This document shows, piece by piece, positions 1-64,000 of a stretch of 64,000 nt of DNA (the first letter of the stretch is position 1; each line of letters starts with the position of its first letter). The stretch is from Clostridiales bacterium (GTDB lineage Bacteria; Bacillota; Clostridia; Christensenellales; Borkfalkiaceae). Made by a program: the position numbers and the translations under genes. The DNA is taken from NCBI GenBank assembly GCA_022508285.1, contig JAFLVN010000005.1, positions 1 to 64,000 of the forward strand, written 5' to 3'. A model generated the notes under the pieces. That model had not been told where the DNA came from. It saw only the letters and a list, made by a program, of their open reading frames with translations, and made no database searches.

Positions 1-161
1 AAGAAGAACGGAAAGCCAAAAACGCGACTTTCGGAACAAGTATACCGCGAAACGACCTGGCTAAGCTCAATACCTTTTTAAAGGCGAATAAGTTTACGAA
101 GATTGAGTTGGTCTACGCAGGTTGGCGGACTCTAGAATCACAACTTAATAATCCCGAATAA
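1..161 (+). CDS. C-terminal end of an unrecognised protein (truncated by window edge)
   Basis: A reading frame is open from base 3 to a TAA at 159-161 and gives about 52 residues ending WRTLESQLNNPE. The start lies outside the window. It sits just upstream of an integrase and is followed by a good AAGGAGG site, so it is probably the last cargo gene of the same integrated element. No family was recognised; the residues are mixed polar and basic with no visible motif. Confidence 0.45.
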   Translation, partial: EERKAKNATFGTSIPRNDLAKLNTFLKANKFTKIELVYAGWRTLESQLNNPE

Positions 162-178
162 TTAAGGAGGAAAGTTTT

Positions 179-244
179 GTGGTTCATATAGAACATAGCT
201 TCCGCACAAATAACACAACAAGGAGAATTGACACAACAAACTAA
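179..244 (+). CDS. Possible 21-residue leader ORF overlapping the integrase start
   Basis: A strong AAGGAGG site (164-170) sits 8 bases before a GTG at 179 that opens a 21-codon frame ending at 242-244. It overlaps the integrase start (TTG at 228) in a different frame. The integrase itself has AGGAG only 2 bases before its TTG, too close for a normal site, so translation of this leader could feed the integrase by coupling. It may equally be non-coding. Confidence 0.3.
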   Translation: MVHIEHSFRTNNTTRRIDTTN

Positions 245-1448
245 TACAACAAAGACGGACAATTCCATAGCGCTGTTGCTCGAATCGATGCAAAAGCAAA
301 ACGAACTATACGAGCAGGTGATAACGGGGTTGCTCCCTAAAACAAGCAAGAAGAAGGTTGGAAATCGTCGGAATGTGCTGAAATTCACAAAAAAGGAGAT
401 TTCACAGATGCCGGCAAAATATGCAGGTGCCTTTGCGGTGAACGAAATGGTTGTGTACTACCGCTTAAAAGATCGCGGTGTGTACGAAGCGAGATACCAT
501 AAAGGTGGAATACACATTGAAGTTTCATCCAAAGACGTCAAAGTTCTAAAAGAAAAATTTATCGAAAAACTAACTCACTACGAAGAAAGTCAAAAGCAAA
601 AAGAGCGTGACCCCAACGTCAAACTGTTCAAGGAGTACGCCGACGAGTGGCTTAATATCAAGCGCGTGACGACCAAGGAATCAACATACAGGGAATACGT
701 GCGAATGTTAGATAGAGACATACTGCCCGTGTTTGGCGAGATGCCCGTAACGGAAATCGACAGAAGCGCATTGCAGAACCATCTCTTAACCTACATTGAC
801 AGGGGCGTTCTGCGCATGGCACACAAGATTCACTTGATGCTCAAGTGTATCTTCGACATGATTGCGGATGACTACAACATTCCCTCGCCGATGAGAAAGG
901 TGGTCGTGCCGAATTACGAAAGCAAGCACGGCACGGCGTTTACCTACGAGGAGGAAAACAGGCTTGTCAATCATTGCCTTGCAAACCTCAAAAAAGACGC
1001 CTCTCACGCCTATCTCGTGCTCTTATACGCAGGACTGCGAAGAAGCGAGCTTGCGAGCATAAACGTCATTGACGGCACGTGGCTCGAATGCGAGACGAGC
1101 AAGGAGCGCATGGGCAAGAACGTTGTAAAGCGCAAGATACCGTTTACACCGATGATGAAGAAGGTGCTGCCGTATATCGACTTTGAAAAGGCGAGGCGGG
1201 CGAACCTGAACACATTGCAGACAACCTTGCGGCGACTCTGCCCGGGACACCATCCCCACGAGTTGCGGCATACGTTTATCAGCCGTTGCAAAGAAGCGGG
1301 AGTTACGAGCGAGGTCGTAAGCATTTGGGCGGGACATTCCCTAAGCGGCACGATTACGACGACGGTTTATACGCACTATTCGGAGGAGTTTCAACTGCGC
1401 GAGGCTGAAAAAGTTGACTATCTGAAGTTGGACATCGGGGGAAAATAA
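228..1448 (+). CDS. Site-specific tyrosine recombinase (phage/ICE-type integrase)
   Basis: 406 residues. The middle (about 130-215) resembles the SAM-like core-binding domain of Tn916/phage integrases and the C-terminal part is the catalytic domain. The catalytic set is visible: Arg in LRRSE, His and Arg in HELRH (about 344-348), His370 in GHS, and the nucleophile Tyr381 in VYTHY. It would cut and rejoin attachment sites to move its element. It lies 264 bp from the 3' end of tRNA-Gln, the usual place for an integrase at an element end. The start is uncertain: TTG at 228 has a cramped ribosome site, and ATG at 288 is the next in-frame choice but lacks one. The element body would extend left, out of the window. 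Confidence 0.93.
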   Translation: MTQQTNTTKTDNSIALLLESMQKQNELYEQVITGLLPKTSKKKVGNRRNVLKFTKKEISQMPAKYAGAFAVNEMVVYYRLKDRGVYEARYHKGGIHIEVSSKDVKVLKEKFIEKLTHYEESQKQKERDPNVKLFKEYADEWLNIKRVTTKESTYREYVRMLDRDILPVFGEMPVTEIDRSALQNHLLTYIDRGVLRMAHKIHLMLKCIFDMIADDYNIPSPMRKVVVPNYESKHGTAFTYEEENRLVNHCLANLKKDASHAYLVLLYAGLRRSELASINVIDGTWLECETSKERMGKNVVKRKIPFTPMMKKVLPYIDFEKARRANLNTLQTTLRRLCPGHHPHELRHTFISRCKEAGVTSEVVSIWAGHSLSGTITTTVYTHYSEEFQLREAEKVDYLKLDIGGK

Positions 1449-1452
1449 GGGT

Positions 1453-1584
1453 TTGTTCCCAAGGTTGTTCCCAAAAAAGGAAGAAAAACGAGGTGGTTTG
1501 CTACCACAAACCACCTCATATACCCCCGAAAATAAGCCTCAAAAAGACTATCTGTTCCCAAATCTGCTCCCAAATTGCTCCCAA
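1453..1584 (+). repeat. Five copies of YTGYTCCCAA, candidate integrase arm-binding sites
   Basis: Copies begin at 1453, 1465, 1552, 1564 and 1575, all on the + strand. They form one pair 12 bp apart, a gap holding an 11-bp hairpin, then a triplet spaced 12 and 11 bp, close to one helical turn. Tyrosine integrases of this type bind short direct repeats (arm sites) flanking the crossover core. Position between int and the tRNA fits; the binding role is inferred. Confidence 0.6.
1490..1517 (+). terminator. 11-bp hairpin downstream of the integrase
   Basis: GAGGTGGTTTG (1490-1500) pairs perfectly with 1507-1517 around a 6-base loop. There is no U-run after it, so it may be a weak terminator for int or a structural part of the attachment region, lying between the two groups of arm-like repeats. 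Confidence 0.45.
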
Positions 1585-1666
1585 ATCGGGAAAAAAAGTG
1601 GTTAAAATGACCTTATGGTGAGTCAAGCGTGTGGACAGAAATGAGTAAAGGTATCAAAATCAGCAT

Positions 1667-1707
1667 AAAAAAATGAGAGATATTTACATTTTTTGTAAAT
1701 ATCTCTC
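1667..1707 (-). terminator. Terminator of tRNA-Gln
   Basis: A 14-bp perfect stem (1675-1688 with 1694-1707, 5-base loop) is followed on the minus strand by a run of seven T. It starts 4 bp beyond the tRNA CCA end, so it is a textbook intrinsic terminator. Confidence 0.85.
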
Positions 1708-1711
1708 AAAA

Positions 1712-1786
1712 TGGCTGGGGCGAAGTGATTCGAACACCCGAATGACGGAGTCAGAGTCCGTTGCCTTACCGCTTGGCGACGCCCCA
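1712..1786 (-). tRNA. tRNA-Gln (anticodon CUG)
   Basis: 75 nt with encoded CCA. The acceptor TGGGGCG pairs with CGCCCCA. The D arm, a 5-bp anticodon stem ACGGA/TCCGT around loop CTCTGAC (anticodon CTG) and the T arm with TTCGAAT are all present. The U1-A72 pair is typical of bacterial tRNA-Gln. Its promoter (1807-1835) and terminator (1667-1707) are both visible, so it is a monocistronic gene. It is probably the attachment site of the element carrying the neighbouring integrase. Confidence 0.95.
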
Positions 1787-1806
1787 ATATGCTGTTAACG
1801 AAGTGT

Positions 1807-1835
1807 ATTATAGCACTGCTTGCGGAAAAAAACAA
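1807..1835 (-). promoter_or_regulatory. Promoter of tRNA-Gln
   Basis: On the minus strand: TTGTTT (1835-1830), a 17-bp spacer, TATAAT (1812-1807), then 20 bp to the tRNA. A near-identical -35 region (AATTGCTTGTTTTTTT) occurs upstream of the truncated tRNA copy at 4499-4539. Confidence 0.8.
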
Positions 1836-2016
1836 GCAATTTTAATACGCTTTGCAAAAATAGAAAAAGTTTTAGTACGCCAAAAGATAACCAAAAGGTT
1901 GCCGAATGTAAAACCGCGCAGACATTTGCCCGCGCGGCGCACTTTTTTAAAATTTTTCGATTTTTAGTGAGTAAAATCGACTCTTTATCCGTTATAATTA
2001 TAGTAGGAGGCTTAAA

Positions 2017-2568
2017 ATGAAAGATTGCGGTGTATCCGGACACCGTTTTCTGCAAGGAAATTCTACGGGACTTGAAGAACTCGTCAGCAACTACGGCGAT
2101 TCTCTCGTAAGGTTCGCATACTGTTTTCTCGGGGATTCTTTTACAGCGGAGGACGTCATGGAAGATGCGTTCGTAGCGCTCATCGCCAAACGAAAGACGT
2201 TTGAAACAAGAGCGCAGTGCAAGGCGTATCTTTTTAAAATTGCACGGAACAGGTGCATAGACGTTTTGCGCGCCCGAAAGTATACGATGCCTCTCAAAGA
2301 CGATATCCTAAACGTCCTTGATAGTTCCACCCCCGAGGATGATGTGTGCTTTTCGGACAGGAACAAAGTACTCTACCGCTGTATCCAGGCCCTCCCCGAT
2401 GGGTACCGCGGAGTGCTCGACCTTGTCTATTTCGAGGGCTTTTCCGTGGCGGAGACGGCGAAAATCTTACATAAAAGCAAAAAGCAGGTCTACAATCTCC
2501 TCTCCCGTGCAAAATCGCAACTAAAACAAGTTTTAATAATGGAAGGTATTGACGATGAAAACTTCTGA
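2017..2568 (+). CDS. ECF-type RNA polymerase sigma factor
   Basis: 183 residues. Region 2 is recognisable around residues 20-85 (AEDVMEDAFVALI, then YLFKIARNRCIDVLRARK) and region 4 around 120-175 (LPDGYRGVLDLVYFEGFSVAE then HKSKKQVYNLLSRAKSQL, a helix-turn-helix). AGGAGG lies 6 bases before the ATG, and a TATAAT at 1993-1998 is just upstream. It would direct polymerase to its own promoter set, most likely under control of the membrane protein whose gene overlaps its 3' end by 14 bp. Such sigma/anti-sigma pairs are usually co-transcribed. The targets cannot be read from this window. Confidence 0.9.
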   Translation: MKDCGVSGHRFLQGNSTGLEELVSNYGDSLVRFAYCFLGDSFTAEDVMEDAFVALIAKRKTFETRAQCKAYLFKIARNRCIDVLRARKYTMPLKDDILNVLDSSTPEDDVCFSDRNKVLYRCIQALPDGYRGVLDLVYFEGFSVAETAKILHKSKKQVYNLLSRAKSQLKQVLIMEGIDDENF

Positions 2569-4414
2569 AGAGCGCACACAGCACATTCTTGAAAAAACAA
2601 AAAAGCAGGAAGCTTTAAAACGCAGGAAAAGAGTAAAATGGATTTCCATCGCCTCGGGCGCTCTGGCACTGACTCTTGTGTTTGTATTTTCCTTCACTCT
2701 CTTCAACCCGTCTACGGAGACCGGCAACCCTAACGACTACGCCCTTTTGGCAGAAAAAATCGACGAAATCCGAAAGCGGTCCGACTCCGGCAACACCGAT
2801 CAAGATCCCAACGGTGGTAGCGATAGTCCTTCTTCAGATTGGTCTGGTGGAACAGGTCCGGCGGGCGATCAGTACGTCGAGGTGACGAACAATCAGGTCA
2901 GCGGCATTGTCGAGGCAGACGTCTTCAAGCGTAGTAACAACTATATTTTCTACCTCTGCTATGACTTCGGTAAGGATAAGTATGAAAACGGAGGCTGGGT
3001 GGACATCATTGCTCCGTACTATTTTCTCAGAGTGTATTCCATTGCAGGGAAAAACAGTGCGCTCGTCACCGAATTTAATATTCCAGCAGCGGAGGGATTC
3101 CGTTACGGTAGTTATTTCTCGTTTATTATGTACCTGAGTCAGGACTGCAGCACCATCACAATCACTGCCCCCTGCCGTGACATTGAACAGGACGTTTATT
3201 ATACCGAGGTCATCAGCATTGACGTCTCCAACCCGCGCGCGCCGAAAGAAATCGGGAGAACATACGTCTCTGGCATCTATAAATCCTCGCGCATGGTGGG
3301 CGAAACTCTGCTCCTTGCAACCAATTTCACTGTGAAATATAATTGCGACTTTAAAAATCCAGAAGACTACGTCCCAGCATACGGTGATTTAATGCAAAGG
3401 TCACTTTTAACGATGAAGGACATCTATCTGCCCGAGAATGCAAATACGGCGGAGTATACTGTGCTCGCCTCCATCAATGCAAAGACGCTCGCGATCAACG
3501 ATGCATCGGCACTCTTCTCCTACACGAGCGATATTTACGTCTCCGAAAACTATCTGTTCGCAACCTATACGGCAGACGTTGACACCGAAATCGCATTTTT
3601 CGACTATGATGAGGACAGCCTCAACTTCTGCGGCACGATCGCCGCAAAGGGCACGATCGTCAATCAGTACAGCATGGACGAATCCGATAACATTCTCCGC
3701 GTGTTTACGACGAGCTTAAACGACAACAATGAATGTGAATGCAACCTGCAATGCTTCGACCTCGACACCTTTGAATTGATTGCAAGCGTGGAGAACTTCT
3801 CCGATCCGAACGAAGAGATCATGAGCGTGCGCTTCTACGGCGATACCGCCTACGTCTGTACGGCGATATTTATCCGTGAAGAACACATTGTTAACGATCC
3901 CGTGTTTGAGTTCGATCTCTCCGATTATGACAATATCACCTGGAAGGACACAGGCACCATCCCCGGCTATTCCCTCTCCCTCGTGGGATTCACGGACGGA
4001 ACGCTCCTCGGCTTCGGCTATAACGACAGTGAGGACACCCTCAAGCTCGAACTTTACCGCACGGTTGCAGATTCGGTGGAGTCGGTCGCAGCGTATATTG
4101 CGCCCAATACTACCTTCCCGGACGATTTCAAAGCCTACTTTATCGATGCGGAGAACGGGCTCATCGGGCTGGGGATCAAGTACGAATATGAGCGCTTCCG
4201 CTACGTCGATCAGTATCTCCTGCTCCGCTATGACGCTGAAACGCAGTCGATTGAAGTTTTGTACACCTTCGAACTTTTCAGCGACGGTTATCCCAACGAC
4301 AGCACGGTCGTCATATACGGCGGGCATACCTATACAACAACATTGCGCGGATGCTTTATCGACGGATATTTCTATCTTATCGGAAAACACGATTTCCAAA
4401 TCCTTGAATTTTGA
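2555..4414 (+). CDS. Membrane-anchored extracytoplasmic beta-propeller protein, probable anti-sigma/sensor partner
   Basis: 619 residues from ATG 2555, preferred over TTG 2549 because GGAAGG then has 8-bp spacing. There are about 30 charged cytoplasmic residues, one membrane helix (about 29-50), an acidic Ser/Gly/Asp linker, then a large extracellular domain of repeated beta-strand blades that resembles the secreted bacterial beta-propeller family (PF09826-like). The type II topology and the overlap with the ECF sigma gene suggest the short inner segment holds the sigma factor until the propeller senses a signal. No classical anti-sigma domain is visible, so that role is inference. A hairpin at 4438-4479 follows. 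Confidence 0.75.
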   Translation: MKTSEERTQHILEKTKKQEALKRRKRVKWISIASGALALTLVFVFSFTLFNPSTETGNPNDYALLAEKIDEIRKRSDSGNTDQDPNGGSDSPSSDWSGGTGPAGDQYVEVTNNQVSGIVEADVFKRSNNYIFYLCYDFGKDKYENGGWVDIIAPYYFLRVYSIAGKNSALVTEFNIPAAEGFRYGSYFSFIMYLSQDCSTITITAPCRDIEQDVYYTEVISIDVSNPRAPKEIGRTYVSGIYKSSRMVGETLLLATNFTVKYNCDFKNPEDYVPAYGDLMQRSLLTMKDIYLPENANTAEYTVLASINAKTLAINDASALFSYTSDIYVSENYLFATYTADVDTEIAFFDYDEDSLNFCGTIAAKGTIVNQYSMDESDNILRVFTTSLNDNNECECNLQCFDLDTFELIASVENFSDPNEEIMSVRFYGDTAYVCTAIFIREEHIVNDPVFEFDLSDYDNITWKDTGTIPGYSLSLVGFTDGTLLGFGYNDSEDTLKLELYRTVADSVESVAAYIAPNTTFPDDFKAYFIDAENGLIGLGIKYEYERFRYVDQYLLLRYDAETQSIEVLYTFELFSDGYPNDSTVVIYGGHTYTTTLRGCFIDGYFYLIGKHDFQILEF

Positions 4415-4437
4415 TAAGACGGCATGAGAAAAGAAAT

Positions 4438-4479
4438 ACAGCATATCGTATGCGAATGAAAACGCTGTCGATATGCTGT
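4438..4479 (+). terminator. 11-bp inverted repeat after the sigma/propeller operon
   Basis: ACAGCATATCG (4438-4448) and CGATATGCTGT (4469-4479) are perfectly complementary across 20 bases, followed by TATTATTATAA. It is a plausible but weak terminator. The right arm's ATATGCTGTTA also occurs next to the first tRNA repeat (1787-1797), so it could be part of a recombination junction instead. Confidence 0.5.
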
Positions 4480-4498
4480 TATTATTATAAGGTGGGAG

Positions 4499-4539
4499 GT
4501 CAGAGTCCGTTGCCTTACCGCTTGGCGACGCCCCAATAT
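4499..4539 (-). pseudogene. Truncated tRNA-Gln (5' half only)
   Basis: 41 bp identical to 1750-1790, covering the tRNA-Gln 5' end through the anticodon loop plus the preceding ATATT. The 3' half is missing. It retains its own promoter on the minus strand: TTGTTT (4585-4580), 17 bp, TATAAT (4562-4557). With the intact gene it brackets the sigma/propeller operon as a direct repeat, as expected of an attachment-site duplication or of a tandem tRNA broken by an insertion. Confidence 0.85.
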
Positions 4540-4658
4540 TGATTGATTACTCAACCATTATAATTGCAATCCACAAAAAAAACAAGCAATTTTTACTAAG
4601 TTTTTTAATTTTTTAGTTTATAAGTCAAAGCCCTCATTTTATTTGAGACACAAAGTAT

Positions 4659-4687
4659 TTGACATATATCAGTCCATCATTTAAAAT
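4659..4687 (+). promoter_or_regulatory. Promoter with -10 box six bases before the ATG
   Basis: TTGACA (4659-4664), 17-bp spacer, TAAAAT (4682-4687), then TAAGGT and the ATG at 4694. Transcription would start at or next to the start codon, implying a leaderless message. Confidence 0.75.
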
Positions 4688-4693
4688 TAAGGT

Positions 4694-5263
4694 ATGGACA
4701 CCGAACAATTTAAAGAAAACGTTAAAAAGAACTCATACATAGTAGCTGGTTCGGAAATGCACATGCACATGCACGAAGCGGCGGAACGGGCAAGGCAAAT
4801 TACGGCGGAAATAAACAATTGCCCCCGCACTATGCCCGAAATACGCAAAATATTTGCAAAATTAATCGGGCGGGAAGTTGACGAGAGTTTCGGGCTATTC
4901 CCCCCATTCTACACCGATTACGGAATGAATATAAAGCTCGGCAAGCATGTTTTTATCAATACGTGCTGCTGTTTTCAGGATCAGGGCGGCATAGAGATTG
5001 GCGACAACGTGCAGATAGGTCATCAGACGGTGATTGCAACGCTCAACCACGACCTTAACCCCGATAAGCGTTGGGACATGGTTCCCGCACCCGTAAAGAT
5101 AGGAAACAATGTGTGGATAGGCGCTCACTCCACTATACTTTCGGGCGTATCAATCGGGGACAACTCCGTAATTGCCGCAGGTGCCGTTGTTACAAAGGAC
5201 GTCCCCCCGAACGTTGTAGTGGGCGGCGTTCCCGCAAAAATAATTAAGACTATTCAAAAATGA
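4694..5263 (+). CDS. Maltose O-acetyltransferase-like hexapeptide-repeat acetyltransferase
   Basis: 189 residues. It matches the LacA/Maa family: an N-terminal helical segment (1-60), then a left-handed beta-helix of hexapeptide repeats ([35 protein letters not shown]) and the usual end [11 protein letters not shown]. His in ATLNHDL is the expected catalytic residue. These enzymes move acetyl from acetyl-CoA to sugars; the acceptor here is unknown. The ATG has no proper ribosome site and lies 6 bp after a -10 box, so the mRNA is probably leaderless. The stop overlaps the next gene (ATGA). Confidence 0.88.
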
Positions 5264-5757
5264 AAAGATTTTTAATTATATTATTGACATTCATTATGTC
5301 TGTGTTTCTTCTGCTTACCGTCGGTTGCGGCGCATCATGCGCACCCGATAACTCTGGCACAGACCAGGGACAGAACACTCCAAACGATGTAACGGAGATC
5401 ACGGAAATGTATATAACGGTAAACGGCAACAAGCTGAAAGTGACGCTTGAACAAAATTCTTCGGTGAACGCACTTGTTGAGCTTTTAAAGCAAGGGGATA
5501 TCACCTATACTGCGCACGCAAACAGCTTTGAAATATACGGCGATATAGGACACAGCCTTCCCACTAACAATACGCATATAACCTCTAAAACGGGCGACGT
5601 ATTGTTATGGGCGGGAAGCAATATCTATATATTCTTCGGAAACAATTCTTATTCGTATACAAGGATAGGCAAAATCAACGGATACTCCGCATCCGAGCTC
5701 CGCACACTTCTCGGCGCAGACCAAGGCAGCGTACAGGTTACAATCAGTCTGCAATAA
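5260..5757 (+). CDS. Lipoprotein with cyclophilin-like domain
   Basis: 165 residues. A hydrophobic signal peptide ends in a lipobox (LLTVGC, Cys about 23), followed by a Ser/Gly/Asp linker and a domain from about residue 45 that resembles the small bacterial cyclophilin-like family (PF18050). Features are [19 protein letters not shown], a YGDIGHSLP loop, [15 protein letters not shown], and LG after a Gly-Tyr turn. This family has a cyclophilin-like fold and is usually of unknown function, so isomerase activity should not be assumed. It is translationally coupled to the acetyltransferase. Confidence 0.75.
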
Positions 5758-5777
5758 ATTTAAACGGATAAATAATT

Positions 5778-6530
5778 ATGAATAATGACATCAACGCCGG
5801 ACTAATATTTCTGAACGGCGACTATCTGATAAACGTTTCCATAATAGACCCTATTAAAAGAAATACCGCCGAAGTTCTTTACGCCTCGCACGAATGTGTG
5901 ATGATAAAGGATAAAATTTCGGGCGTTATAATGCTACAAACGGAGAATATCAAGCTTGCCGACAGGCTTTTGGACAATTTGCCTGAGGGCACCGATTTGG
6001 TTGTGGCGCACAACCCCGCTTTAGCCGACCTCGTGGAGCGCAAACTCGGCTTTGATAAGCGCATACCATGCTATCAGGGAGTATACCGCAATTCTCCCTT
6101 CAACCTTCCCCAAACCGACCTTGAAATACGACTGTTGCAGGAGAACGAGGCGGAAGCCGCAAGTCAAATGTATCATTTTACTATAGACGACGCATTAAGG
6201 CACATACGACTAGGTCTTGTTTACGGCGGCTTCGATAACGGCGAAATGGTAACTATGATAGGTTTGCACTATCAAGGTAGCATGGGCTTGCTGGAAGTAA
6301 AGGAAAATTGCCGCCGCAGAGGTTACGGTCAAATAATGGAAAAGTTTTTAATAAACAGTCTGCTTGAACATGGGAGAATCCCATACTGCCAGATTATCGA
6401 CGACAACGCCCCCTCCCTTGCCCTTCAGAGTAAGCTCGGGCTTGATATCAGCAAAAATAAACTGTTTTGGATGAGAAAGAAAAGACCGGACGAACAAGAA
6501 GAACATTCCTGCGCCTGCACTTCAAAGTAA
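5778..6530 (+). CDS. GNAT-family N-acetyltransferase
   Basis: 250 residues. The C-terminal half (about 115-235) is a GNAT/FR47-like fold, with the acetyl-CoA loop at LLEVKENCRRRGYGQIM and the later DDNAPSLALQSKLGL segment typical of the family. The N-terminal half is a less conserved domain seen in longer GNAT proteins. The acceptor is unknown. It is 20 bp after the lipoprotein and closes this three-gene group; a bidirectional terminator follows. Confidence 0.8.
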   Translation: MNNDINAGLIFLNGDYLINVSIIDPIKRNTAEVLYASHECVMIKDKISGVIMLQTENIKLADRLLDNLPEGTDLVVAHNPALADLVERKLGFDKRIPCYQGVYRNSPFNLPQTDLEIRLLQENEAEAASQMYHFTIDDALRHIRLGLVYGGFDNGEMVTMIGLHYQGSMGLLEVKENCRRRGYGQIMEKFLINSLLEHGRIPYCQIIDDNAPSLALQSKLGLDISKNKLFWMRKKRPDEQEEHSCACTSK

Positions 6531-6542
6531 ACTCATACATAT

Positions 6543-6576
6543 AAAAATCCCTTTGCCGAATGGCAAAGGGATTTTT
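6543..6576. terminator. Bidirectional terminator between convergent genes
   Basis: 15-bp perfect stem (6543-6557 with 6562-6576), loop GAAT, with A-run before and T-run after. It serves the GNAT gene (+) and ilvE (-). Confidence 0.92.
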
Positions 6577-6592
6577 GATATCTGAATTTTAA

Positions 6593-7654
6593 TTATGCTT
6601 TGATTATGTCTACCCAGCCGTACTTATCCTTGTACTTGCCGCTCTGAATACCGGTGAGCTCATCGTAGAGCATTTTGCTGATTTCGCCCATCTCTCCGCC
6701 GTTGACGGTGTAGTCCTTGCCCTGATAGCCGAACTGACCTACGGGGGAAATTACGGCTGCCGTGCCCGTGCCGAATACTTCGGTAAGTGCACCGCTCTCT
6801 GCCGCTTCGGCAACCTTGCGGATATCGACTTTGCACTCGCGCACTCTGATGTGGTGAGCTTTTAAAAGCTGAATTGCGCTCCTCCTTGTGATGCCGGGCA
6901 GAATACTGCCGTCAAGCTCGGGGGTGTATACAACGCCGTTGATAACGAAGAAGATGTTCATTGCGCCCACTTCTTCAACATAGCGGTGATACTTAGCGTC
7001 CAGCCACATTGCCTGGTCGTAGCCCTCGGCTCTTGCAAGCTCGCCCGCCTTCATGCTGGCGGCGTAGTTACCTATAACCTTGTTGCCGCCCGTGCCGCCC
7101 TTTGCCGCACGCACGTAGTGCTCTTCAACGAGGAGCTTAACGGGTGCAAGTCCGTTTGCATAATATGCGCCGGCAGGTCCGACTATTACGAAGAAAGTAT
7201 AAGTCTTTGAAGCGTGAACGCCGAGAGCCGCCTCGGTTGCAATCATAGCCGGTCTTATGTACAGAGCCGTGCCCTCGTCTGAAGGAATCCAATCCTCCTC
7301 CAAAAGTACAAGCTGTTTGATTGCCTCGTAAACGAATTTTTTGTCGAACACGGGCATACACAGTCTTTCAGCCGAGTCGCACATTCTGTCGAGGTTGTCG
7401 CTTAAGCGGAACATACGGATTGTGCCATTCTTATTTTTATAAGCCTTAGCGCCCTCGAATATACCCTGCGCATAGTGTAAAACGGACGCCGAAGGGTCGA
7501 GCGAAAGAGGCTGATAGGGCTGAATGCGGGGGTTCTTCCACTCGCCGTTCTCGTACTCCATTATGAACATGTGGTCGGTGAAGTATTTGCCGAAACCGAG
7601 CGCACCCGTGGGCTTCTGCTTTTTATTTTCAGTCTTTATAATTTTAAGTTCCAT
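6593..7654 (-). CDS. ilvE: Branched-chain amino acid aminotransferase
   Basis: 353 residues, the length of the BCAT2-like class IV family. Visible are the PLP lysine in GGTGGNKVIGNYAAS, the YVEEVGAMNIFF segment and DGSILPGITRRSA near the PLP phosphate site. It exchanges amino groups between Val/Leu/Ile and 2-oxoglutarate. GGAGGG lies before the ATG. Together with the downstream aminotransferase, CoA-transferase and ferredoxin-dependent oxidoreductase it suggests a fermentation route from branched-chain amino acids to branched acids, though a biosynthetic role is also possible. Confidence 0.93.
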   Translation of the reverse strand: MELKIIKTENKKQKPTGALGFGKYFTDHMFIMEYENGEWKNPRIQPYQPLSLDPSASVLHYAQGIFEGAKAYKNKNGTIRMFRLSDNLDRMCDSAERLCMPVFDKKFVYEAIKQLVLLEEDWIPSDEGTALYIRPAMIATEAALGVHASKTYTFFVIVGPAGAYYANGLAPVKLLVEEHYVRAAKGGTGGNKVIGNYAASMKAGELARAEGYDQAMWLDAKYHRYVEEVGAMNIFFVINGVVYTPELDGSILPGITRRSAIQLLKAHHIRVRECKVDIRKVAEAAESGALTEVFGTGTAAVISPVGQFGYQGKDYTVNGGEMGEISKMLYDELTGIQSGKYKDKYGWVDIIKA

Positions 7655-7668
7655 AATATCCCTCCGAT

Positions 7669-8868
7669 TTATTTCTTTAATTTGGCGATTTCCTTTTTGA
7701 ACATATCGCCCAGTCTGTGGATACCCAAGTCAATGCGTTCAACGCTTGAGTTGGAGAAGTTAAGGCGCATAGTGTTGAGTCCCGAACCGTCGGCATAGAA
7801 TACCTGACCCTGGATATACGCAACGTCGTGCTTGATTGCCTCGGGCGCAAGCTCAACCGTGTTGATGGGTGCATTGAATTCACCCCAAATGAACAAGCCG
7901 CCCTCCGCCTTTACGTACTTATATTCTTCGGGCATATATTTGTCGATAGCCGCAATCATGGCGTCTCTGCGCTCTCTGTATATAGGCAGAGCGTTTCTTA
8001 TATTTGCGGACAGTAGATTTCTCTTTAAATAAGTAGCAACTATAAGAAGAGAGAGATTTGAAGTAGTTACGTCTACGCCCTGCTTTGCGATTGCTATTTT
8101 GCGGATAACTTCGGCGTTACCTACCGCAACTCCCACTCTTAAACCGGGAGAGAGCACCTTTGAAAAGCTGGTGACGTAAACTACGTTGCCTGCCTTGTCG
8201 AAGCTCTTCATGCTGGGCACGGGAGTGCCGTCTAAACGGAGCTTGCTGTAGGGGTCGTCTTCAAGTACCATTACACCGTACTTTGCCGTGATTTCGGCAA
8301 TCTTTTTGCGGTTTTCAACGGTGTAGGTCTTGCCCGTGGGGTTGGAGAAGGTGGGTACGCAGTACAGCATTTTGGGCTTATACTTTTTGATTTTTGCTTC
8401 CAAATCTTCGAGTATAAGTCCGTTGTCGTCGGCGTCAACGCCTATGATTTTAGCCTGATAGGAGTCGAAAATCTGAATTGCCGTAAGGTAGGTAGGATTT
8501 TCAACGAGGACGCAATCGCCGGGGTTTACGAACACCTTTGTCATAAGGTCGATGCCCTGCTGTCCGCCGCTGATAACCTGTACATTTTCGGGTCCCATAC
8601 CCTCGATATTAACCGACCTGACGTAATCGATAAGCTGTTCGGTAAGCTCGGGGAAACCTTCTGTTTTGCCGTACTGCAAAACCTTTGTTGCATTGTCCCT
8701 GGAGAGCAATTCATACGCTATCTGCTGAACGTCCTTTTGAGGAAGCGTTTGGGTTGCGGGGAAGCCGCCTGCAAAAGAGATGATTTCCGGCCTTGTTAAA
8801 AGTTTTAAAATTTCTCTTGTAGCCGAGCCGTTCATCTTGCTCATTCTGTCGCTATAAATATAGTTCAT
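7669..8868 (-). CDS. PLP-dependent aminotransferase, LysN/2-aminoadipate-like
   Basis: 399 residues, fold type I. N-terminal IISFAGGFPATQTLP and LQYGKTEGFPELTEQL are typical of the MocR-related LysN/aromatic aminotransferase group. The PLP lysine is in SFSKVLSPGLRVG and the phosphate-binding Arg follows it. It transfers amino groups from a 2-amino acid to 2-oxoglutarate; substrate range in this group is broad (aminoadipate, aromatic, branched). It sits 14 bp before ilvE in the same direction, so the two are likely co-transcribed. Confidence 0.88.
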   Translation of the reverse strand: MNYIYSDRMSKMNGSATREILKLLTRPEIISFAGGFPATQTLPQKDVQQIAYELLSRDNATKVLQYGKTEGFPELTEQLIDYVRSVNIEGMGPENVQVISGGQQGIDLMTKVFVNPGDCVLVENPTYLTAIQIFDSYQAKIIGVDADDNGLILEDLEAKIKKYKPKMLYCVPTFSNPTGKTYTVENRKKIAEITAKYGVMVLEDDPYSKLRLDGTPVPSMKSFDKAGNVVYVTSFSKVLSPGLRVGVAVGNAEVIRKIAIAKQGVDVTTSNLSLLIVATYLKRNLLSANIRNALPIYRERRDAMIAAIDKYMPEEYKYVKAEGGLFIWGEFNAPINTVELAPEAIKHDVAYIQGQVFYADGSGLNTMRLNFSNSSVERIDLGIHRLGDMFKKEIAKLKK

Positions 8869-8899
8869 TATTTCACCTATACCTAAAATTTATTATTTA

Positions 8900-10207
8900 T
8901 CAGTCCTTGATAAGACCGAGTTCTTTTGCTTTTTGAGTGAGCTCGTCGCGGAACTTGGGATGAGCTATGGAGATTATAGCCTTTGCTCTGTCTGCAACCG
9001 AGAGTCCGCGAAGATTTACCACGCCGTATTCGGTTACGAGATAGTGCAAATCGTTGCGGGAGAGAGATACCGTTGCGCCCGGCTTGAGTTGTGGAACTAT
9101 GCGGCTTATCTCCACTCTTTCGTCGCCGTTGCCCGTGCGGACGTTAGCTGTGGAGTAGAGAGCGATAAACGCCCTGCCGCCCTTTGACATCTGAGCGCCG
9201 ATTGCCGTATCCATCTGACCGCCCGTGCCGCTGTACTGCTTTGAGCCTAAGCTTTCGCTGCAGCACTGACCGGTGAGGTCGACTTCCAAAGTGGTGTTGA
9301 TTGATACCTGGTTGTCGTTCTTAGCCAAAGTTTCGTATGCGTTGCAGTAGCTGCAATCCATTACGAGCACGTCGGGGTTGTTGTTTACGTATTCATAAAC
9401 CTTATCCGTACCGAGCACGATGCTGGTGACAATTTTGCCCTTGTGCAGGGTCTTTTTGCTGCCGTTTACAACTCCCTTCTTTGCAAGCTCGGCTATGCCG
9501 TCGCCAAGAAGCTCGGTGTGTATGCCCAAGTCCTTCTTTGTTTCAAGGAACTGAACGACCGAGTTGGGAATAGAGCCTATGCCGATTTGCAGACAGTCGC
9601 CGTCGTTTATGAACTTGGATATGTAGCCGCCTATCGTCTTGTCCTTTTCGTTGATGGGCGCGGTTTTATCCTGTACCATGGGGAAATCGACGGGAACGAA
9701 ATAGTCAACCTCGGACTCGTCTATAACTGCGTCACCGTAGGTAAAAGGCATGTTGGGGTTGACTTCCATTATGACCGTCTTTGCACGGCGCATAACTTCT
9801 CTGTCGTAAATGTTGCTTAAGCCTAACGAAATTTTTCCGTCCTTGTTGGGAGGCGTGCAGGTACCTACGAAAAGGTCGGGATCGCCGCCGGCGCAGATTG
9901 TTATTGCAGTCTTGCGAAGGTGCGTGGGCGTGTATGATACCGTTTTAAGGGTATTGTACGCATTGCGGGTGGGTCCCGAGAAGAATACGCTGTTAATCTT
10001 TATGTTGTTGCCGTATTCGGGGTTCTCGAGGAAGGGATACGACCTCATGGTAAGGCACATCCAAATGCTGAGGCCTCTGGGTTTATCGAGGATCTTGTGC
10101 AGATTGCTCATAAAGCCCTGGGGCTCTACCGTGGCGTCGCCCACCGCTATTTTATAGTTGTCTTTAACCAGCGCAAGCGCCTGGTCTATTGTGATTGTTT
10201 TTGCCAT
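8900..10207 (-). CDS. Acetyl-CoA hydrolase/4-hydroxybutyrate CoA-transferase family
   Basis: 435 residues, the usual length of the Cat1/Cat2/AbfT family. Conserved stretches include GIGSIPNSVVQFL, HTELLGDGIAEL (expected catalytic Glu), SGTGGQMDTAIGAQMSKGGRAF and the C-terminal DLHYLVTEYGVVNLRGLS. It swaps CoA between an acyl-CoA and acetate through a glutamyl-CoA intermediate. Beside a 2-oxoacid oxidoreductase it would convert the acyl-CoA product into free acid while saving the thioester as acetyl-CoA. The exact substrate is not fixed by sequence. GGAG lies upstream of the ATG. Confidence 0.9.
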   Translation of the reverse strand: MAKTITIDQALALVKDNYKIAVGDATVEPQGFMSNLHKILDKPRGLSIWMCLTMRSYPFLENPEYGNNIKINSVFFSGPTRNAYNTLKTVSYTPTHLRKTAITICAGGDPDLFVGTCTPPNKDGKISLGLSNIYDREVMRRAKTVIMEVNPNMPFTYGDAVIDESEVDYFVPVDFPMVQDKTAPINEKDKTIGGYISKFINDGDCLQIGIGSIPNSVVQFLETKKDLGIHTELLGDGIAELAKKGVVNGSKKTLHKGKIVTSIVLGTDKVYEYVNNNPDVLVMDCSYCNAYETLAKNDNQVSINTTLEVDLTGQCCSESLGSKQYSGTGGQMDTAIGAQMSKGGRAFIALYSTANVRTGNGDERVEISRIVPQLKPGATVSLSRNDLHYLVTEYGVVNLRGLSVADRAKAIISIAHPKFRDELTQKAKELGLIKD

Positions 10208-10271
10208 TTATATCTCCTGATTAAATTGTTCTATTTCAGTAATTCTAAACCCTATTATTCTTTGTAATTCT

Positions 10272-10391
10272 AAACCGCAGAGATGCGAGCCAGACAAGGC
10301 GAACGAGTACCGACGCAGGGAGCGTACTATGCCGTACGTGACCAAGGCGGCACGGAGTTCAACACAGTATGGCGAAGCATATATGCGGTTT
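10272..10391 (+). repeat. Structured dispersed element, copy A
   Basis: 120 bp bounded by AAACCGCA and TGCGGTTT, which pair. Inside are helix P2 ATGC/GCAT, P2b GCCA/TGGC, conserved GACAAGGC, P3 GAAC/GTTC, hairpin P4 CGTAC/GTACG and conserved AACACAGTAT. It lies between the Gate-protein stop and the CoA-transferase start, reading opposite to both. The 13-mer GTAATTCTAAACC occurs twice at its left edge. Confidence 0.85.
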
Positions 10392-10396
10392 AATTT

Positions 10397-11683
10397 TTAT
10401 AGCATTAGGGCGAAGAGCGCATAAATCCAATGTGCGCAGAAGCCCGCTATAAGTCCGCCAAGCATATGGAACAGAATAGAGCTTACTGTGAGTTTGCGGA
10501 TACCCATGCTGTCCATCATTGAAACCCGTGTGGATAAGAATCCGCTCCAAAACATGCACATGGAGGTGAACACGGCAATTTCCGTTGCGGTGTACATGTT
10601 GTCACCGACAAGCTCTACCGCCGCTCCTGCGCTTCCGAGAGCGGTTATGGGTACGCTGATTGCCGAGGGATTATCAAAGCCGAACAGCCAGTTGAACACA
10701 ACCGAAAGCTTTTCGCCTATCCACGGAAGCAGAGCAACGCCCTCCTCCGCACCGCCGGTATAGCCGCCCGTCGGCATTCCGTTCGTCAAAAGCATTACGG
10801 TGTTTGCGATAATCAGTACGCCCGGAATTATAGCAAGTCCTATTTTAACGCCGCTTGCACCGCCCTCCAAAAGGCTGTCGAAGAACCTTTGAAGGAATCC
10901 GCCCGAACGCACCTCACGCTGCTTTAAGACGTCGTAATCGTGATCGGTGTGCGGGGTCGCCTCCTCGTCGCCGTATATCTTTTTCGCCCTGTAAAGCATT
11001 ATTCTGGTGGAGAATATACTCCCTATAACCGCACCTAAAACGCCTGCTACTATTGCAAGCCCCGTGGAGCCGTTGCCGACAATCGAAGTGCTTGCCAGCT
11101 TTATTATTACTATCAGTCCCATACCGAACGCCGTGCCTATGCTTGCAAGTCCGGCAAGCTGATATTTTTTGAAATATCTTCTGTATTTGGGGTCGTCCGT
11201 GAGCGTGAGCACGGCGGGGTTATCGGAAAGAAAAACCGAGAAAATTGCCATGGAAGTTGCGCCCGGCATACCGTAAATAGGTTTCATCAGAGGTGATAAA
11301 GCCTTGTTTGCGAGCGCAATTACACCGAATTCCGTTAAAACTGAGCCAAGCGCACCGACAATTACCGAAACACTTAAAAGATAAAAGCAAGTTTCCGTCA
11401 ATAATTTCATGGCGTTCGCAAATATGGTGTTCAGCATATTGCCGAAACCCATAATGCAGGCAATCGGCACGAATATAGCCAAAACCACACCAAGAGTAAC
11501 GAAACCCTCTATGCTGACAACCTTTTTAAGCACGAAATTCGGGTCGTTGTTTTCGATTTTTACCGTTTTATGCTCGACAACCTCTTTTTTTTGAGGAAGC
11601 GTTCCGGCTGCGTCTGTAATTCCGATTTCGGAATCGGCGCTCTCTTTATTTACTTTCGGGTCGGTCGGTTTTTTCTTCCTCAT
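10397..11683 (-). CDS. Integral membrane protein with nucleoside-recognition (Gate) domains, YjiH/CD0519-like
   Basis: 428 residues from ATG 11683, chosen because GGAG lies 7 bp upstream. A longer frame would begin inside the terminator hairpin at 11721-11755. An N-terminal charged, Lys-rich cytoplasmic segment (about 60 residues) is followed by many hydrophobic segments, with Gate-like stretches (GVIALANKALSPLMKPIYGMP, LSDNPAVLTLTDD) and a second Gate half near FDNPSAISVP. Such proteins are suspected transporters with unknown substrates. Placement between the amino-acid oxidising genes and the CoA-transferase hints at uptake of an amino acid or export of a product; that is inference. Confidence 0.75.
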   Translation of the reverse strand: MRKKKPTDPKVNKESADSEIGITDAAGTLPQKKEVVEHKTVKIENNDPNFVLKKVVSIEGFVTLGVVLAIFVPIACIMGFGNMLNTIFANAMKLLTETCFYLLSVSVIVGALGSVLTEFGVIALANKALSPLMKPIYGMPGATSMAIFSVFLSDNPAVLTLTDDPKYRRYFKKYQLAGLASIGTAFGMGLIVIIKLASTSIVGNGSTGLAIVAGVLGAVIGSIFSTRIMLYRAKKIYGDEEATPHTDHDYDVLKQREVRSGGFLQRFFDSLLEGGASGVKIGLAIIPGVLIIANTVMLLTNGMPTGGYTGGAEEGVALLPWIGEKLSVVFNWLFGFDNPSAISVPITALGSAGAAVELVGDNMYTATEIAVFTSMCMFWSGFLSTRVSMMDSMGIRKLTVSSILFHMLGGLIAGFCAHWIYALFALML

Positions 11684-11720
11684 TAAAGTTCTCCAAATTA
11701 TCCGAGTATTAAAACGAAAT

Positions 11721-11755
11721 AAAATGTCTTCGCCAAATAAATGAGAAGACATTTT
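11721..11755 (-). terminator. Terminator ending the 2-oxoacid oxidoreductase operon
   Basis: AAAATGTCTTC (11721-11731) pairs with 11745-11755, an 11-bp stem with a 13-base loop, followed on the minus strand by ATTTCGTTTT. It lies between the gamma subunit stop and the ribosome site of the next gene. Confidence 0.7.
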
Positions 11756-11773
11756 ACTTTACGCTTTAATTAA

Positions 11774-12307
11774 TCAGATGAGCTTGCTCATGTACTCGTA
11801 GCCTGCTTTGAGACACTCGATATTTGCGGGAATAACCTTGGGTTTGCTCTCGAACACGTGTTCAACAGCTTGGGTTGCAGACTCCAAAGATATATCCTTA
11901 AATATAGGAAGCAGTGCGCCGAGCATATACACGTTAGCGCCCCTCTTGTTGATTGCCGCAGCTAACGTATCTACGGGGATTTCGTAGACCTTGCAATCCT
12001 TGCGGGTAGTCTTAATTTTAACTATGTCGGAGTTGGTTATTATTATTCCGCCCTTTTTAACGGTGCCTTCGAACTTAGTGAGCGAGGGCTCGTTGAAAGC
12101 TATTAAAATGTCGGGGGTGTCGATAACGGGTGCGGCAATCTCTTCTGCCGAGTAGATAACCGAGCAGTTAGCCGTACCACCGCGCATTTCGGGACCGTAG
12201 GAAGGAAGCCAGGATGTGTTCAGATTCTGCTCGATAGCCGAATAAGAAATAAACTTGCCGAGTGACAGAACGCCCTGTCCGCCGAATCCGCTTATTGTAA
12301 GTTTCAT
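11774..12307 (-). CDS. 2-oxoacid:ferredoxin oxidoreductase, gamma subunit
   Basis: 177 residues from ATG 12307, chosen because GGAGGG precedes it by 8 bp and the protein then opens MKLTISGFGGQGVLSLG, the standard start of the gamma subunit. Conserved LNTSWLPSYGPEMRGGTANC follows. It is part of the heterotetrameric 2-oxoacid oxidoreductase with the three genes upstream; this domain helps bind CoA. The start is 1 bp after the beta subunit stop, so the operon is tight. Confidence 0.93.
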   Translation of the reverse strand: MKLTISGFGGQGVLSLGKFISYSAIEQNLNTSWLPSYGPEMRGGTANCSVIYSAEEIAAPVIDTPDILIAFNEPSLTKFEGTVKKGGIIITNSDIVKIKTTRKDCKVYEIPVDTLAAAINKRGANVYMLGALLPIFKDISLESATQAVEHVFESKPKVIPANIECLKAGYEYMSKLI

Positions 12308-12308
12308 A

Positions 12309-13061
12309 TTAATTTCCCTCCTTCGTTGTGTCTTTATATACGCCGAGCGGGTAGAACTCACAGCCCTTGGTCTTTACGAATTCCATTGAATCGAGCGGGG
12401 TCATATGATAGTTCGTAGGGCAGTTTGCAAGTACTTCGATGAAGGATAAGCCCTTCTTTGCCATCTGGGTTTCGAATGCCTTTTTGATGGCTTTCTTTGC
12501 AGCGCGTACGTGGGGTACGTCGAACACCGCAACACGTTCGATGTATGCGGGACCGGTTAAGGTTGCAAGCATTTCGCTCATATGTACGGGGTTGCCGTAG
12601 ATTTTGGGGTCACGGCCGTTGGGGCAGGTCGTAGCCTTTTCGCCGGGCATCGTGGTGGGTGCCATCTGACCGCCGGTCATGCCGTAAATTCCGTTGTTGA
12701 TGAAGATTACGGTGATGTTTTCTCCTCTCATGCAGGCGTGTACGGTCTCTGCCATACCGATGGAAGCAAGGTCGCCGTCGCCCTGATACGAGAAGATAAT
12801 GTTATCGGGGTTTACTACCCTTCTTACGGCGCTGGCAACAGCGGGTGCTCTGCCGTGAGCCGCCTGATACATATCGCATTTGAAATAATTATATCCGAAT
12901 ACCGCACAACCTACGGGAACTACGCCGATTGCGTTATCCGTTTTGCCGAGCTCTTCCAAAACTTCGGCAATAAGTCTGTGAACGATACCGTGTGCGCAAC
13001 CCGGGCAATAATGCAGGTGCACGTCTGTGAGCATCTTAGGCTTTTCTGCTACTAACTTCAT
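12309..13061 (-). CDS. 2-oxoacid:ferredoxin oxidoreductase, beta (thiamine diphosphate) subunit
   Basis: 250 residues. HYCPGCAHGIVHRL at the N-terminus and the thiamine diphosphate motif QGDGDLASIG then NNGIYGMTGGQ mark the beta subunit of the KorB/VorA type. It holds the TPP cofactor where the 2-oxoacid is decarboxylated. Cys in CPGC is likely a ligand for the proximal Fe-S cluster in this family. It is co-transcribed with the alpha, gamma and delta subunits. Confidence 0.93.
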   Translation of the reverse strand: MKLVAEKPKMLTDVHLHYCPGCAHGIVHRLIAEVLEELGKTDNAIGVVPVGCAVFGYNYFKCDMYQAAHGRAPAVASAVRRVVNPDNIIFSYQGDGDLASIGMAETVHACMRGENITVIFINNGIYGMTGGQMAPTTMPGEKATTCPNGRDPKIYGNPVHMSEMLATLTGPAYIERVAVFDVPHVRAAKKAIKKAFETQMAKKGLSFIEVLANCPTNYHMTPLDSMEFVKTKGCEFYPLGVYKDTTKEGN

Positions 13062-13063
13062 AA

Positions 13064-14119
13064 TTATTTGCCCTCCTTAACGTATTTTACCAAATCTGCG
13101 GGCATCATAATGTTGCCGCCGCAACGACCGTAGAACTCAACGGGCTTTTTGCCGTCTACCGCAAGACGAACGTCCTCTACCATCTGACCCATGCTCATTT
13201 CAACGGTTATAAACTTCTTAACGCCCTTCTTGCCTGCCGTCTTTGCGATTACGTCGGTGGGGAAAGGATAGAGCGTGATGGGTCGGATAAGACCTGCTTT
13301 AACGCCCTGTGCGCGGAGCTCTAAAACTGCCGATTTGCAGATACGAGCAACCGAGCCGTAAGCTACGAATACGATTTCCGCGTCCTCGTTATGATATTCT
13401 TCGAACTTAGTCTCGTTCTTTGCAATAACCGCATACTTTTCGAAGAGGCGGTGATTGAAAGCTTCGAGATCGTCGGGCTCGATACGAATGGAATTGATGA
13501 GCCTCTGCTTGCCGTCGGAATGTCCGCAAGCCGCCCAGCTGTCTTTATCGGGAAGTTTGCTTAAATCCTTCATGGGAGGGATTTCGGCAGTTTCCATCAT
13601 CTGACCGAGCATACCGTCGCCGATAATCATAACGGGGTTGCGGTATTTATCTGCAACGTCGAATGCGTTGTAGGTGATGTCAACAAATTCCTGAACGGTG
13701 CTGGGAGCGTAAACTATGCAGTGATAGTCGCCGTGACCGCCGCCCTTGGTTGCCTGGAAGTAGTCGCCCTGAGCGGGTGAAATGCCGCCGAGTCCGGGAC
13801 CGGAACGCATCATGTTTACGATAACGCAGGGAAGTTCCGCGCCTGCGATATAGCTGATGCCTTCCTGCTTTAAGCTGACGCCGGGGCTTGAGGAGCTGGT
13901 CATAGCTCTTGCGCCTGCGCCTGCTGCGCCGTAGACCATGTTGATAGCCGAAACTTCGCTTTCAGCCTGAATGAAAGCGCCGCCGACTTCAAAAAGTCTC
14001 CACGACATATATTCGGGTATTTCGTTCTGAGGCGTGATGGGATATCCGAAGAAATATCTGCAACCTGCCGCAACCGCAGCTTCGGCAATCGCCTCGTTGC
14101 CTTTCCAAAGTTTTTTCAT
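13064..14119 (-). CDS. vorB: 2-oxoacid:ferredoxin oxidoreductase, alpha subunit (VorB type)
   Basis: 351 residues. It opens LWKGNEAIAEAAVAAGCRYFFGYPITPQ, the usual start of the alpha subunit, with FIQAESEVSAINM and SSSSPGVSLKQEGISY supplying the pyrophosphate-side contacts to TPP. Length and sequence fit the group annotated as 3-methyl-2-oxobutanoate dehydrogenase subunit VorB, so branched-chain 2-oxoacids are the favoured substrates. 2-oxoglutarate or other 2-oxoacids remain possible because the family is hard to split by eye. Confidence 0.9.
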   Translation of the reverse strand: MKKLWKGNEAIAEAAVAAGCRYFFGYPITPQNEIPEYMSWRLFEVGGAFIQAESEVSAINMVYGAAGAGARAMTSSSSPGVSLKQEGISYIAGAELPCVIVNMMRSGPGLGGISPAQGDYFQATKGGGHGDYHCIVYAPSTVQEFVDITYNAFDVADKYRNPVMIIGDGMLGQMMETAEIPPMKDLSKLPDKDSWAACGHSDGKQRLINSIRIEPDDLEAFNHRLFEKYAVIAKNETKFEEYHNEDAEIVFVAYGSVARICKSAVLELRAQGVKAGLIRPITLYPFPTDVIAKTAGKKGVKKFITVEMSMGQMVEDVRLAVDGKKPVEFYGRCGGNIMMPADLVKYVKEGK

Positions 14120-14146
14120 CTTTTCTAATTCCTCCTATCTTTATAA

Positions 14147-14359
14147 TCAATCGCGATAAACGGTGATTACACTGTCGGGACACATAATTGCGCAGCTTGC
14201 GCAACCGATGCATTCGTCCATATTGTTACATTCCGCTACGTTATATCCTTTTGCATTTGTGCGCTTGGATAAAGCTAAAATTTGTTTCGGACAAGCGTTG
14301 ACGCATAAGCTGCAGCCTTTGCAATACTCTTCGCGGAACTCAACCTTTCCTTTTGCCAT
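14147..14359 (-). CDS. 2-oxoacid:ferredoxin oxidoreductase, delta (2[4Fe-4S]) subunit
   Basis: 70 residues from ATG 14359, selected over the upstream ATG because GGGGG sits at the right distance and MAKGKVEFREEYCKGC is the normal start. Two clusters are predicted by CKGCSLCVNACP and CIGCASCAIMCP. It carries electrons from the TPP site toward soluble ferredoxin. As first gene of the operon it follows a strong promoter (14436-14464). Confidence 0.93.
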   Translation of the reverse strand: MAKGKVEFREEYCKGCSLCVNACPKQILALSKRTNAKGYNVAECNNMDECIGCASCAIMCPDSVITVYRD

Positions 14360-14435
14360 AAACAAGACCCCCTGAAATTTTTGGTGTTGCGACAAATTCA
14401 TACAAGAATCGTCTCGTTAATTTGTTCACACTTAA

Positions 14436-14464
14436 ATAATAAGTTATAAAATTAATAAAGTCAA
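14436..14464 (-). promoter_or_regulatory. Promoter of the 2-oxoacid oxidoreductase operon
   Basis: Minus strand: TTGACT (14464-14459), 17-bp spacer, TATTAT (14441-14436). The leader to the ferredoxin ATG is about 70 nt. Confidence 0.75.
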
Positions 14465-14545
14465 TCAATTCTTGAAAAATTTTATTTATAAAAATATTTT
14501 CATATTTTTCCAAAGGCGCGTCACGCTAAAAATATTATATTATAA

Positions 14546-14583
14546 CAAAAACCGCTTGATGAGTGGTAAGCTCGTCAAGCGGT
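14546..14583 (-). terminator. Terminator of the DegV gene
   Basis: ACCGCTTGATGAG pairs with CTCGTCAAGCGGT (13 bp with one G-T) and is followed on the minus strand by TTTTTG. It lies about 50 bp beyond the stop. Confidence 0.8.
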
Positions 14584-14631
14584 AAAGTTATAAAAATATT
14601 GGGGTTAAGCGTCACGCTTACGGAACGCTTG

Positions 14632-15531
14632 TTAAAATTCGTTGCGTTCGCTTTTGGAGAGATAGCCGAGTGCAAACGCACCGGGACCCACGTGCGAGCC
14701 GATGACCGGCCCCATTATGGAAACGTGCGGCTCAATGCCGAACTCCGAGCGCACGAATTCTTCGAGCTCCTTTGCAGGTCCTTCGTTGTCGGTATGAACA
14801 ATGAACAGGTAATTGTAATCGGGGTCGGGACCCTCCGTGCGCAGCTTATCCTTTATAAACGATATAGCCTTTTTAGACCCCTTGACCTTGGCAAGAGGGT
14901 AAAGCTTGCCCTCTTTATCGAAAGTGAGTATCGGCTTTATGTTGAGCATCGTACCGAATGCGGCAGCCGCCGCGGACACCCTGCCCCCCTTTTTGAGGTA
15001 CGTAAGGTCGTCCGCAACTATGTAGTGCTGAATATGCAGGCGGAGCGAGGTGCACAACTCGTGCGTTTCCTTGGCGGTTTTGCCCTCGTTGCGGCATTTG
15101 AGCGCAATTTGCACGAGCGCACCCTGACCCACCGTTGCCGTAAGCGGGTCAACCACGTAAACGTTGAACTTGGGATAGTCGGCTTTGACGTCAGCTGCAG
15201 CCTTTGCCGCCACGTCCTTCGTGGGTGATAGCCCCGAAGAAATCGTGAAGTGGACGACATCCTCCGCCCCCTCTTTTGCAAGCTTTAAAAAGTGATTGTA
15301 GTGCGCCTCGTAATTGAGCATTGACGTGCGTGAAAAAGCGCCGCCCCGCAGTTCGTTATAAAAATCCACGTATTGCTGATAGCAAGTGAAGTTATCCAAC
15401 CTGTCCTGCATTGTGCCGTCTTTCCCCTCCACGGTGAAGGTGAGCGACACGTGCTTTATATCGTTTTCGACAATAAAGTCGTGGTAGAGATCACAAGTGG
15501 AATCGGACGATAAAGTAAATTTATAATCCAT
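14632..15531 (-). CDS. DegV family fatty-acid-binding protein (FakB-like)
   Basis: 300 residues from ATG 15531; GGAGAG is 5-6 bp upstream, and the protein then begins with FTLSSDSTCDLYHDF, the usual DegV start. Conserved FTISSGLSPTKD and YVVDPLTATVGQGAL follow. DegV/FakB proteins bind a long-chain fatty acid and present it to the FakA kinase for phospholipid synthesis. fakA is not in the window. It is a single-gene unit with its own terminator. Confidence 0.88.
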   Translation of the reverse strand: MDYKFTLSSDSTCDLYHDFIVENDIKHVSLTFTVEGKDGTMQDRLDNFTCYQQYVDFYNELRGGAFSRTSMLNYEAHYNHFLKLAKEGAEDVVHFTISSGLSPTKDVAAKAAADVKADYPKFNVYVVDPLTATVGQGALVQIALKCRNEGKTAKETHELCTSLRLHIQHYIVADDLTYLKKGGRVSAAAAAFGTMLNIKPILTFDKEGKLYPLAKVKGSKKAISFIKDKLRTEGPDPDYNYLFIVHTDNEGPAKELEEFVRSEFGIEPHVSIMGPVIGSHVGPGAFALGYLSKSERNEF

Positions 15532-15629
15532 AATTACTCTCCATTTTAATTGAACTGAGTATAACACATATTTTTAAAAAGTGCAACTTTGTGATAAAAA
15601 ATACAAAAAATTAATTTTTGTTGTCTAAT

Positions 15630-16742
15630 CTATTCACGGTCGACAGTGATTACAAGCTCGTAATTTTCTGAAAATTGTAGCCTTTCACTTATTTTTTTCT
15701 TAATTTCCCCATCTGAAAGCTTGCACGAAAAGGGCACGCAGGCATCGAAAATAATCTTTGTTTTCAAGCCCCGCACAAGTCGCAGGTCGTGTATTTCCAA
15801 CCCATCTTCAAGCCCTGCAAGATTTTCCTTTACCTCTGCTTCTATCCGGCGAGCCTCGGTATCCTGCAAATCGACAGGGTCGAGGTGTGCGGTGAGATTT
15901 ACGCCGAACTCCGTTAAAACACCGCTTTCGAGCCCGTCTAAAACGGCGTGCGCTTCGAGTGCGGGAAGCCCCGCATCCATCTCCACGTGCGCCGTGGCAA
16001 AATACATGTCCCTGCCGTAGCCGAGAACCCGCAAATCGTGCACGCCTAAAACGTTACAACCCGAAAGCAGATACTCTTTGATATTTTTAACGAGTTGTTC
16101 ATCGGGCGCCTGTCCCAACAGCTTCGAGCCCATTTCAACGAGCAGCCGTATCCCCTGCACTGCAACAAACAGCGCAACGACGATGCCCATCCAGCCGTCC
16201 ACCGACACCCCCGCATAAAGCGAAACGAGAGCGCCGATTATTACGGCGGCGGTGGCTATACAGTCGCACAAGCTATCCGTTGCGGCGGCACGAAGAGCAT
16301 CGGATTGTAACTTTTTTGCCGATATGCGGTAGAATACGAACATTCCCGCCTTAACGGCTATTGAAAGCCCGAGCACTAAAAATACCACCCACGTGCCCGA
16401 AAACTCTGCGCCATCTATAATTTTAATTATCGACTCACGGAAAAGCTCCGCCGCCAAAAACAGCACAATAAAGCCGATTATCATGGAAGCGACGTATTCC
16501 GCACGGCGGTGACCGTAGGGATGCTCCTTGTCGGCGGGCTTTTCGGATATTTTAAAGGACACGAGAGCCACTGCACTGCTGCCGCAGTCGCTCAGGTTGT
16601 TGAAGCCGTCCGCCGCAACCGAAACAAGCCCGAATATAAGCCCCACGGCAATTTTGGAAGCGGCAAGCAGAATATTGCAGACGATGCCTATACCGCTTAC
16701 CGCCGCACCCGTGCGGGTGCGGTTTTTTGAATCGAGTGCCAT
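15630..16742 (-). CDS. Cation diffusion facilitator (CDF) family metal exporter
   Basis: 370 residues from ATG 16742. Six membrane segments span about residues 12-210, with VSVAADGFNNLSDCGSS (helix 2 metal site, Asp residues) and KPADKEHPYGHRRAEYVAS between helices 2 and 3, and DSLCDCIATA in helix 5. The cytoplasmic tail has the CDF dimerisation fold (DAGLPALEAHAVLDGLE). It exports Zn, Fe or Mn by antiport; the metal is not resolved. The start codon lies 6 bp after a consensus -10 box with no ribosome site, so the transcript looks leaderless. Confidence 0.9.
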   Translation of the reverse strand: MALDSKNRTRTGAAVSGIGIVCNILLAASKIAVGLIFGLVSVAADGFNNLSDCGSSAVALVSFKISEKPADKEHPYGHRRAEYVASMIIGFIVLFLAAELFRESIIKIIDGAEFSGTWVVFLVLGLSIAVKAGMFVFYRISAKKLQSDALRAAATDSLCDCIATAAVIIGALVSLYAGVSVDGWMGIVVALFVAVQGIRLLVEMGSKLLGQAPDEQLVKNIKEYLLSGCNVLGVHDLRVLGYGRDMYFATAHVEMDAGLPALEAHAVLDGLESGVLTEFGVNLTAHLDPVDLQDTEARRIEAEVKENLAGLEDGLEIHDLRLVRGLKTKIIFDACVPFSCKLSDGEIKKKISERLQFSENYELVITVDRE

Positions 16743-16748
16743 ACAGCC

Positions 16749-16777
16749 ATTATACGCAGGTCGCCCGAAAAAGTCAA
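16749..16777 (-). promoter_or_regulatory. Consensus promoter for the CDF gene, leaderless geometry
   Basis: Minus strand: TTGACT (16777-16772), 17 bp, TATAAT (16754-16749), GGCTGT, then ATG 16742. Confidence 0.85.
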
Positions 16778-16799
16778 TGTGCGCAAGGTGGTTAAAAAG

Positions 16800-16828
16800 T
16801 TGTAAATTTAAATCTTTTGTAGTACAAT
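16800..16828 (+). promoter_or_regulatory. Promoter of the mutT-yraN operon
   Basis: TTGTAA (16800-16805), 17-bp spacer, TACAAT (16823-16828). It lies back to back with the CDF promoter. The transcript would include the short repeat copy B as 5' leader. Confidence 0.6.
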
Positions 16829-16857
16829 ATAAATCAATTCTGTTTAACGTCAAACAG

Positions 16858-16907
16858 GCGGTGCGTAGATGCGAGCAACAAAGTATTGCGAAGTATAAAC
16901 GCAGCGC
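16858..16907 (+). repeat. Structured dispersed element, copy B (minimal, internally deleted)
   Basis: 50 bp. It keeps outer helix GCG.TGCGT/ACGCA.CGC, P2 ATGC/GTAT and P2b GCAA/TTGC, but the whole P3-P4 part is replaced by a 7-base loop CAAAGTA. It ends 3 bp before the ribosome site (GGGAG) of the MutT-YraN gene, in sense orientation. Confidence 0.7.
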
Positions 16908-16920
16908 TACGGGAGTAACA

Positions 16921-17664
16921 ATGGTTGAAGTCGTAGCTGCCCTTATTCGGGACAACGGCAAGTTTCTTATATGTCAGCGACCGGCGCACAAGGCACGTGG
17001 ACTATTATGGGAATTTGCAGGCGGAAAGATTGAAGAGGGCGAAAGAGGCGAAGATGCGCTTAAAAGAGAGTGCCGGGAAGAGCTCGGCATAGAGGTGAGC
17101 ACAGGGGAAATTTTTATTGAAGTCACCCACAAGTACCCCGATATATGCGTGCATTTAACGGTATACAATGCCCGAATTACAGAGGGTACGCCCCAGCTTT
17201 TGGAACACGCCGCACTCAAATGGATTACTCCGGAGGAGATTAAGTTTTATAACTTCTGCCCCGCCGACGACAAGATATTGAAAAAAATTTTAAAGGAACG
17301 CTTTGACGGCAGAGCCAAGAAAATTTTGGGCGGCAAGGGAGAACGCCTTGCGGGGAAACATCTTAAAAGGCACGGTTACAAAGTTTTGGAAACAAACTAC
17401 CGTACCCCCTTCTGCGAGGTGGATATAATTGCAAGGTGCGGAGATACGCTGTGCTTTTGCGAGGTGAAAACCAGACTTTCGGACAGCTTCGGTGCGCCGC
17501 ACGAAGCCGTAAACGTCGCAAAACAAAACCTGTATATCCGTGCGGCGCACTACTACTTTAAAAATAAAGAGCCCGACTGCAACGTGCGGTTTGATATAAT
17601 AGAGGTGTCGGGCGGCAAAATAAACCATATAGAAAACGCATTTTACGAAGGCATGCTTAAATGA
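16921..17664 (+). CDS. MutT (NUDIX) - YraN (UPF0102) fusion protein
   Basis: 247 residues from ATG 16921 (GGGAG 5 bp upstream). Residues 1-128 are a MutT-like NUDIX hydrolase with a complete box (GKIEEGERGEDALKRECREE then LGI) that would clean oxidised nucleotides such as 8-oxo-dGTP. Residues about 140-245 are a full UPF0102/YraN domain of the endonuclease-like fold (GERLAGKHLKRHGYK, CEVDIIA, CFCEVKTR, FDIIEV). The frame is continuous and the linker is short and basic. YraN is normally a separate protein of about 120 residues, so this is an uncommon fusion. The stop overlaps the next start (ATGA). Confidence 0.88.
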   Translation: MVEVVAALIRDNGKFLICQRPAHKARGLLWEFAGGKIEEGERGEDALKRECREELGIEVSTGEIFIEVTHKYPDICVHLTVYNARITEGTPQLLEHAALKWITPEEIKFYNFCPADDKILKKILKERFDGRAKKILGGKGERLAGKHLKRHGYKVLETNYRTPFCEVDIIARCGDTLCFCEVKTRLSDSFGAPHEAVNVAKQNLYIRAAHYYFKNKEPDCNVRFDIIEVSGGKINHIENAFYEGMLK

Positions 17665-19064
17665 AGAGAACTATCAACATGACCGAGAAGAAAGGACTGT
17701 TTTTAAGTCTGTGCATTTTTATTGCACCCTTGATGTTATCGGGCATACTACAACTTTTATATACGGCGAGCGACCTCATAATTTGCGGCTCGTTCGGGCC
17801 CGAACACTCTACGGGAGCAATTTCGGTTACAAGTCCGCTTATTAACATGATTGTCACATCCACTTTGGGACTGGCGACGGGCGCAAACGTGCTTATGGCA
17901 AAGTGCTTCGGCGCAAAGGATAAAGAAAAGGGTCAGCGTGTCGTTTATACTTCAATGGCGCTATCCCTCGTTTTGGGTATTGCAATCGGCGTGTTCGGCG
18001 CAGTGTGCTCACGCTACTTCCTTAAATGGATGGGCACTCACGGCGACATTATAGACTTGTCCACCGAATATCTCACAATATACTTTATAGGCGTGCCCTT
18101 TACCATGATTTACAACTTCGGTGCGGCGATAATGCGTGCGGTCGGCGACACTAAGCGCCCCTTCTACTTCCTCGCCCTTTCGGGAGTCGTAAACGTTTTA
18201 CTTAACCTGCTGTTTGTTATAGTATTCAGAATGGGCGTTGCCGGAGTTGCAATATGCACGGCAATTTCACAGTTCTGTGCGGCGACCATGGTAATTATAT
18301 CCATGCTGAAAAACAAAAGGGACTTTTACCGCTTCAAGCTGCGCAAACTGCGCTTTTATAAAAAGGAAACGGGCGAAATTATACGCATAGGTCTGCCTGC
18401 GGGATTGCAATCCTTTATATTCTCCTTTGCAAACCTTATGATTATGTCTAGCATAAACGAGCTCGGAGAAAAATACGGAGCTGCGGTTATCGACGGCAAC
18501 GGAGCATCCTCTTCGCTTGAGGGATTTGTGTACACGGCTATGAACAGCTGCGCACAGGGAGCGATGACCTTCGTATCGGCAAACTTCGGCGCACGCAAAA
18601 AATCAAACATCTCACGGGTCGTATTGTACACTTTAGCGCTCGTTATGATTGTGTGGGGAGTGCTTACGGCAGTAATTCTGCCGCTCGGGAAGCCCCTTTT
18701 AAAATTATACGTGAGCGACCCTCAGGCTATTGAAGAGGGAATGAAGCGGCTCGTCGCAATATCTATTACGTATTTTTTGTGCGGATTTATGGATACGTTC
18801 GCCTATTCGCTGCGGGCGATAGGTCACTCCACCCTGCCTGCCGTAGTGAGTGCGATAGGCGGATGCGGATTGCGCCTTTTATGGATATTCTTCTTTTTCC
18901 CCATCCCCTATTTCAACAATCTCTTATGGCTGGCAATCTCATACCCCATAACGTGGGTAATTACGACAGCCGTGCACTTTATCTGTTTTATCGTCCTGTT
19001 CAAAAAAATCGACTTCGACAATAAAGAGGTTACAATTTTCGAATATCCTCAAACGGAGCTCTGA
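17661..19064 (+). CDS. MATE family multidrug/toxin efflux transporter
   Basis: 467 residues with 12 hydrophobic segments in two related halves. DLIICGSFGPEHSTGAISVTSPL near the N-terminus and GAAIMRAVGDTKRPFYF in the first half are typical MATE signatures, with the counterpart YSLRAIGHSTLPAV in the second half. It exports cationic or other compounds using Na+ or H+. It is translationally coupled to the MutT-YraN gene by a 4-bp overlap. Confidence 0.92.
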   Translation: MKRTINMTEKKGLFLSLCIFIAPLMLSGILQLLYTASDLIICGSFGPEHSTGAISVTSPLINMIVTSTLGLATGANVLMAKCFGAKDKEKGQRVVYTSMALSLVLGIAIGVFGAVCSRYFLKWMGTHGDIIDLSTEYLTIYFIGVPFTMIYNFGAAIMRAVGDTKRPFYFLALSGVVNVLLNLLFVIVFRMGVAGVAICTAISQFCAATMVIISMLKNKRDFYRFKLRKLRFYKKETGEIIRIGLPAGLQSFIFSFANLMIMSSINELGEKYGAAVIDGNGASSSLEGFVYTAMNSCAQGAMTFVSANFGARKKSNISRVVLYTLALVMIVWGVLTAVILPLGKPLLKLYVSDPQAIEEGMKRLVAISITYFLCGFMDTFAYSLRAIGHSTLPAVVSAIGGCGLRLLWIFFFFPIPYFNNLLWLAISYPITWVITTAVHFICFIVLFKKIDFDNKEVTIFEYPQTEL

Positions 19065-19080
19065 AATTTAAAGTATAATA

Positions 19081-19110
19081 TTGCATTGCCGCAATATCTT
19101 ATGATATAAT
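19081..19110 (+). promoter_or_regulatory. Promoter upstream of element copy C
   Basis: TTGCAT (19081-19086), 18-bp spacer, extended -10 TGATATAAT (TATAAT 19105-19110). Transcription starting near 19117 would place copy C entirely in the 5' leader of the ECF transporter gene. Confidence 0.65.
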
Positions 19111-19127
19111 ATTATTCAAAGTAATTC

Positions 19128-19250
19128 TCGGTTGCAGAGATGCGAGCAAGACAAGGCGCGCAAGCATTTTTGACGGGGAGTTTACTTATTGTAAATGACC
19201 CTAAAAAAGCGCAATCGCAACACAGTATTGCGAAGTATATATGTGACCGA
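19128..19250 (+). repeat. Structured dispersed element, copy C
   Basis: 123 bp. The outer helix TCGGTTGCA/TGTGACCGA shares almost no sequence with other copies yet still pairs. It has P2 ATGC/GTAT, P2b GCAA/TTGC, conserved GACAAGGC, P3 GCG/CGC, hairpin P4 TTTAC/GTAAA closed by GGG/CCC, and AACACAGTAT. It is in sense orientation in the leader of the ECF-S gene and ends 4-5 bp before its ribosome site. Confidence 0.85.
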
Positions 19251-19271
19251 ACATAAAGGAGTGACTGAGAA

Positions 19272-19841
19272 ATGTTAGATTTGGTTTTGAATAAGCGGAA
19301 ACTATCCGTTAAGCTTTCGGTAAAGGCTACTATATCCGTACTGCTTGTAGTTATGGCTGTGGGTCTGCCGCAGATTGCGCATGCGGTCGGCGGAGTTAAG
19401 GCGGGCTCGGTGTGGATGCCCATGTATATGCCCGCTCTGCTTGCGGGAATACTACTCGGCTGGCAGTGGGGACTCGGCGTGGGAATTTTATCGCCCGTTA
19501 TAAGCTACGGCTTCACCACCCTTGCGCTCGGCTCGGCTATGCCCAACCTTCAAAGACTCCCCTATATGATTTTGGAAATCGGCGCATACGGACTTATTTC
19601 GGGACTTTTCTCCAAACAGGTACAAAAGACGCCCGCTCTCGCCTTCCCCGTAGTTATAGGCGCACAGCTTTCGGGCAGAGCAATTTATCTTATTTACAAC
19701 CTTATCGCAGGCAAGAGCTTTGCATATCTTTGGTCGTCCATTCAGACCAGCCTTGTAGGACTGTACGCTCAGGCAATACTCGTGCCCGCAATCGCAATAG
19801 TATTGTGCATGGTGTTGAAGCATGAACAAAAATCTGAATAG
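19272..19841 (+). CDS. ECF transporter S component (vitamin-uptake binding subunit)
   Basis: 189 residues with about six hydrophobic segments. The start region KLSVKATISVLLVVMAVGLPQIAHAVGG, the PMYMPALLAGILLGWQWG stretch and the MILEIGAYGLISGLF loop fit S components of energy-coupling-factor transporters. It would bind a vitamin or similar solute and work with EcfA/EcfT encoded elsewhere. The substrate is not known. The gene overlaps the next one by 20 bp. AAGGAG lies 10 bp upstream of the ATG, directly after element copy C. Confidence 0.78.
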   Translation: MLDLVLNKRKLSVKLSVKATISVLLVVMAVGLPQIAHAVGGVKAGSVWMPMYMPALLAGILLGWQWGLGVGILSPVISYGFTTLALGSAMPNLQRLPYMILEIGAYGLISGLFSKQVQKTPALAFPVVIGAQLSGRAIYLIYNLIAGKSFAYLWSSIQTSLVGLYAQAILVPAIAIVLCMVLKHEQKSE

Positions 19842-20229
19842 AGCAAAACAGCTTTTAGACGGGGGAGCGTCGCTTGCGATAGTGGGCGGCGGCGGTGAGC
19901 TCACGTTCAACGAACACGGCGTAAAGACACTCCTGTCCCTGCAATCAGCGCTTGCGGGAGCGTCCGTTGCCGACAAGGTTGTGGGAAAGGCGGCTGCCAT
20001 GCTATTGGTTCGGGGCGGAGCGATTGAGGTGTACGCCGAAGTTGTATCCGAGCCCGCACTCGAAGTATTCAAAAGGCACGGCGTGCCCTGCGTTTTCGGC
20101 GAACTCGTGCCCAATATTATAAACCGCAATAAAACGGGTATATGTCCAATGGAACAGGCTGTACTCGATGAGAACGATATTGAAAAAGCCTACGGAATTT
20201 TAGTTGAAAAGACGGGCGGTGCAAGATGA
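19822..20229 (+). CDS. DUF1893 family protein (deaminase-like fold)
   Basis: 135 residues. It fits the DUF1893/PF08973 family: an N-terminal strand pair (GGASLAIVGGGGELTFNEHG), GASVADKVVGKAAAMLLVRGG, and a late NRNKTGICPMEQAVLDEND stretch. The fold is related to cytidine deaminases but a full catalytic zinc set is not seen, and function is unknown. It is embedded between the ECF-S gene and the aldo/keto reductase with overlaps on both sides, so the three are translated together. Confidence 0.8.
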   Translation: MNKNLNRAKQLLDGGASLAIVGGGGELTFNEHGVKTLLSLQSALAGASVADKVVGKAAAMLLVRGGAIEVYAEVVSEPALEVFKRHGVPCVFGELVPNIINRNKTGICPMEQAVLDENDIEKAYGILVEKTGGAR

Positions 20230-21338
20230 AAAAATTAGGATTCGGCTGTATGCGTCTGCCTGTTATAGACGGCGACCAGAGCAGGATTAATATTGAAGAA
20301 TTCAAAAAGATGGTAGACCTCTTCCAGAGCCGTGGGTTCAGCTATTACGACACGGCGTACGTGTACCACAACGGAAAGAGCGAGGAGGCAGTGCGCGAGG
20401 CGGTTGTAAAGAGATATCCCCGCAACGCTTTCACCGTGACTACCAAGATGCCCATGATGAAGGTCGAAACGGAGCAAGATTTAGTCCGCATCTTCGACGA
20501 ACAGCTTGAGCGGCTTGGCGTGGATTATATAGACTACTACTGGCTGCATGCGCTAAACGTAAAGCAGTACGAAAAGGTGCAAAGGCTGAAGGCGTTCGAG
20601 TTTATCTTAAAAAAGAAAGCCGAGGGCAAGATAAAGCACATAGGCTTTTCATTCCACGATACTCCCGAGCTTTTGGAAAAAATCCTTTCAGAGCACCCCG
20701 AAACGGAGTACGTGCAGTTGCAGATAAACTACATCGACTGGGATTCTCCCTCCATCTGCGGCAGGGAGTGCTACGAGATTGCAACCCGCCACAATAAGCC
20801 CGTAATCGTAATGGAACCCGTAAAGGGCGGCGCTCTTGCAAAAGTACCCGAAGCCGTTACAACAATGTTTAAAAATCACCGCCCCGATATGTCGGTTGCG
20901 AGCTGGGCGGTGAGATTTGCGGCAAGTCCCGAAAATATATTAACGGTGCTTTCGGGAATGTCGGATATGGAGCAGGTTGACGATAACACGGCATATATGC
21001 AGGATTTTAAGCCGCTCGATAGTGAGGAACAGGCGCTCGTTGCGCTTGCTACAAATGTTATAAACGACAGCACGGTTATCCCCTGCACGGCGTGCCGCTA
21101 CTGCGTGGACGGCTGTCCCAAAAAAATTGCTATACCCGACTTCTTCACCCTTTTCAACGAGCATAAACGTGTAAACGGCATGTCGGACGCTCCATACTAC
21201 TACAACAACGTATACGGCGCACGGGGCGGAAAGCCGAGCGAGTGCGTGCAGTGCGGCAAGTGCGAAAAGATATGCCCTCAGCACCTGCAGATACGTAATC
21301 ATTTAAAGGAAGTTACCGCAGCGTTTGAAACCAAGTGA
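20226..21338 (+). CDS. Aldo/keto reductase with C-terminal ferredoxin-type Fe-S domain
   Basis: 370 residues. The (beta/alpha)8 aldo/keto reductase barrel covers residues 1-270, with Asp and Tyr of YYDTAYVYHNGKSEE, Lys of TTKMP and His of YWLHALN forming the catalytic set. The tail (about 290-365) has cysteine groups CTACRYCVDGCP and CVQCGKCEKICP, suggesting two [4Fe-4S] clusters. This architecture is common in anaerobes and its electron partners are mostly unknown. It starts inside the DUF1893 gene (ATGA overlap). Confidence 0.92.
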   Translation: MKKLGFGCMRLPVIDGDQSRINIEEFKKMVDLFQSRGFSYYDTAYVYHNGKSEEAVREAVVKRYPRNAFTVTTKMPMMKVETEQDLVRIFDEQLERLGVDYIDYYWLHALNVKQYEKVQRLKAFEFILKKKAEGKIKHIGFSFHDTPELLEKILSEHPETEYVQLQINYIDWDSPSICGRECYEIATRHNKPVIVMEPVKGGALAKVPEAVTTMFKNHRPDMSVASWAVRFAASPENILTVLSGMSDMEQVDDNTAYMQDFKPLDSEEQALVALATNVINDSTVIPCTACRYCVDGCPKKIAIPDFFTLFNEHKRVNGMSDAPYYYNNVYGARGGKPSECVQCGKCEKICPQHLQIRNHLKEVTAAFETK

Positions 21339-21393
21339 TTCCGCTTAAAAACAAAACCGCTTGACACATGAACACCATTTCGCCATACATAAT

Positions 21394-21440
21394 AGTCCAA
21401 AAAAATTGGACTGTCAAGTAATATACCAAAAAAATTGGTA
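21394..21440. promoter_or_regulatory. Two matching palindromes, probable XRE autoregulatory operators
   Basis: AGTCCAA-AAAAA-TTGGACT (21394-21412) and TACCAA-AAAAA-TTGGTA (21424-21440) share the core CCAA-A5-TTGG. Their centres are 29 bp apart, about three helical turns. A possible -10 (TAATAT, 21419-21424) lies between them. Location directly upstream of an XRE gene suggests self-repression. Confidence 0.65.
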
Positions 21441-21451
21441 AAAACAAATAT

Positions 21452-21652
21452 GTGAAAGAGATAAAATTTGCAGAAAATTTAAAACAGCTACGAACGTCGA
21501 AAGGACTGTACCAGCATGATCTCGCGCAAATGGTAGGCGTGGATAAACGCACAATTAGCGCATGGGAAAAAGGAGTAAGTCAACCGAGTTTGGAAATGAT
21601 TGCTAAGCTATGCGAAATTTTTGACGAGAGCTTTGACAATATGCTGACATAA
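21452..21652 (+). CDS. Small XRE-family HTH regulator
   Basis: 66 residues, essentially one HTH_3 domain (FAENLKQLRTSKGLYQHDLA, KRTISAWEKGVSQPS). The GTG start at 21452 follows the palindromes by 11 bp and has no clear ribosome site. It is a single gene with its own terminator, likely binding the paired palindromes upstream. No other target is visible. Confidence 0.85.
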   Translation: MKEIKFAENLKQLRTSKGLYQHDLAQMVGVDKRTISAWEKGVSQPSLEMIAKLCEIFDESFDNMLT

Positions 21653-21657
21653 AATAA

Positions 21658-21686
21658 GGGAGACGCTTGAACGGCGTCTCCTTTTT
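21658..21686 (+). terminator. Terminator of the XRE gene
   Basis: GGAGACGC pairs with GCGTCTCC around a 7-base loop and is followed by TTTTT; it touches the niaR stop on the other strand. Confidence 0.85.
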
Positions 21687-22194
21687 ATATTTCTATTAAA
21701 AATCCTTTCTCTCTCAATTTGTTTTCAATTTCGTTTAACGCCTCTTCGCTGTCGGCGGAGACGGTGTGGTAGTGATAGCCGTCCGTAACGCTCATAAGCG
21801 GTTTGCTTGCGCCCGACACGAGCGAGCGGTACAGCTCCTCCACGTGGGTGCGGCTGTATAAGCCGAGCCTTGCCGAAATTTTGCCGTACAGGCGGTGGTT
21901 GACGGAGATATCCTCCACCCTGCCGCCCGCCTCGATTATAAGCACGCCCTCGTCCACAATCTCGGCAAAAGTATGGCGGCACTTGAATACACGGGTTGCA
22001 CGGACTTTGGTCGTGAGCACGTAGCCCCTATTCGTTGCCGTTACGTCGTAGCCGTTAGCCCGCAAAATGGCTATATCCTGCACTATAACCTGTCTTGAAA
22101 CGTTAAACCGTTCGGCAAGAACGCCCGCCGGCAGCGGATTTTCGGTGTTGCCCATAAGGCTTAAAATTTCTTCCCTGCGCTTTTCGGCTTTCAT
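21685..22194 (-). CDS. niaR: NiaR-type transcriptional repressor of NAD synthesis
   Basis: 169 residues. An N-terminal winged helix (RREEILSLMGN, LAERFNVSRQVIVQDIAILRANGY) is followed by a 3H domain with the expected histidines (KCRHTFAEI, VNHRLYGKI, DGYHYHTV). NiaR senses nicotinic acid and represses NAD synthesis or niacin uptake genes. It is the last gene of nadB-nadC-niaR; its ATG overlaps the nadC stop by one base (TAATG). It probably acts at the palindrome 24588-24603 over the operon promoter. Confidence 0.93.
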   Translation of the reverse strand: MKAEKRREEILSLMGNTENPLPAGVLAERFNVSRQVIVQDIAILRANGYDVTATNRGYVLTTKVRATRVFKCRHTFAEIVDEGVLIIEAGGRVEDISVNHRLYGKISARLGLYSRTHVEELYRSLVSGASKPLMSVTDGYHYHTVSADSEEALNEIENKLREKGFLIEI

Positions 22195-23057
22195 TATTTC
22201 ACCGTAACGGGGTGCAGATTTTTAAGTGATAAATCGAGTATAGGCGCAGAATGGGTGAGCGCTCCGCTCGACACAAAATCCACACCCGTATCTATAATTT
22301 GCGCAATATTTTCCCGTGTGACGTTGCCGCTGCACTCGGTTAAGGCTCTGCCCCCTATCATTTTAACCGCCGCCTTCATATCCTCTTTAGACATGTTGTC
22401 GAGCATGATTATATCTGCGCCGGCTTCCAATGCCTCGGCAACCTGTTCGAGCGTTTCCGTTTCGACTTCTATTTTGCGAACGAACGATGCGTATTGCTTT
22501 GCTTTGAGCACAGCATTTTTAACGCCGCCCGCCGCACCTATGTGGTTGTCCTTTAAAAGTATTCCGTCCGAAAGGTTATAGCGGTGATTGCAGCCTCCGC
22601 CCACCTTTACGGCGTATTTCTCGAATATGCGCATGTTGGGGGTGGTTTTGCGGGTATCCAAAAGGCGGGTTTTACTGCCCTTTAAAAGGGATACCATCTG
22701 ATGCGTATAGGTTGCAATGCCGCTCATACGTTGCAGATAATTCAATGCCACCCGCTCACCCGAAAGGAGCACACGGATATCGCCGACTATTTCGGCTACG
22801 AGCTGACCTTTCTTGACTTCGTCACCGTCCTTTGCGTAAGCCTTAACCTGCGTGTTTGCGTCCAAAAGCTTAAATGTGCGCTCAAACACCCAAAGACCGC
22901 AGATTATGCCGTCTTGCTTGCATATGAGCTGAACTGTGCCGAGTTCATAGTCGGGCATGACCGAATTAGTGCTGACGTCCTCGTTGGAGATATCCTCTCT
23001 TAAAGCCATTTTTATAAGTTCGTCTGCGTTAAGAACGCCCGAAACGTGGTTTAACAT
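22194..23057 (-). CDS. nadC: Nicotinate-nucleotide pyrophosphorylase (carboxylating)
   Basis: 287 residues, normal for NadC (QAPRTase). Recognisable are REDISNEDVSTNS, the active-site stretches RMSGIATYTHQM and LLDTRKTTPNMRIFEKYAV, GGGCNHRYNLSDGILLKDNH, and the barrel end ADIIMLDNMS. It makes nicotinate mononucleotide from quinolinate and PRPP. The 5' end overlaps nadB by 29 bp and GGAGGCGG precedes its ATG. Confidence 0.96.
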   Translation of the reverse strand: MLNHVSGVLNADELIKMALREDISNEDVSTNSVMPDYELGTVQLICKQDGIICGLWVFERTFKLLDANTQVKAYAKDGDEVKKGQLVAEIVGDIRVLLSGERVALNYLQRMSGIATYTHQMVSLLKGSKTRLLDTRKTTPNMRIFEKYAVKVGGGCNHRYNLSDGILLKDNHIGAAGGVKNAVLKAKQYASFVRKIEVETETLEQVAEALEAGADIIMLDNMSKEDMKAAVKMIGGRALTECSGNVTRENIAQIIDTGVDFVSSGALTHSAPILDLSLKNLHPVTVK

Positions 23058-24354
23058 TTTCCGCCTCCTTGATAGCTTTTCTTATTATTTCCTTGTAGCT
23101 CTCCAAAAGTATTTCGGGAGCTTGGTATTCCTCAAAATTTATGTTATTTACGGCATATTCCGCAGTCAAGCTGTCTGCAGGTGAGTATTCAGCCGCAATG
23201 CTTAAAGCCGCACGCTTGGCAAAAAGTAGGCTCTCCAAAAGTGAATTTGAAGCAAGTCTGTTTGCGCCGTGCACGCCGTTGCAACACGTTTCGCCAACAG
23301 CGTAAAGCCGCCGCATGGTCGTTTTGCCGTCTAAATCGCTACGTATTCCGCCCATAAAGTAGTGCTGTGCGGGGACTACGGGAATACACTCGGAAAAGAC
23401 GTCGTAGCCTTCTTCTTTGCACTTTTCTACGATTGAAGGGAAGTGCTCCCGCACTTCGTTTTCGGGGATTGTGCGCATGTCCAGCCACACGTAGTCCGTG
23501 CCGTCCTTTTCCATTTGCTTGTAGATTGCCGCCGTAACCACGTCACGGGGCTGAAGCTCGTCGGTGAAGCGCTTGTAGTTTTTATCAAGCAGCACCGCAC
23601 CCTCGCCTCGCACAGACTCGGAGATTAAAAAGCTCCTGCCGCCGCTACTTTTTGTGTACAGCGTTGTGGGGTGGATCTGAATATAATTTATGTTGTCTAC
23701 GGCAACGCCGTGCTTTAAACAGATTGCAATTCCGTCACCCGTCAAAAGACGGAAGTTGGTGGAATGTGTGAATACTCCCCCTATGCCGCCCGTCGCCATT
23801 ACAACGTAGTCGGAAAATACAGGCATAACCTTGCGGGTTTTGTTGTCCATTACGATTATCCCAAAACATTCGCCCTTTTCGGAAATTATATCGAGCATGG
23901 TCGTTTCGGGAATAATAGTCACGTTTTTAAGGCTTTGCGCCTTGCCAAGAAGCGTTGAAGTTATCTCCTCGCCCGTGCTGTCCTTGTGGAATAGAATACG
24001 GTTTTTGGAGTGACCGCCCTCCCGGGTGAATGCAAGCGAACCGTCTTGATTTTTTGCAAAGTTCACGCCGAGAGCAATGAGCTCGTCGCAGATCTCCTCT
24101 GAAGAGTTTATCATGCACTCGACGGCGGCGGGGTCGTTCTCGCCGTGCCCCGCACGCATGGTGTCGGAAAAGTAGCTTTCAAAGTCCTCCTCGCCCTGTC
24201 TGCGGCAAATGCCGCCCTGAGCAAGATAGCTGTCCGAGCGGTCGGGCGAGCCCTTGCAGATGACGGCAACCCTTTTATTTTCAGGCAGGTGCAGTGCGCA
24301 GTTTAGCCCCGCCACGCCCGTGCCTACAATTATTACGTCGTAAAAAGTTTTCAA
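23029..24354 (-). CDS. nadB: L-aspartate oxidase
   Basis: 441 residues from a TTG at 24354, chosen because GGAG lies 8 bp upstream and the protein then starts KTFYDVIIVGTGVAGLNCAL, the FAD-binding fold. Also present: SYLAQGGICRRQGEED, IQIHPTTLY, SESVRGEGAVL and QHYFMGGIRSDLDGKT. It oxidises aspartate to iminoaspartate, using fumarate rather than oxygen in anaerobes. The usual partner nadA (quinolinate synthase) is not in this operon or elsewhere in the window. Confidence 0.95.
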   Translation of the reverse strand: MKTFYDVIIVGTGVAGLNCALHLPENKRVAVICKGSPDRSDSYLAQGGICRRQGEEDFESYFSDTMRAGHGENDPAAVECMINSSEEICDELIALGVNFAKNQDGSLAFTREGGHSKNRILFHKDSTGEEITSTLLGKAQSLKNVTIIPETTMLDIISEKGECFGIIVMDNKTRKVMPVFSDYVVMATGGIGGVFTHSTNFRLLTGDGIAICLKHGVAVDNINYIQIHPTTLYTKSSGGRSFLISESVRGEGAVLLDKNYKRFTDELQPRDVVTAAIYKQMEKDGTDYVWLDMRTIPENEVREHFPSIVEKCKEEGYDVFSECIPVVPAQHYFMGGIRSDLDGKTTMRRLYAVGETCCNGVHGANRLASNSLLESLLFAKRAALSIAAEYSPADSLTAEYAVNNINFEEYQAPEILLESYKEIIRKAIKEAENVKPRFGRS

Positions 24355-24389
24355 ACGTGTAGCTCCATAATCAAAGTCCGATGAAACGC

Positions 24390-24570
24390 TAAAACCGCAG
24401 AGATACGAGCAAGACAAGGCGCACGTGCGAGCTTGCGACGCTTTGTAGAAAATTTTTTAGGGTTAGTAAAAAATTTTCACAATGCATTTTGGAAGGAAGC
24501 GTACTTAGCGTACGTAACCTGAACAAAAGCGGAGTGCAACACAGTATTGCGAAGTATATATGCGGTTTTA
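24390..24570 (+). repeat. Structured dispersed element, copy D (extended)
   Basis: 181 bp with a 10-bp terminal helix TAAAACCGCA/TGCGGTTTTA. It has P2 ATAC/GTAT, P2b GCAA/TTGC, GACAAGGC, P3 GCAC/GTGC and P4 CGTAC/GTACG. An extra arm of about 60 bp with a 12-bp A/T hairpin (24447-24478) is inserted between P3 and P4. It lies antisense in the predicted 5' leader of nadB. Confidence 0.83.
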
Positions 24571-24573
24571 ATA

Positions 24574-24603
24574 AGTTTACACAAAAACTTGACAGGTGTC
24601 AAG
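24574..24603 (-). promoter_or_regulatory. nadB promoter with overlapping palindromic operator (candidate NiaR site)
   Basis: Minus strand: TTGACA (24602-24597), 17 bp, TAAACT (24579-24574). The palindrome CTTGACA-GG-TGTCAAG (24588-24603) covers the -35, so a bound repressor would block polymerase. The regulator is encoded by the last gene of the same operon. Assignment to NiaR is inference from context. Confidence 0.65.
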
Positions 24604-24619
24604 TCATATGTAAAGTTTT

Positions 24620-25435
24620 TTATAAATTTACAAAAATAAGAGCGCTCATGGATTCCAAAGCGTCCTTTGCCCCTTGGGGTATGGTAATGGAAACTCCGCC
24701 GTAGGTTATTGTGTCTTCTATTCGGGTGGTTATACCCTCTCTAACATAGTTTCTGACAGACTTGTAAATTTTTCCGTTTTTAAAAGAAATTTTTATAGAT
24801 ATTTCAAAATCTGCGGCTGCGCTTAAAGTTGCGGAATACACGTTGGTTTTGCTGTTATAGCTGAACAGACTGTAAAGTTCGCCAAGAGTGCCGCTTACTT
24901 CCTGTTTGTCGCCCGTTCCATTATATTTCGTCCTTATGATAGAACCCAATAAGCCGCTTACGTATTGTTCGAAGTTTTCCTTTGCCTCGTCTTGGGTGTC
25001 ATATTCATCGACGGCGGCATACCAGCCGTCGTCTTCATTATATTGGTAATTAATTAAAGTGCTATCCGAAACTTCAAAATAACTTATACCGCTATCTAAT
25101 GTGGGGTCGACGTTTCCGATTTGCTCGCTTTTTTCGGATTTGGAGTATGCTTTTAAACCTGCGCCGTCATAGCCGACTTCGACGATACTCGTCCTGGCGT
25201 AGTCCGCCGACTTATCGTAAATTTTTCCGGTAGACATTGTTTTCTGTACAAATTTATAATTTGTCGCTGCCACAGAGTCCTCGAAAGCTTTAATCCAGCT
25301 CTCCTCGCTTTTTACACTGCCGTCGCCGCTAATATTTTCCCTTCCGCCGCAACTGTTGCATGCCGAAAGCGCAAAGCACATTGTCAACGCCGTTGCTACT
25401 GCCGCTATTCCTGCAAAAATCCGTTTTTTGTTCAT
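24620..25435 (-). CDS. Lipoprotein of unknown function
   Basis: 271 residues. The signal peptide ends in lipobox ALSAC (Cys 26), followed by a Gly/Ser-rich linker and a soluble domain rich in Tyr/Ser/Asp with alternating strand patterns (YKFVQKTMSTG, DFEISIKISFKNGKIYKSVRN). The strand-rich pattern recalls LolA/LppX-like lipid-carrying lipoproteins, but no motif proves this. A normal GGAG site precedes the ATG. It is monocistronic. Confidence 0.6.
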   Translation of the reverse strand: MNKKRIFAGIAAVATALTMCFALSACNSCGGRENISGDGSVKSEESWIKAFEDSVAATNYKFVQKTMSTGKIYDKSADYARTSIVEVGYDGAGLKAYSKSEKSEQIGNVDPTLDSGISYFEVSDSTLINYQYNEDDGWYAAVDEYDTQDEAKENFEQYVSGLLGSIIRTKYNGTGDKQEVSGTLGELYSLFSYNSKTNVYSATLSAAADFEISIKISFKNGKIYKSVRNYVREGITTRIEDTITYGGVSITIPQGAKDALESMSALIFVNL

Positions 25436-25579
25436 CTGTTAGCTCCTCTGTATCTAAAATGCACATTATATCAACTGCCTTATACGTTTGTCAAGGGCAG
25501 GGGTCGGCAAAAAGCATTTCGACAAAAACTCATAAAATAACAAGGCAATAAGTCCCCTTACACGCCATATAGTAGAGTG

Positions 25580-25611
25580 TAGCCACGTTTTAATTTGTTA
25601 CAATGTGGCTA
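25580..25611 (+). promoter_or_regulatory. Extended -10 promoter inside a 7-bp inverted repeat
   Basis: TAGCCAC (25580-25586) and GTGGCTA (25605-25611) are perfect complements 18 bases apart and enclose TGTTACAAT, an extended -10 (TACAAT 25599-25604). It reads as an operator spanning the promoter of the following gene, regulator unknown. Confidence 0.5.
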
Positions 25612-25622
25612 AGGAGATCATT

Positions 25623-26129
25623 ATGAAAATTTCTCAAATTTTCGGCAAAAGGATTAAAAGCGCAGGGGGCAGAGAGGGCTACGTCGTGTCGGTGAACGCC
25701 GTGGGACTGTCCCTCTTTTTTGTGTGCGCAGACGAAGGCGAGCGGGAGTTTACGGTGGATATGCAGAGCGTTATAAGCCTCGGCGACAGCATATTGTACG
25801 ACGGCAAAGTGTGCGGCAAAAAAGCCGCCGCGCCCGTGCGGCTGGGGCGGGCGGGCTTTGATATGCGGGGAAATTATTTAGGAAACCTCGAGGACTTCAC
25901 CGTATTGGGTGGCAAGCTGAAAACAGCTAAAATCGGCAAAAAAAATTACCCCGCGGAGGGGCTGATTTTGGGGGACGTGATAATAGTAAAGGATTTGCGC
26001 CGATTAAAGAGCGACGTTGTAAAGGGCGGCACAACCCTCTTTAAAAAGGGTGCGTACGTTACCGACGACGTTCTATCAGAAGCCGCCACCGCAGGCGAAT
26101 ACGTGCAGACAACGCTGAAAACAATATAG
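25623..26129 (+). CDS. PRC-barrel-like domain protein
   Basis: 168 residues from ATG 25623 (AAGGAG 6 bp upstream; an in-frame GTG at 25605 overlaps the operator arm and is unlikely). Residues 1-60 (KISQIFGKRIKSAGGREGYVVSV) have the beta pattern of PRC-barrel domains, and a second similar half around 75-150 (YLGNLEDFTVLGG, DVIIVKDLRRL) suggests a duplicated barrel. In other families PRC barrels bind RNA, photosystem or sporulation partners; here the role is unknown. Confidence 0.6.
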   Translation: MKISQIFGKRIKSAGGREGYVVSVNAVGLSLFFVCADEGEREFTVDMQSVISLGDSILYDGKVCGKKAAAPVRLGRAGFDMRGNYLGNLEDFTVLGGKLKTAKIGKKNYPAEGLILGDVIIVKDLRRLKSDVVKGGTTLFKKGAYVTDDVLSEAATAGEYVQTTLKTI

Positions 26130-26132
26130 ATT

Positions 26133-26789
26133 TTAAATATTGTATTTTGCCATTAGTTTTAACAACGCATTGAAATTCTCGTTCAAAATTTCGCCTTCGG
26201 CGGGGGTAAGCGAGCCCTTGACTTTCATTACGGTGAAAGTGTTTTTCAGTTTTTCGAGCTCCTGCCTGTCCGTTTTGCCGATATTTTTTTCAAGTAGCTT
26301 GCCTGTTACGGCTAAGGCGTGGTCAAGCCGCACGTTGTTGCGGGCAGTTGCGGTGCCCGGTGCGGGACGAGAAGGTTTTTGAGCCGCAGGAGCGGACTTG
26401 GCGGGCGAAAGGGTCTGAGCGGGCAGAGCGGGTGCGGCACATGCCGCAACCTGTGCGGGCAGGGCTGGCGACTTACGCTTTTTTTTACGTGAGGCAGCAC
26501 AGAGCAATCCGTAGCCGAAATATCCGCATATCCAGAATATACACGCTATAAACGCCGCCTGCTCCACCTCGTTTACAGTTAAAAACAGGGCGAAAGTTAC
26601 CGCCGTATACGCATATAAAAGGCAAAGGTACGGTCTTTTAGAGGATGAACGCACGGCTGGCAGACAGAGGCACAGCGTCAATGCAAGTATAAAAATTGCA
26701 ATAAACGAGCCCCAGACGAGCCAAACAAGCGAGTCGAAGGATGCTTTTGCCGCCAAAGCGGTGATGTTGCGGGCGAGAGTTTCAAACAT
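26133..26789 (-). CDS. Membrane protein of unknown function with Ala/Pro-rich linker
   Basis: 218 residues: three hydrophobic segments (about 20-45, 50-70, 75-98), a basic stretch SRKKKRKSP, an Ala/Pro-rich low-complexity linker (about 105-145), and a C-terminal helical domain (LDHALAVTGKLLEKNI, KLKNTFTVMKVKGSLTPAEG). No family recognised. It is convergent with the PRC-barrel gene, with 3 bp between stops. Confidence 0.6.
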   Translation of the reverse strand: MFETLARNITALAAKASFDSLVWLVWGSFIAIFILALTLCLCLPAVRSSSKRPYLCLLYAYTAVTFALFLTVNEVEQAAFIACIFWICGYFGYGLLCAASRKKKRKSPALPAQVAACAAPALPAQTLSPAKSAPAAQKPSRPAPGTATARNNVRLDHALAVTGKLLEKNIGKTDRQELEKLKNTFTVMKVKGSLTPAEGEILNENFNALLKLMAKYNI

Positions 26790-26812
26790 ATGCCTTAATT
26801 ATATCCCGATTA

Positions 26813-26848
26813 CAAAAAAATAAAGCGGAGATTCTGTCGAATTTCCGC
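26813..26848 (-). terminator. Terminator after tauE and repeat copy 1
   Basis: GCGGA-ATTC / GAAT-TCCGC stem with a TGTC loop and one mismatch (26825-26848), followed on the minus strand by TTTATTTTTTT. It closes the addB-addA-tauE direction. Confidence 0.8.
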
Positions 26849-26861
26849 AGATTATAAAATA

Positions 26862-26959
26862 TTCGCTCAAGTCGTGCAGTAGCGCGACTTGTAGCGAGGT
26901 TGTTTCGGTCGTAATTTTCTTAACGGGCGAAATAAATCCGCCCTTGAAAATTTCGGCAT
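26862..26959 (-). repeat. tauE-flanking structured repeat, copy 1
   Basis: 98 bp, matching 27794-27885 with a 52-bp identical block (26908-26959). It folds as one hairpin TCGCT-CAAGTCG/CGACTTG-AGCGA with a bulged base, and a second helix GTCG.AATTTTC/GAAAATT.CGGC topped by GGGCG/CGCCC. Located between the tauE stop and its terminator. Confidence 0.8.
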
Positions 26960-26983
26960 AAATTATTTATTAATTTTTTGTAG

Positions 26984-27784
26984 CTAATTCATTACAAAGA
27001 AGTTCAGTATAAGAAGTACTATGCCGAGGACGGTTAAAATTGCGCCCGTAACAATGCCAACCACCTTGCCGTTTACCTTATTTGCAAACAGCGACGAAAC
27101 TACCGCACCCAAAGTGGCTACAGGTGCGCAGATTGCAAGAACGTCCCACCGTTCAAGCAGGATATCCACTTCCGCCACGGCGTGCGCACCGAAGGCAACC
27201 AGTGCGGCTAAAGCCATTATAAAGGTGCTGGTTCCCACCGCTGTTCTTCGCTCCATGCCGAAGAATAAAGTAAAAACGAGCAGCATCATAAGTCCGCCGC
27301 CTGTGCCGACGTAACCTACTATAAGCCCTATGGCGAGCCCGAACAGCACAGAAAAAATTATTCCCTTTTTATCGAGTTTAGTGCCCTTGGGCACAAGGCG
27401 TTTACCTTGGGGGTCGGGCTGAATTAAAAAGCGTACGCCGATAAACACGCACAGCGCAAGCGAGAATGCGCTATTTATATGGTTGGGAATATAAAAAGCT
27501 ATTATCGTGCCGACAATGCACATGGTCAGCACGCAGACTATCATTATCCAACTGCGCTTTAAATCTATATTTTTATGCCGTATATATATCGCCGTGGAAA
27601 CGATAGACGCCAAAACGTCGGACGCGAGCGCTATCGCCACAGCCTGAAATTGCCCGCCGTCCACAGCGAACGTGGGGCAGAGCACTATTAATATTGGCAC
27701 CATAACTGCCGCTGCCGAGAGCCCTACGAGTCCCGTAGTTACTCCGGCACCCAATGCGGCTATTACATACCAGAAATATTCCAT
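26984..27784 (-). CDS. TauE/SafE family membrane permease
   Basis: 266 residues from ATG 27784, with AAAGGA 4 bp upstream; a TTG at 27802 is the alternative but falls in the repeat. About eight hydrophobic segments and the family's two short signatures, GVTTGLVGLSAAAVMVPIL near the N-terminus and GLIVGYVGTGGGLMMLLVFT in the middle. Members move sulfite, sulfoacetate or other small organic anions; the substrate is unknown. It is framed by two copies of a structured repeat and follows addA. Confidence 0.88.
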   Translation of the reverse strand: MEYFWYVIAALGAGVTTGLVGLSAAAVMVPILIVLCPTFAVDGGQFQAVAIALASDVLASIVSTAIYIRHKNIDLKRSWIMIVCVLTMCIVGTIIAFYIPNHINSAFSLALCVFIGVRFLIQPDPQGKRLVPKGTKLDKKGIIFSVLFGLAIGLIVGYVGTGGGLMMLLVFTLFFGMERRTAVGTSTFIMALAALVAFGAHAVAEVDILLERWDVLAICAPVATLGAVVSSLFANKVNGKVVGIVTGAILTVLGIVLLILNFFVMN

Positions 27785-27793
27785 AAAATCCTT

Positions 27794-27885
27794 TTCGCTC
27801 AAATTGCAAGCAATTTGCAGCGAGGTTGCTGTTGTCGTAATTTTCTTAACGGGCGAAATAAATCCGCCCTTGAAAATTTCGGCAT
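27794..27885 (-). repeat. tauE-flanking structured repeat, copy 2
   Basis: 92 bp. It is the same element as 26862-26959 but with the first hairpin changed to CAAATTG/CAATTTG and a 4-base loop, so pairing is kept while sequence changes. It fills the gap between the addA stop and the tauE ribosome site, 5 bp from the latter. Confidence 0.8.
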
Positions 27886-27893
27886 GATTCTTT

Positions 27894-30800
27894 TTAATTT
27901 AAATTAATTTGCGAGCGGGTGCGGATATTTATTATTGCCGCACCTATTTCCTTTTCGGGCACGTGCCAGATAATTGACACTGCCTTTTTGTAGAGTTCGA
28001 GCTGCTTTGAGTACGTTTCAAGGAGCTGCCCGTCCGTCTTTTTGGAGTACTTGTAGTCTATTATACGCACCCCGAAGTCCCCATGCGCTAAGAGGTCGAT
28101 TGCGCCCTGCACAAGGATATGGTCCTCAGCCACCGATTTGAGCACGTCGCACGCTTTAAGTCTGCATAAAAACTCCTGCTCACGGTAAAGCTCTGCGCCG
28201 TGAAGGTCGGCAAACACCGGCATATTGACTATTTCGCACAGCTCTTCGACATTCAAAAGCTGAGCTTGGGCTTGAGTTATTTTACCGCATTGCAAGAAGT
28301 TTGACAATTCTTTTTGGATACCGTCAAGCGATTTTACCGAAAAATCACAGAGTTCCAAAAATCTGTGGTACGCCGTGCCACGCTCCGCATCCGTTTCGCC
28401 ATCTCCGACAAACAGAGTGTGTTCGGCAAAATAGGGCTCGTCCTCGCGCATGCTCTTTAAAATAGCGGATGCAGAACTCTTTACGGGCAGCTCAACGCTG
28501 TCTGCGCGGGAATAGGGCTGCATGAAGCGTGCGGATATGGCTTTATACAGATTTTCGTCACGCTCGGCAAGATAGGTCACTTCTTCAGACTGTCTTTCTA
28601 TTTCACCCCTCTCGCACATGTCCTCGCAGGGGAACTTTTGCATGTCGAAGAGCTGAGAATACCGCTTTGCCGCAAGCGCACCCGCACGGCTGTATTCCTC
28701 TCTTTCCTCGGCTAAGATATGCAGTTTGCACATCGCTCGGGTGCACGCCACGTAAAAGAGATTGAGCTCGTTTTTAAGCTCCTCCCTGTCCGCACGCATT
28801 TTTACAAGCTTGCGCAAAATTGTGGGATATACGAGCATATTTTCGGGGTCGTAACACTTAGGCGCAAAGCCGTACTTTTCGTCGAAGGGCAGCTCGGAAT
28901 AGTCCATGCCCTTGAAAGTGCGGCAGATATCGGCAATTATGACCACGGGAAACTCCAACCCCTTTGCTGCGTGCATGGTCATAATTTTAATACTGTCGGA
29001 GGGCGCAGCCGTCGGCGCTTTTATATCGTATCCGCCCGATTTTATCTTTTCGAGAAAAGCCGAAAGGGTTAGCGCAGGTCCTTCGGCGGCAAGCTTTAAC
29101 ACGTTTTTAAGCTTTTCACCGCCGCCTGCGGAGTACGCTGCCTCCAGTCCGCTCTCCGCAAGGATATAATCTATGAGCTCGCCCGCAGACATAATTTCAG
29201 ACAAATCCCGCAACGTTTGCACCTTTTGCGAGAATGCGTTGAGCTTTTCGGCTATAAAACCTCTGCCCGCTTCCATATAAAGTTTAAAACACTGTCTGAA
29301 AGATATGCGCCCTTCTTTTTTAAAGGCTATGCGGATTGCCGCAAGCTCGTCTTCTGTAAATCCGCCCAAGGGGGAAAGCATTGCCGAAACGAGCGGAATA
29401 TCCTGCTCGGCGTTGTCTATGAGAGAGAGAATATCGAGCATCTGCCTTACCTCGGGCAGAGCGCAGATATTGCCCTCCTGCGCTCCCGAAACGGAGTAGC
29501 CCGCATCTTTGAGCGCACGGATTATGCCCTCGGCAGAGCCGCCCTTGTTTTTGCGGGTAAGTATGCAGATATCGCCGGGCTGGGTGTCGACGTATTCGCC
29601 CTTTTTGAGGTCGAAGTGCTTTGAATTTAACTCCCTCTCCACAAGCTGAAGTACGGCAAGTCCCTCCCGGGTGTGCGGGGCGTTGCGTCCGTCTTCCATT
29701 ACGGAATACACTCCCCGCTCCTCGGCTATCTTTTCATCTTTGCCGAATATATGTATTTCCGCCAAGCCGCAATCCTTAGGATACTTAGCTTCCGCAGTCA
29801 TTTTATGTCCTGCCGCATAGTCAAAGCCGCAGGCACGCTCCGTCATCACTTCGGAGAACATGGCGTTTACAAACATCAACACTTCTGCACAGCTTCTGAA
29901 ATTCCCCGAAAGCTTTAAAGCGGTTTGCGCTCCGCTCTCGAAATTTTTGAATTTATCGGAGAAGAATACCGACTTGCTGCCCCTGAAGCCGTAGATTGCC
30001 TGCTTGACGTCGCCGACGAGGAACACCTCCCGTCCGATTGCCGAAATAATCTCTTCCTGCACGGGGTTTACGTCCTGATATTCGTCAACGAATACGTAGC
30101 TGTATTTGGAATTTATCTCTTTTTTTAAATTTTCGTCCTGCAAAAGTTGCAGTGTCATGTGCTCCAAATCGTTGTAGTCAAGCTTATTCTCATCACGTTT
30201 GATTGCGGTATATTCCGTATCGAATTCCAAAAGCAGAGCCGAAAACGCAACGGCGGTTTTGCCGCTTTCCAAAAACAGTCTGCGCTCGGTTTGCTCGTCT
30301 GAAATACCGTCACGCACTGCGCCGAATCTCTTGGAAATATCGGCTTTGAATTCCTTGAATATCTCGCCCGCCTCTTTATCCTCATCGGGGTCTCGGGGCT
30401 TTGCCGTGACGGTAAAGGGAATTGCGGGTGCAAACACCCCGCCCGCCTTTGCCTCTTTAAGGGCTGCACGCATTTCGGCGAAAATCTTAGCGTACTTTTC
30501 GGCATTCTTCGTCCGGGGGAAGGCGGCTTCGAACTCGTCTACTTCCTCCTCCATAGCCGCATATTTTCCGGCAAAGAACTCAGAAAGCTCCGCACATATT
30601 GCCGAAAACCCCTCGTCGGTGTAGAGGTTTGCGCAAGTTTCAAGCATATTGCGGTAGTGCGCTACGTTACGCACGGAAGAGTAGCTTTCAAGCACAAGCC
30701 GCCGTAAGGCGTTGTCGCTCCGCTTCTTTGAAAAACGCTTTAAAAGGTGGATAAAATCGCTATCCTCTTGCTCGTACCGCCGCTCAAAAACATTGTCAAG

Positions 30801-31214
30801 GGCACGGGATTTTAAGTCTTTTGCAAGGGCGTCCTCGTCCGACATAATGTCGAACCCGCCGTCTATATTAAGTTGAAAAAAGTATGTACGCAAAAGGCGT
30901 GAACAGAATGAGTGTATTGTGGAGATATTTGCCGAAGGAATTTTGGAAATCTGCGCCTTTATGTGCGCAATTTTACTGCCGTCGGCGTTTTCCACCTTTT
31001 TTATGAGGGCGGTGCGCAATTTCTCCTTCATCTGCGCCGCCGCTTTTTTGGTAAAGGTTACGGCGAGTACTTCGTCGATATCCGCCCCTGCCTCTATCGC
31101 ACGGGTGAGCTTTTCTATCATTACGAAGGTCTTGCCGCTGCCCGCCGAGGCGGACACTATAACTTTACCGACGCTTTTGACAGCTTGGGACTGTTCTTTG
31201 GTTAAATCAGCCAT
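27894..31214 (-). CDS. addA: ATP-dependent helicase/nuclease AddA
   Basis: 1106 residues. UvrD-like helicase motifs run in order: Walker A SASAGSGKT (about 18-26), Walker B FVDEYQDVNPVQEE, KQAIYGFRG, and motif VI VACTRAMCKLHIL. The C-terminal RecB-type nuclease has DHILVQGAIDLLAH and VRIIDYKYSKK (metal-binding Asp, Asp and Lys). With AddB it processes double-strand breaks for recombination. It overlaps addB by 8 bp. Confidence 0.96.
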   Translation of the reverse strand: MADLTKEQSQAVKSVGKVIVSASAGSGKTFVMIEKLTRAIEAGADIDEVLAVTFTKKAAAQMKEKLRTALIKKVENADGSKIAHIKAQISKIPSANISTIHSFCSRLLRTYFFQLNIDGGFDIMSDEDALAKDLKSRALDNVFERRYEQEDSDFIHLLKRFSKKRSDNALRRLVLESYSSVRNVAHYRNMLETCANLYTDEGFSAICAELSEFFAGKYAAMEEEVDEFEAAFPRTKNAEKYAKIFAEMRAALKEAKAGGVFAPAIPFTVTAKPRDPDEDKEAGEIFKEFKADISKRFGAVRDGISDEQTERRLFLESGKTAVAFSALLLEFDTEYTAIKRDENKLDYNDLEHMTLQLLQDENLKKEINSKYSYVFVDEYQDVNPVQEEIISAIGREVFLVGDVKQAIYGFRGSKSVFFSDKFKNFESGAQTALKLSGNFRSCAEVLMFVNAMFSEVMTERACGFDYAAGHKMTAEAKYPKDCGLAEIHIFGKDEKIAEERGVYSVMEDGRNAPHTREGLAVLQLVERELNSKHFDLKKGEYVDTQPGDICILTRKNKGGSAEGIIRALKDAGYSVSGAQEGNICALPEVRQMLDILSLIDNAEQDIPLVSAMLSPLGGFTEDELAAIRIAFKKEGRISFRQCFKLYMEAGRGFIAEKLNAFSQKVQTLRDLSEIMSAGELIDYILAESGLEAAYSAGGGEKLKNVLKLAAEGPALTLSAFLEKIKSGGYDIKAPTAAPSDSIKIMTMHAAKGLEFPVVIIADICRTFKGMDYSELPFDEKYGFAPKCYDPENMLVYPTILRKLVKMRADREELKNELNLFYVACTRAMCKLHILAEEREEYSRAGALAAKRYSQLFDMQKFPCEDMCERGEIERQSEEVTYLAERDENLYKAISARFMQPYSRADSVELPVKSSASAILKSMREDEPYFAEHTLFVGDGETDAERGTAYHRFLELCDFSVKSLDGIQKELSNFLQCGKITQAQAQLLNVEELCEIVNMPVFADLHGAELYREQEFLCRLKACDVLKSVAEDHILVQGAIDLLAHGDFGVRIIDYKYSKKTDGQLLETYSKQLELYKKAVSIIWHVPEKEIGAAIINIRTRSQINLN

Positions 31215-34200
31215 TTCCGCCCTCCCCGCTATCCTTTACTATTTTTGCAATATCGGTACACTTTACGGACGGAGCCTTTCTCTCGCCGCCGTCAAGCCCT
31301 GCGGCAAAATTGCAACTGCCGCCCATTTTGCAGTATTTGCAGGTCTCCTCTGCGGGAGAAGGCGAAATATTGCCCGAAAGCATCTCCGCAGCGCCACGCT
31401 TCGCCACAAGCTTTGAATAACTTAAAAATGCGGCAAATTCCTCTCTTTCCATTGCCCCGTCAAGCTTTCTGCCGTTTAAATAGGCGTCGAAATATGCCGA
31501 CTTCTGCTTGGGTTGCAGGGTGGTATCCGAGGCGGAAACGACGTCCTCGCTGCCGTCCATAAAGCCTTGAAGACGGAACACGCCGTCCTCTTTATCACGG
31601 TATTCCACCGCCGCAGGAAAGTAGTATGCGCCCGCCGCTCTGCGCCCCTCGGACACCGCTAAAAGGTAAAGGGGCAGCTGCAATTTAGCGCCTGTGTAGT
31701 ATTTGGGGGCGGAGCACTCTATCGTACCTGTTTTATAGTCTATTATTCTGACCATATCCCCGCATTCGTCCACTCTGTCAATTCTGCCGAAAAGCTTTAA
31801 GTCGGGCGCAAGGCGAATTTCGCACTTGCTCTCTGCCGTGGACACCGAGAAGCGGGAATTTTTGAGCTGCTCGAACATGCCTGCCGAAACCTTAACGGCT
31901 TCCGCTTTAAGCTCGCCCGCAGTATATCTGCCGCTCTTAATATCGAGTAGCGACGAGTAGGGCGGCTTTTGAAGTTTTAAATCGGCAATTTCTTCCGCAC
32001 GTGCCTTTAGCGCAGGCATATCCGAAATCCCGTTGATTTCCCGTGCGAGCTCCTCTAAAACCGAGTGAATGAAGTTGCCCGTATCGACGGGGCGGACTAC
32101 GCCCTCTTCCCGCTCCTGAACTTTAAGTCCCTGCCGCATAAATCCGAGATATGGGCAAGAAAAATACGTTTCGAGCGCTGTGGGCGTTACGCTGTCGTAG
32201 CTGACGTAAAGCTGTCTGCCGCAGGATATGCGGGGGCGTACGGGGGATTTTAAAGCCGCATCCGCTTCCCTTTTGAATCCGCCGTCCGCAAGTGCCGAAT
32301 ACACCGCCGACATTGCTTCGGGGCGGTTTTTGAGTTTTAAAAGCTGTTTGATTGCGGGAAGCTTTTCGCTGGAATAATAGGGTATAGCCCTGCCCGTGCG
32401 CTCTATGCGCTTTAAGTCGGACACGGCGAGCTTTGCGCCCGAGGGCGACAAAAACGCCGCTGCGGCATAGGATATAATTTCGCTTGCGCCGCTCTCCTCG
32501 CCGTTCAGTCTGACGGGGTAGGAAAGATACAGATTTTCCCTGAAAGCGCAGATATTGAGCGCAACCGTCTCACGGCTTCTCAGATTCACCTGTCTTATTT
32601 TGGGTGACACGTTTAAGTTTACCTGCTCCAAAAGGGAGATTTCCCTGTCCGTTAAAAGGGCGGTATCTGCGCTTGCGCCGGGCACGTCGCCAGTAAGCGA
32701 CGCCGCAAAAACGACGTTTGAGCCGGTGTTTGCCGTGGCGGCAATATCCCCCACGAACACTGCGTCCGCCTTGGGGGGAATTAGCGATATTTCCATAGCG
32801 GTAAAGCCGCTTTTGAGAATTTTGACGATATCCTTTAACGACAGCCCCTCGGCAAGGCTCTCCGCCTCGGCAAGTACGCTTAAAACTCCGTCGAGGGCAC
32901 GTGCGCCGAAAGCGGCGTGCACGGGAAATCCGTCCTTGAACTTTTCTGAAAGGGTTTTAAGCTTTTCTGCCACCCCATACGCCTCTAAAAGGGTGCGTAA
33001 ACCCCCGAATATGCCGCCGATATTGCTTTTCGAAGTTAAAATTGCATAGCCCTTTAAAAATGTCTGCCGCACTCTTTCAACGGCAGATATGTCGAAATTA
33101 AAGTTGTCGAGTATTTCCTTTTTGGGCTCTCTGCGCACCCCTCCACGGAAATTTGCAAGCCGCAGTGCATAGTTGCGGAACATATCTTTATCCGCCCGCT
33201 CTGCGGGGAAAAAGGGAGATGATACAACCGCGTCCGTATCCTGCGGACGGCAGCCCGAAAGTGCGCAGTTGAGCCAAGCGAATATAAACGCACATAAGGG
33301 GTGCTCGGAAAGGGGAATGCGCCTGTCGGCATAGTAGGGTATGCGGTAGCGGGAGAACACCCGGGAAAGTCTCTTTTCACTTTCGGCTAAATTGGGCAGC
33401 ATCACGGAAATTTTTGCGTAGCGCTCTGCCTCGTCGATGACGTGCCGCTTTATACTTGCGGCTATGAACTCTATCTCTTCTTCTCCGTCGCACGCCTCGA
33501 ACACGTGTACACGGGAAGTCTTTTCCGCTGTCCTGTAAAAGCTTTCGGGGTTGAAAAGGGAGCGGCGCAGAATTTCCGCCTCCTTTAAAAGTTCGCCCCC
33601 CTCGTAAATATCCTCCGCCCCGCCGAACTCCGCCGCAGCGGCAAGAAAGGCGTGACGTGCCTCGTTTACGTATATATCCTCCCTTCCGCCTATGAACAGA
33701 CCTATTACGCTGTCCGCCGAAAGAAAGGCGGCCTTGGCGCACTCCGTTGTGGTGCGGGTGAACGCCTGAAAGCCTAAAAATATTACCGTTGCGCCACGGA
33801 TTGCAGGGCTTGCCTCTATTACGGGCGCAAGGCGGCGCAGGTAGCCGTTCCTGTCCTGCAATCCGCTCTCTTTGAGATAATTCATATATTCGCCGTATAT
33901 GATGGCAATATCCTTGAGCTTTCCGCCGAAAATTCCGCCCCGCTCGGCGGCTACGGAGATATCCTCAGCCGAAATGCCCGACGAATATAAAAGTGCGATA
34001 GTGTCGTACACGGTCTGTGCGGCGGACGGCGAAGAAAGCTGCTTAAATAGAGTCAGCTTGCCCCTGTTTCCCTCTATAATCCTTCTTACCGCCATTGCCG
34101 AGCCCTGCGCCGAGAGCACGTTCTGCGGCTTGCCGCACTCGGACGATAAAAAGCGCGCAAAGGTGAACACTGAGGTCAAAAAAGTACCTTCCACCGCTGC

Positions 34201-34344
34201 GCACACAGTGCGTTCGGCGGCAAGCGACAGCCTGTCCTCGCAGAAAACTACCGTGCGGAAACCTTTATCCTCGTTTTTCTTTACGATAATTTTAAGTTGT
34301 TCAAGCGCAACCGACAGAGCGGCGCAACTCACGGATTTTATCAT
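31207..34344 (-). CDS. addB: ATP-dependent nuclease subunit AddB
   Basis: 1045 residues. It is a helicase-like but degenerate N-terminal half and a C-terminal nuclease with LFGRIDRVDE and VRIIDYKTGT. The Fe-S cysteines expected in AddB are present: one in FSCPYLGF and three in EETCKYCKMGGSCNF. No clean Walker A is visible at the N-terminus, unlike many AddB proteins, so ATP use by this subunit is doubtful. An extended -10 (TGATATAAT, 34358-34353) lies 8 bp before the ATG and there is no ribosome site. Confidence 0.94.
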   Translation of the reverse strand: MIKSVSCAALSVALEQLKIIVKKNEDKGFRTVVFCEDRLSLAAERTVCAAVEGTFLTSVFTFARFLSSECGKPQNVLSAQGSAMAVRRIIEGNRGKLTLFKQLSSPSAAQTVYDTIALLYSSGISAEDISVAAERGGIFGGKLKDIAIIYGEYMNYLKESGLQDRNGYLRRLAPVIEASPAIRGATVIFLGFQAFTRTTTECAKAAFLSADSVIGLFIGGREDIYVNEARHAFLAAAAEFGGAEDIYEGGELLKEAEILRRSLFNPESFYRTAEKTSRVHVFEACDGEEEIEFIAASIKRHVIDEAERYAKISVMLPNLAESEKRLSRVFSRYRIPYYADRRIPLSEHPLCAFIFAWLNCALSGCRPQDTDAVVSSPFFPAERADKDMFRNYALRLANFRGGVRREPKKEILDNFNFDISAVERVRQTFLKGYAILTSKSNIGGIFGGLRTLLEAYGVAEKLKTLSEKFKDGFPVHAAFGARALDGVLSVLAEAESLAEGLSLKDIVKILKSGFTAMEISLIPPKADAVFVGDIAATANTGSNVVFAASLTGDVPGASADTALLTDREISLLEQVNLNVSPKIRQVNLRSRETVALNICAFRENLYLSYPVRLNGEESGASEIISYAAAAFLSPSGAKLAVSDLKRIERTGRAIPYYSSEKLPAIKQLLKLKNRPEAMSAVYSALADGGFKREADAALKSPVRPRISCGRQLYVSYDSVTPTALETYFSCPYLGFMRQGLKVQEREEGVVRPVDTGNFIHSVLEELAREINGISDMPALKARAEEIADLKLQKPPYSSLLDIKSGRYTAGELKAEAVKVSAGMFEQLKNSRFSVSTAESKCEIRLAPDLKLFGRIDRVDECGDMVRIIDYKTGTIECSAPKYYTGAKLQLPLYLLAVSEGRRAAGAYYFPAAVEYRDKEDGVFRLQGFMDGSEDVVSASDTTLQPKQKSAYFDAYLNGRKLDGAMEREEFAAFLSYSKLVAKRGAAEMLSGNISPSPAEETCKYCKMGGSCNFAAGLDGGERKAPSVKCTDIAKIVKDSGEGGNG

Positions 34345-34352
34345 ACATACCG

Positions 34353-34361
34353 ATTATATCA
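34353..34361 (-). promoter_or_regulatory. Extended -10 element of addBA, near-leaderless
   Basis: Minus-strand TGATATAAT with only CGGTATGT between it and the addB ATG. The -35 position (TTAATT at 17 bp) is poor, as expected when TGn is present. Confidence 0.6.
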
Positions 34362-34402
34362 TAAACCGCACAGAAAATTAAATATTTTGGGGCATAAAAG
34401 TT

Positions 34403-34431
34403 TTTACAAAAAATTTTTTATATGGTATAAT
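34403..34431 (+). promoter_or_regulatory. Promoter of the 34463 lipoprotein gene
   Basis: TTTACA (34403-34408), 17-bp spacer, TATAAT (34426-34431). A second TATAAT (34447-34452) sits 10 bp before the ATG. Confidence 0.65.
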
Positions 34432-34462
34432 GACGCTGTAATATCTTATAATAGGTAATTTT

Positions 34463-35617
34463 ATGAAAAAGAAACTTGCAATTATCGGAGCGGTTGCCCT
34501 TGCGGGCGTGCTTGGCGTTATGGCGTCGGGTTGCTCAAATAATACGAGAAATTTGGCTTCGCTTGCCTCAAACTGGTATCAGAACCCGGACTTCGACAAG
34601 ATTCAGCCCACGTTTATCGGCGAGAGCAATGCCGAAAAGCTTACTTATAAGGTTACGCAGACCGAAGAGTCTACAAATACCGACTATTCGGTGGAGTATT
34701 CCGACGGCACTTACACGACGATATTTTACGCCAAGGAGCTGACGGCGGACACGCTTGCCGAAATAACCCGCACGGAGTGGCTTGAAGGCTATACCAAAAA
34801 GCACAGCTCACAGGGCAATATGAATCTCTATTACTACCGCACCGAGCTCACCATAGACTCCGTGACCTATACGTATGGAGATAAAACCGAGGATTTCGGC
34901 GAACAGAAAGTTATAACCGAGAGCTATTTTCTGCCCGTAGAGAACTACTTAAGACCTGTTTACAGCTATAGAGAAGTTAAAAGAGCCATTCCCGCAAGCC
35001 TCAAGGCAAGCTCGCTTAAAGAGTGTTACGTTGACGTAGATATGACGTATAAAAGCTTTTACAACGTTTCGGGCAACAAGGTTTACACAGAAATTAGCGG
35101 AAATTCAACGACAGACGGCAAAGAAAAAGACGAAAGCGGCACTTTTTCTGTCAGCGGACTCAACGGTTACGACAACTCTGTGTTCGACATGGCATATCTC
35201 GATATAGTCGTGCGTGCGATGAAAAACGTCTCCCGCTCGTTCAGCCAGGCGGTCACAGTATACACCCCCGGTCTGCAGCCGCGCGACTACACCCTTACAG
35301 GCGGCAGCACCGCACTCCTTTCCGACAAGGAAAAGTCTGATTCACAGCTTGAAGAAATTCAGGCGGTGCTCGAAGGAAAAGGGCTTTTCACCCCCAAGCC
35401 CGTAGACGAAAACGACCCCGAGAAAGGTATGACGACCTTAAAAACGGCTTCCGTGAGCGTAAACTACAACGCCGAAAGATATTCGGGAGTTTCGCAAAGG
35501 TATTGGTTTGCAATCGGCGATAACAACCAAACGAGAACGCTCATGGTCAAATACTCCGAGCCCCTTGCATATAACTGCGGCACGCTCGAATACGTGCTGA
35601 CGGGCATAGGCGAATAA
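34463..35617 (+). CDS. Lipoprotein of unknown function
   Basis: 384 residues. The signal peptide ends in lipobox MASGC (Cys 24). The rest is strand-rich with many Tyr/Thr/Ser/Glu, e.g. YKVTQTEESTNTDYSVEYSDG and RPVYSYREVKRAIPASLKA, ending YSEPLAYNCGTLEYVLTGIGE. The length suggests two similar domains but no family was recognised. It is monocistronic with its own promoter and terminator, divergent from addB. It is the second large lipoprotein of this style in the window (see 24620-25435). Confidence 0.65.
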   Translation: MKKKLAIIGAVALAGVLGVMASGCSNNTRNLASLASNWYQNPDFDKIQPTFIGESNAEKLTYKVTQTEESTNTDYSVEYSDGTYTTIFYAKELTADTLAEITRTEWLEGYTKKHSSQGNMNLYYYRTELTIDSVTYTYGDKTEDFGEQKVITESYFLPVENYLRPVYSYREVKRAIPASLKASSLKECYVDVDMTYKSFYNVSGNKVYTEISGNSTTDGKEKDESGTFSVSGLNGYDNSVFDMAYLDIVVRAMKNVSRSFSQAVTVYTPGLQPRDYTLTGGSTALLSDKEKSDSQLEEIQAVLEGKGLFTPKPVDENDPEKGMTTLKTASVSVNYNAERYSGVSQRYWFAIGDNNQTRTLMVKYSEPLAYNCGTLEYVLTGIGE

Positions 35618-35633
35618 TTCAATACTGCATAAT

Positions 35634-35662
35634 AAAAGCGCCCCTTTTCGGGGGCGCTTTTT
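35634..35662. terminator. Bidirectional terminator
   Basis: AAAGCGCCCC and GGGGCGCTTT pair across about 6 bases, with A-run before and T-run after; it lies between convergent genes. Confidence 0.9.
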
Positions 35663-35672
35663 GTTATAATTA

Positions 35673-36617
35673 TTAACTTACAACGTTCTGCGGTTTGCCG
35701 TCAATATACGCCTTTAAATTTTCTGCCGAGACCTGCAAAAGGCGTATGCGGGCTTCCTGCGGAACCCAGGCAATGTGCGGGGTTATAATGCAGTTCTTTG
35801 CGCCGTATAAGGGATTATTTGCGCTCATGGGCTCGGCGGAGAGAACGTCTACGCCCGCGCCCGCAAGCTTGCCGCTATCGAGCGCCTTGCGCACGGCATA
35901 CTCGTCTATAACGCCGCCTCGGGCGGTATTAATTAAGATTGCGCCGTCCTTCATAAGCGATATGGTCTTTTTATTGATTAACTTTTCGGTTGCCGGCGTC
36001 TGAGGGCAATGGAGAGTAACTATATCGCTTACCCTTAGCATATCTTCGAGCGAAACCACCTTATAAGGGCAGTTCTGCGGCTTCGTGCGGGTGGAAATCA
36101 CCACGTTCATGCCGAACGCCGAGGCAATTTTTGCCACCGTCTTTCCTATGTTGCCGTAGCCTAAAATACCAAGCGTTTTGCCGTAAACTTCGTACGTACC
36201 CCAGGGGAAATAGGTGAAGGTCTTACTCTTTATCCAGTCGCCCGCCGCAACAGAGGCGGCGTACTCGGGAATTTTGCCGTACAGCGAAAGTATTAACGCG
36301 AACACGTGCTGTGCCACCGAATTTGTGGAATAGTTCGGCACATTGCACACGGTAACTCCCCTTTTGCGGCATGCCTCGATATCTATAACGTTGTAGCCGG
36401 TTGCAAACACGCCCACGTATCTGATTTTGGGACATGCGTCGAGGAAAGCCCCGTCTACGGGCACTTTATTAACTATAATTGCGTCGCAGTCCGCCGCAAG
36501 CGCAAGCAGCTCGTCTCTGGGGATTACGCCGAAATAGACGCACTCGCCAAGCTTTTCAAACTCTTCAAAACCCAGATCTCCGTTAGTTACGGAAGAATAA
36601 TCAATAGCAATTTTCAT
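35673..36617 (-). CDS. D-2-hydroxyacid dehydrogenase (NAD)
   Basis: 314 residues from ATG 36617. NAD fold GxGxxG in LGILGYGNIGKTVAKIA, catalytic Arg in NTARGGVIDEYAV, Glu in DVLSAEPMSA, and His in CIITPHIAWVPQEAR. It reduces a 2-oxoacid or glyoxylate/hydroxypyruvate-type substrate; the exact one is unclear. The ATG lies 6 bp after TATTAT with no ribosome site, so the mRNA appears leaderless. Confidence 0.9.
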   Translation of the reverse strand: MKIAIDYSSVTNGDLGFEEFEKLGECVYFGVIPRDELLALAADCDAIIVNKVPVDGAFLDACPKIRYVGVFATGYNVIDIEACRKRGVTVCNVPNYSTNSVAQHVFALILSLYGKIPEYAASVAAGDWIKSKTFTYFPWGTYEVYGKTLGILGYGNIGKTVAKIASAFGMNVVISTRTKPQNCPYKVVSLEDMLRVSDIVTLHCPQTPATEKLINKKTISLMKDGAILINTARGGVIDEYAVRKALDSGKLAGAGVDVLSAEPMSANNPLYGAKNCIITPHIAWVPQEARIRLLQVSAENLKAYIDGKPQNVVS

Positions 36618-36623
36618 AGCAAT

Positions 36624-36652
36624 ATAATACCTCATCCGCCCCAAAAAAGCAA
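36624..36652 (-). promoter_or_regulatory. Promoter of the hydroxyacid dehydrogenase gene, leaderless geometry
   Basis: Minus strand: TTGCTT (36652-36647), 17 bp, TATTAT (36629-36624), ATTGCT, ATG. Confidence 0.65.
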
Positions 36653-36676
36653 TAAATTTTTACGGTATAAAATTTA

Positions 36677-36700
36677 AGCCCGCACTGAAAAGTGCGGGCT
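36677..36700 (-). terminator. Hairpin terminator after the 36710 gene
   Basis: AGCCCGCACT / AGTGCGGGCT with a GAAA loop (TTTC on the minus strand), followed by TTAAATTTTA. Confidence 0.75.
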
Positions 36701-36709
36701 GTTTACTTT

Positions 36710-37375
36710 TTAATATACCCAAGCAGGTGATAAAACTACTTCATTATCTCCTACTAATCGATATTCTAAATCAGTTCCGTCTATAATCACATATTCACCC
36801 CATGCATAATTCATCCCGCCAATCGTTATTGTAAATATTCCCTCGCTTTGAGTGAATATTTCTTTGGGAATTGTTATTTCTTCGGAGTGATTGAATTCGT
36901 AATAATATAAATTGTTAGGCACGTCGTAAATAATATTTATACCGAATTCTTCAGACGTAAAGTCCTCTTGAACATTTCTTACAGTATAAAGATTATTCCT
37001 TGATTTATCTGCATAATAAATTTTGAACTCGGGAATATCAAAGTCATCAAATCCAACGTCTTTTCCAGACCGCAACGAGCCGAAAGATAAAGTTAATTTT
37101 ACTTCGTCAATATTGAAAGTCCTTTTATCGCTTTTATATGCTATGCTTGTAAGCCAACGCTGCTCACGACCTGAAACACCATTCAGCTGAAACTTGTATC
37201 CCCACTCCAGCTCCGGCTCGCTTGCGGGAGTTTCTGTATCTGCATCTGCAGTTGAATCCGCCGCTGAACCAGCGACGTGTACGGAAGCCAATAAGCCGAG
37301 GGTTAGCGCAATTACAAAAATACAGCAAGCCATAACGCAAATTAACCCGATTACAGGCTTTTTATCCGACTTCAT
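36710..37375 (-). CDS. Secreted or membrane-anchored protein of unknown function
   Basis: 221 residues from ATG 37375 (AAGGAGG 7 bp upstream). One hydrophobic segment near the N-terminus (about 8-32) is followed by an acidic Ser/Thr/Asp/Ala linker and a beta-rich outer domain (WGYKFQLNGVSG, IDEVKLTLSFGSL, TITIGGMNYAWGEY). Codons are visibly more AT-rich than in flanking genes, as in the next gene upstream, with which it is likely co-transcribed and co-acquired. Family unknown. Confidence 0.6.
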   Translation of the reverse strand: MKSDKKPVIGLICVMACCIFVIALTLGLLASVHVAGSAADSTADADTETPASEPELEWGYKFQLNGVSGREQRWLTSIAYKSDKRTFNIDEVKLTLSFGSLRSGKDVGFDDFDIPEFKIYYADKSRNNLYTVRNVQEDFTSEEFGINIIYDVPNNLYYYEFNHSEEITIPKEIFTQSEGIFTITIGGMNYAWGEYVIIDGTDLEYRLVGDNEVVLSPAWVY

Positions 37376-37434
37376 ATGCAATCCTCCTTTGGTTTTTTCA
37401 TTATATACTATATATTATGATTTTGCAATACCGT

Positions 37435-39519
37435 TTAGTAAATTTGTTTGCTCTGCCAACAAATTAAATCGTATTCCTTTGTGTCAAGCACTAAACACTC
37501 AAACGGTTTATCCACAGGCACGCAGGACTCTCTGTGATACTGTTCACCGTAATATTGATATAGATCGGTATATTCGTTAATTTGATAATTTAACGTTACG
37601 TGATAATCAAAGTATGTAAATGCGCTAATTATATTTATCTTTAAATATATAACCTCTTTATACTTTAAATTACAGGAGATTTTATAGTTTTTGTTTGTGC
37701 CCGAGTTATCGTCAGAAGCCAAAAAGTAGTTTTCATACTGATATAATTGGCTGTAGAGTTCAACTGCAGTATCCGTATATCCCTCAGAATAAAATGTGTA
37801 ATTCCCGGCAGTGGGAGCTATAAATCTAAACCATATGTATTTCTGTCCGTTTAGCATTACTCTTAAAGGCTTATCTTTCCCGATTTGCCATACTTCAACT
37901 GGCTTATATACTTGCTGTTTTTGAGTGATATACGGCCCGGTAATAATACCATTATAATCGTTTAACGCCTCAAGTGACCAATAAAAATATTGCCCCTCCG
38001 TGTCCAAAATCTGATTCCATTGGCTTTCGTTTAAAGTATAACTTTTATATATATAACGACTATTCTCAAAAATATCAACTGTGAAAATCAAATTATCGCT
38101 CGAATCATAAATTTTTAGTGCAATTTTATTATTAATATATCTAATTGCGCCACCACGTGTCCAAGAAAATTTTGGCAATGTGCCAAGAGTATTATCTGTA
38201 ATACTTAACTCCCTTTCAGCCATACCGTAGCAGGATAAATTTGCGCCTATTTCATCAATTAACTCGGGATGTTCATAATAGAATACGTCTATAAATGCTG
38301 AAAAGGTTTCAAAATATTTTGCAGTTGCGTCCCAAAAACCTTGGTATCCCAAAGCAATCGTGTCGTTTTCTTCAATATCGTCATCGAACAAATCCCAGAG
38401 TATCGCCATAATAGATTCTTCACACGCTTCCCCTAATCTGTTCGTACTTGTATTAATATCAATATTAAATTTATTGTAAGCAGTATATCTCGTATCTCCG
38501 ACCGTTTTTATATTGGTATCCAGCAGTTTTTCTTCTTCTACATAATACTTTTGTGCAAGCATACCAAAAACAGTAGGCCAGGATTCAGCCCATGCAAGAA
38601 TGGCGCCGTATTCTTTCCCGTAATCAAAACTTAAATCGTCCCTAATATCATGTTCGCCATTCACTATCCGGTTATAAGGCCCGACAGTCGAGATATGATG
38701 CCCGTACTCGTGCATTAACATATCCCATGAAGCATAAGAATTGGGAAGATTATAACCTTCCTTTTCATTATCTGCTATTCGAATCACCCTCTCATCCACA
38801 TAATAATAAGCATGGTCACCGGATGGGAAATAAACAGTTACGGCATGAGGCATTTTTTTATCCATTTTGTTTGCAAAATTGCGAGCGGTAAACATAGCTT
38901 GCGATATCTGAAATGCTTTACCCGCCGTTGTACTCATGTCTATTTCATCATCCAACGTATAAGTTTGACCTGGAGTCGCATTAAATCCGCTCGTTATAAT
39001 ATGACTATAACATTTTTGGGTTTTCTCATTTTTAATCTCTATATTATTATATCTGTCTACAGTATAAACAACAACAGATACAGATACTACACTACTACCC
39101 AAATATGTAATTGAACAAACATAGTCTCCTGAGTTATCTGTGTAAGTTGTTGATTGAGCATTTTCATCAATTTGTACCCTTACTCCAATAAGCGGATGTG
39201 ATTTCCCGTAGTCATCTTTCCACTTCAAATTACCTTTAATTGTTATTGGGGATCCTCCAACTATCATTGGTCTTATTTCTCTGTTACTGCTTAATCCTAT
39301 AGATACAGCTTTCGACTCGTTTTCAACAGGTTGAGGTCTTTCAATTTCATCTGAAGATATATTTACTTCTGCCGCTGAAGCGGTTGCAACTGAGTACATA
39401 CTTGTATCAGCACTTGCAACAATGCTTTTTTTACTTGATTTGCCTATAGCAAATGCTACGCAACACAGGCAAAATGCCAAAATAAATAAACAGATAATCA
39501 GTTTTTTGTTTTTAATCAT
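37435..39519 (-). CDS. Secreted zinc metalloprotease-like protein
   Basis: 694 residues. Signal peptide/anchor at 5-27, then a carboxypeptidase-regulatory-like beta domain (about 75-160: TIKGNLKWKDDYGKSHPLIG, TTYTDNSGDYVCSITY). A peptidase region has HEYGHHIS (HExxH, about residue 270), with a possible third ligand in the downstream Glu-rich AWAESW. A C-terminal prepeptidase-like domain (QKYIWFRFIAPTAGNYTFYSEG, about 585-680) follows. It would cut proteins outside the cell. AT-rich codon use differs from neighbours, consistent with transfer. A GAGGTGAGG site precedes the ATG. Confidence 0.72.
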   Translation of the reverse strand: MIKNKKLIICLFILAFCLCCVAFAIGKSSKKSIVASADTSMYSVATASAAEVNISSDEIERPQPVENESKAVSIGLSSNREIRPMIVGGSPITIKGNLKWKDDYGKSHPLIGVRVQIDENAQSTTYTDNSGDYVCSITYLGSSVVSVSVVVYTVDRYNNIEIKNEKTQKCYSHIITSGFNATPGQTYTLDDEIDMSTTAGKAFQISQAMFTARNFANKMDKKMPHAVTVYFPSGDHAYYYVDERVIRIADNEKEGYNLPNSYASWDMLMHEYGHHISTVGPYNRIVNGEHDIRDDLSFDYGKEYGAILAWAESWPTVFGMLAQKYYVEEEKLLDTNIKTVGDTRYTAYNKFNIDINTSTNRLGEACEESIMAILWDLFDDDIEENDTIALGYQGFWDATAKYFETFSAFIDVFYYEHPELIDEIGANLSCYGMAERELSITDNTLGTLPKFSWTRGGAIRYINNKIALKIYDSSDNLIFTVDIFENSRYIYKSYTLNESQWNQILDTEGQYFYWSLEALNDYNGIITGPYITQKQQVYKPVEVWQIGKDKPLRVMLNGQKYIWFRFIAPTAGNYTFYSEGYTDTAVELYSQLYQYENYFLASDDNSGTNKNYKISCNLKYKEVIYLKINIISAFTYFDYHVTLNYQINEYTDLYQYYGEQYHRESCVPVDKPFECLVLDTKEYDLICWQSKQIY

Positions 39520-39586
39520 AAAACGTTCCTCACCTCATTTGTAATATAGACGGCTATGCTTTGCAAACTGTTACATATTTAATGCA

Positions 39587-39626
39587 AAAAGATTCTGCGG
39601 CGCAATTTTGCGCCGCAGAATCTTTT
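39587..39626. terminator. Strong bidirectional terminator
   Basis: About 18-bp stem (39587-39605 with 39608-39626) with AAAA before and TTTT after; it lies just beyond the regulator gene's stop. Confidence 0.92.
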
Positions 39627-39634
39627 AAATTTGG

Positions 39635-40000
39635 TTATTTATTTTTATTTATGTAATGAGACATGGCGGCGAAGGTGGCGTCGGAGAGGACGTGCTCCAT
39701 TTCGCAGGCGTCGGAATCGGCGTCTGCTTTGTTTACGCCCAAAAGCTCTAAAAAGCGACGGATAGTGCAGTGCCTATCGTAAATTTTCTGCGCGTATTCC
39801 TCGCCTTTTTTGGTGAGGTATATGTGCATACCGTCGCACTCCACAAAGCCCGAGGCGGTGAGAATTTTAACCGCCTTTTGCACAGCGGGCTGGCTTACGC
39901 CCACACGCCGAGCCACGTCCACACGGTGGACGTACTCGCTTTCGTGAGATAGTAGCAATATATTTTCAAGGTAATCTTCGGTAGACTGATTACGTTTCAT
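39635..40000 (-). CDS. DtxR/MntR-family metal-dependent regulator
   Basis: 121 residues. Winged helix (STEDYLENILLLSHESEY, VARRVGVSQPAVQKAVKILTASGF) is followed by the dimerisation/metal helices with Asp, Cys, Glu and His in DSDACEMEHVLSD, matching metal site positions of MntR-like proteins. It lacks the SH3-like tail of DtxR. It would repress metal uptake genes when Fe or Mn is plentiful. The feo promoter at 54777-54804 with its palindromic boxes is a candidate target, but the link is only inferred. Confidence 0.88.
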   Translation of the reverse strand: MKRNQSTEDYLENILLLSHESEYVHRVDVARRVGVSQPAVQKAVKILTASGFVECDGMHIYLTKKGEEYAQKIYDRHCTIRRFLELLGVNKADADSDACEMEHVLSDATFAAMSHYINKNK

Positions 40001-40040
40001 AGTTTTTCCCCACTGCCCATTAAATGCAATTGGCGGGAGC

Positions 40041-40334
40041 TCAATTGACGTCGTCGTCCGCTTCCTCGTCCTCTACCTCTTGCTGATAGAAGTCAAAGAC
40101 CTCCTGCAAAAGGTTGTCGTCCTCTATGGGCTCCAAAGTTTCTTCCTTTTCGTTGAGGCGGAATATAACCACCTCGTCCTCGGCGATTTCGTCGTTGGGC
40201 TCGGCGGCGAGAAGCAGAGTGTACTTCTCCCCCTTATACTCGGTGACGTCTAAAAGTTTGAATTTTATAACGTTTCCGTCGTCGTCGATAAGCTCTACTA
40301 TCTCTTCCTCTAATAACTCTTCTTCTTCGCTCAT
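40041..40334 (-). CDS. DUF1292 family protein (YrzB-like)
   Basis: 97 residues, very acidic. Core IVELIDDDGNVIKFKLLDVTEYKGEKYTLL then DEVVIFRL fits DUF1292. Its place directly after ruvX is the conserved Firmicutes order (ruvX-yrzB). Function unknown. Confidence 0.9.
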   Translation of the reverse strand: MSEEEELLEEEIVELIDDDGNVIKFKLLDVTEYKGEKYTLLLAAEPNDEIAEDEVVIFRLNEKEETLEPIEDDNLLQEVFDFYQQEVEDEEADDDVN

Positions 40335-40335
40335 A

Positions 40336-40761
40336 CTATACTCCTTTTTTGTTTATTTTCGCAAGATATCCGTCCAAAATGTTTGCTGCGGCGAGGGCGT
40401 CCACAAAATTTTTGCGCTTTTCTCGGCGCATGCCCTCTGAAATCAAAACCTCGTGTGCCATTTGAGTTGTAAACCGCTCGTCCTCGCACACCACGGGCAC
40501 GGGCGAAGCTTCGGAAAGCGCCTCGATAAACCGCCTTGTTTTAACCGTTTGCTCGGCTTCGCTACCGTCGAAATTGACGGGGAGTCCGCACACGACGGTC
40601 GTTGCGCCCTTGTCCTTAACAATTTTTAAAAGCGCATCTATATCGCTTTTAAAACCTTTGCGGAAGTACGTTTCCGAGGGCAGGGCGTATGTGTTGAACG
40701 GGTCGGAAATTGCAACGCCTATGCGCTTATCGCCTATGTCGAACGCCACGTATCTGTCCAT
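40336..40761 (-). CDS. ruvX: Holliday junction resolvase-like RuvX/YqgF
   Basis: 141 residues from ATG 40761. RNase H-like fold: YVAFDIGDKRIGVAISDP, VVCGLPVNFDGSE, VCEDERFTT and the late DALAAANIL carrying the acidic set. It is implicated in 16S rRNA 5' processing as well as recombination. The stop is 1 bp before DUF1292. The start lies 6 bp after a perfect TATAAT, with no ribosome site, giving a leaderless message. Confidence 0.95.
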   Translation of the reverse strand: MDRYVAFDIGDKRIGVAISDPFNTYALPSETYFRKGFKSDIDALLKIVKDKGATTVVCGLPVNFDGSEAEQTVKTRRFIEALSEASPVPVVCEDERFTTQMAHEVLISEGMRREKRKNFVDALAAANILDGYLAKINKKGV

Positions 40762-40767
40762 GCGGAC

Positions 40768-40796
40768 ATTATAACACAAAACCAGCCCTATTTCAA
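40768..40796 (-). promoter_or_regulatory. Consensus promoter of ruvX, leaderless geometry
   Basis: Minus strand: TTGAAA (40796-40791), 17 bp ending TGTGT, TATAAT (40773-40768), GTCCGC, ATG 40761. Confidence 0.85.
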
Positions 40797-40860
40797 GTGT
40801 TTCAGTCAATTAGTACGCAGATTAAAACTTTGCAGATACATATACAAAGTTTAATAAATA

Positions 40861-40886
40861 AAGCGAGGGCGCAAGCGCTCTCGCTT
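40861..40886 (-). terminator. Terminator of the 40897 gene
   Basis: AAGCGAGGGC / GCTCTCGCTT stem with one mismatch, followed by TATTTATT on the minus strand. Confidence 0.7.
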
Positions 40887-40896
40887 TACTCGGAAG

Positions 40897-41097
40897 TTAC
40901 TCGCCGGATTTAGCGGAGGACTTTTTCTCCTTGCCCGACTTTTCAAGCTGTTCGAGCTTGGCGTCGATATAATTTTCCGCTTTTTCCATGAGGTCTTCCT
41001 GATTCTTTTTAACAAGGTTCCTCAACTTGCAGTTGTTGGCGACAAGTATTGCGCCTGCCGCCATGCCGACTACCGCGCCTAAAATAAACTTTTCCAT
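40897..41097 (-). CDS. Small YtxH-like membrane-anchored protein
   Basis: 66 residues: one glycine/alanine-rich membrane helix (FILGAVVGMAAGAILVANN) and a highly charged helical tail rich in Lys/Glu. This pattern is typical of YtxH-like small envelope proteins. GGAG precedes the ATG. Confidence 0.6.
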   Translation of the reverse strand: MEKFILGAVVGMAAGAILVANNCKLRNLVKKNQEDLMEKAENYIDAKLEQLEKSGKEKKSSAKSGE

Positions 41098-41240
41098 ATA
41101 ACTCCTTACAAGGGGCAGCGCCCCTTTATAAGTAGTTTGAGTAGCCGCAACCCGATATATACTGTAAATATTTGCCGAGAACCTCGGCAGGCGGGTATCT
41201 TAAATGCCGTTGCTTTTGACGAGCTTCAACGCAAATCAAA

Positions 41241-41837
41241 CTAACGCATATTCTTTATCTGCAATTTAAGTAAAGCGTTTTCGTCAGTCAATCTTTTAAT
41301 GAGTGCGGTCAGCTTTTTGTTTTCGTCCTTTAAAGACTCGGCAAGACGGTCATACAGGCCGTTTATCTCCTCCTCCAAACGGGCACGGGCCTCATCGTGA
41401 CTGTCTAACCCGCACTCGCGCATGAGCTTTTCGATTTTTTCGGGCTGCTTGGTGAGTACGTTGCGGTACTTATTCTGATAGCGCAGCATGAGCTTGTCGT
41501 CCCCGCCCGAAAGGTTTAAAACGGCACGGCGGACGGAAAGTCCCTTTTGCTTCTGCATTATTATCTCACGCAGAATTTTATCCGTTTCATCCTCGGAAAA
41601 GGGGATAATCTTTTCTGCATGCAGATTTTTGCCACGCAGAATCTGCTTAACTCTGCTGTCGCCCGTGGCGCGCAAAAGCGCATAATAATAGTTCCTGACG
41701 CTGCCCTTGGCACGACCCGTCTTTTTTGCGTAGCCTTCAAAAAGTCCCGAAAGGGTCTGCCCACGCTTTCTGCCGTCGGCGATGTACTCTACAAGTCCCC
41801 TTGCTTCTTCTTCGGTGTAGCCGTTGATTTTATTCAT
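41241..41837 (-). CDS. Unrecognised protein with two Myb-like helical repeats and a coiled-coil tail
   Basis: 198 residues from ATG 41837 (AGGAGG upstream). Residues 5-60 (YTEEEARGLVEYIADGRKRG then KKTGRAKGSVRNYYYALLR) and 75-135 (SEDETDKILREIIMQKQKGL, LMLRYQNKYRNVL) look like two Myb/SANT-type three-helix units, as in RsfA-like prespore regulators of Firmicutes. The last 60 residues form a Leu/Lys/Glu coiled coil. A DNA-binding role in sporulation is a guess from this resemblance. Confidence 0.55.
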   Translation of the reverse strand: MNKINGYTEEEARGLVEYIADGRKRGQTLSGLFEGYAKKTGRAKGSVRNYYYALLRATGDSRVKQILRGKNLHAEKIIPFSEDETDKILREIIMQKQKGLSVRRAVLNLSGGDDKLMLRYQNKYRNVLTKQPEKIEKLMRECGLDSHDEARARLEEEINGLYDRLAESLKDENKKLTALIKRLTDENALLKLQIKNMR

Positions 41838-41900
41838 ATATGCCTCCTGATAGAGCATATATTGACATAATTTCGGAAAGCTATACATTAAATAATAGAA

Positions 41901-42824
41901 ATGAGAATATATTTTCTGTCCTGCACTCCCGCCATATTGAAGCTGAACGGAACGTATGCGGGCGGCGTGGATTTGTTTGAGCGGCACATTGACGCCGATT
42001 TGAGCGACTATATCCTCTGTGAAATCGTGCCCGGGGAAAATCTGCAGCCCGTGAACTTTTTTTTAAGCGCCGATCTATTGTCCTCTCCGCCCGACTTTAT
42101 GGACGTATATCTTTCGGAGGGCGACGCTCTAATCTATATCCGACGCTTCGAGAGCCGAGAAACACGGCTCAGCGTAATTTTTCAGACCCGCTTCGAGGGC
42201 AATCTTATAACGGTGTTTTCGCAGGGCGAGACGTACCTCTCTATCGAGGGCAAGGACTACTCCATAAACCCGATAGGCGGCAGATTTAAAAGTGTGCGGG
42301 CAGAGGAAAAGGCAATTGCCGGCTATCCCGTTTTAGCTCTGTACGGCGGCGACGGACTTATTATAATTTCGCACACGGGTGCGCAATTGTTTGCAAACGA
42401 GATAATTTTTGCCGAGTTCGGCACAACCTTTAAAGTCGGGGTGAAATTCGGGACGTGTACCGCCGCAGAGGCGCACTGCGAGTACTCCTATGACGGACAA
42501 AGGCTTACCCTCATAGCAAGTAAAACTGTGGAGAATCATCCGACGGACAGCCGCATTTTGCACTTTGCGTTCTTTGAAAGTTTGATGACTTTCGGCGATT
42601 TCACAAAATACCTCTCCCCCGAGCTTGCGCCTCGGGCGGGGGATTTAAAGGATTATCTGGGCAAGTTTACGGGCGTTACCGTGCCCACGGAAAAGTTTTA
42701 TAAATCCCACCCCGACGAACAGGCGGCGGGGCTTGTATATCCCGAGCGGGAAAACTTATTTATAATAAAATATTTTGCCGTCAAAATTAATGACGGCAAA
42801 ATAGACAATATTTATCCGGTTTAA
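41901..42824 (+). CDS. Conserved-looking protein of unknown function
   Basis: 307 residues, no signal peptide or membrane segments. It opens with short strands (RIYFLSCTPAILKLNGTYAGGVDLFERHI), has a beta-rich middle and ends in a region resembling a small binding domain (EREN LFIIKYFAVKIN). No family recognised. It is divergent from the Myb-like gene. TTGACA (41862-41867) is present but the ATG lacks a ribosome site. Element copy E follows 13 bp after its stop. Confidence 0.55.
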   Translation: MRIYFLSCTPAILKLNGTYAGGVDLFERHIDADLSDYILCEIVPGENLQPVNFFLSADLLSSPPDFMDVYLSEGDALIYIRRFESRETRLSVIFQTRFEGNLITVFSQGETYLSIEGKDYSINPIGGRFKSVRAEEKAIAGYPVLALYGGDGLIIISHTGAQLFANEIIFAEFGTTFKVGVKFGTCTAAEAHCEYSYDGQRLTLIASKTVENHPTDSRILHFAFFESLMTFGDFTKYLSPELAPRAGDLKDYLGKFTGVTVPTEKFYKSHPDEQAAGLVYPERENLFIIKYFAVKINDGKIDNIYPV

Positions 42825-42837
42825 TGCAAATTTAATG

Positions 42838-42958
42838 CAACCGCAGAGAAGCGAGCAAGACAAGGCGAACGAGTACCGTCCGCAGGGAGTGTACTTAATG
42901 GTACACGACCAAGGCGGCACGGAGTTCAACGCAGTATTGTGACGCTTATATGCGGTTG
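42838..42958 (+). repeat. Structured dispersed element, copy E
   Basis: 121 bp. P1 CAACCGCA/TGCGGTTG, P2 AAGC/GCTT, P2b GCAA/TTGT, GACAAGGC, P3 GAAC/GTTC, P4 GTGTAC/GTACAC. It lies between convergent genes. TTTAATGCAA occurs twice at its left edge. Confidence 0.87.
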
Positions 42959-42980
42959 GCGGGACCAAGCTGAAAGCGTA

Positions 42981-43433
42981 TTAGAGATACGCTTTCAGCT
43001 TGGTTTCAAAGCTTTCCTCTACGGCAATCAGGTCGCAGAGGAGTTTTTTTACTTCGGCGTCCATTACGTGCTCGCTCTCCGAAAGGGATGTTTTAAGGCA
43101 GGTTATACCGTTTACAGTGCCCTTTATCATCATTTCTGCGATATGGTTTGCCGAATTGTCTTTTGCTGTATCCATTTTTATTGCCGTCCACATCATAGCC
43201 TTCTTCATGGGATTGGGCTCTTTAAGGTCCAAGTCGTACCTTTTTGCAAGGTTTGCAGCCTCGCCGCAAATTCTTTCGTACTCCTCGTGCTCGCGGATGA
43301 TTTCACCCCTTATGCCGTCGTCCTCGACTTCGGGAAGTATGTCCGAAATAGAGGTTAAGGCAAGCTGTGCGTTGCGGTAAATTTCAGCGAGAATTTCGCT
43401 GTCTTTTTTTATATCTTTTCTGTTTTCTTCCAT
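42981..43433 (-). CDS. Helical-bundle protein of unknown function
   Basis: 150 residues, almost entirely amphipathic helices (EILAEIYRNAQLALTSISDILPE, IIREHEEYERICGEAANLAKRY, NSANHIAEMMIKGTVNGITCLK). A four-helix bundle of ferritin/DUF2383-like size is likely. Metal-binding ExxH pairs are only partly present, so no activity is claimed. GGAG upstream of the ATG. Confidence 0.6.
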   Translation of the reverse strand: MEENRKDIKKDSEILAEIYRNAQLALTSISDILPEVEDDGIRGEIIREHEEYERICGEAANLAKRYDLDLKEPNPMKKAMMWTAIKMDTAKDNSANHIAEMMIKGTVNGITCLKTSLSESEHVMDAEVKKLLCDLIAVEESFETKLKAYL

Positions 43434-43504
43434 AATTAGCGGTCTCCTTAACCATTATTATGGATAATAAGCCGAAATCTATTCGGAAACTCAGACAAAA
43501 ATGC

Positions 43505-43637
43505 TTGACTTATATTGCCTTAATGTGTTAAATTATAATCCGAGCCGCTCGGAACGGGCTTTTTTAAGTGCGCCATGCGCCGCCTAATCCTTTGGATATA
43601 ACGTATCCGGCGAGACTGGTTAGAGGAGGTAAATTTA
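43505..43637 (+). promoter_or_regulatory. Promoter and putative L21 leader upstream of rplU
   Basis: TTGACT (43505-43510) with TTAAAT 17 bp on and TATAAT at 43534-43539, then a structured leader: CCGCTCGGAACGGG hairpin with TTTTTTAAG, GTGCGCCATGCGCC, GGATATAACGTATCC, and GGCGAGACTGG just before AGGAGG. The order resembles the ribosomal protein L21 leader RNA of Firmicutes, which gives autogenous control. Assignment is by memory of that motif. Confidence 0.6.
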
Positions 43638-44012
43638 ATGTACGCTATTTTTGAGAACGGTAGCAAGCAGTACAAGGCGAGCGTAGGCGACGTTGTTAAG
43701 GTTGAAAAGCTCAACGCCGAGGCAGGCGCTAAGGTGGAGTTCCCCGTTATTTTAACGGCTGACGAAAACGGAATTTGCGCAGGCGCCGATGTGGCAAGCT
43801 TAAAGGTTTGCGCCGAAGTGGTTTCTCACGGCAAGGAAAAGAAGATTATCGTCTTCAAGTACAAGGCTAAGAAAAACGAGAGAAAGAAGCAGGGTCACAG
43901 ACAGCCCTACACCATGGTCAAAGTAACGGCTATAGGCGAAGCAAAAGCACCCGCTGCAAAGAAGTCCGCCAAAGCCAAAAAAGCTGAAGCTGCCGAAGCT
44001 GCGGCAGAGTAA
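43638..44012 (+). CDS. rplU: 50S ribosomal protein L21 with Ala/Lys tail
   Basis: 124 residues. L21 core in 1-103 (YAIFENGSKQYKASVGDVV, KKNERKKQGHRQPYTMVKV), then an extra Ala/Lys/Glu-rich tail of about 20 residues (APAAKKSAKAKKAEAAEA). L21 is usually about 101-105 residues. AGGAGG 7 bp before the ATG. Confidence 0.96.
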   Translation: MYAIFENGSKQYKASVGDVVKVEKLNAEAGAKVEFPVILTADENGICAGADVASLKVCAEVVSHGKEKKIIVFKYKAKKNERKKQGHRQPYTMVKVTAIGEAKAPAAKKSAKAKKAEAAEAAAE

Positions 44013-44033
44013 TTTTCAAGGAGGAATAAAATT

Positions 44034-44327
44034 ATGTTATTTTTACGTTTATTCGCCCATAAGAAAGGTACCGGCTCGTCGCACAACGGCAGAGACAGTA
44101 ACGCCAAGCGTTTGGGCATGAAGCGTGCCGACGGTCAGTTTGTGCTTGCGGGAAATATCCTTGTAAGACAGCGCGGCACCAAGTTCAAGCCCGGCAACAA
44201 CGTTGGTTTAGGCAAGGACGACACGCTCTTTGCACTTATCGACGGCGTTGTAAGGTTTGAAAGAGTGGGCAAGGACGGCAAGCAGGTTTCCATTTATCCC
44301 GTTGCTGAAACCAAAGTTGCTGAATAA
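44034..44327 (+). CDS. rpmA: 50S ribosomal protein L27
   Basis: 97 residues. Core [22 protein letters not shown] and [15 protein letters not shown] is normal. The N-terminus is [12 protein letters not shown]: a short hydrophobic extension ending F-A, reminiscent of the Firmicutes leader (MLKLNLQFFA) removed by the protease Prp. Here it is two residues shorter and lacks NLQ. The prp gene usually between rplU and rpmA is missing; only 21 bp separate them. Confidence 0.96.
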
Positions 44328-44336
44328 TTAAGTAAT

Positions 44337-44365
44337 AAAAGTGCGCTACGTTTAGCGCACTTTTT
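44337..44365 (+). terminator. Terminator of rplU-rpmA
   Basis: AAAAGTGCGCTA/TAGCGCACTTTT with loop CGTT, then T. Confidence 0.92.
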
Positions 44366-44384
44366 ATCATTAAAGGAGTAAACA

Positions 44385-44879
44385 ATGTTACACATCTCCC
44401 CCCTTCAGGATAATTGCCTTGAGCAATTTGAAAAACTTTTTTGCGACTACTATAAGGAGCTCGGGTGCGAGGACGACTGCGAACACCTTTTAAAGGAGTA
44501 CATTATCCCCGACATGCTTGCGGGGCTTATTAAAATAGACGTTTTAAGAAGCGACGGAGTTCTGTCGGGATTCGTCATCTATCAGATTGACGATATCGAT
44601 AACGACTGGAACTTTAAAGAGGGCTGGGCGGATATCAGAGAAATTTACGTTGTCCCCTCCCTCCGCCGTTCGGGCGCGGGCACACTCCTACTTTACACCG
44701 CCGAAATGAAGTTGAGAGAGGCTGGTGCAAAAAGAAGCTACGCCCTGCCAGCCGAGGGCTCCGTGCCTTTCTTTGAAGCCTGCCGCTACAAAGCGACGGA
44801 CGAATATAACCCCGACCTCGACTGCAAGGTGTTTGTAAAAACCGACATTAATAATACTTGCGGCAAGCATTCTGCTTGA
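44385..44879 (+). CDS. GNAT-family N-acetyltransferase
   Basis: 164 residues. The acetyl-CoA motif region is REIYVVPSLRRSGAGTLLLYTA (V..R.xGxG type), followed by YALPAEGSVPFFEACRYKAT. The substrate is unknown. AAAGGAG before the ATG; a hairpin terminator lies at 44951-44977. Confidence 0.88.
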   Translation: MLHISPLQDNCLEQFEKLFCDYYKELGCEDDCEHLLKEYIIPDMLAGLIKIDVLRSDGVLSGFVIYQIDDIDNDWNFKEGWADIREIYVVPSLRRSGAGTLLLYTAEMKLREAGAKRSYALPAEGSVPFFEACRYKATDEYNPDLDCKVFVKTDINNTCGKHSA

Positions 44880-44950
44880 CCATAGTTTCTTAATTGTTTT
44901 TCCGTGAATCTATAAGATCACAAATCAACATCAATTAAATATGTATTGAG

Positions 44951-44977
44951 AAAACCGCCGCAAATGCGGCGGTTTTT
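44951..44977. terminator. Terminator after the GNAT gene
   Basis: AAAACCGCCGCA/TGCGGCGGTTTT stem with a tiny AA loop, then T-run. Confidence 0.88.
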
Positions 44978-45045
44978 ATGTTTGATTAGAGTTTTGTAAG
45001 TCAAGCTGTTTAGTAATTAAGATACCCGGCTGCGGAGTCACTCCG

Positions 45046-46182
45046 CTATGCGGCGACGGGGGCTTTTTTGCCCCTTCTATGCTCCTTTTTAATTTCCTTT
45101 TCGAGCTCGGCGCAAGCCTCTTTGAGCTCCTCGGGCGTTTCGGCAATCTCTATGCCGTCGAGAATGTTCTGAAGCTTGTATTCGTCGTTCATATACTTTA
45201 TAGTCTGGAAGCCTATTACCGTCGTCAGCGTGCCGTTGGTAAGTCCCTGCACGGAGCTATCCACGAGCGCAGCTATAGCCGAGCCCAAAAGGGGTATTCC
45301 CCTTACCGCTTCGCCCATTGTTTTTACCACGCCGTTGCCTATCTGCATACTGCCCAGCCCGTAGGCTATCAGGGCGTTCTGGATTACCCGAATAAAAATT
45401 TTAACGAGCTTTGAATCCGACGGGCGGAAGCCGTACAAAAATACCAAATCTTTTATAAGCTGCATATTTACGAGCACTACAAGCGCCGAGTCCACCGTGG
45501 AGGTCTGCGACAGCGCCGAGTACATAGCGGACTTTAAAGAGCTCTTAAATATGAGCTGTTTAGCCGACCTTTTAACCGAACCCGTGTACAGCGAGGTGAG
45601 GTTCATTTTAACCCCCTCCTCGTCGCCCGAGTGCAGAGATATGGCAAGCTTTCCAACCGTTTCCGAATCGTACCAGCCCACTCCGTCCACCTTTGCCGTG
45701 AGATCGATAATCTTTTTAGCGATATTGTGGCGGAGCTTTTTATTGTGCCGCTTTGCCTTGCTTGCCGTATAGGCGTTTACGTTGGTCACGAAATACCCAG
45801 TCTTTAAAATTTTTATAAGGGGCACTATAAACACGAATATGTATATTAAAAGACTGACCGCGCCCACGCCGTAGCCGATATATTCGTTGATTTCGTACAC
45901 TTTGAGGAATACCGACACCAATACGAACAGAAGGAATACACCGATTAACCCTGCCGCAAACCACAGAATAAATTTTGCACCCCGAACGTTTTCACGCTTT
46001 ACGTAACGCTGTTCGTATTCGTATATTGTCATTTTGGAGGGGTCGACTTTCTTTTTGCCCTTTTTATCATCCTCGGCATTACGTGATGCGATTATGCGGG
46101 CGTTAATCTCCTGCTGAACCGCCGCCTGATGGGCAACCTGTTCAACAGTCTTGCCATTTTTACCTTTTACTTTTTCAGCCAT
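45046..46182 (-). CDS. DUF697-like membrane protein
   Basis: 378 residues. A charged N-terminal tail of about 70 residues and two membrane helices (about 70-92 and 103-125) are followed by a domain with IPLLGSAIAALVDSSVQGLTNGTLTTVIG, the Gly-rich membrane-associated hairpin of DUF697/YcjF-like proteins, and a Lys/Glu tail. In relatives this domain often accompanies a GTPase; none is present here. Function unknown. GGAG upstream of the ATG. Confidence 0.5.
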   Translation of the reverse strand: MAEKVKGKNGKTVEQVAHQAAVQQEINARIIASRNAEDDKKGKKKVDPSKMTIYEYEQRYVKRENVRGAKFILWFAAGLIGVFLLFVLVSVFLKVYEINEYIGYGVGAVSLLIYIFVFIVPLIKILKTGYFVTNVNAYTASKAKRHNKKLRHNIAKKIIDLTAKVDGVGWYDSETVGKLAISLHSGDEEGVKMNLTSLYTGSVKRSAKQLIFKSSLKSAMYSALSQTSTVDSALVVLVNMQLIKDLVFLYGFRPSDSKLVKIFIRVIQNALIAYGLGSMQIGNGVVKTMGEAVRGIPLLGSAIAALVDSSVQGLTNGTLTTVIGFQTIKYMNDEYKLQNILDGIEIAETPEELKEACAELEKEIKKEHRRGKKAPVAA

Positions 46183-46280
46183 AACTTTCTCCGTAAGTTC
46201 AAATGGATTAAATTATATTTCAATATATATTATACACCATAAATCACCGTTTGTAAAGCGCCGAAATTTTGGCAAAATAT

Positions 46281-46313
46281 AACGTGCGGGCAATGATACA
46301 TTGCCCGCACGTT
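46281..46313 (-). terminator. Terminator of the small-gene pair
   Basis: AACGTGCGGGCAATG / CATTGCCCGCACGTT, 15-bp stem with an ATA loop, then TATATTTT on the minus strand; it begins inside the stop codon of the preceding gene. Confidence 0.85.
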
Positions 46314-46458
46314 AATCTTTTTTTACCTTTTTTTGTAGCTCTTTTAAAAACTCTTTATCGCCTTCGGTGTACACTGACTTTTTATCTCGCTCAATCGCTT
46401 CCAAAAACCGTTTTTTAAACGATTTTTTACGGCGGCGGGCGCATTTTTTTATACACAC
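46312..46458 (-). CDS. 48-residue basic protein, unknown
   Basis: GTG start at 46458 follows the previous gene's TGA without a gap, and GGAGGAG lies 6 bp upstream inside that gene. The protein is strongly basic (KKCARRRKKSFKKRF) with a helical EFLKELQKKVKK end, and two early cysteines. The tight coupling, good ribosome site and terminator directly at its stop argue that it is real. No family recognised; a nucleic-acid-binding role is possible from charge alone. Confidence 0.6.
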   Translation of the reverse strand: MCIKKCARRRKKSFKKRFLEAIERDKKSVYTEGDKEFLKELQKKVKKD

Positions 46459-46626
46459 TCAACACTCCTCCGCTTTGAGTATAAATTTTTGTCCGTTGTA
46501 GAAATTAAACATTATAGAATGACTATCGGACGCGATTTCGCACTCAAAGTAATCGGGCAAAAGAATTTTAACTTCGTCAATCAAATCGCTTATAGCGATT
46601 TTTTCTTTTTCGGCAGTACCTTGCAT
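46459..46626 (-). CDS. 55-residue acidic protein, unknown
   Basis: Starts at ATG 46626 with AAGGAGG 6-7 bp upstream. Sequence features are DLIDEVKILLPDYFECEIAS and MFNFYNGQKFIL, a helix then strands. First gene of a two-gene unit with the basic protein below it, driven by TTGCGA-17 bp-TATAAT (46706-46678) and divergent from a tandem-HTH regulator. Similar short acidic proteins occur on mobile elements, but no family can be named. Confidence 0.65.
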   Translation of the reverse strand: MQGTAEKEKIAISDLIDEVKILLPDYFECEIASDSHSIMFNFYNGQKFILKAEEC

Positions 46627-46684
46627 ATAGACCTCCTTTGTAAATTTCACTTTGGTGCGCATCCTTTGTGTAATTATATTATAC

Positions 46685-46728
46685 CAGCGAAATCTGTATT
46701 TCGCAAGGAAAAAATACAGTTTTCGCTG
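46685..46728. promoter_or_regulatory. 44-bp inverted repeat in the divergent promoter region
   Basis: Arms 46685-46701 and 46712-46728 match at 16 of 17 positions: CAGCGAAA-T-CTGTATTT against AAATACAG-T-TTTCGCTG, with a 10-base spacer. It covers the -35/spacer of the small-gene promoter and is upstream of the XRE gene. It is a likely operator for that regulator. Confidence 0.75.
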
Positions 46729-46760
46729 ATAATAATTTGTGGTAAAAGGTCTATTATTGT

Positions 46761-47201
46761 ATGAATTTGTCGAATTTCTCAAAAAGGCTTGACGAACTGA
46801 TAAAAGAGCATTATAAGACAATAACTCAATTCAGTTTGGAAATAAGTTGCAGTGAGGCAACTGTCAGCAGATATATTCAAGGCAAGTCTTACCCTACTGT
46901 TGATATAGCAGTCCGTATGGCTGATTATTTTAATTGTTCGGTAGATTTTCTGTTGGGTATTAAAGACGAAGAATTTGAAAAATTTGAATTTAAACCCTGT
47001 CCGCCCTTTGGTGAACGCTTTGTTGAGGTCTGCAAAGAAAAGCAAATTTCACGATATAAGTTACAACAATTAACAGAAATACCCGAATCTGTTATGCGGT
47101 ATTGGGTAAGGGGTAAAACTAAGCCGTCCATTGTTAACATTGTAAAAATAGCAGAAAAACTGAAAGTTTCCGTTGACTATCTGTTAGGCAGAGAAAAATA
47201 A
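46761..47201 (+). CDS. XRE-family regulator with two tandem HTH domains
   Basis: 146 residues. HTH 1 at 5-60 (FSLEISCSEATVSRYIQGKSYPT) and HTH 2 at 85-140 (YKLQQLTEIPESVMRYWVRGKTKPS), each followed by the same VDFLLGI / VDYLLGR ending, so this is an internal duplication. A two-headed repressor fits the long inverted repeat upstream. AAAAGG lies 11 bp before the ATG. It is divergent from the two small genes it likely controls. Confidence 0.85.
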   Translation: MNLSNFSKRLDELIKEHYKTITQFSLEISCSEATVSRYIQGKSYPTVDIAVRMADYFNCSVDFLLGIKDEEFEKFEFKPCPPFGERFVEVCKEKQISRYKLQQLTEIPESVMRYWVRGKTKPSIVNIVKIAEKLKVSVDYLLGREK

Positions 47202-47214
47202 GATATACGTTAAA

Positions 47215-47247
47215 CCCGCCGAGGCGAATGCCTCGGCGGGTTATTTT
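47215..47247 (+). terminator. Terminator of the tandem-HTH gene
   Basis: CCCGCCGAGGC/GCCTCGGCGGG with loop GAAT, then TTATTTT. Confidence 0.9.
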
Positions 47248-47280
47248 ATAATTTTAACCTTATTATAAGCTCGGTCTATG

Positions 47281-47400
47281 CAACCGCAGAGAAGCAAGCA
47301 AGACAAGGCGAACGAGTACCACCGCAGGGAGCGTACTATGGCGTACGTGACCAAGGCGGCACGGAGTTCAACACAGTATTGCGCCGCTTATATGCGGTTG
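47281..47400 (+). repeat. Structured dispersed element, copy F
   Basis: 120 bp. P1 CAACCGCA/TGCGGTTG, P2 AAGC/GCTT, P2b GCAA/TTGC, GACAAGGC, P3 GAAC/GTTC, P4 CGTAC/GTACG, AACACAGTAT. It ends 8 bp from the hydA stop codon, between convergent genes. Confidence 0.88.
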
Positions 47401-47408
47401 GCGTGAGC

Positions 47409-49124
47409 TTAATACTTGTCTCTCTGATTATAGTGCGTATGCAGAAACTCATGCGACTTATGAGATAAAGGCTGACCGAAGAACTCTTTATACAGCATTT
47501 CTACTGCGGGAGTTTCGTGCGAGCAACGGTTGTCTCTCTTCTTGTCGCAGTTGTAGAGCGCCTTTGCACGGACTGCCTTTAAGTCGGTAGTGTTGCGGAT
47601 ATCGTCTGCAACGTAGGGCTGACCGCCGCCGTTGATACAGCCGCCGGGGCAAGCCATAACTTCTACAAAGGTGTAGTTCTTTTTGCCGCTCTTAATCTGC
47701 TCGAGTACCGTGCGTGCGTTGCCGAGTCCGTGAGCTACGGCTACCTTTACGGTTTGACCGCCTACGGTGTACTCAGCTTCCTTAACGCCCTTGGTGCCGC
47801 GGACTTTTTTGAACTCTATGGGAGCGCCCTCGCCGCCGAGCATGTGTGCCGCCGTACGGAGAGCCGCTTCCATAACGCCGCCCGTTGCGCCGAAGATTGC
47901 GCCTGCGCCGCTGGCGTTACCGAAGGGAGCGTCGTATGCGGAGTCTGCAAGGTTAGCGAAGTCGATGCCGGCTTCCTTAATCATCTTGGCAAGCTCACGG
48001 GTGGTGAGAGCCGCATCCGTGTAGTGACCGAGCTCATCGCGAGCAATTTCAAACTTCTTTGCCGTGCAGGGGATAACCGAAACAACGTAAAGATTTTCGG
48101 GCTTGATGTTCTGCTTCTGGCAGTAATACGTTTTAAGCAGAGCTGAGAACATTTCCTGAGGGGACTTGCAGGTTGAGAGGTTGGGAAGGAATTCGGGATA
48201 GTAGTGCTCCGCAAATTTTACCCAGCCGGGGCAGCAGCTTGTGAACATAGGAGTTTTGCCGCCCTTCATAAGTCTTTGAAGGAGCTCGTTTGCCTCTTCC
48301 ATAATGGTGAGGTCGGCGGTGATATCCATGTCGAAGCACTGAACGTTGCCGAGCTGCTTGATTGCCGAAATCATTTTGCCCTCTACGTTGGTACCTGCGG
48401 GCATACCGAACGCCTCGCCAAGGGTAGCCTTGATTGAGGGAGCGGTGAAGAATACAACCTGCTTTTCGGGGTTCTGGATTGCTTCCCAAACGTGTGCGGT
48501 TGCGCTCTTTTCATAGAGTGCGCCTACGGGGCAGGCAACTACGCACTGTCCGCAGTTGATGCAGGAAGTCTCTGCAAGCGACTTATCGAAAGGTGAACCG
48601 ATTACTTTTGCGTAACCTCTGTTCTTGGGTCCTATTACGCCTACGGTCTGCTTAGCGCAAGCGGCTACGCAGCGGGTGCACATTACGCACTTTGAGTTAT
48701 CGCGTACAACCGAGGGCGAAAGGTCGTCAATGCAGCCGTCGCCTTCGTCGGTGCCGAAATAATCCTCTTCTGCGTTGTATTCGAGTGCAAGCTTCTGAAG
48801 TTCGCAGTTTGTGGAGCGAACGCAGCTCAAGCACTTCTTTTTATGAGTGGAAAGAATAAGTTCGATAGTAGTCTTTCTGGACTTTCTTACCTTGGGGGTG
48901 TTGGTCTGCACTTCCATGCCCTCGGTTACGGGGTATACGCATGCGGCAACGAGACCTCTTGCGCCCGTAGCCTCTACAAGGCACATACGGCAAGAACCTA
49001 CGCACTGTACGTCCTTAAGGTAGCACAGCGTGGGAATATTTATGTTGGCAAGACGTGCCGCATCAAGAATTGTGGAACCTTCGGGTACGCTTACCTGAAT
49101 ACCGTTTATTTTAAGATTTATCAT
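47409..49124 (-). CDS. hydA: [FeFe] hydrogenase catalytic subunit HydA
   Basis: 571 residues. N-terminal 2Fe-2S plant-ferredoxin domain (CYLKDVQCVGSCRMCLVEA), a His-Cys3 type segment (HKKKCLSCVRSTNC), two [4Fe-4S] sites (CVMCTRCVAAC, CINCGQCVVACPVGA), and the three H-cluster motifs: TSCCPGWVKFAE, VIPCTAKKFE, EVMACPGGCINGGGQP. It makes H2 in the electron-bifurcating complex with HydB and HydC, consuming reduced ferredoxin and NADH together. It is the last gene of hydCBA. Confidence 0.97.
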   Translation of the reverse strand: MINLKINGIQVSVPEGSTILDAARLANINIPTLCYLKDVQCVGSCRMCLVEATGARGLVAACVYPVTEGMEVQTNTPKVRKSRKTTIELILSTHKKKCLSCVRSTNCELQKLALEYNAEEDYFGTDEGDGCIDDLSPSVVRDNSKCVMCTRCVAACAKQTVGVIGPKNRGYAKVIGSPFDKSLAETSCINCGQCVVACPVGALYEKSATAHVWEAIQNPEKQVVFFTAPSIKATLGEAFGMPAGTNVEGKMISAIKQLGNVQCFDMDITADLTIMEEANELLQRLMKGGKTPMFTSCCPGWVKFAEHYYPEFLPNLSTCKSPQEMFSALLKTYYCQKQNIKPENLYVVSVIPCTAKKFEIARDELGHYTDAALTTRELAKMIKEAGIDFANLADSAYDAPFGNASGAGAIFGATGGVMEAALRTAAHMLGGEGAPIEFKKVRGTKGVKEAEYTVGGQTVKVAVAHGLGNARTVLEQIKSGKKNYTFVEVMACPGGCINGGGQPYVADDIRNTTDLKAVRAKALYNCDKKRDNRCSHETPAVEMLYKEFFGQPLSHKSHEFLHTHYNQRDKY

Positions 49125-49135
49125 TATTCGTTACC

Positions 49136-51028
49136 TCACTTCTTGGAAATTGCGCCGAACTTGCAGTTTTCGATACACTGTCCGCACTTGATGCACTTCG
49201 AAGTATCTATAACGTGCGCCTCTTTTACAGTGCCGGTGATTGCGCCTACGGGGCACTTTCTTGAGCACAGGGTGCAGCCCTTGCACTTTTCGGGGTCGAT
49301 ATAGTAGCTTAACAGCGACTTGCAGACGCCCGCAGGGCACTTTTTATCGTTGACGTGCGCCTCGTATTCGTTCATGAAGTGCTCGATCGTCGAAAGTACG
49401 GGGTTGGGTGCAGACTGTCCGAGCGCGCAGAGCGAAGAGCTCTTCATGTGCTGAGCGATCTCCTTGATTTTAACAAGGTCTTCGGGAGTGCCCTTGCCCT
49501 CGGTAATCTTTGTAAGGATTTCCAACATTCTCTTCGTGCCTATTCTGCAGGGAGTGCACTTGCCGCAGCTCTCGTCTGCCGTGAACTCAAGATAGAACTT
49601 GGCGATATCCACCATGCAGGTGTCTTCGTCCATAACGATAAGACCGCCCGAGCCCATCATCGAACCGATTGAAACGAGGTTATCGAAATCCATTTCGATA
49701 TCGATATATTTAGCGGGGATGCAGCCGCCCGAAGGACCGCCCGTCTGAGCTGCCTTGAACTTTTTGCCGCCGGGGATGCCGCCGCCGATATCGTTGATAA
49801 TTGTGCCGAGCTTGGTGCCCATGGGAACTTCCACGAGTCCGACGTTTGTAATCTTACCGCCGACTGCGAATACCTTTGTACCCTTGCTCTTTTCAGTACC
49901 GATAGACGAGAACCACTTGCTACCCTTCATAATTATAGGGTTGATATTTGCCCACGTTTCAACGTTGTTTAAAATAGTGGGTTTCTCGAAGAGACCCTTA
50001 ACGGCAGGGAAAGGAGGACGGGGACGGGGCTCGCCGCGCTTGCCTTCGATGGAAGCCATAAGAGCGGTTTCCTCGCCGCAGACGAATGCGCCTGCGCCCA
50101 AACGAAGGTCAAGGTCGAAGTCGAATCCGCTTCCCAGAATATTTTTGCCGAGCAAGCCGTACTTGCGTGCCTGCTTTATAGCTATTTTAAGTCTTTCAAC
50201 TGCGATAGGATACTCTGCACGAACGTATATGTAACCCTGGTGAGCGCCGATTGCATAACCTGCAATGGTCATTGCTTCGATTACGCAGTGAGGGTCGCCC
50301 TCGAGTACGGAACGGTCCATGAATGCGCCGGGGTCGCCCTCGTCGGCGTTGCAGCAAACATACTTGATATCGCCCTTGGAAGCTTTTGCAAACTGCCACT
50401 TTCTACCGGTGGGGAAGCCTGCGCCGCCACGACCACGGAGTCCCGAAGCGAGAACTTCGTTTATAACGTCGTCGGGAGTCATTTCGGTGAGGACTTTTGC
50501 AAGCGCCGAATAGTCGCCGGCAGCGATTGCCTCGTTGATATCCTCGGCAGCGATAACGCCGCAGTTGCGGAGAGCTATTCTGAGCTGGTGCTTATAGAAA
50601 GGAATTTCCGCAAAGGGGATAACCGAGCCGTCTGCATGTACGGTTTCGGCGTAAAGGAGTTCCTTTACGATTTCGCCGCCCTTTACAAGGTGCTTTTCGG
50701 CAACCGTTTTAGCGTGCTCGGGGGTCATCTGCGAATAGAACACACCCTCGGGATAAACTATCATTATGGGGCCGAGAGCGCAGAGGCCGAAGCAGCCCGT
50801 TTTAACGATGAGAACGTCGTCGATTCCGAGCTGTTTGAAGCTCTTTTCAAGCTGCTCGATTATTTCGAGCGAGTGCGAAGAAGTACAACCCGTACCGCCG
50901 CACACAAGCACCTGCTTTCTGTAGCCGGTGTTCCCCGCAAGTTTTTCTGCCTGTTCGCGCACGATGCGGCGAACGTTTATAAGGTCCGCTTTTTCAGCGG
51001 CAATTTTCTTTAACTGTTCACAAGTCAT
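49136..51028 (-). CDS. hydB: Electron-bifurcating hydrogenase subunit HydB (NuoF-like)
   Basis: 630 residues. N-terminal 2Fe-2S thioredoxin-like domain (VLVCGGTGCTSSHSLE), NuoF core with NADH/FMN sites (GRGGAGFPTGRKWQFA, CNADEGDPGAFMDRS, GAGAYVCGEE-like GAGAFVCGEETAL), NuoF cluster ESCGKCTPCRIGT, and a C-terminal 2[4Fe-4S] domain (CKGCTLCSRKCPVGA, CIKCGQCIENCKFGA). It is the NADH-oxidising FMN subunit and presumed bifurcation site. Confidence 0.97.
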   Translation of the reverse strand: MTCEQLKKIAAEKADLINVRRIVREQAEKLAGNTGYRKQVLVCGGTGCTSSHSLEIIEQLEKSFKQLGIDDVLIVKTGCFGLCALGPIMIVYPEGVFYSQMTPEHAKTVAEKHLVKGGEIVKELLYAETVHADGSVIPFAEIPFYKHQLRIALRNCGVIAAEDINEAIAAGDYSALAKVLTEMTPDDVINEVLASGLRGRGGAGFPTGRKWQFAKASKGDIKYVCCNADEGDPGAFMDRSVLEGDPHCVIEAMTIAGYAIGAHQGYIYVRAEYPIAVERLKIAIKQARKYGLLGKNILGSGFDFDLDLRLGAGAFVCGEETALMASIEGKRGEPRPRPPFPAVKGLFEKPTILNNVETWANINPIIMKGSKWFSSIGTEKSKGTKVFAVGGKITNVGLVEVPMGTKLGTIINDIGGGIPGGKKFKAAQTGGPSGGCIPAKYIDIEMDFDNLVSIGSMMGSGGLIVMDEDTCMVDIAKFYLEFTADESCGKCTPCRIGTKRMLEILTKITEGKGTPEDLVKIKEIAQHMKSSSLCALGQSAPNPVLSTIEHFMNEYEAHVNDKKCPAGVCKSLLSYYIDPEKCKGCTLCSRKCPVGAITGTVKEAHVIDTSKCIKCGQCIENCKFGAISKK

Positions 51029-51041
51029 TTTTCTTTCCCCC

Positions 51042-51530
51042 TCAATCCTTCATGTACTTTTCGAGAATACCGGGGACGTCTTTTGCGGTAAGTTTACCGT
51101 AAACTTCGCCGTCGACAATCATGACGGGCGCAAGTCCGCAGGCGCCTACGCAACGGCAGCTCTCGATGGAGAATTTTCTGTCGGGCGTGCACTCGCCGCA
51201 GCGAATGCCAAGCTTACTTTCAACCGCCTCCAGAAGTTTATCCGAGCCCTTAACGTAGCATGCGGTGCCGAGGCAGATGCTTACGTTGTGCTTGCCCTTG
51301 GGGCTAAGCGAGAACTGGGAATAGAAAGTGGCCACTCCGAACACTTCGGCAAGAGAAACGTTAAGCCCTTCGGCTATAACAGTTTGAACTTCGATGGGCA
51401 GATATCCGTAGATGTTCTGCGCCTCGTGAAGAACGGGCATAAGTGCGCCCGCCTTGCCGCGGTGTTTGTCAATACAGCTTTTCAGGGCGGCAGCCTGTTC
51501 AGGCGTGCCCTCAAAGGTTATTTCTGACAT
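51042..51530 (-). CDS. hydC: Electron-bifurcating hydrogenase subunit HydC (NuoE-like)
   Basis: 162 residues. NuoE fold with the 2Fe-2S ligands visible as CLGTACYVKG and SCRCVGACGLAPV, and the usual helical start LKSCIDKHRGKAGALMPVLHEAQ. First gene of hydCBA; GGAG before the ATG. The promoter upstream is TTGTAT-17 bp-TATAAT (51597-51569). Confidence 0.96.
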   Translation of the reverse strand: MSEITFEGTPEQAAALKSCIDKHRGKAGALMPVLHEAQNIYGYLPIEVQTVIAEGLNVSLAEVFGVATFYSQFSLSPKGKHNVSICLGTACYVKGSDKLLEAVESKLGIRCGECTPDRKFSIESCRCVGACGLAPVMIVDGEVYGKLTAKDVPGILEKYMKD

Positions 51531-51568
51531 TATTCACTCCTATAAAATAAATATTTTAGTCAACGTAT

Positions 51569-51597
51569 ATTATAACAGACCATTTATAAAAATACAA
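51569..51597 (-). promoter_or_regulatory. Promoter of hydCBA
   Basis: Minus strand: TTGTAT (51597-51592), 17-bp spacer ending TGT, TATAAT (51574-51569). The leader is about 35 nt with GGAG. Confidence 0.75.
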
Positions 51598-51678
51598 TGG
51601 TTTTTCCGCAAAAAATAACAAAATATATACACAATTTTTTGGCAACGATTGATAATTCTTCCTGCCGACAGAAAACGG

Positions 51679-51711
51679 ACTCCGCAGAGCGCATTTTGCG
51701 CTCTGCGGAGT
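51679..51711 (-). terminator. Terminator of the feo operon
   Basis: ACTCCGCAGAGCGCA/TGCGCTCTGCGGAGT, 15-bp stem with a 3-base loop; the minus strand then reads CCGTTTTC. Confidence 0.85.
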
Positions 51712-51771
51712 TTAACGTATTAAAAAATCAGAGAGTGAATGAATGTGTAAGTTGTTTTATTTTCGGAGGAG

Positions 51772-51924
51772 CTACTCGTCTTTCTTGCATTTATCGCAGG
51801 CGGAGCACCCCTCGCAGCCGCATCCACAGCCCTTATGTTTTACCTTGCGCCATATTATAACGCCGACGGCGGCAACCACCGCAACGGACACCAAAACTAT
51901 AACGGCTATATCTACCGCACCCAT
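51772..51924 (-). CDS. FeoB-associated Cys-rich membrane protein
   Basis: 50 residues: one membrane helix (IAVIVLVSVAVVAAVGVIIW), then a basic turn and a cysteine cluster CGCGCEGCSACDKC. This is the small partner often found after feoB (PF12669-like) and thought to help iron passage. The ATG is 1 bp after the feoB stop with AGAGGAAG upstream. Confidence 0.9.
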   Translation of the reverse strand: MGAVDIAVIVLVSVAVVAAVGVIIWRKVKHKGCGCGCEGCSACDKCKKDE

Positions 51925-51925
51925 A

Positions 51926-54208
51926 TTACTTCCTCTTTCTGCGGAAAATTGCGCATATATCGAATTTTCCGAGATTTCTTAAAATTATCAGCGTTGTCAC
52001 TACTGCTGCAACAGCCAACCAGATGAACAGCGTCCACCACCAGCTGCCCACCGTATATATTATACTTGAAACGGTATACGAAGTTGCTACCCAGAACAAA
52101 ACCGTCCACTTGAACTTGCCCTTGGGAAGCTCCGCCTTAGCCGTGGCGCACGCCGCAAAGCAGGGGATTGTGGTCATGTTGAAGGCGATAAAGGCTATCA
52201 GAGCTGGGATTGTTATGCCCGTGTTCTGTATCATTATCACGGCTTCCTCTATGCCTTCGTCGGTGCCTTCAAAACCCGCCACTATGCATGCTGCGAGAGT
52301 CGCAAAGGTGGCTATTACGTTTTCTTTGGCGATAAGACCGGTGATTGCGGCAACCGCAAACACCCAACCCCAAGAGCCGAGCTGCGAGCCGAAGCCCAAT
52401 GGAGTGAACAGAGGTTGAATTAATTTGCCTACGGAAGCTAAAATCGAGTCCTCCATAGTCAACACTTCGCCAAATCTGCCGACCTTTTCGCCGTCGATAA
52501 ACTTCCAGTCCCAGGTTATGCTGGAAAGTAGCCATATAATTACCGTTGAAGCAAATATAATCGTAAACGCTTTCTTTATAAAGTGTTTGGTTTTATCCCA
52601 CAGGTGCAGCATCAGATTTTTGGAGCCGGGGAGATGATAGGCTGGCAACTCCATTATAAACGGAGGCGTTTCGCCCTTTAAGGTGGTATTGCGCATAAGC
52701 AACACTGCAATTATTGCCGTGCACACGCCCAAAACGTACATACCGAACGTTATAACGTCTGCGTTACCTACTCCGAATGCAGTTACTATGCCGCCCGCAA
52801 TGGCAGTGAGTATGGGAAGTTTTGCCCCGCACGAGAAGAAAGGAATTACTCTTATGGTTGCAGTCCTCTCCTTATCGTCGGCAAGAGTTCTCGTATTGAC
52901 CGTTGCGGGAAGGGAACAGCCGAAGCCCATAATCATGGGCATAAACGCCCTGCCCGAAAGCCCGAAGCGGCGGAAAATTCTATCGAGTACAAAGGCAATT
53001 CTTGCCATGTAGCCCGAGTCTTCGAGTATAGAGAAGAATAAGAACAACAAAAGTATCTGAGGCAGGAAGCCCAAAACTGCAAATATACCGCTCAAAATAC
53101 CGTCGCCTACAAGCCCCGTCGCCCATGCCGCGGCTCCGCCGTTCTCCATAGCCCCAACAATAACGTCAAGAAGCGAGCCGGTTGCAGCGTCTAATGCGTT
53201 AAAAAGAATTACGCCCGGTGAGAACACCGCCCCGTCGTAGAACACGGCAAGCGTTTGGGCAGCCCCGCCGCTGAGCCCAAGCTCCTCCACCGTGGGGAGG
53301 GGCGTACCCGCCGCATTCGCTATTGCGCCTATGTAAAACAGGTCTTCCGAGAACGTAAGGTGGAAAATAGCAAAGAGTACAACGACAAATATGGGAATAG
53401 CCCATATGCGGTGGGTTAAAACTCTGTCGATTTTGTCGGATTTCGTGAGCGCCTCCCTGTTGGCTTTCACTTTTGCCGTGGCGAGGTTTGAAGATATGTA
53501 TTTATATCTCTCGTCGGCGATTACCGCCTCCATGTCGGCACCCTTCGCCGCCTTTTCGAGCGCAGCTTTCGCTCCCTTCCTTTCAAGCTCTATTTCGTCG
53601 CTTTCAAGAAGTTTTATCGCATGGAACAGCGGTGACGACACGCCGTCCGCCTCGTAATACGCCCGAGCGACGGCTATTTCGCTTTTCAATGCGCTATCGA
53701 GAACAGTTGCGCCTTTGCGTGTTCCGGGCATTGCCGCAGCACGCTCCATGAGCTGTTTTATTCCCGAGCTCTTCAACGCCGAAATGGCAACCACAGGCAC
53801 GCCGAGCGCCTCTTCAAGAGCCTTTGCGTCAACCTTGTCGCCCACCTTTTCCACCTCGTCCATCATGTTGAGGGCGATAATCACGGGTACGTCCATTTCA
53901 AGGAGCTGTGTCGTGAGGTACAGGTTTCTTTCGAGATTTGTAGCGTCAACTATGTTTATTATGCCGTAGGGCTTTTCGTCGAGAATATAGTTTCGGGATA
54001 TGACTTCCTCGGGGGTGTAGGGTGAAAGGGAATATATTCCGGGCAAATCGACGATTGCCACATGTTCCTTGCCGCCCTTGTACACTCCCTCCTTTTTATC
54101 GACGGTTACACCCGGCCAGTTGCCGACGTGCGCCGTCGAACCCGTAAGGGCGTTGAATAGCGTTGTCTTTCCGCAGTTGGGATTTCCCGCAAGTGCAAAA
54201 GTTTTCAT
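51926..54208 (-). CDS. feoB: Ferrous iron transporter FeoB
   Basis: 760 residues. N-terminal G domain: AGNPNCGKTTLFNALTG (G1), DLPGIYSLSPYTPEE (G3), NMMDEVEK (G4), SALKSSGI (G5); then a helical regulator domain and a transport core with conserved Cys in FSCGAKLPILTAIAGG and SLPATVNTRTLADD. It imports Fe(II), the form available in anoxic habitats. The 5' end overlaps feoA by 4 bp. Confidence 0.97.
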   Translation of the reverse strand: MKTFALAGNPNCGKTTLFNALTGSTAHVGNWPGVTVDKKEGVYKGGKEHVAIVDLPGIYSLSPYTPEEVISRNYILDEKPYGIINIVDATNLERNLYLTTQLLEMDVPVIIALNMMDEVEKVGDKVDAKALEEALGVPVVAISALKSSGIKQLMERAAAMPGTRKGATVLDSALKSEIAVARAYYEADGVSSPLFHAIKLLESDEIELERKGAKAALEKAAKGADMEAVIADERYKYISSNLATAKVKANREALTKSDKIDRVLTHRIWAIPIFVVVLFAIFHLTFSEDLFYIGAIANAAGTPLPTVEELGLSGGAAQTLAVFYDGAVFSPGVILFNALDAATGSLLDVIVGAMENGGAAAWATGLVGDGILSGIFAVLGFLPQILLLFLFFSILEDSGYMARIAFVLDRIFRRFGLSGRAFMPMIMGFGCSLPATVNTRTLADDKERTATIRVIPFFSCGAKLPILTAIAGGIVTAFGVGNADVITFGMYVLGVCTAIIAVLLMRNTTLKGETPPFIMELPAYHLPGSKNLMLHLWDKTKHFIKKAFTIIFASTVIIWLLSSITWDWKFIDGEKVGRFGEVLTMEDSILASVGKLIQPLFTPLGFGSQLGSWGWVFAVAAITGLIAKENVIATFATLAACIVAGFEGTDEGIEEAVIMIQNTGITIPALIAFIAFNMTTIPCFAACATAKAELPKGKFKWTVLFWVATSYTVSSIIYTVGSWWWTLFIWLAVAAVVTTLIILRNLGKFDICAIFRRKRK

Positions 54209-54438
54209 TTAAGTTCAACCTCCACGCACGCCGCCTCTCCTTTACGGAGCGTGAGCTCGTATCCGCGTATAGTAATTTCGATAGGGTCGCCCAAAGGCGC
54301 TTTTTTGCGCATCGTAAGCTCCGCACCGGGAGTCACCCCCATGTCGAAGAGCCTTCGGCGGATTCTGCCTTCGCCCGATACGCCCGTTATTTTACCGCTC
54401 TCTCCAACGGTAAAATCGCTCAGTAATTTTACTGCCAT
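54205..54438 (-). CDS. feoA: FeoA (SH3-like iron transport partner)
   Basis: 77 residues. Typical FeoA: GESGKITGVSGEGRIRRRLFDMGVTPGAELTM then DPIEITIRGYELTLRKGEA. It assists FeoB at the cytoplasmic side. Translational overlap ATGA with feoB. Confidence 0.94.
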   Translation of the reverse strand: MAVKLLSDFTVGESGKITGVSGEGRIRRRLFDMGVTPGAELTMRKKAPLGDPIEITIRGYELTLRKGEAACVEVELK

Positions 54439-54458
54439 AAAAACTCCTTATTTGAAAC

Positions 54459-54472
54459 TTAACCTTGGTTTA
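54459..54472. promoter_or_regulatory. TTAAYY-NN-GGTTWA box 1 (between the two feoA genes)
   Basis: TTAACCTTGGTTTA, an imperfect palindrome that recurs at 54751-54764 and 54812-54825 around the operon promoter. Confidence 0.45.
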
Positions 54473-54490
54473 TATTTTAGCCGTAAATTT

Positions 54491-54510
54491 ACGGCGGTCT
54501 GAGCCGCCGT
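54491..54510 (-). terminator. Hairpin between the feoA genes
   Basis: ACGGCGG/CCGCCGT with a 6-base loop. On the minus strand the T-run precedes rather than follows it, so it is more likely an mRNA-processing or stability structure than a full terminator. Confidence 0.45.
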
Positions 54511-54521
54511 AAAAAACTTTT

Positions 54522-54734
54522 TTACGCAACCAGAATTTTGCCTGCAAGCGTTCTGTCTAAACAGAGCCTGCCTTCCTTCACAATGACAATCACGTTGCCG
54601 CCCGTGGAGGAAATAAGTGTAATTTTGCCTCCCTCGCATATGCCGAGTTCGTGCAGGTGCTTTTTAATTTTGTCTTCCGCCGCCACTTTTCTGACTAAAA
54701 GCTCACGTCCGGCGGGCGCTATAGCTATGGGCAT
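54522..54734 (-). CDS. Second FeoA-like protein
   Basis: 70 residues. FeoA/SH3-like pattern: MPIAIAPAGRELLVRKVAAED, HLHELGICEGGKITLI, GGNVIVIVKEGRLCLDRTLA. Two feoA genes ahead of feoB are common in Clostridia. AGAGGTG lies before the ATG. First gene of the operon. Confidence 0.88.
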   Translation of the reverse strand: MPIAIAPAGRELLVRKVAAEDKIKKHLHELGICEGGKITLISSTGGNVIVIVKEGRLCLDRTLAGKILVA

Positions 54735-54750
54735 TAGACACCTCTAAAAA

Positions 54751-54825
54751 TTAATCAAGGTTTATTTTCATAACTCATTATATCACAATTTATCTGATTG
54801 TCAAGCAAAAAATAACCAAAGTTAA
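54751..54825 (-). promoter_or_regulatory. feo promoter flanked by two palindromic boxes
   Basis: Minus strand: TTGACA (54804-54799), 16 bp, TATAAT (54782-54777). TTAATCAAGGTTTA (54751-54764) lies just after the start point and ATAACCAAAGTTAA (54812-54825, reverse orientation) just before the -35. Placement on both sides of the promoter suggests metal-dependent repression, possibly by the DtxR/MntR protein at 39635 (inferred). Confidence 0.6.
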
Positions 54826-54853
54826 GTTTTTCTGAAAAAATTTTTTACAATAC

Positions 54854-54882
54854 AAAAAGGCAGGTCGGATGCCTGCCTTTTT
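54854..54882. terminator. Terminator of the hut operon
   Basis: AAAAAGGCAGG/CCTGCCTTTTT, 11-bp stem with a 7-base loop, 30 bp beyond the fchA stop. Confidence 0.9.
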
Positions 54883-54911
54883 AGTAATACGGTTTTATAA
54901 AAATTTTAATT

Positions 54912-55538
54912 TTATAAAATTTCGAGGGTGGCTTTATAGATTTCGTCCGCTTGCTTTTGAGCGGCTTTTACCATCTCTTCGCCTTTTGTGCGGAATTCAT
55001 TTGCTTTTGCTTCGTCCTTAACTCCACCCAAATTTATAAGCACGTTGAGCCAAGCACCCTTCATGCAGGTAATCAGATTGAGGGCGGAAACGCCTAAATC
55101 GCTTGCCGCATTGGTGTTGGAATGTCCTATCAGGGCTTTTGAATATTGCAAAGCTTCAAGGCAAAGCTTCATCGTTTCGAACGGAACCTGGGTTGCGACC
55201 AAGGTTGCGTCTGCAATTGCCTTTGAGCGAGCCGCCTTTTCTTCGTCCGTTTCCTTGGGAAGCTTAAAAGCCGCCGAAACAAGATTAAACGCTTCGGTGT
55301 CTTTATCTACCTGTTGTAAGAGTGCATCTTTGAGCTTTGAAGCTTTTACGGCGACCTCCGCACACAGTTCCTGGTCGTCGGGATATTTCTTTTTGCCTAT
55401 GGTAAGACCTGCCACCATGGAGACAAGCGCCGCTCCCTGCGCTCCGCAGAGTGCGCTGGCGCTGCCGCCGCCGGGTGCGGGTGCGTCCGAATTCAACAAG
55501 TCTAAATATGAAGTGACGGTCATGTCTACTAATTTCAT
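54912..55538 (-). CDS. fchA: Formiminotetrahydrofolate cyclodeaminase
   Basis: 208 residues, all-helical cyclodeaminase. The family signature APAPGGGSASALCGAQGAAL is at the N-terminus; SNTNAASDLGVSALN follows. It converts 5-formimino-THF to methenyl-THF plus ammonia, finishing histidine breakdown and feeding C1 units. Last gene of the operon; overlaps hutI by 4 bp. Confidence 0.95.
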   Translation of the reverse strand: MKLVDMTVTSYLDLLNSDAPAPGGGSASALCGAQGAALVSMVAGLTIGKKKYPDDQELCAEVAVKASKLKDALLQQVDKDTEAFNLVSAAFKLPKETDEEKAARSKAIADATLVATQVPFETMKLCLEALQYSKALIGHSNTNAASDLGVSALNLITCMKGAWLNVLINLGGVKDEAKANEFRTKGEEMVKAAQKQADEIYKATLEIL

Positions 55539-56773
55539 GCTATTATTTCTCCTTTTTTGATTACTGTTTTAACCTGGTTACTGCCGAAGCGGTAGCATAT
55601 CATCTCAAAATTGGGCGCATCCCATAATACAAGGTCTGCTTGCTTGCCCACCTCGATACTGCCTATCGAATCTCCCCTGTTTATTGCACAAGCCGCATTG
55701 AGCGTGACGGCAGAAAGTATTTCTTCGGGAAGCATACGGTATTTGAGATATCCGAGGTTGATTGCAAACTGCAAATTGAGCGAAGGACAGGAGCCCGGAT
55801 TGAAGTCTGAAGCTATCGCCACGGGAATACCCTTTTCGATCATTTGCCTTGCGGGGGCATAGGTTTTGTTCAGATAGAAGGAAGTTGCGGGAAGGAGCGC
55901 CGCCGTAACGCCCCCCTTTGCCATACTGTCTATTCCCTGCCCGTCGGTTGCGATAAGGTGCTCGGCTGAAATCGCTTTGAGCTCTCCCGCAAGCACCGCT
56001 CCACCTATCGCCTCGATTTCGTCGGCGTGGATTTTGCTTTTAAAACCGAGTTTTTGCGCCGAGAGCAACATTTTTCTGCTCTGCTCTACGTCGAACACCG
56101 AGTCCTCGCAAAAGACGTCGCAAAACTCTGCAAGATTTTGTTTTTTTACTTCGGGCAAAACGACGTCGCAAAGATAATTTATGTATTCGTCGGGCTTGCC
56201 TTTGTACTCGGGCGGAATTGCGTGCGCCCCCAAAAAGGTAGAAACCACGTCCATCGGGGTTTCTTCGTTCAGCCTTTTGTTTACACGGAGCTGTTTGAGT
56301 TCGTCGTTTAGGTTGAGCCCGTATCCGCTCTTGGATTCTACGGTGGTAACTCCGTTCAAGAGCATTTCTTTGATAAATCCTTTGCTCTTTTCAAAGAGTT
56401 CGTCCTCGCTCATCTCACGGGTATGGCGTACGGTATCCAAAATTCCGCCGCCCGCTTTGAGAATATCCAAATACGTTGCGCCGCGGAGTTTTAAAGGTAT
56501 CTCGTTGTGCCTCCACCCCCCGAAAACAAGGTGCGTGTGGCAATCGACAAGCCCGGGAGTTACCAAGCAGTTCTGAGCGTCGATAACTTTGCAGTCACTT
56601 GACAATTTTTCGGGGAGCTCGCCGTCCCTGTAGATTGCGGCAATTTTTCCGTTTTCTATAAGGACAGCCGCATTATTGAGTTTGGCATTTTGCGCCTGCC
56701 CGCTTCCCTTAAGACTGCTTTTGCCTATCGGCGTTTGAAGCACGCCGATATTTTTTATCAAAATATTCTTCAT
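55535..56773 (-). CDS. hutI: Imidazolonepropionase
   Basis: 412 residues, amidohydrolase barrel. Metal site DCHTHLVFGG, later KIHADEIEAIGG, SAEHLIATD and ASDFNPGSCPS. It opens imidazolone propionate to formiminoglutamate. It starts 6 bp after the ftcD stop. Confidence 0.96.
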   Translation of the reverse strand: MKNILIKNIGVLQTPIGKSSLKGSGQAQNAKLNNAAVLIENGKIAAIYRDGELPEKLSSDCKVIDAQNCLVTPGLVDCHTHLVFGGWRHNEIPLKLRGATYLDILKAGGGILDTVRHTREMSEDELFEKSKGFIKEMLLNGVTTVESKSGYGLNLNDELKQLRVNKRLNEETPMDVVSTFLGAHAIPPEYKGKPDEYINYLCDVVLPEVKKQNLAEFCDVFCEDSVFDVEQSRKMLLSAQKLGFKSKIHADEIEAIGGAVLAGELKAISAEHLIATDGQGIDSMAKGGVTAALLPATSFYLNKTYAPARQMIEKGIPVAIASDFNPGSCPSLNLQFAINLGYLKYRMLPEEILSAVTLNAACAINRGDSIGSIEVGKQADLVLWDAPNFEMICYRFGSNQVKTVIKKGEIIA

Positions 56774-56779
56774 CTTAAA

Positions 56780-57676
56780 TTATAAAATGTGGTTTTCTAA
56801 TACTTGCTTGTCGAAATCAAATTGTTCTATCTGCAAATAGTATTCTGCCGAATCGATAAGCGCCTGCATGGGCGTGAGTCCTATTATTTCCGTTCCTATT
56901 ACGTGCACTCCCCAACGTGCTGCCTCGGCTTTTGTGAGTTCGAGAACACGGTATAAGGGAGTTTTGTGGAAGTTGGTCATATTGATGGAAACCTGCGCCA
57001 CGTTTCTTTCTTCAAGCATAACTCCGAGCGCTTTAACGCAATCGAAGCCACCGCTGCTGCGACGAAGTATTTTTGCTATTTTGCTTGCAATTTCTACGTC
57101 TGAAGTGGAGAGGTTTATGTTGAAAGCAACGAGGGGCATACGCGCGCCCACTGCAACAACGCCCGCAGTAGGGTTGATTGTTCTGCCGCCAAAGTCGGGC
57201 TCCCATTCGGGTTCCTTTACCTTTTGAGCCATTCCCTCGAACTGGCCCTTTCTGATTGCCGCAAGATTTACTCTGTGGGGAGCGCTTGCCGAATCCTCGT
57301 ATAAGAATACGGGGATTTTTGCCTCTTCCCAAACCCTCTTTGCAACCTTTTTGGAGAGCTCGACAGCTTCGGCAACTTCCATTTCCTTAATGGGGATAAA
57401 GGGAATTACGTCGACGGCGCCCATTCTGGGGTGCTCGCCCTGGTGTTTATTGAGGTCGATGAGCTCAGCCGCCTTTTTTGCCACGCCTACCGCCGCCTCG
57501 GCTACGCCTTCGGGATTGCCCAAAAAGGTTATTACGGTGCGGTTGTGGGAGGCGTCGCTGCTGTAATCGAGCAGGGTTACGCCCTTTACCGCTCTTACCT
57601 GGTCTATTACAGCCTCTATTATCTTAGTGTTTCTACCCTCGCTTATGTTGGGTACGCATTCAACTATTTTTGCCAT
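56780..57676 (-). CDS. ftcD: Glutamate formimidoyltransferase (single-domain FtcD)
   Basis: 298 residues from ATG 57676, chosen because AGGAG is upstream and the protein then reads AKIVECVPNISEGRNTKIIE. Also present are DASHNRTVITFLG-like SSDASHNRTVITF, HQGEHPRMGAVDVIPFIP and LYEDSASAPHR. It transfers the formimino group from formiminoglutamate to THF. In animals it is fused to the cyclodeaminase; here that is the separate fchA. Confidence 0.95.
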   Translation of the reverse strand: MAKIVECVPNISEGRNTKIIEAVIDQVRAVKGVTLLDYSSDASHNRTVITFLGNPEGVAEAAVGVAKKAAELIDLNKHQGEHPRMGAVDVIPFIPIKEMEVAEAVELSKKVAKRVWEEAKIPVFLYEDSASAPHRVNLAAIRKGQFEGMAQKVKEPEWEPDFGGRTINPTAGVVAVGARMPLVAFNINLSTSDVEIASKIAKILRRSSGGFDCVKALGVMLEERNVAQVSINMTNFHKTPLYRVLELTKAEAARWGVHVIGTEIIGLTPMQALIDSAEYYLQIEQFDFDKQVLENHIL

Positions 57677-57713
57677 TTTAATATTCTCCTTTTCTAAAAA
57701 ATTTCGTTCTTGA

Positions 57714-57870
57714 GGCGACCGATATTTTTTCGATTTTGGGAGGCTCTGCCTCCCTGCCCGCAATCTTAGTCGCCCTAATATTATATAATTGCGGGCATTC
57801 CCTCCGCTGAGGCGCATGTGTGCGCAAATTGGGTTGTGCTGCGCAAAAGCGTGGTTTTGCTTGCACCGTT
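57714..57870 (-). other. Structured 235-bp spacer between hutU and ftcD
   Basis: The spacer 57677-57911 holds no gene. It contains two helices that cannot both form: GGCGAC/GTCGCC (57714-57719 with 57769-57774), enclosing GGGAGGC/GCCTCCC (57738-57754), versus GCCCGCAAT/ATTGCGGGC (57756-57764 with 57788-57796). A further GC-rich arm lies at 57810-57845. Alternative folding inside an operon suggests a switch or processing site. Confidence 0.5.
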
Positions 57871-57911
57871 AATTATTTACAAAATTACTTTATGTAATTA
57901 AATAAATCGTA

Positions 57912-59933
57912 TTATTTTAAATTTTTTGTTAAACGTTCGATGAGCTCGTCCGAAACAAGATAGGGTATAGTGACGTGCGCTTCTTTTCCATACTTTTTAT
58001 TGTAATCAATGACCGTTTCAATCGAGTGCTCGTTTCTTGCCCAGTTGCGGCGGGCAACGCCACCCATAACGTCCCACATCATTGCGCTCTTTATAATTTC
58101 GTCCACTCTCTCGCTTCCGTCAAGAATAAGTCCGAAACCGCCGTTAATCGACTTACCTATTCCCACGCCGCCTCCGTTGTGGAGAGCGCAGAGGCTCATT
58201 CCCCTTGCGGCGTTTCCGGCAAAGCACTGCGTTGCCATATCCGCCATAACGTTGCTGCCGTCCTTTATGTTGGAGGTCTCCCTGAAAGGAGAGTCCGTGC
58301 CCGATACGTCGTGGTGGTCGCGCCCTAACATAACTGGACCGATTTCGCCCTTTCTTACAAGCTCGTTGAATTTAAGGGCTATGCGTGTTCTGCCCTCCGC
58401 ATCCTGATATAAAATTCTTGCCTGCGTTCCCACGACGAGCTTATTTTTCTCGGCGTCCTTTATCCAGATGTAGTTATCCCTGTCTTGGAAGCGTCTGTTG
58501 GGGTCGATGCAATCCATTGCCGCTTTATCGGTCTTGCGCAAATCCTCCGCTTTGCCCGAAAGACATACCCAGCGGAAAGGACCGTAGCCGTAGTCAAACA
58601 GCATAGGACCCATAATATCCTCGACGTAAGAGGGGAATATAAATCCGTCCTTTTCGTCTATACCGTTTTTGGAAATCTCTTTAACGCCGCTGTCGTATAT
58701 GGCTTTCATAAAGGAATTGCCGTAGTCGAAGAAATAAGTTCCTTTCTTTGTAAGGCGGCAAATTACTTCAAAGTGCTTTCTTAGAGACTCGTTTACCTTT
58801 TTGATAAAGCCCTGTCTGTCGTCGTGCAGCATCTGCGTACGCTGCTCGAATGTGAGACCCTGCGGGCAATAGCCGCCGTTGTATGCGTTGTGGCAGGAGG
58901 TCTGATCGGATAAGAGATCTATTTTGAAGTTGATTTTGTCGGCGTACTCTAGTAAATCGACTATATTGCCGTGGTAAGCTATCGAAATGGTAGTTTTATC
59001 TTTAATATTTTTCTTGGCAATCTCAAAGACTTCGGCAAGGTTATCGCTTATTACGTTTACCCAGCCCTGATTGTATCTTGTCTGTATTCTCGAAAGGTCG
59101 ACTTCGGCAAAAATACCGACGGCGTTTGCAATATTTGCGGCTTTGGGCTGAGCTCCGCTCATTCCGCCCAAGCCCGAAGAAACGAATGTCCGCCCCTGCA
59201 AATCCCCTTTTTCGGAAATTCCCAAAAATTTTCTTCCCGCACCGAGAATGGTGTTGAAAGTTCCGTGAACTATTCCCTGAGGTCCTATGTACATCCAGCC
59301 GCCGGCAGTCATCTGTCCGTAGTTTGCAACGCCCATCTGTTCGGCTATTTCCCAATCGTCCATATTGTCGAACATGCCGACCATCAGTGCGTTGGTTATT
59401 ATTACCCTAGGAGCGGAGGGTTTAGAAGGGAATAGTCCCAAAGGATGACCCGATTCTATTACCAAGGTCTGATTTTCGGTCAGCTCTTCGAGATATTTTT
59501 TTATAAGGCGGTACTGCAACCAGTTCTGACAGGGCTGACCCGTTTCGCCGTAGGTTACGAGCTCGTAGGGATAGAGCGCAATCTCGAAATCGAGATTGTT
59601 GTCTATCATAACCTGAAAAGCCTTGCCCTCTATGCACTTGCCCTTGTATTCGTCGATGGGCTTGCCGTATATTCTGCCCTGCGGTCTATAGCGGTAAGCG
59701 TAAATCCTGCCCCTCGTTTTAAGCTCCTCCAAAAACTCGGGAGCGAGCTTTTCGTGAAGCTCCTCGGGAACATATCGGAGAGCGTTTCTCAAAGCCAACT
59801 CTGTCTGCGCCTTGGTTAAACGGTATCCCCTGTCGGGCGCACGGCGTTTATCTGCTTCGAACGTAGGATATTCAGGCAGTATGTTGTCCAGTTTTATTGT
59901 CATTGCCCCGCTTATATCTCTGTTGTTTATCAT
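57912..59933 (-). CDS. hutU: Urocanate hydratase
   Basis: 673 residues, the long form (proteobacterial enzymes are about 555). NAD-site region MTAGGWMYIGPQGIVHGTF and VSSGLGGMSGAQPKA, YRPQGRIYGKPIDEYKG, late HHDVSGTDSPFRET and GGGVGIGKSINGGFG. It turns urocanate into imidazolone propionate. GAGGAG before the ATG. Confidence 0.96.
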   Translation of the reverse strand: MINNRDISGAMTIKLDNILPEYPTFEADKRRAPDRGYRLTKAQTELALRNALRYVPEELHEKLAPEFLEELKTRGRIYAYRYRPQGRIYGKPIDEYKGKCIEGKAFQVMIDNNLDFEIALYPYELVTYGETGQPCQNWLQYRLIKKYLEELTENQTLVIESGHPLGLFPSKPSAPRVIITNALMVGMFDNMDDWEIAEQMGVANYGQMTAGGWMYIGPQGIVHGTFNTILGAGRKFLGISEKGDLQGRTFVSSGLGGMSGAQPKAANIANAVGIFAEVDLSRIQTRYNQGWVNVISDNLAEVFEIAKKNIKDKTTISIAYHGNIVDLLEYADKINFKIDLLSDQTSCHNAYNGGYCPQGLTFEQRTQMLHDDRQGFIKKVNESLRKHFEVICRLTKKGTYFFDYGNSFMKAIYDSGVKEISKNGIDEKDGFIFPSYVEDIMGPMLFDYGYGPFRWVCLSGKAEDLRKTDKAAMDCIDPNRRFQDRDNYIWIKDAEKNKLVVGTQARILYQDAEGRTRIALKFNELVRKGEIGPVMLGRDHHDVSGTDSPFRETSNIKDGSNVMADMATQCFAGNAARGMSLCALHNGGGVGIGKSINGGFGLILDGSERVDEIIKSAMMWDVMGGVARRNWARNEHSIETVIDYNKKYGKEAHVTIPYLVSDELIERLTKNLK

Positions 59934-59945
59934 ATTTTATACTCC

Positions 59946-61472
59946 TCAAAATAATTTTCCGCAGACTTTTTCGGCAACCTTTACTATTTCGTTTGCCTTT
60001 ATCATCTTGTCGAATTTTACCAGCTCGTAATGCATAACGATATCCTCTTCCACCGGCTTAACGCTCTTTGCGATATAATCGTATACCGCTTTTGTCGTTG
60101 AAGATAAATTTTCCTTCCCCCTCAAATACAGCGACTGGTATGCCGTGAAGAGCTCTATTCCCAAAACTTTCTGGCTGTTGTCCAAAATCATTTTTGCAGT
60201 TCTCGCAGCCGTTGTTCCCATGCTCACATGATCTTCCTGATTTGCGGAAGAAGGTATGGAATCGACGCTTGCAGGGTGTGCGTAAATTTTGTTTTCGGAA
60301 ACCATAGACGCCGCAGAATACTGCGCAATCATAAAGCCCGAGTTTACGCCGCTGTGCTTTGTCAAAAATGCGGGAAGTCCGTTTGAAAGCTGGGGATTTA
60401 CCATGCGCTCTATGCGCCGCTCGGATACGTTTGCGTATTCGGAAAGGGCGATTTTCAAAAAGTCGAACGCAAGGGCCATAGGCTGTCCGTGGAAGTTGCC
60501 GCCCGAGATTACCTCGTCGTCATCTGGGAATATTATGGGGTTATCGGTGACGGCGTTGATTTCTCTTGTAACCGCCTCCCATACGTAATCTATGGCGTCT
60601 CTGCTTGCGCCGTGAATCTGCGGCATACAGCGGATAGTGTATGCGTCCTGCACTTTATTCGGATTGGTATCAAATGCAAGCTTGCTGTCTTTTAAAATGT
60701 TTAAAAGATTTTTTGCGACGTCCTTTTGTCCCTTATGTCCCCGCACGTCGTGAATTTTGTGGTCGAACGCCTTTTTGATTCCCAGCTGTGCCTCGCAAGT
60801 CATTGCGCCTATGATATCGGCAGTCTTTGCAAGATTTCTTGCGTCGTACGTAGCTAAACATCCTATCGCAGTCATAATCTGCGTGCCGTTGATTAAGGCA
60901 AGCCCCTCTTTTGCGGCAAGTTCTATCGTGGGAATTTTGGCCTTTTCCATGGCCTGTTTTCCGGTGAGAATCTCGCCCTTGTATTCGGCATGTCCCTCTC
61001 CCAACATGACCAAAACTATATGAGAGAGCGGCGCTAAATCTCCGCTTGCGCCCAAACTTCCCTTTTCGGGAATCTGCGGATGAACGCCTGCGTTTATCAT
61101 ATCTACCATAGTTTGAAGGGTTGAAAGCCTTATTCCGCTGTTTCCACGGCTTAAAGCATTGCATCTGAGCAGCATTGCCGCCCTTACCGCATCGGTCGGA
61201 AGAGGATTGCCCATTCCGCAGGAATGGCTTATAATTAGATTTTTCTGCAAGGGTTTTGTGTCTTCTTCCGAAATAAAAATATCCGAAAACTTACCAAAAC
61301 CTGTGGTAAGGCCGTAAATTATGGCTTTTTCGGATAATTTTTTGTCAACGTAATCTCTTGCTTTTTTTACAGCGGATTTTGCTTCTTCCGAAAGGCAAAC
61401 CTTCGCGCCTTCGCGGGCTACTGCAACAACCTGTTCGATAGTTAAATCTCTACCGTTTAATACAACTTCCAT
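59946..61472 (-). CDS. hutH: Histidine ammonia-lyase
   Basis: 508 residues. The Ala-Ser-Gly that forms the MIO cofactor is in GSLGASGDLAPLSH; YGLTTGFGKFS, DNPIIFPDDDEVISGGNFHG and SSANQEDHVSMG are standard. It removes ammonia from histidine to give urocanate. First gene of hutH-hutU-ftcD-hutI-fchA; GGAG before the ATG. Unlike many hut operons there is no regulator or transporter gene alongside. Confidence 0.97.
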   Translation of the reverse strand: MEVVLNGRDLTIEQVVAVAREGAKVCLSEEAKSAVKKARDYVDKKLSEKAIIYGLTTGFGKFSDIFISEEDTKPLQKNLIISHSCGMGNPLPTDAVRAAMLLRCNALSRGNSGIRLSTLQTMVDMINAGVHPQIPEKGSLGASGDLAPLSHIVLVMLGEGHAEYKGEILTGKQAMEKAKIPTIELAAKEGLALINGTQIMTAIGCLATYDARNLAKTADIIGAMTCEAQLGIKKAFDHKIHDVRGHKGQKDVAKNLLNILKDSKLAFDTNPNKVQDAYTIRCMPQIHGASRDAIDYVWEAVTREINAVTDNPIIFPDDDEVISGGNFHGQPMALAFDFLKIALSEYANVSERRIERMVNPQLSNGLPAFLTKHSGVNSGFMIAQYSAASMVSENKIYAHPASVDSIPSSANQEDHVSMGTTAARTAKMILDNSQKVLGIELFTAYQSLYLRGKENLSSTTKAVYDYIAKSVKPVEEDIVMHYELVKFDKMIKANEIVKVAEKVCGKLF

Positions 61473-61504
61473 ATTTTATCTCCATTATGAAAAAATACAA
61501 TAAT

Positions 61505-61533
61505 ATTATAACACAAGCCGTTTTGCTTTTCAA
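61505..61533 (-). promoter_or_regulatory. Promoter of the hut operon
   Basis: Minus strand: TTGAAA (61533-61528), 17 bp ending TGTGT, TATAAT (61510-61505). Confidence 0.8.
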
Positions 61534-61598
61534 CAGTTTTTGGCATAATTATAAAAATGAAAAACAACCCCCTAAAATTGCGGAGATTGTTTTTAGAA

Positions 61599-61617
61599 TG
61601 GTGCACCCGAATGGATT
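61599..61617 (-). repeat. 19-bp duplicate of the tRNA-Arg 3' end
   Basis: TGGTGCACCCGAATGGATT is identical to 61665-61683, the tRNA-Arg CCA end, acceptor strand and T-arm part. A GC hairpin (CCGCCGCCC/GGGCGGCGG, 61638-61659, TTTT on the + side) lies between the copies. It looks like an attachment-site footprint or a tRNA remnant. Confidence 0.75.
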
Positions 61618-61664
61618 ACCACTCGGGTTAACTGCGTCCGCCGCCCTTGCGGGCGGCGGCGTTT

Positions 61665-61741
61665 TGGTGCACCCGAATGGATTCGAACCATCGGCACCGA
61701 GCGTCGGAGGCTCGTGCTCTATCCAACTGAGCTACGGGTGC
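61665..61741 (-). tRNA. tRNA-Arg (anticodon CCG)
   Basis: 77 nt with encoded CCA. Acceptor GCACCCG/CGGGTGC, D arm GCTCAGTTGGATAGAGC, anticodon stem CGAGC/GCTCG around CTCCGAC (anticodon CCG), T loop TTCGAAT. It reads CGG codons. Transcribed from the divergent promoter at 61841-61869, downstream of a broken tRNA copy. Confidence 0.94.
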
Positions 61742-61764
61742 AAATAGATTAACTTGGTATTTTT

Positions 61765-61833
61765 GGTGCGGCGTAAGGCTGCGCCTTCGGTACGACGGAG
61801 GCTCGTGCTCTATCCATCTAAGCTACGGATACA
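61765..61833 (-). pseudogene. Degraded tRNA-Arg copy
   Basis: The 5' half (TATCCGTAGCTTAGATGGAT, then AGAGCACGAGCCTCCG) resembles tRNA-Arg, with 21 bp (61796-61816) identical to 61705-61725. The 3' part no longer forms anticodon, T or acceptor stems, although a CCA-like end remains. It lies between the promoter and the intact tRNA-Arg, so it is transcribed first. Confidence 0.7.
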
Positions 61834-61840
61834 TACGCAC

Positions 61841-61892
61841 ATTATAACATATTGAAATTAGCTTTGCAATTATTTTTATTTTGTGTTATAAT
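61841..61892. promoter_or_regulatory. Divergent promoters sharing one palindromic -35 box
   Basis: ATTATA (61841-61846), 17 bp, TTGCAA (61864-61869), 17 bp, TATAAT (61887-61892). TTGCAA is its own complement, so it serves mnmA to the right and the tRNA-Arg locus to the left, each with an ideal spacer and a perfect -10. Confidence 0.82.
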
Positions 61893-61979
61893 AATTAGCG
61901 AAATGCTTCCGCTGTCAAGTATCTTATATTCATTAATTCTTGGCTTGCAAGAGCACTCATCAACAAAAAGGAGTACGGA

Positions 61980-63059
61980 ATGTCGAAAAAGACGGTTGTC
62001 GTGGGAATGAGCGGCGGAGTGGATTCGTCCGTCGCCGCATACCTATTAAAACAGCAGGGCTACAACGTAATAGGTCTTTTTATGATGAACTGGGAAGAGA
62101 CCGACCCTTCGGGCGCATGCACTGCCGACAGCGACTATGCCGACGTTGCGAGAGTGTGCTCCACGCTCGGCATACCCTATTACAGCGTGAACTTTGCAAA
62201 GGAGTATCAAGACAGGGTATTTAAGTACTTCCTTGAAGAATACTCTGCGGGCAGAACGCCCAACCCCGACGTGCTGTGCAACAGAGAGATTAAATTCGGA
62301 CCTTTCCGTGAGTACGCTCTCAATATGGGTGCGGACTATATTGCCACGGGACACTACTGCAAGGTTGAACACGCATCGGGAAAAACCCGACTTTTAAAGG
62401 CAAAGGATCAATCAAAGGATCAGACCTACTTTTTAAACCAGGTGCGGGAAGAACAGCTCAAAGAAACGCTCTTCCCCCTTGCCGATTTGGACAAGGCGGA
62501 AGTACGCAACATTGCCGTGCGCGAGCACCTCTCCACCGCAAAAAAGAAGGACAGTACTGGAATATGCTTTATTGGCGAGCGAAACTTCCGTAAATTTTTA
62601 CAGGAATACCTGCCCGCTCAACCCGGGAAAATAGTCACCCTTGGCGGCGAAGTCGTGGGCGGGCACATAGGGCTTATGTACTACACCCTGGGGCAGCGCA
62701 AGGGGCTTGACCTCGGCGGACGGCACGGCGAGGACGGCAGATGGTTTGTGGTTAAAAAGGATTTGAAGAATAATATCCTTTACGTTTCCCACGGCGACGA
62801 AAGCCCCCTCTACTCCCTCTCTTGCAGGGTGAAAAACCTCAATTGGATAGGGTATATCCCCGAACGAACGTTTTTTTGCAATGCGAAATTCCGCTACCGC
62901 CAACCCGAGCAGGGCGTTAAAGTCACGCTTGAAGAAAACGGCTGCGCCCTTGTGGAATTTGACAAACCCCAACGGGCTGTAACCGAAGGACAGTACGCGG
63001 TTTTCTACGACGACGTCGCCTGCCTCGGAGGTGGGGTTATTGACGAGGTTATATTTTAA
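61980..63059 (+). CDS. mnmA: tRNA-specific 2-thiouridylase MnmA
   Basis: 359 residues. PP-loop [16 protein letters not shown], first active Cys in [15 protein letters not shown], second in [12 protein letters not shown], and the C-terminal OB-like domain ([21 protein letters not shown]). It adds sulfur to U34 of tRNA-Glu, -Lys and -Gln. AAAGGAG before the ATG; an 80-nt leader from the shared promoter. Confidence 0.97.
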
Positions 63060-63092
63060 GTTTGATTAAACGGAACGTTTAAAACGAATAGC

Positions 63093-63127
63093 GGCGGCGC
63101 AAAAAAATTGCGCCGCCACCATTTTTT
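63093..63127. terminator. Terminator of mnmA
   Basis: GGCGGCGCAA/TTGCGCCGCC with an A-rich loop, then ACCATTTTTT. Confidence 0.88.
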
Positions 63128-63201
63128 GGAGAAGAATTTAACCGTTTTGCGGTTAAATATAGTGTAGTCCGTCTATGTAAGTCCGTTTAAGTATATAAAT
63201 T

Positions 63202-64000
63202 TTAATCTTCGACTATTTTAATTTTTACTTTAATATTTACAAGTTGCTGCATAGAGCCGTCTGACCACCCGTTTGTGATTATTGAAGCAGCATTAAAGCA
63301 AAGACCTGTTAGCCCTTCAGACAAAGTTACTTCTTTGACATAATAGCTCCCTTCCATCTCATCAAAAAATGAAAATGAATGTATCCATGTATGAGATTCC
63401 GTATTATCGTAAATAGCTGCTCCTGTGTTGCAAGTTATTCTTACTTTTTTGCCTGTAAGCGAAGGGTCAATAGATATTGCTATGTAATCATTAGCCAAAT
63501 TGGGATTGCGCGTAGGCACTTCGATTTCCACACCGTCGGTTAATGTGGGTGCAACAAAGTCAATTAATTTTACAGATAAGGACATTGCCGAATCGGTTAA
63601 ATTATTTAATTTCAGAGAGGAAACGCTGTCCTTAACAAGCACAACGCACGTGTAGCCCGCTTTGTCCGAATTAAGGGTGCTGTACATATCGTAATAAAAG
63701 TCTTCGTTACCGTCTTTGCCGGTTAATGCAAGAGTTTCCTGTGCAACTTCTTCGGAAGTTTTTGCCACGAGATAGTATGTGCCGTCTTCTACTCCGTCTA
63801 AAGAAAGATCAACGGACTTGCCTGCGGCAATTTTCATTCTACCGTAATTTTTAACTGCGGGTTCTTCCTCGCCGCCCTTTATGTTGAGGTCGCTCTTAAC
63901 CCAACCGTCTTCTTCCTTTGTCCATACATCGCCGCTTTCAAGGTCGAGATACATGTCGCCTTTGTTTCCTTCATCTGCGAAGGGTTCGCCGTAGCCGTAG
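63202..64000 (-). CDS. Surface/secreted protein, N-terminus outside the window
   Basis: The frame is open from the window edge to the stop at 63202, about 265 residues. The visible start GYGEPFADEGNKGDMYLDLE, then SGDVWTKEEDGWV, matches the short repeat (GxP..xGNxGDxYLDxxTGDVYxKxxGxW) that follows collagen-like or Big-type regions in Firmicutes surface proteins. The rest is beta-rich (IAAGKSVDLSLDGVEDGTYYL, LTGKKVRITCNTGAAIYD). Anchoring and function cannot be judged without the N-terminus. Confidence 0.65.
   Translation of the reverse strand, partial: YGYGEPFADEGNKGDMYLDLESGDVWTKEEDGWVKSDLNIKGGEEEPAVKNYGRMKIAAGKSVDLSLDGVEDGTYYLVAKTSEEVAQETLALTGKDGNEDFYYDMYSTLNSDKAGYTCVVLVKDSVSSLKLNNLTDSAMSLSVKLIDFVAPTLTDGVEIEVPTRNPNLANDYIAISIDPSLTGKKVRITCNTGAAIYDNTESHTWIHSFSFFDEMEGSYYVKEVTLSEGLTGLCFNAASIITNGWSDGSMQQLVNIKVKIKIVED

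Follow-up and report, generated by a model that had tools for sequence, protein, structure and literature searches.

A tauE gene (PF01925, TauE/SafE; Pfam E 9e-33), at positions 26984 to 27784 of the window, the 64,000-nucleotide stretch of Clostridiales DNA analysed here, is flanked on both sides by copies of a structured repeat element. All features of this locus are on the minus strand. The upstream neighbour is an addA-type helicase-nuclease gene with UvrD-helicase and PDDEXK domains (27894 to 31214), assigned with the help of synteny; on the other side is orf218 (26133 to 26789), which tblastn identified as the gene directly following addA in relatives. Copy E1 (27794 to 27885, 92 nt), detected by BLAST and by our covariance model R1 (98.0 bits), occupies the addA-tauE spacer, and one end of it abuts AAGGA, the ribosome-binding site of tauE. 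Copy E2 (26862 to 26959, 98 nt; R1 match 110.3 bits) lies between tauE and a terminator-like hairpin with a T tract (26814 to 26848), which was read from the sequence and was not called by a simple terminator scan. Both positions agree with an earlier note on this DNA; the note's attribution of the terminator to tauE itself is doubtful, because the same place holds the addA terminator in relatives.

The two copies have in common an identical block of 52 bp, GTCGTAATTTTCTTAACGGGCGAAATAAATCCGCCCTTGAAAATTTCGGCAT (plus strand). Each folds far better than dinucleotide-shuffled sequences (z -3.5 for E1 and -6.7 for E2). Hairpin 1 of E1 (27836 to 27881), supported by covariation and by RNAalifold, consists of two stems with an asymmetric internal loop, AA opposite GTTAA, between them, and hairpin 1 of E2 (26910 to 26955) is identical. 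Hairpin 2 of E1 (27795 to 27823) reads TCGCT-G-CAAATTG-CTTG-CAATTTG-AGCGA and is supported by shuffle folding, covariation and RNAalifold. Its counterpart in E2 (26863 to 26897; shuffle folding and covariation) reads TCGCT-A-CAAGTCG...CGACTTG-AGCGA and is of a different stem class. Thus, as the note had described, the stem differs between the copies, CAAATTG/CAATTTG in E1 and CAAGTCG/CGACTTG in E2, and in both it still pairs within TCGCT/AGCGA.

When other copies are considered, the element has a left edge rich in AT, after which the conserved linker AGCAACCTC joins hairpin 1 to hairpin 2, which ends in GCGAA or GTGAA. In hairpin 1 two stems flank an asymmetric internal loop, A or AA facing GTTAA, and the apical loop is conserved. 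Several stem classes occur in hairpin 2. The stems differ as whole blocks, and the loops and linker are conserved. Three copies (L009, L006, L024) have a third small hairpin between the two. An alignment of sixteen copies from the window's own genome had 97.5% of cells paired in the two-hairpin structure, with 16 of 30 pairs changed on both sides and a covariation of 0.456, as against 0.140 for shuffled alignments and at most 0.088 for slid partners. In a larger alignment of 118 copies from 32 genomes, fitted to the model, double changes were found in 26 of the 30 pairs (732 cells), and covariation rose to 0.603 (0.173 shuffled, at most 0.08 slid). From the alignment of sixteen copies alone, RNAalifold returned the same helices.

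The window's own genome (1.47 Mb in 97 contigs) was searched for further copies. BLAST with E1 detected some 16 copies, with E values from 1.6e-51 down to about 1e-6, and R1 detected 25 copies at E<1e-3. Most are 92 to 120 nt long and non-coding, and most lie in spacers, as is usual for a small interspersed repeat. A genome-wide search was the check that the earlier note had proposed, two copies only and no conserved structure being the outcome that would indicate a local duplication; the many copies and their conserved structure therefore point away from it. In one own-genome copy (C12, about 151742 to 151842; L007/L021/L055), hairpin 1 is broken by another hairpin-forming sequence of about 110 nt that contains CAAAACAGCACAGTGCGCTGTTTTG, and in another species (L194) a sequence similar to this insert begins just after a partial element copy. 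A second dispersed hairpin, for example GAAAAGTTAGCGCGATAGCTCGCGCGTTAAAACTTTTCAAGGC, was seen upstream of several element copies (L209, L211, L212, L095, L092); its layout of stem, A, stem, loop, GTTAA and stem is that of hairpin 1, and it may represent a related family. The window also has an unrelated repeat family (GCAGAGATGCGAGCAAGACAAGGCG...) at 10273 to 10390, 19134 to 19243, 24397 to 24562, 42840 to 42957 and 47282 to 47399, members of which adjoin the two-hairpin element at two other sites of the genome (L018, L014).

The element was found in 44 of 93 species of the genus, at 1 to 29 copies each (E<=1e-6), and in none of the other genera among 297 genomes from 125 genera of the order. 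A pattern scan for hairpin 1 across 84,980 GTDB species matched 15 stretches, all but one from uncultured Clostridia or Clostridiales MAGs. The exception (L138), with an element copy near the contig end, is labelled uncultured Alphaproteobacteria and is probably a misbinned contig of the element's genus. All hairpin 1 matches in public genomes carry hairpin 2 adjacent, which argues against an autonomous form in which the hairpins would enclose a gene. The pattern had no match in IMG/VR, and carriage by phage was rejected on this ground. Rfam gave nothing relevant at gathering or permissive thresholds, and nothing relevant was found in the literature searched for an earlier description.

The locations of the copies relative to genes were then tabulated for 98 distinct spacers, in 87 of which the flanking genes are codirectional. 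These 87 comprise 54 sense and 33 antisense copies (p 0.03); sense copies exceed antisense 17:4 in the window's genome (p 0.007) and 37:29, not significant, elsewhere. The end of the element that abuts genes is its 3' end. Sense copies have this end 5 to 28 nt ahead of a start codon in 35 of 54 spacers, and antisense copies lie within 11 nt of a stop codon in 23 of 33; individual distances are approximate, because the gene calls came from a simple codon-usage script. The suggestion that the element marks the 3' ends of genes does not hold, since most sense copies immediately precede a start codon, and antisense ones immediately follow a stop. An intrinsic terminator is a G+C-rich hairpin followed by a run of T. 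The simple terminator scan made no call at E1 or E2, and in most sense copies a ribosome-binding site follows hairpin 2; we therefore rejected the element as an intrinsic terminator. In the window's genome, the genes that follow sense copies include, by names read from their translations, tauE, ddl, typA, clpX, ffh, def and rsmI as well as secE, tsf, proS, speE, rnfC, glmS and rpoB, which have no common function.

Comparison of related genomes revealed considerable turnover. At one locus present in both, G076 and G096 show about 92% identity. The two flanks of G076 copies were joined and looked for in G096, where eight copies (L199, L200, L202, L207, L208, L210, L211, L212) proved to be missing at the corresponding junctions. 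At a further junction (L198) G096 has an apparent remnant of hairpin 2, a possible scar, and the copy in the guaA region (L201) is common to both genomes. The rpsL-rpsG spacer, extracted in full from thirteen species, has the element before rpsG, after rpsL, inverted, inside or in tandem, depending on the species, while the background sequence is conserved. In G006 there are near-identical tandem copies before rpsG with a period of 114, and in G097 and G101 tandem copies lie on both sides of rpsL. Of 98 copies, 30 had their nearest neighbour within their own genome, as against 8.8 expected; in the window's genome this was so for 23 of 24. Thus the element is mobile: its presence, position, orientation and tandem number differ in orthologous spacers, and copies cluster by genome. 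The insertion before rpsG, common to G006, G017, G014, G103 and G100, looks old, and old common insertions of this kind would also fit a useful element. The rpsL-rpsG spacers in addition hold a conserved, apparently structured sequence, CCTACTT..TCGG...CCGATAAAAGTAGGCAGTATTC...GAGAAGGTTTGC...GCAATAGCTTATTTAAGG...CCCTTAAA (L145, minus strand; also L148, L089, L062 and L094), kept in the species compared and with no match in Rfam, which may be an S7-type leader RNA.

The history of the tauE locus was reconstructed by the same kind of comparison. PF01925 is present in only 3 of 61 sampled genomes of the genus. In nine relatives addA is followed in the same direction by orf218 after a spacer of 73 to 168 bp with neither tauE nor element; several of these spacers hold a terminator hairpin and a promoter-like TATAAT. 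In four other relatives addA and orf218 are convergent. Here, E1, tauE and E2 occupy the gap between the addA stop codon and the terminator-like hairpin. Because addA in relatives runs straight into its terminator and then the following gene, tauE here is an insertion specific to this lineage, placed ahead of the addA terminator. The note's proposal that tauE was inserted is accordingly upheld. Its expectation of relatives with addA, a single copy and no tauE was correct as to tauE; the single copy was absent there. In the best explanation, which taken as a whole we consider probable, the elements arrived with tauE or later. The tauE of G048, 58% identical, is at another locus with no elements beside it. 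In a different species (L129, 1465 to 3597, plus strand) one protein of 710 aa combines TauE and an acyltransferase domain in a fusion (PF01925 plus PF01553).

The hairpin 1 sequences of E1 and E2 are identical and are each other's best match, as expected of a simple local duplication around tauE; hairpin 2 of E1, however, is closest to that of the copy before rpoB, and hairpin 2 of E2 to that of the copy before ddl. E1 and E2 are therefore mosaics. With these differing hairpin 2 classes and with 25 copies in the genome, a local duplication is refuted as the origin of the repeat and is extremely improbable here, although local conversion of hairpin 1 could still have taken place. The mosaic sequences would fit recombination or gene conversion, which may or may not have caused the insertion of tauE: the gene may have come in through recombination of elements with each other, or a pair of insertions may have been homogenised afterwards. 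Hairpin 1 of E1 and E2 is also 98% identical to that of a copy ahead of rpsG in G005. The addA genes of G005 and of this genome share just 65% identity, and the hairpin match suggests that copies were exchanged between species or that constraint is strong. In the order addA-E1-tauE-E2 every part has one orientation, as would be seen if tauE plus E2 had been inserted at E1 as a cassette at a preceding integron-like site. We regard such a cassette as very unlikely: other element pairs flank core genes (rpsL and the guaA region), most copies are single, and a search of 25 genomes for the integron integrase TIGR02249 gave nothing above the cut-off.

The strand on which the fold is maintained was assessed next. 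If the element were selected as part of a host mRNA, G.U pairs in the transcript would appear as A.C on the element strand of antisense copies. Among distinct copies G.U exceeded A.C on the element strand by 79 to 14 with one near-fixed G.U column excluded, and by 25 to 1 in antisense copies with the same column excluded; dropping two more recurrent G.U columns left 38:14 overall and 6:1, not significant, in antisense copies, and the G.U counts may be inflated by the model search in sense orientation and by inherited G.U columns. Since G.U is far in excess of A.C on the strand of the element itself, antisense insertions included, the fold seems to be kept for propagation. These counts speak for selection that acts on this strand and hence during propagation, although the model had been built in the same orientation.

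These data bear on whether the element is instead a cis-acting RNA leader, either a protein- or ligand-binding structure or an intercistronic RNase processing site, selected to control the downstream gene. The position of 35 of 54 sense copies just before a start codon, the recurrence of ribosomal and core operons (rpsG, rplN, rplK, tsf, rpoB, clpX) and the strong covariation would all be expected of a leader, and the 17:4 sense bias in this genome could mean a role in mRNA. Nevertheless, we consider a leader distinctly unlikely, as the downstream genes are unrelated in function, orthologous spacers of relatives lack the element, 33 of 87 codirectional copies are antisense with G.U still kept on the untranscribed strand, and there is no match to an Rfam family. 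A putative effect of the element on operon mRNA is nonetheless possible.

Candidate mobilising functions were sought in the same genomes. Hairpins, a structure selected on one strand, tandem clusters and the lack of a detected target duplication are all reminiscent of REPIN-like or IS200/IS605-derived elements (PMC3116915), and the element might be one of these, moved now or recently by a Y1 transposase. However, Y1 and element show no association in the genus (Fisher p 0.5), and Y1 is missing from six of the twelve high-copy genomes (G046, G016, G002, G096, G054, G021), including the one with the highest copy number (G046, 29 copies). The only Y1 match in the window's own genome (L031; C6, 9966 to 10214, minus strand) is a truncated IS200-type remnant with a stop codon and no element beside it, and the two hairpins are unlike and do not form an inverted pair. 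Y1 was therefore rejected as the element's partner, and movement by Y1 is an unlikely reading. Reverse transcriptase was likewise rejected because carriage of the element does not track it: by hand count, the element is present in 16 of 30 genomes with a reverse transcriptase and in 28 of the 63 others, and most high-copy genomes are without one. MITEs are marked by terminal inverted repeats and by duplicated target sites. The ends of the element, ACGCCGAAA and GCGAA, are not inverted copies of each other; the left and right AT-rich flanks pair no better as a closing stem than shuffled pairs; and a flank permutation scan gave no clear signal of a target-site duplication, the empty sites being too diverged for a stricter test.

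We conclude that the element probably constitutes a non-autonomous mobile family of small interspersed repeats, confined to one genus and settling in short operon spacers. It would spread within and between genomes of the genus, mobilised in trans, into short spacers between operon genes, which either are preferred at insertion or allow preferential survival where the next ribosome-binding site stays usable. There it would be tolerated, and neutral in the mRNA, because it carries no terminator and leaves the next ribosome-binding site intact. The machinery probably recognises a folded single strand, ssDNA or RNA, of the element's own orientation, in which stems would be free to change if pairing is kept and loops would not; recombination would reshuffle the modules and give tandem copies. 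The lack of association with Y1 or reverse transcriptase, the lack of terminal inverted repeats and of a clear target-duplication signal, and the sense bias in this genome count against this explanation. A bolder version, that the repeat propagates as a folded single strand recognised by its loops, with stems freely exchanged, and is moved by neither Y1 nor reverse transcriptase, is a speculation that we rate as unlikely; if true, the element would in effect be a new class of hairpin-borne mobile element. The locus also illustrates that a structure resembling a leader, placed immediately ahead of a ribosome-binding site, need not regulate the gene behind it and can instead be a mobile repeat.

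Several known systems resemble the element in part. ERIC, NEMIS/Correia and RUP elements are also short structured intergenic repeats inserted in transcribed regions, and an influence of ERIC and Correia elements on mRNA cleavage has been reported (as cited in PMC3049150); the present element differs in having no terminal inverted repeats and no clear target-duplication signal in the flank scan. Integron attC cassettes differ in that the 25 genomes searched have no integron integrase above cut-off. REPINs and REP sequences with RAYT form hairpins, show compensatory changes, occur in tandem clusters and are tied to Y1 transposases (PMC3116915). Our element likewise is non-autonomous and hairpin-forming, with within-genome families, compensatory changes and tandem clusters; in contrast, REPINs are inverted pairs of one palindrome and are tied to a neighbouring Y1 (RAYT), whereas the two hairpins here differ in structure and sequence and show no association with Y1. 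The BOX elements of Streptococcus pneumoniae are small, modular, structured, lineage-restricted repeats of intergenic and operon regions whose internal modules vary; their transcripts are predicted to fold, and an effect on co-transcribed genes is predicted as well (PMC3049150). The element is also small, modular, structured, dispersed and lineage-restricted, but its two hairpins differ from each other and are sometimes accompanied by a third, the boxA-B-C order is absent, and the host lineage is another one. With its dozens of aligned copies, swapped stems, fixed loops, either orientation and matched empty and filled sites, it offers an unusually clean natural experiment, in which it becomes testable what moves small interspersed repeats and whether the fold serves movement or a role in host mRNA. 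The best reading, BOX being compared by description, is that the element represents a new family of the BOX/REPIN class of small interspersed repeats.
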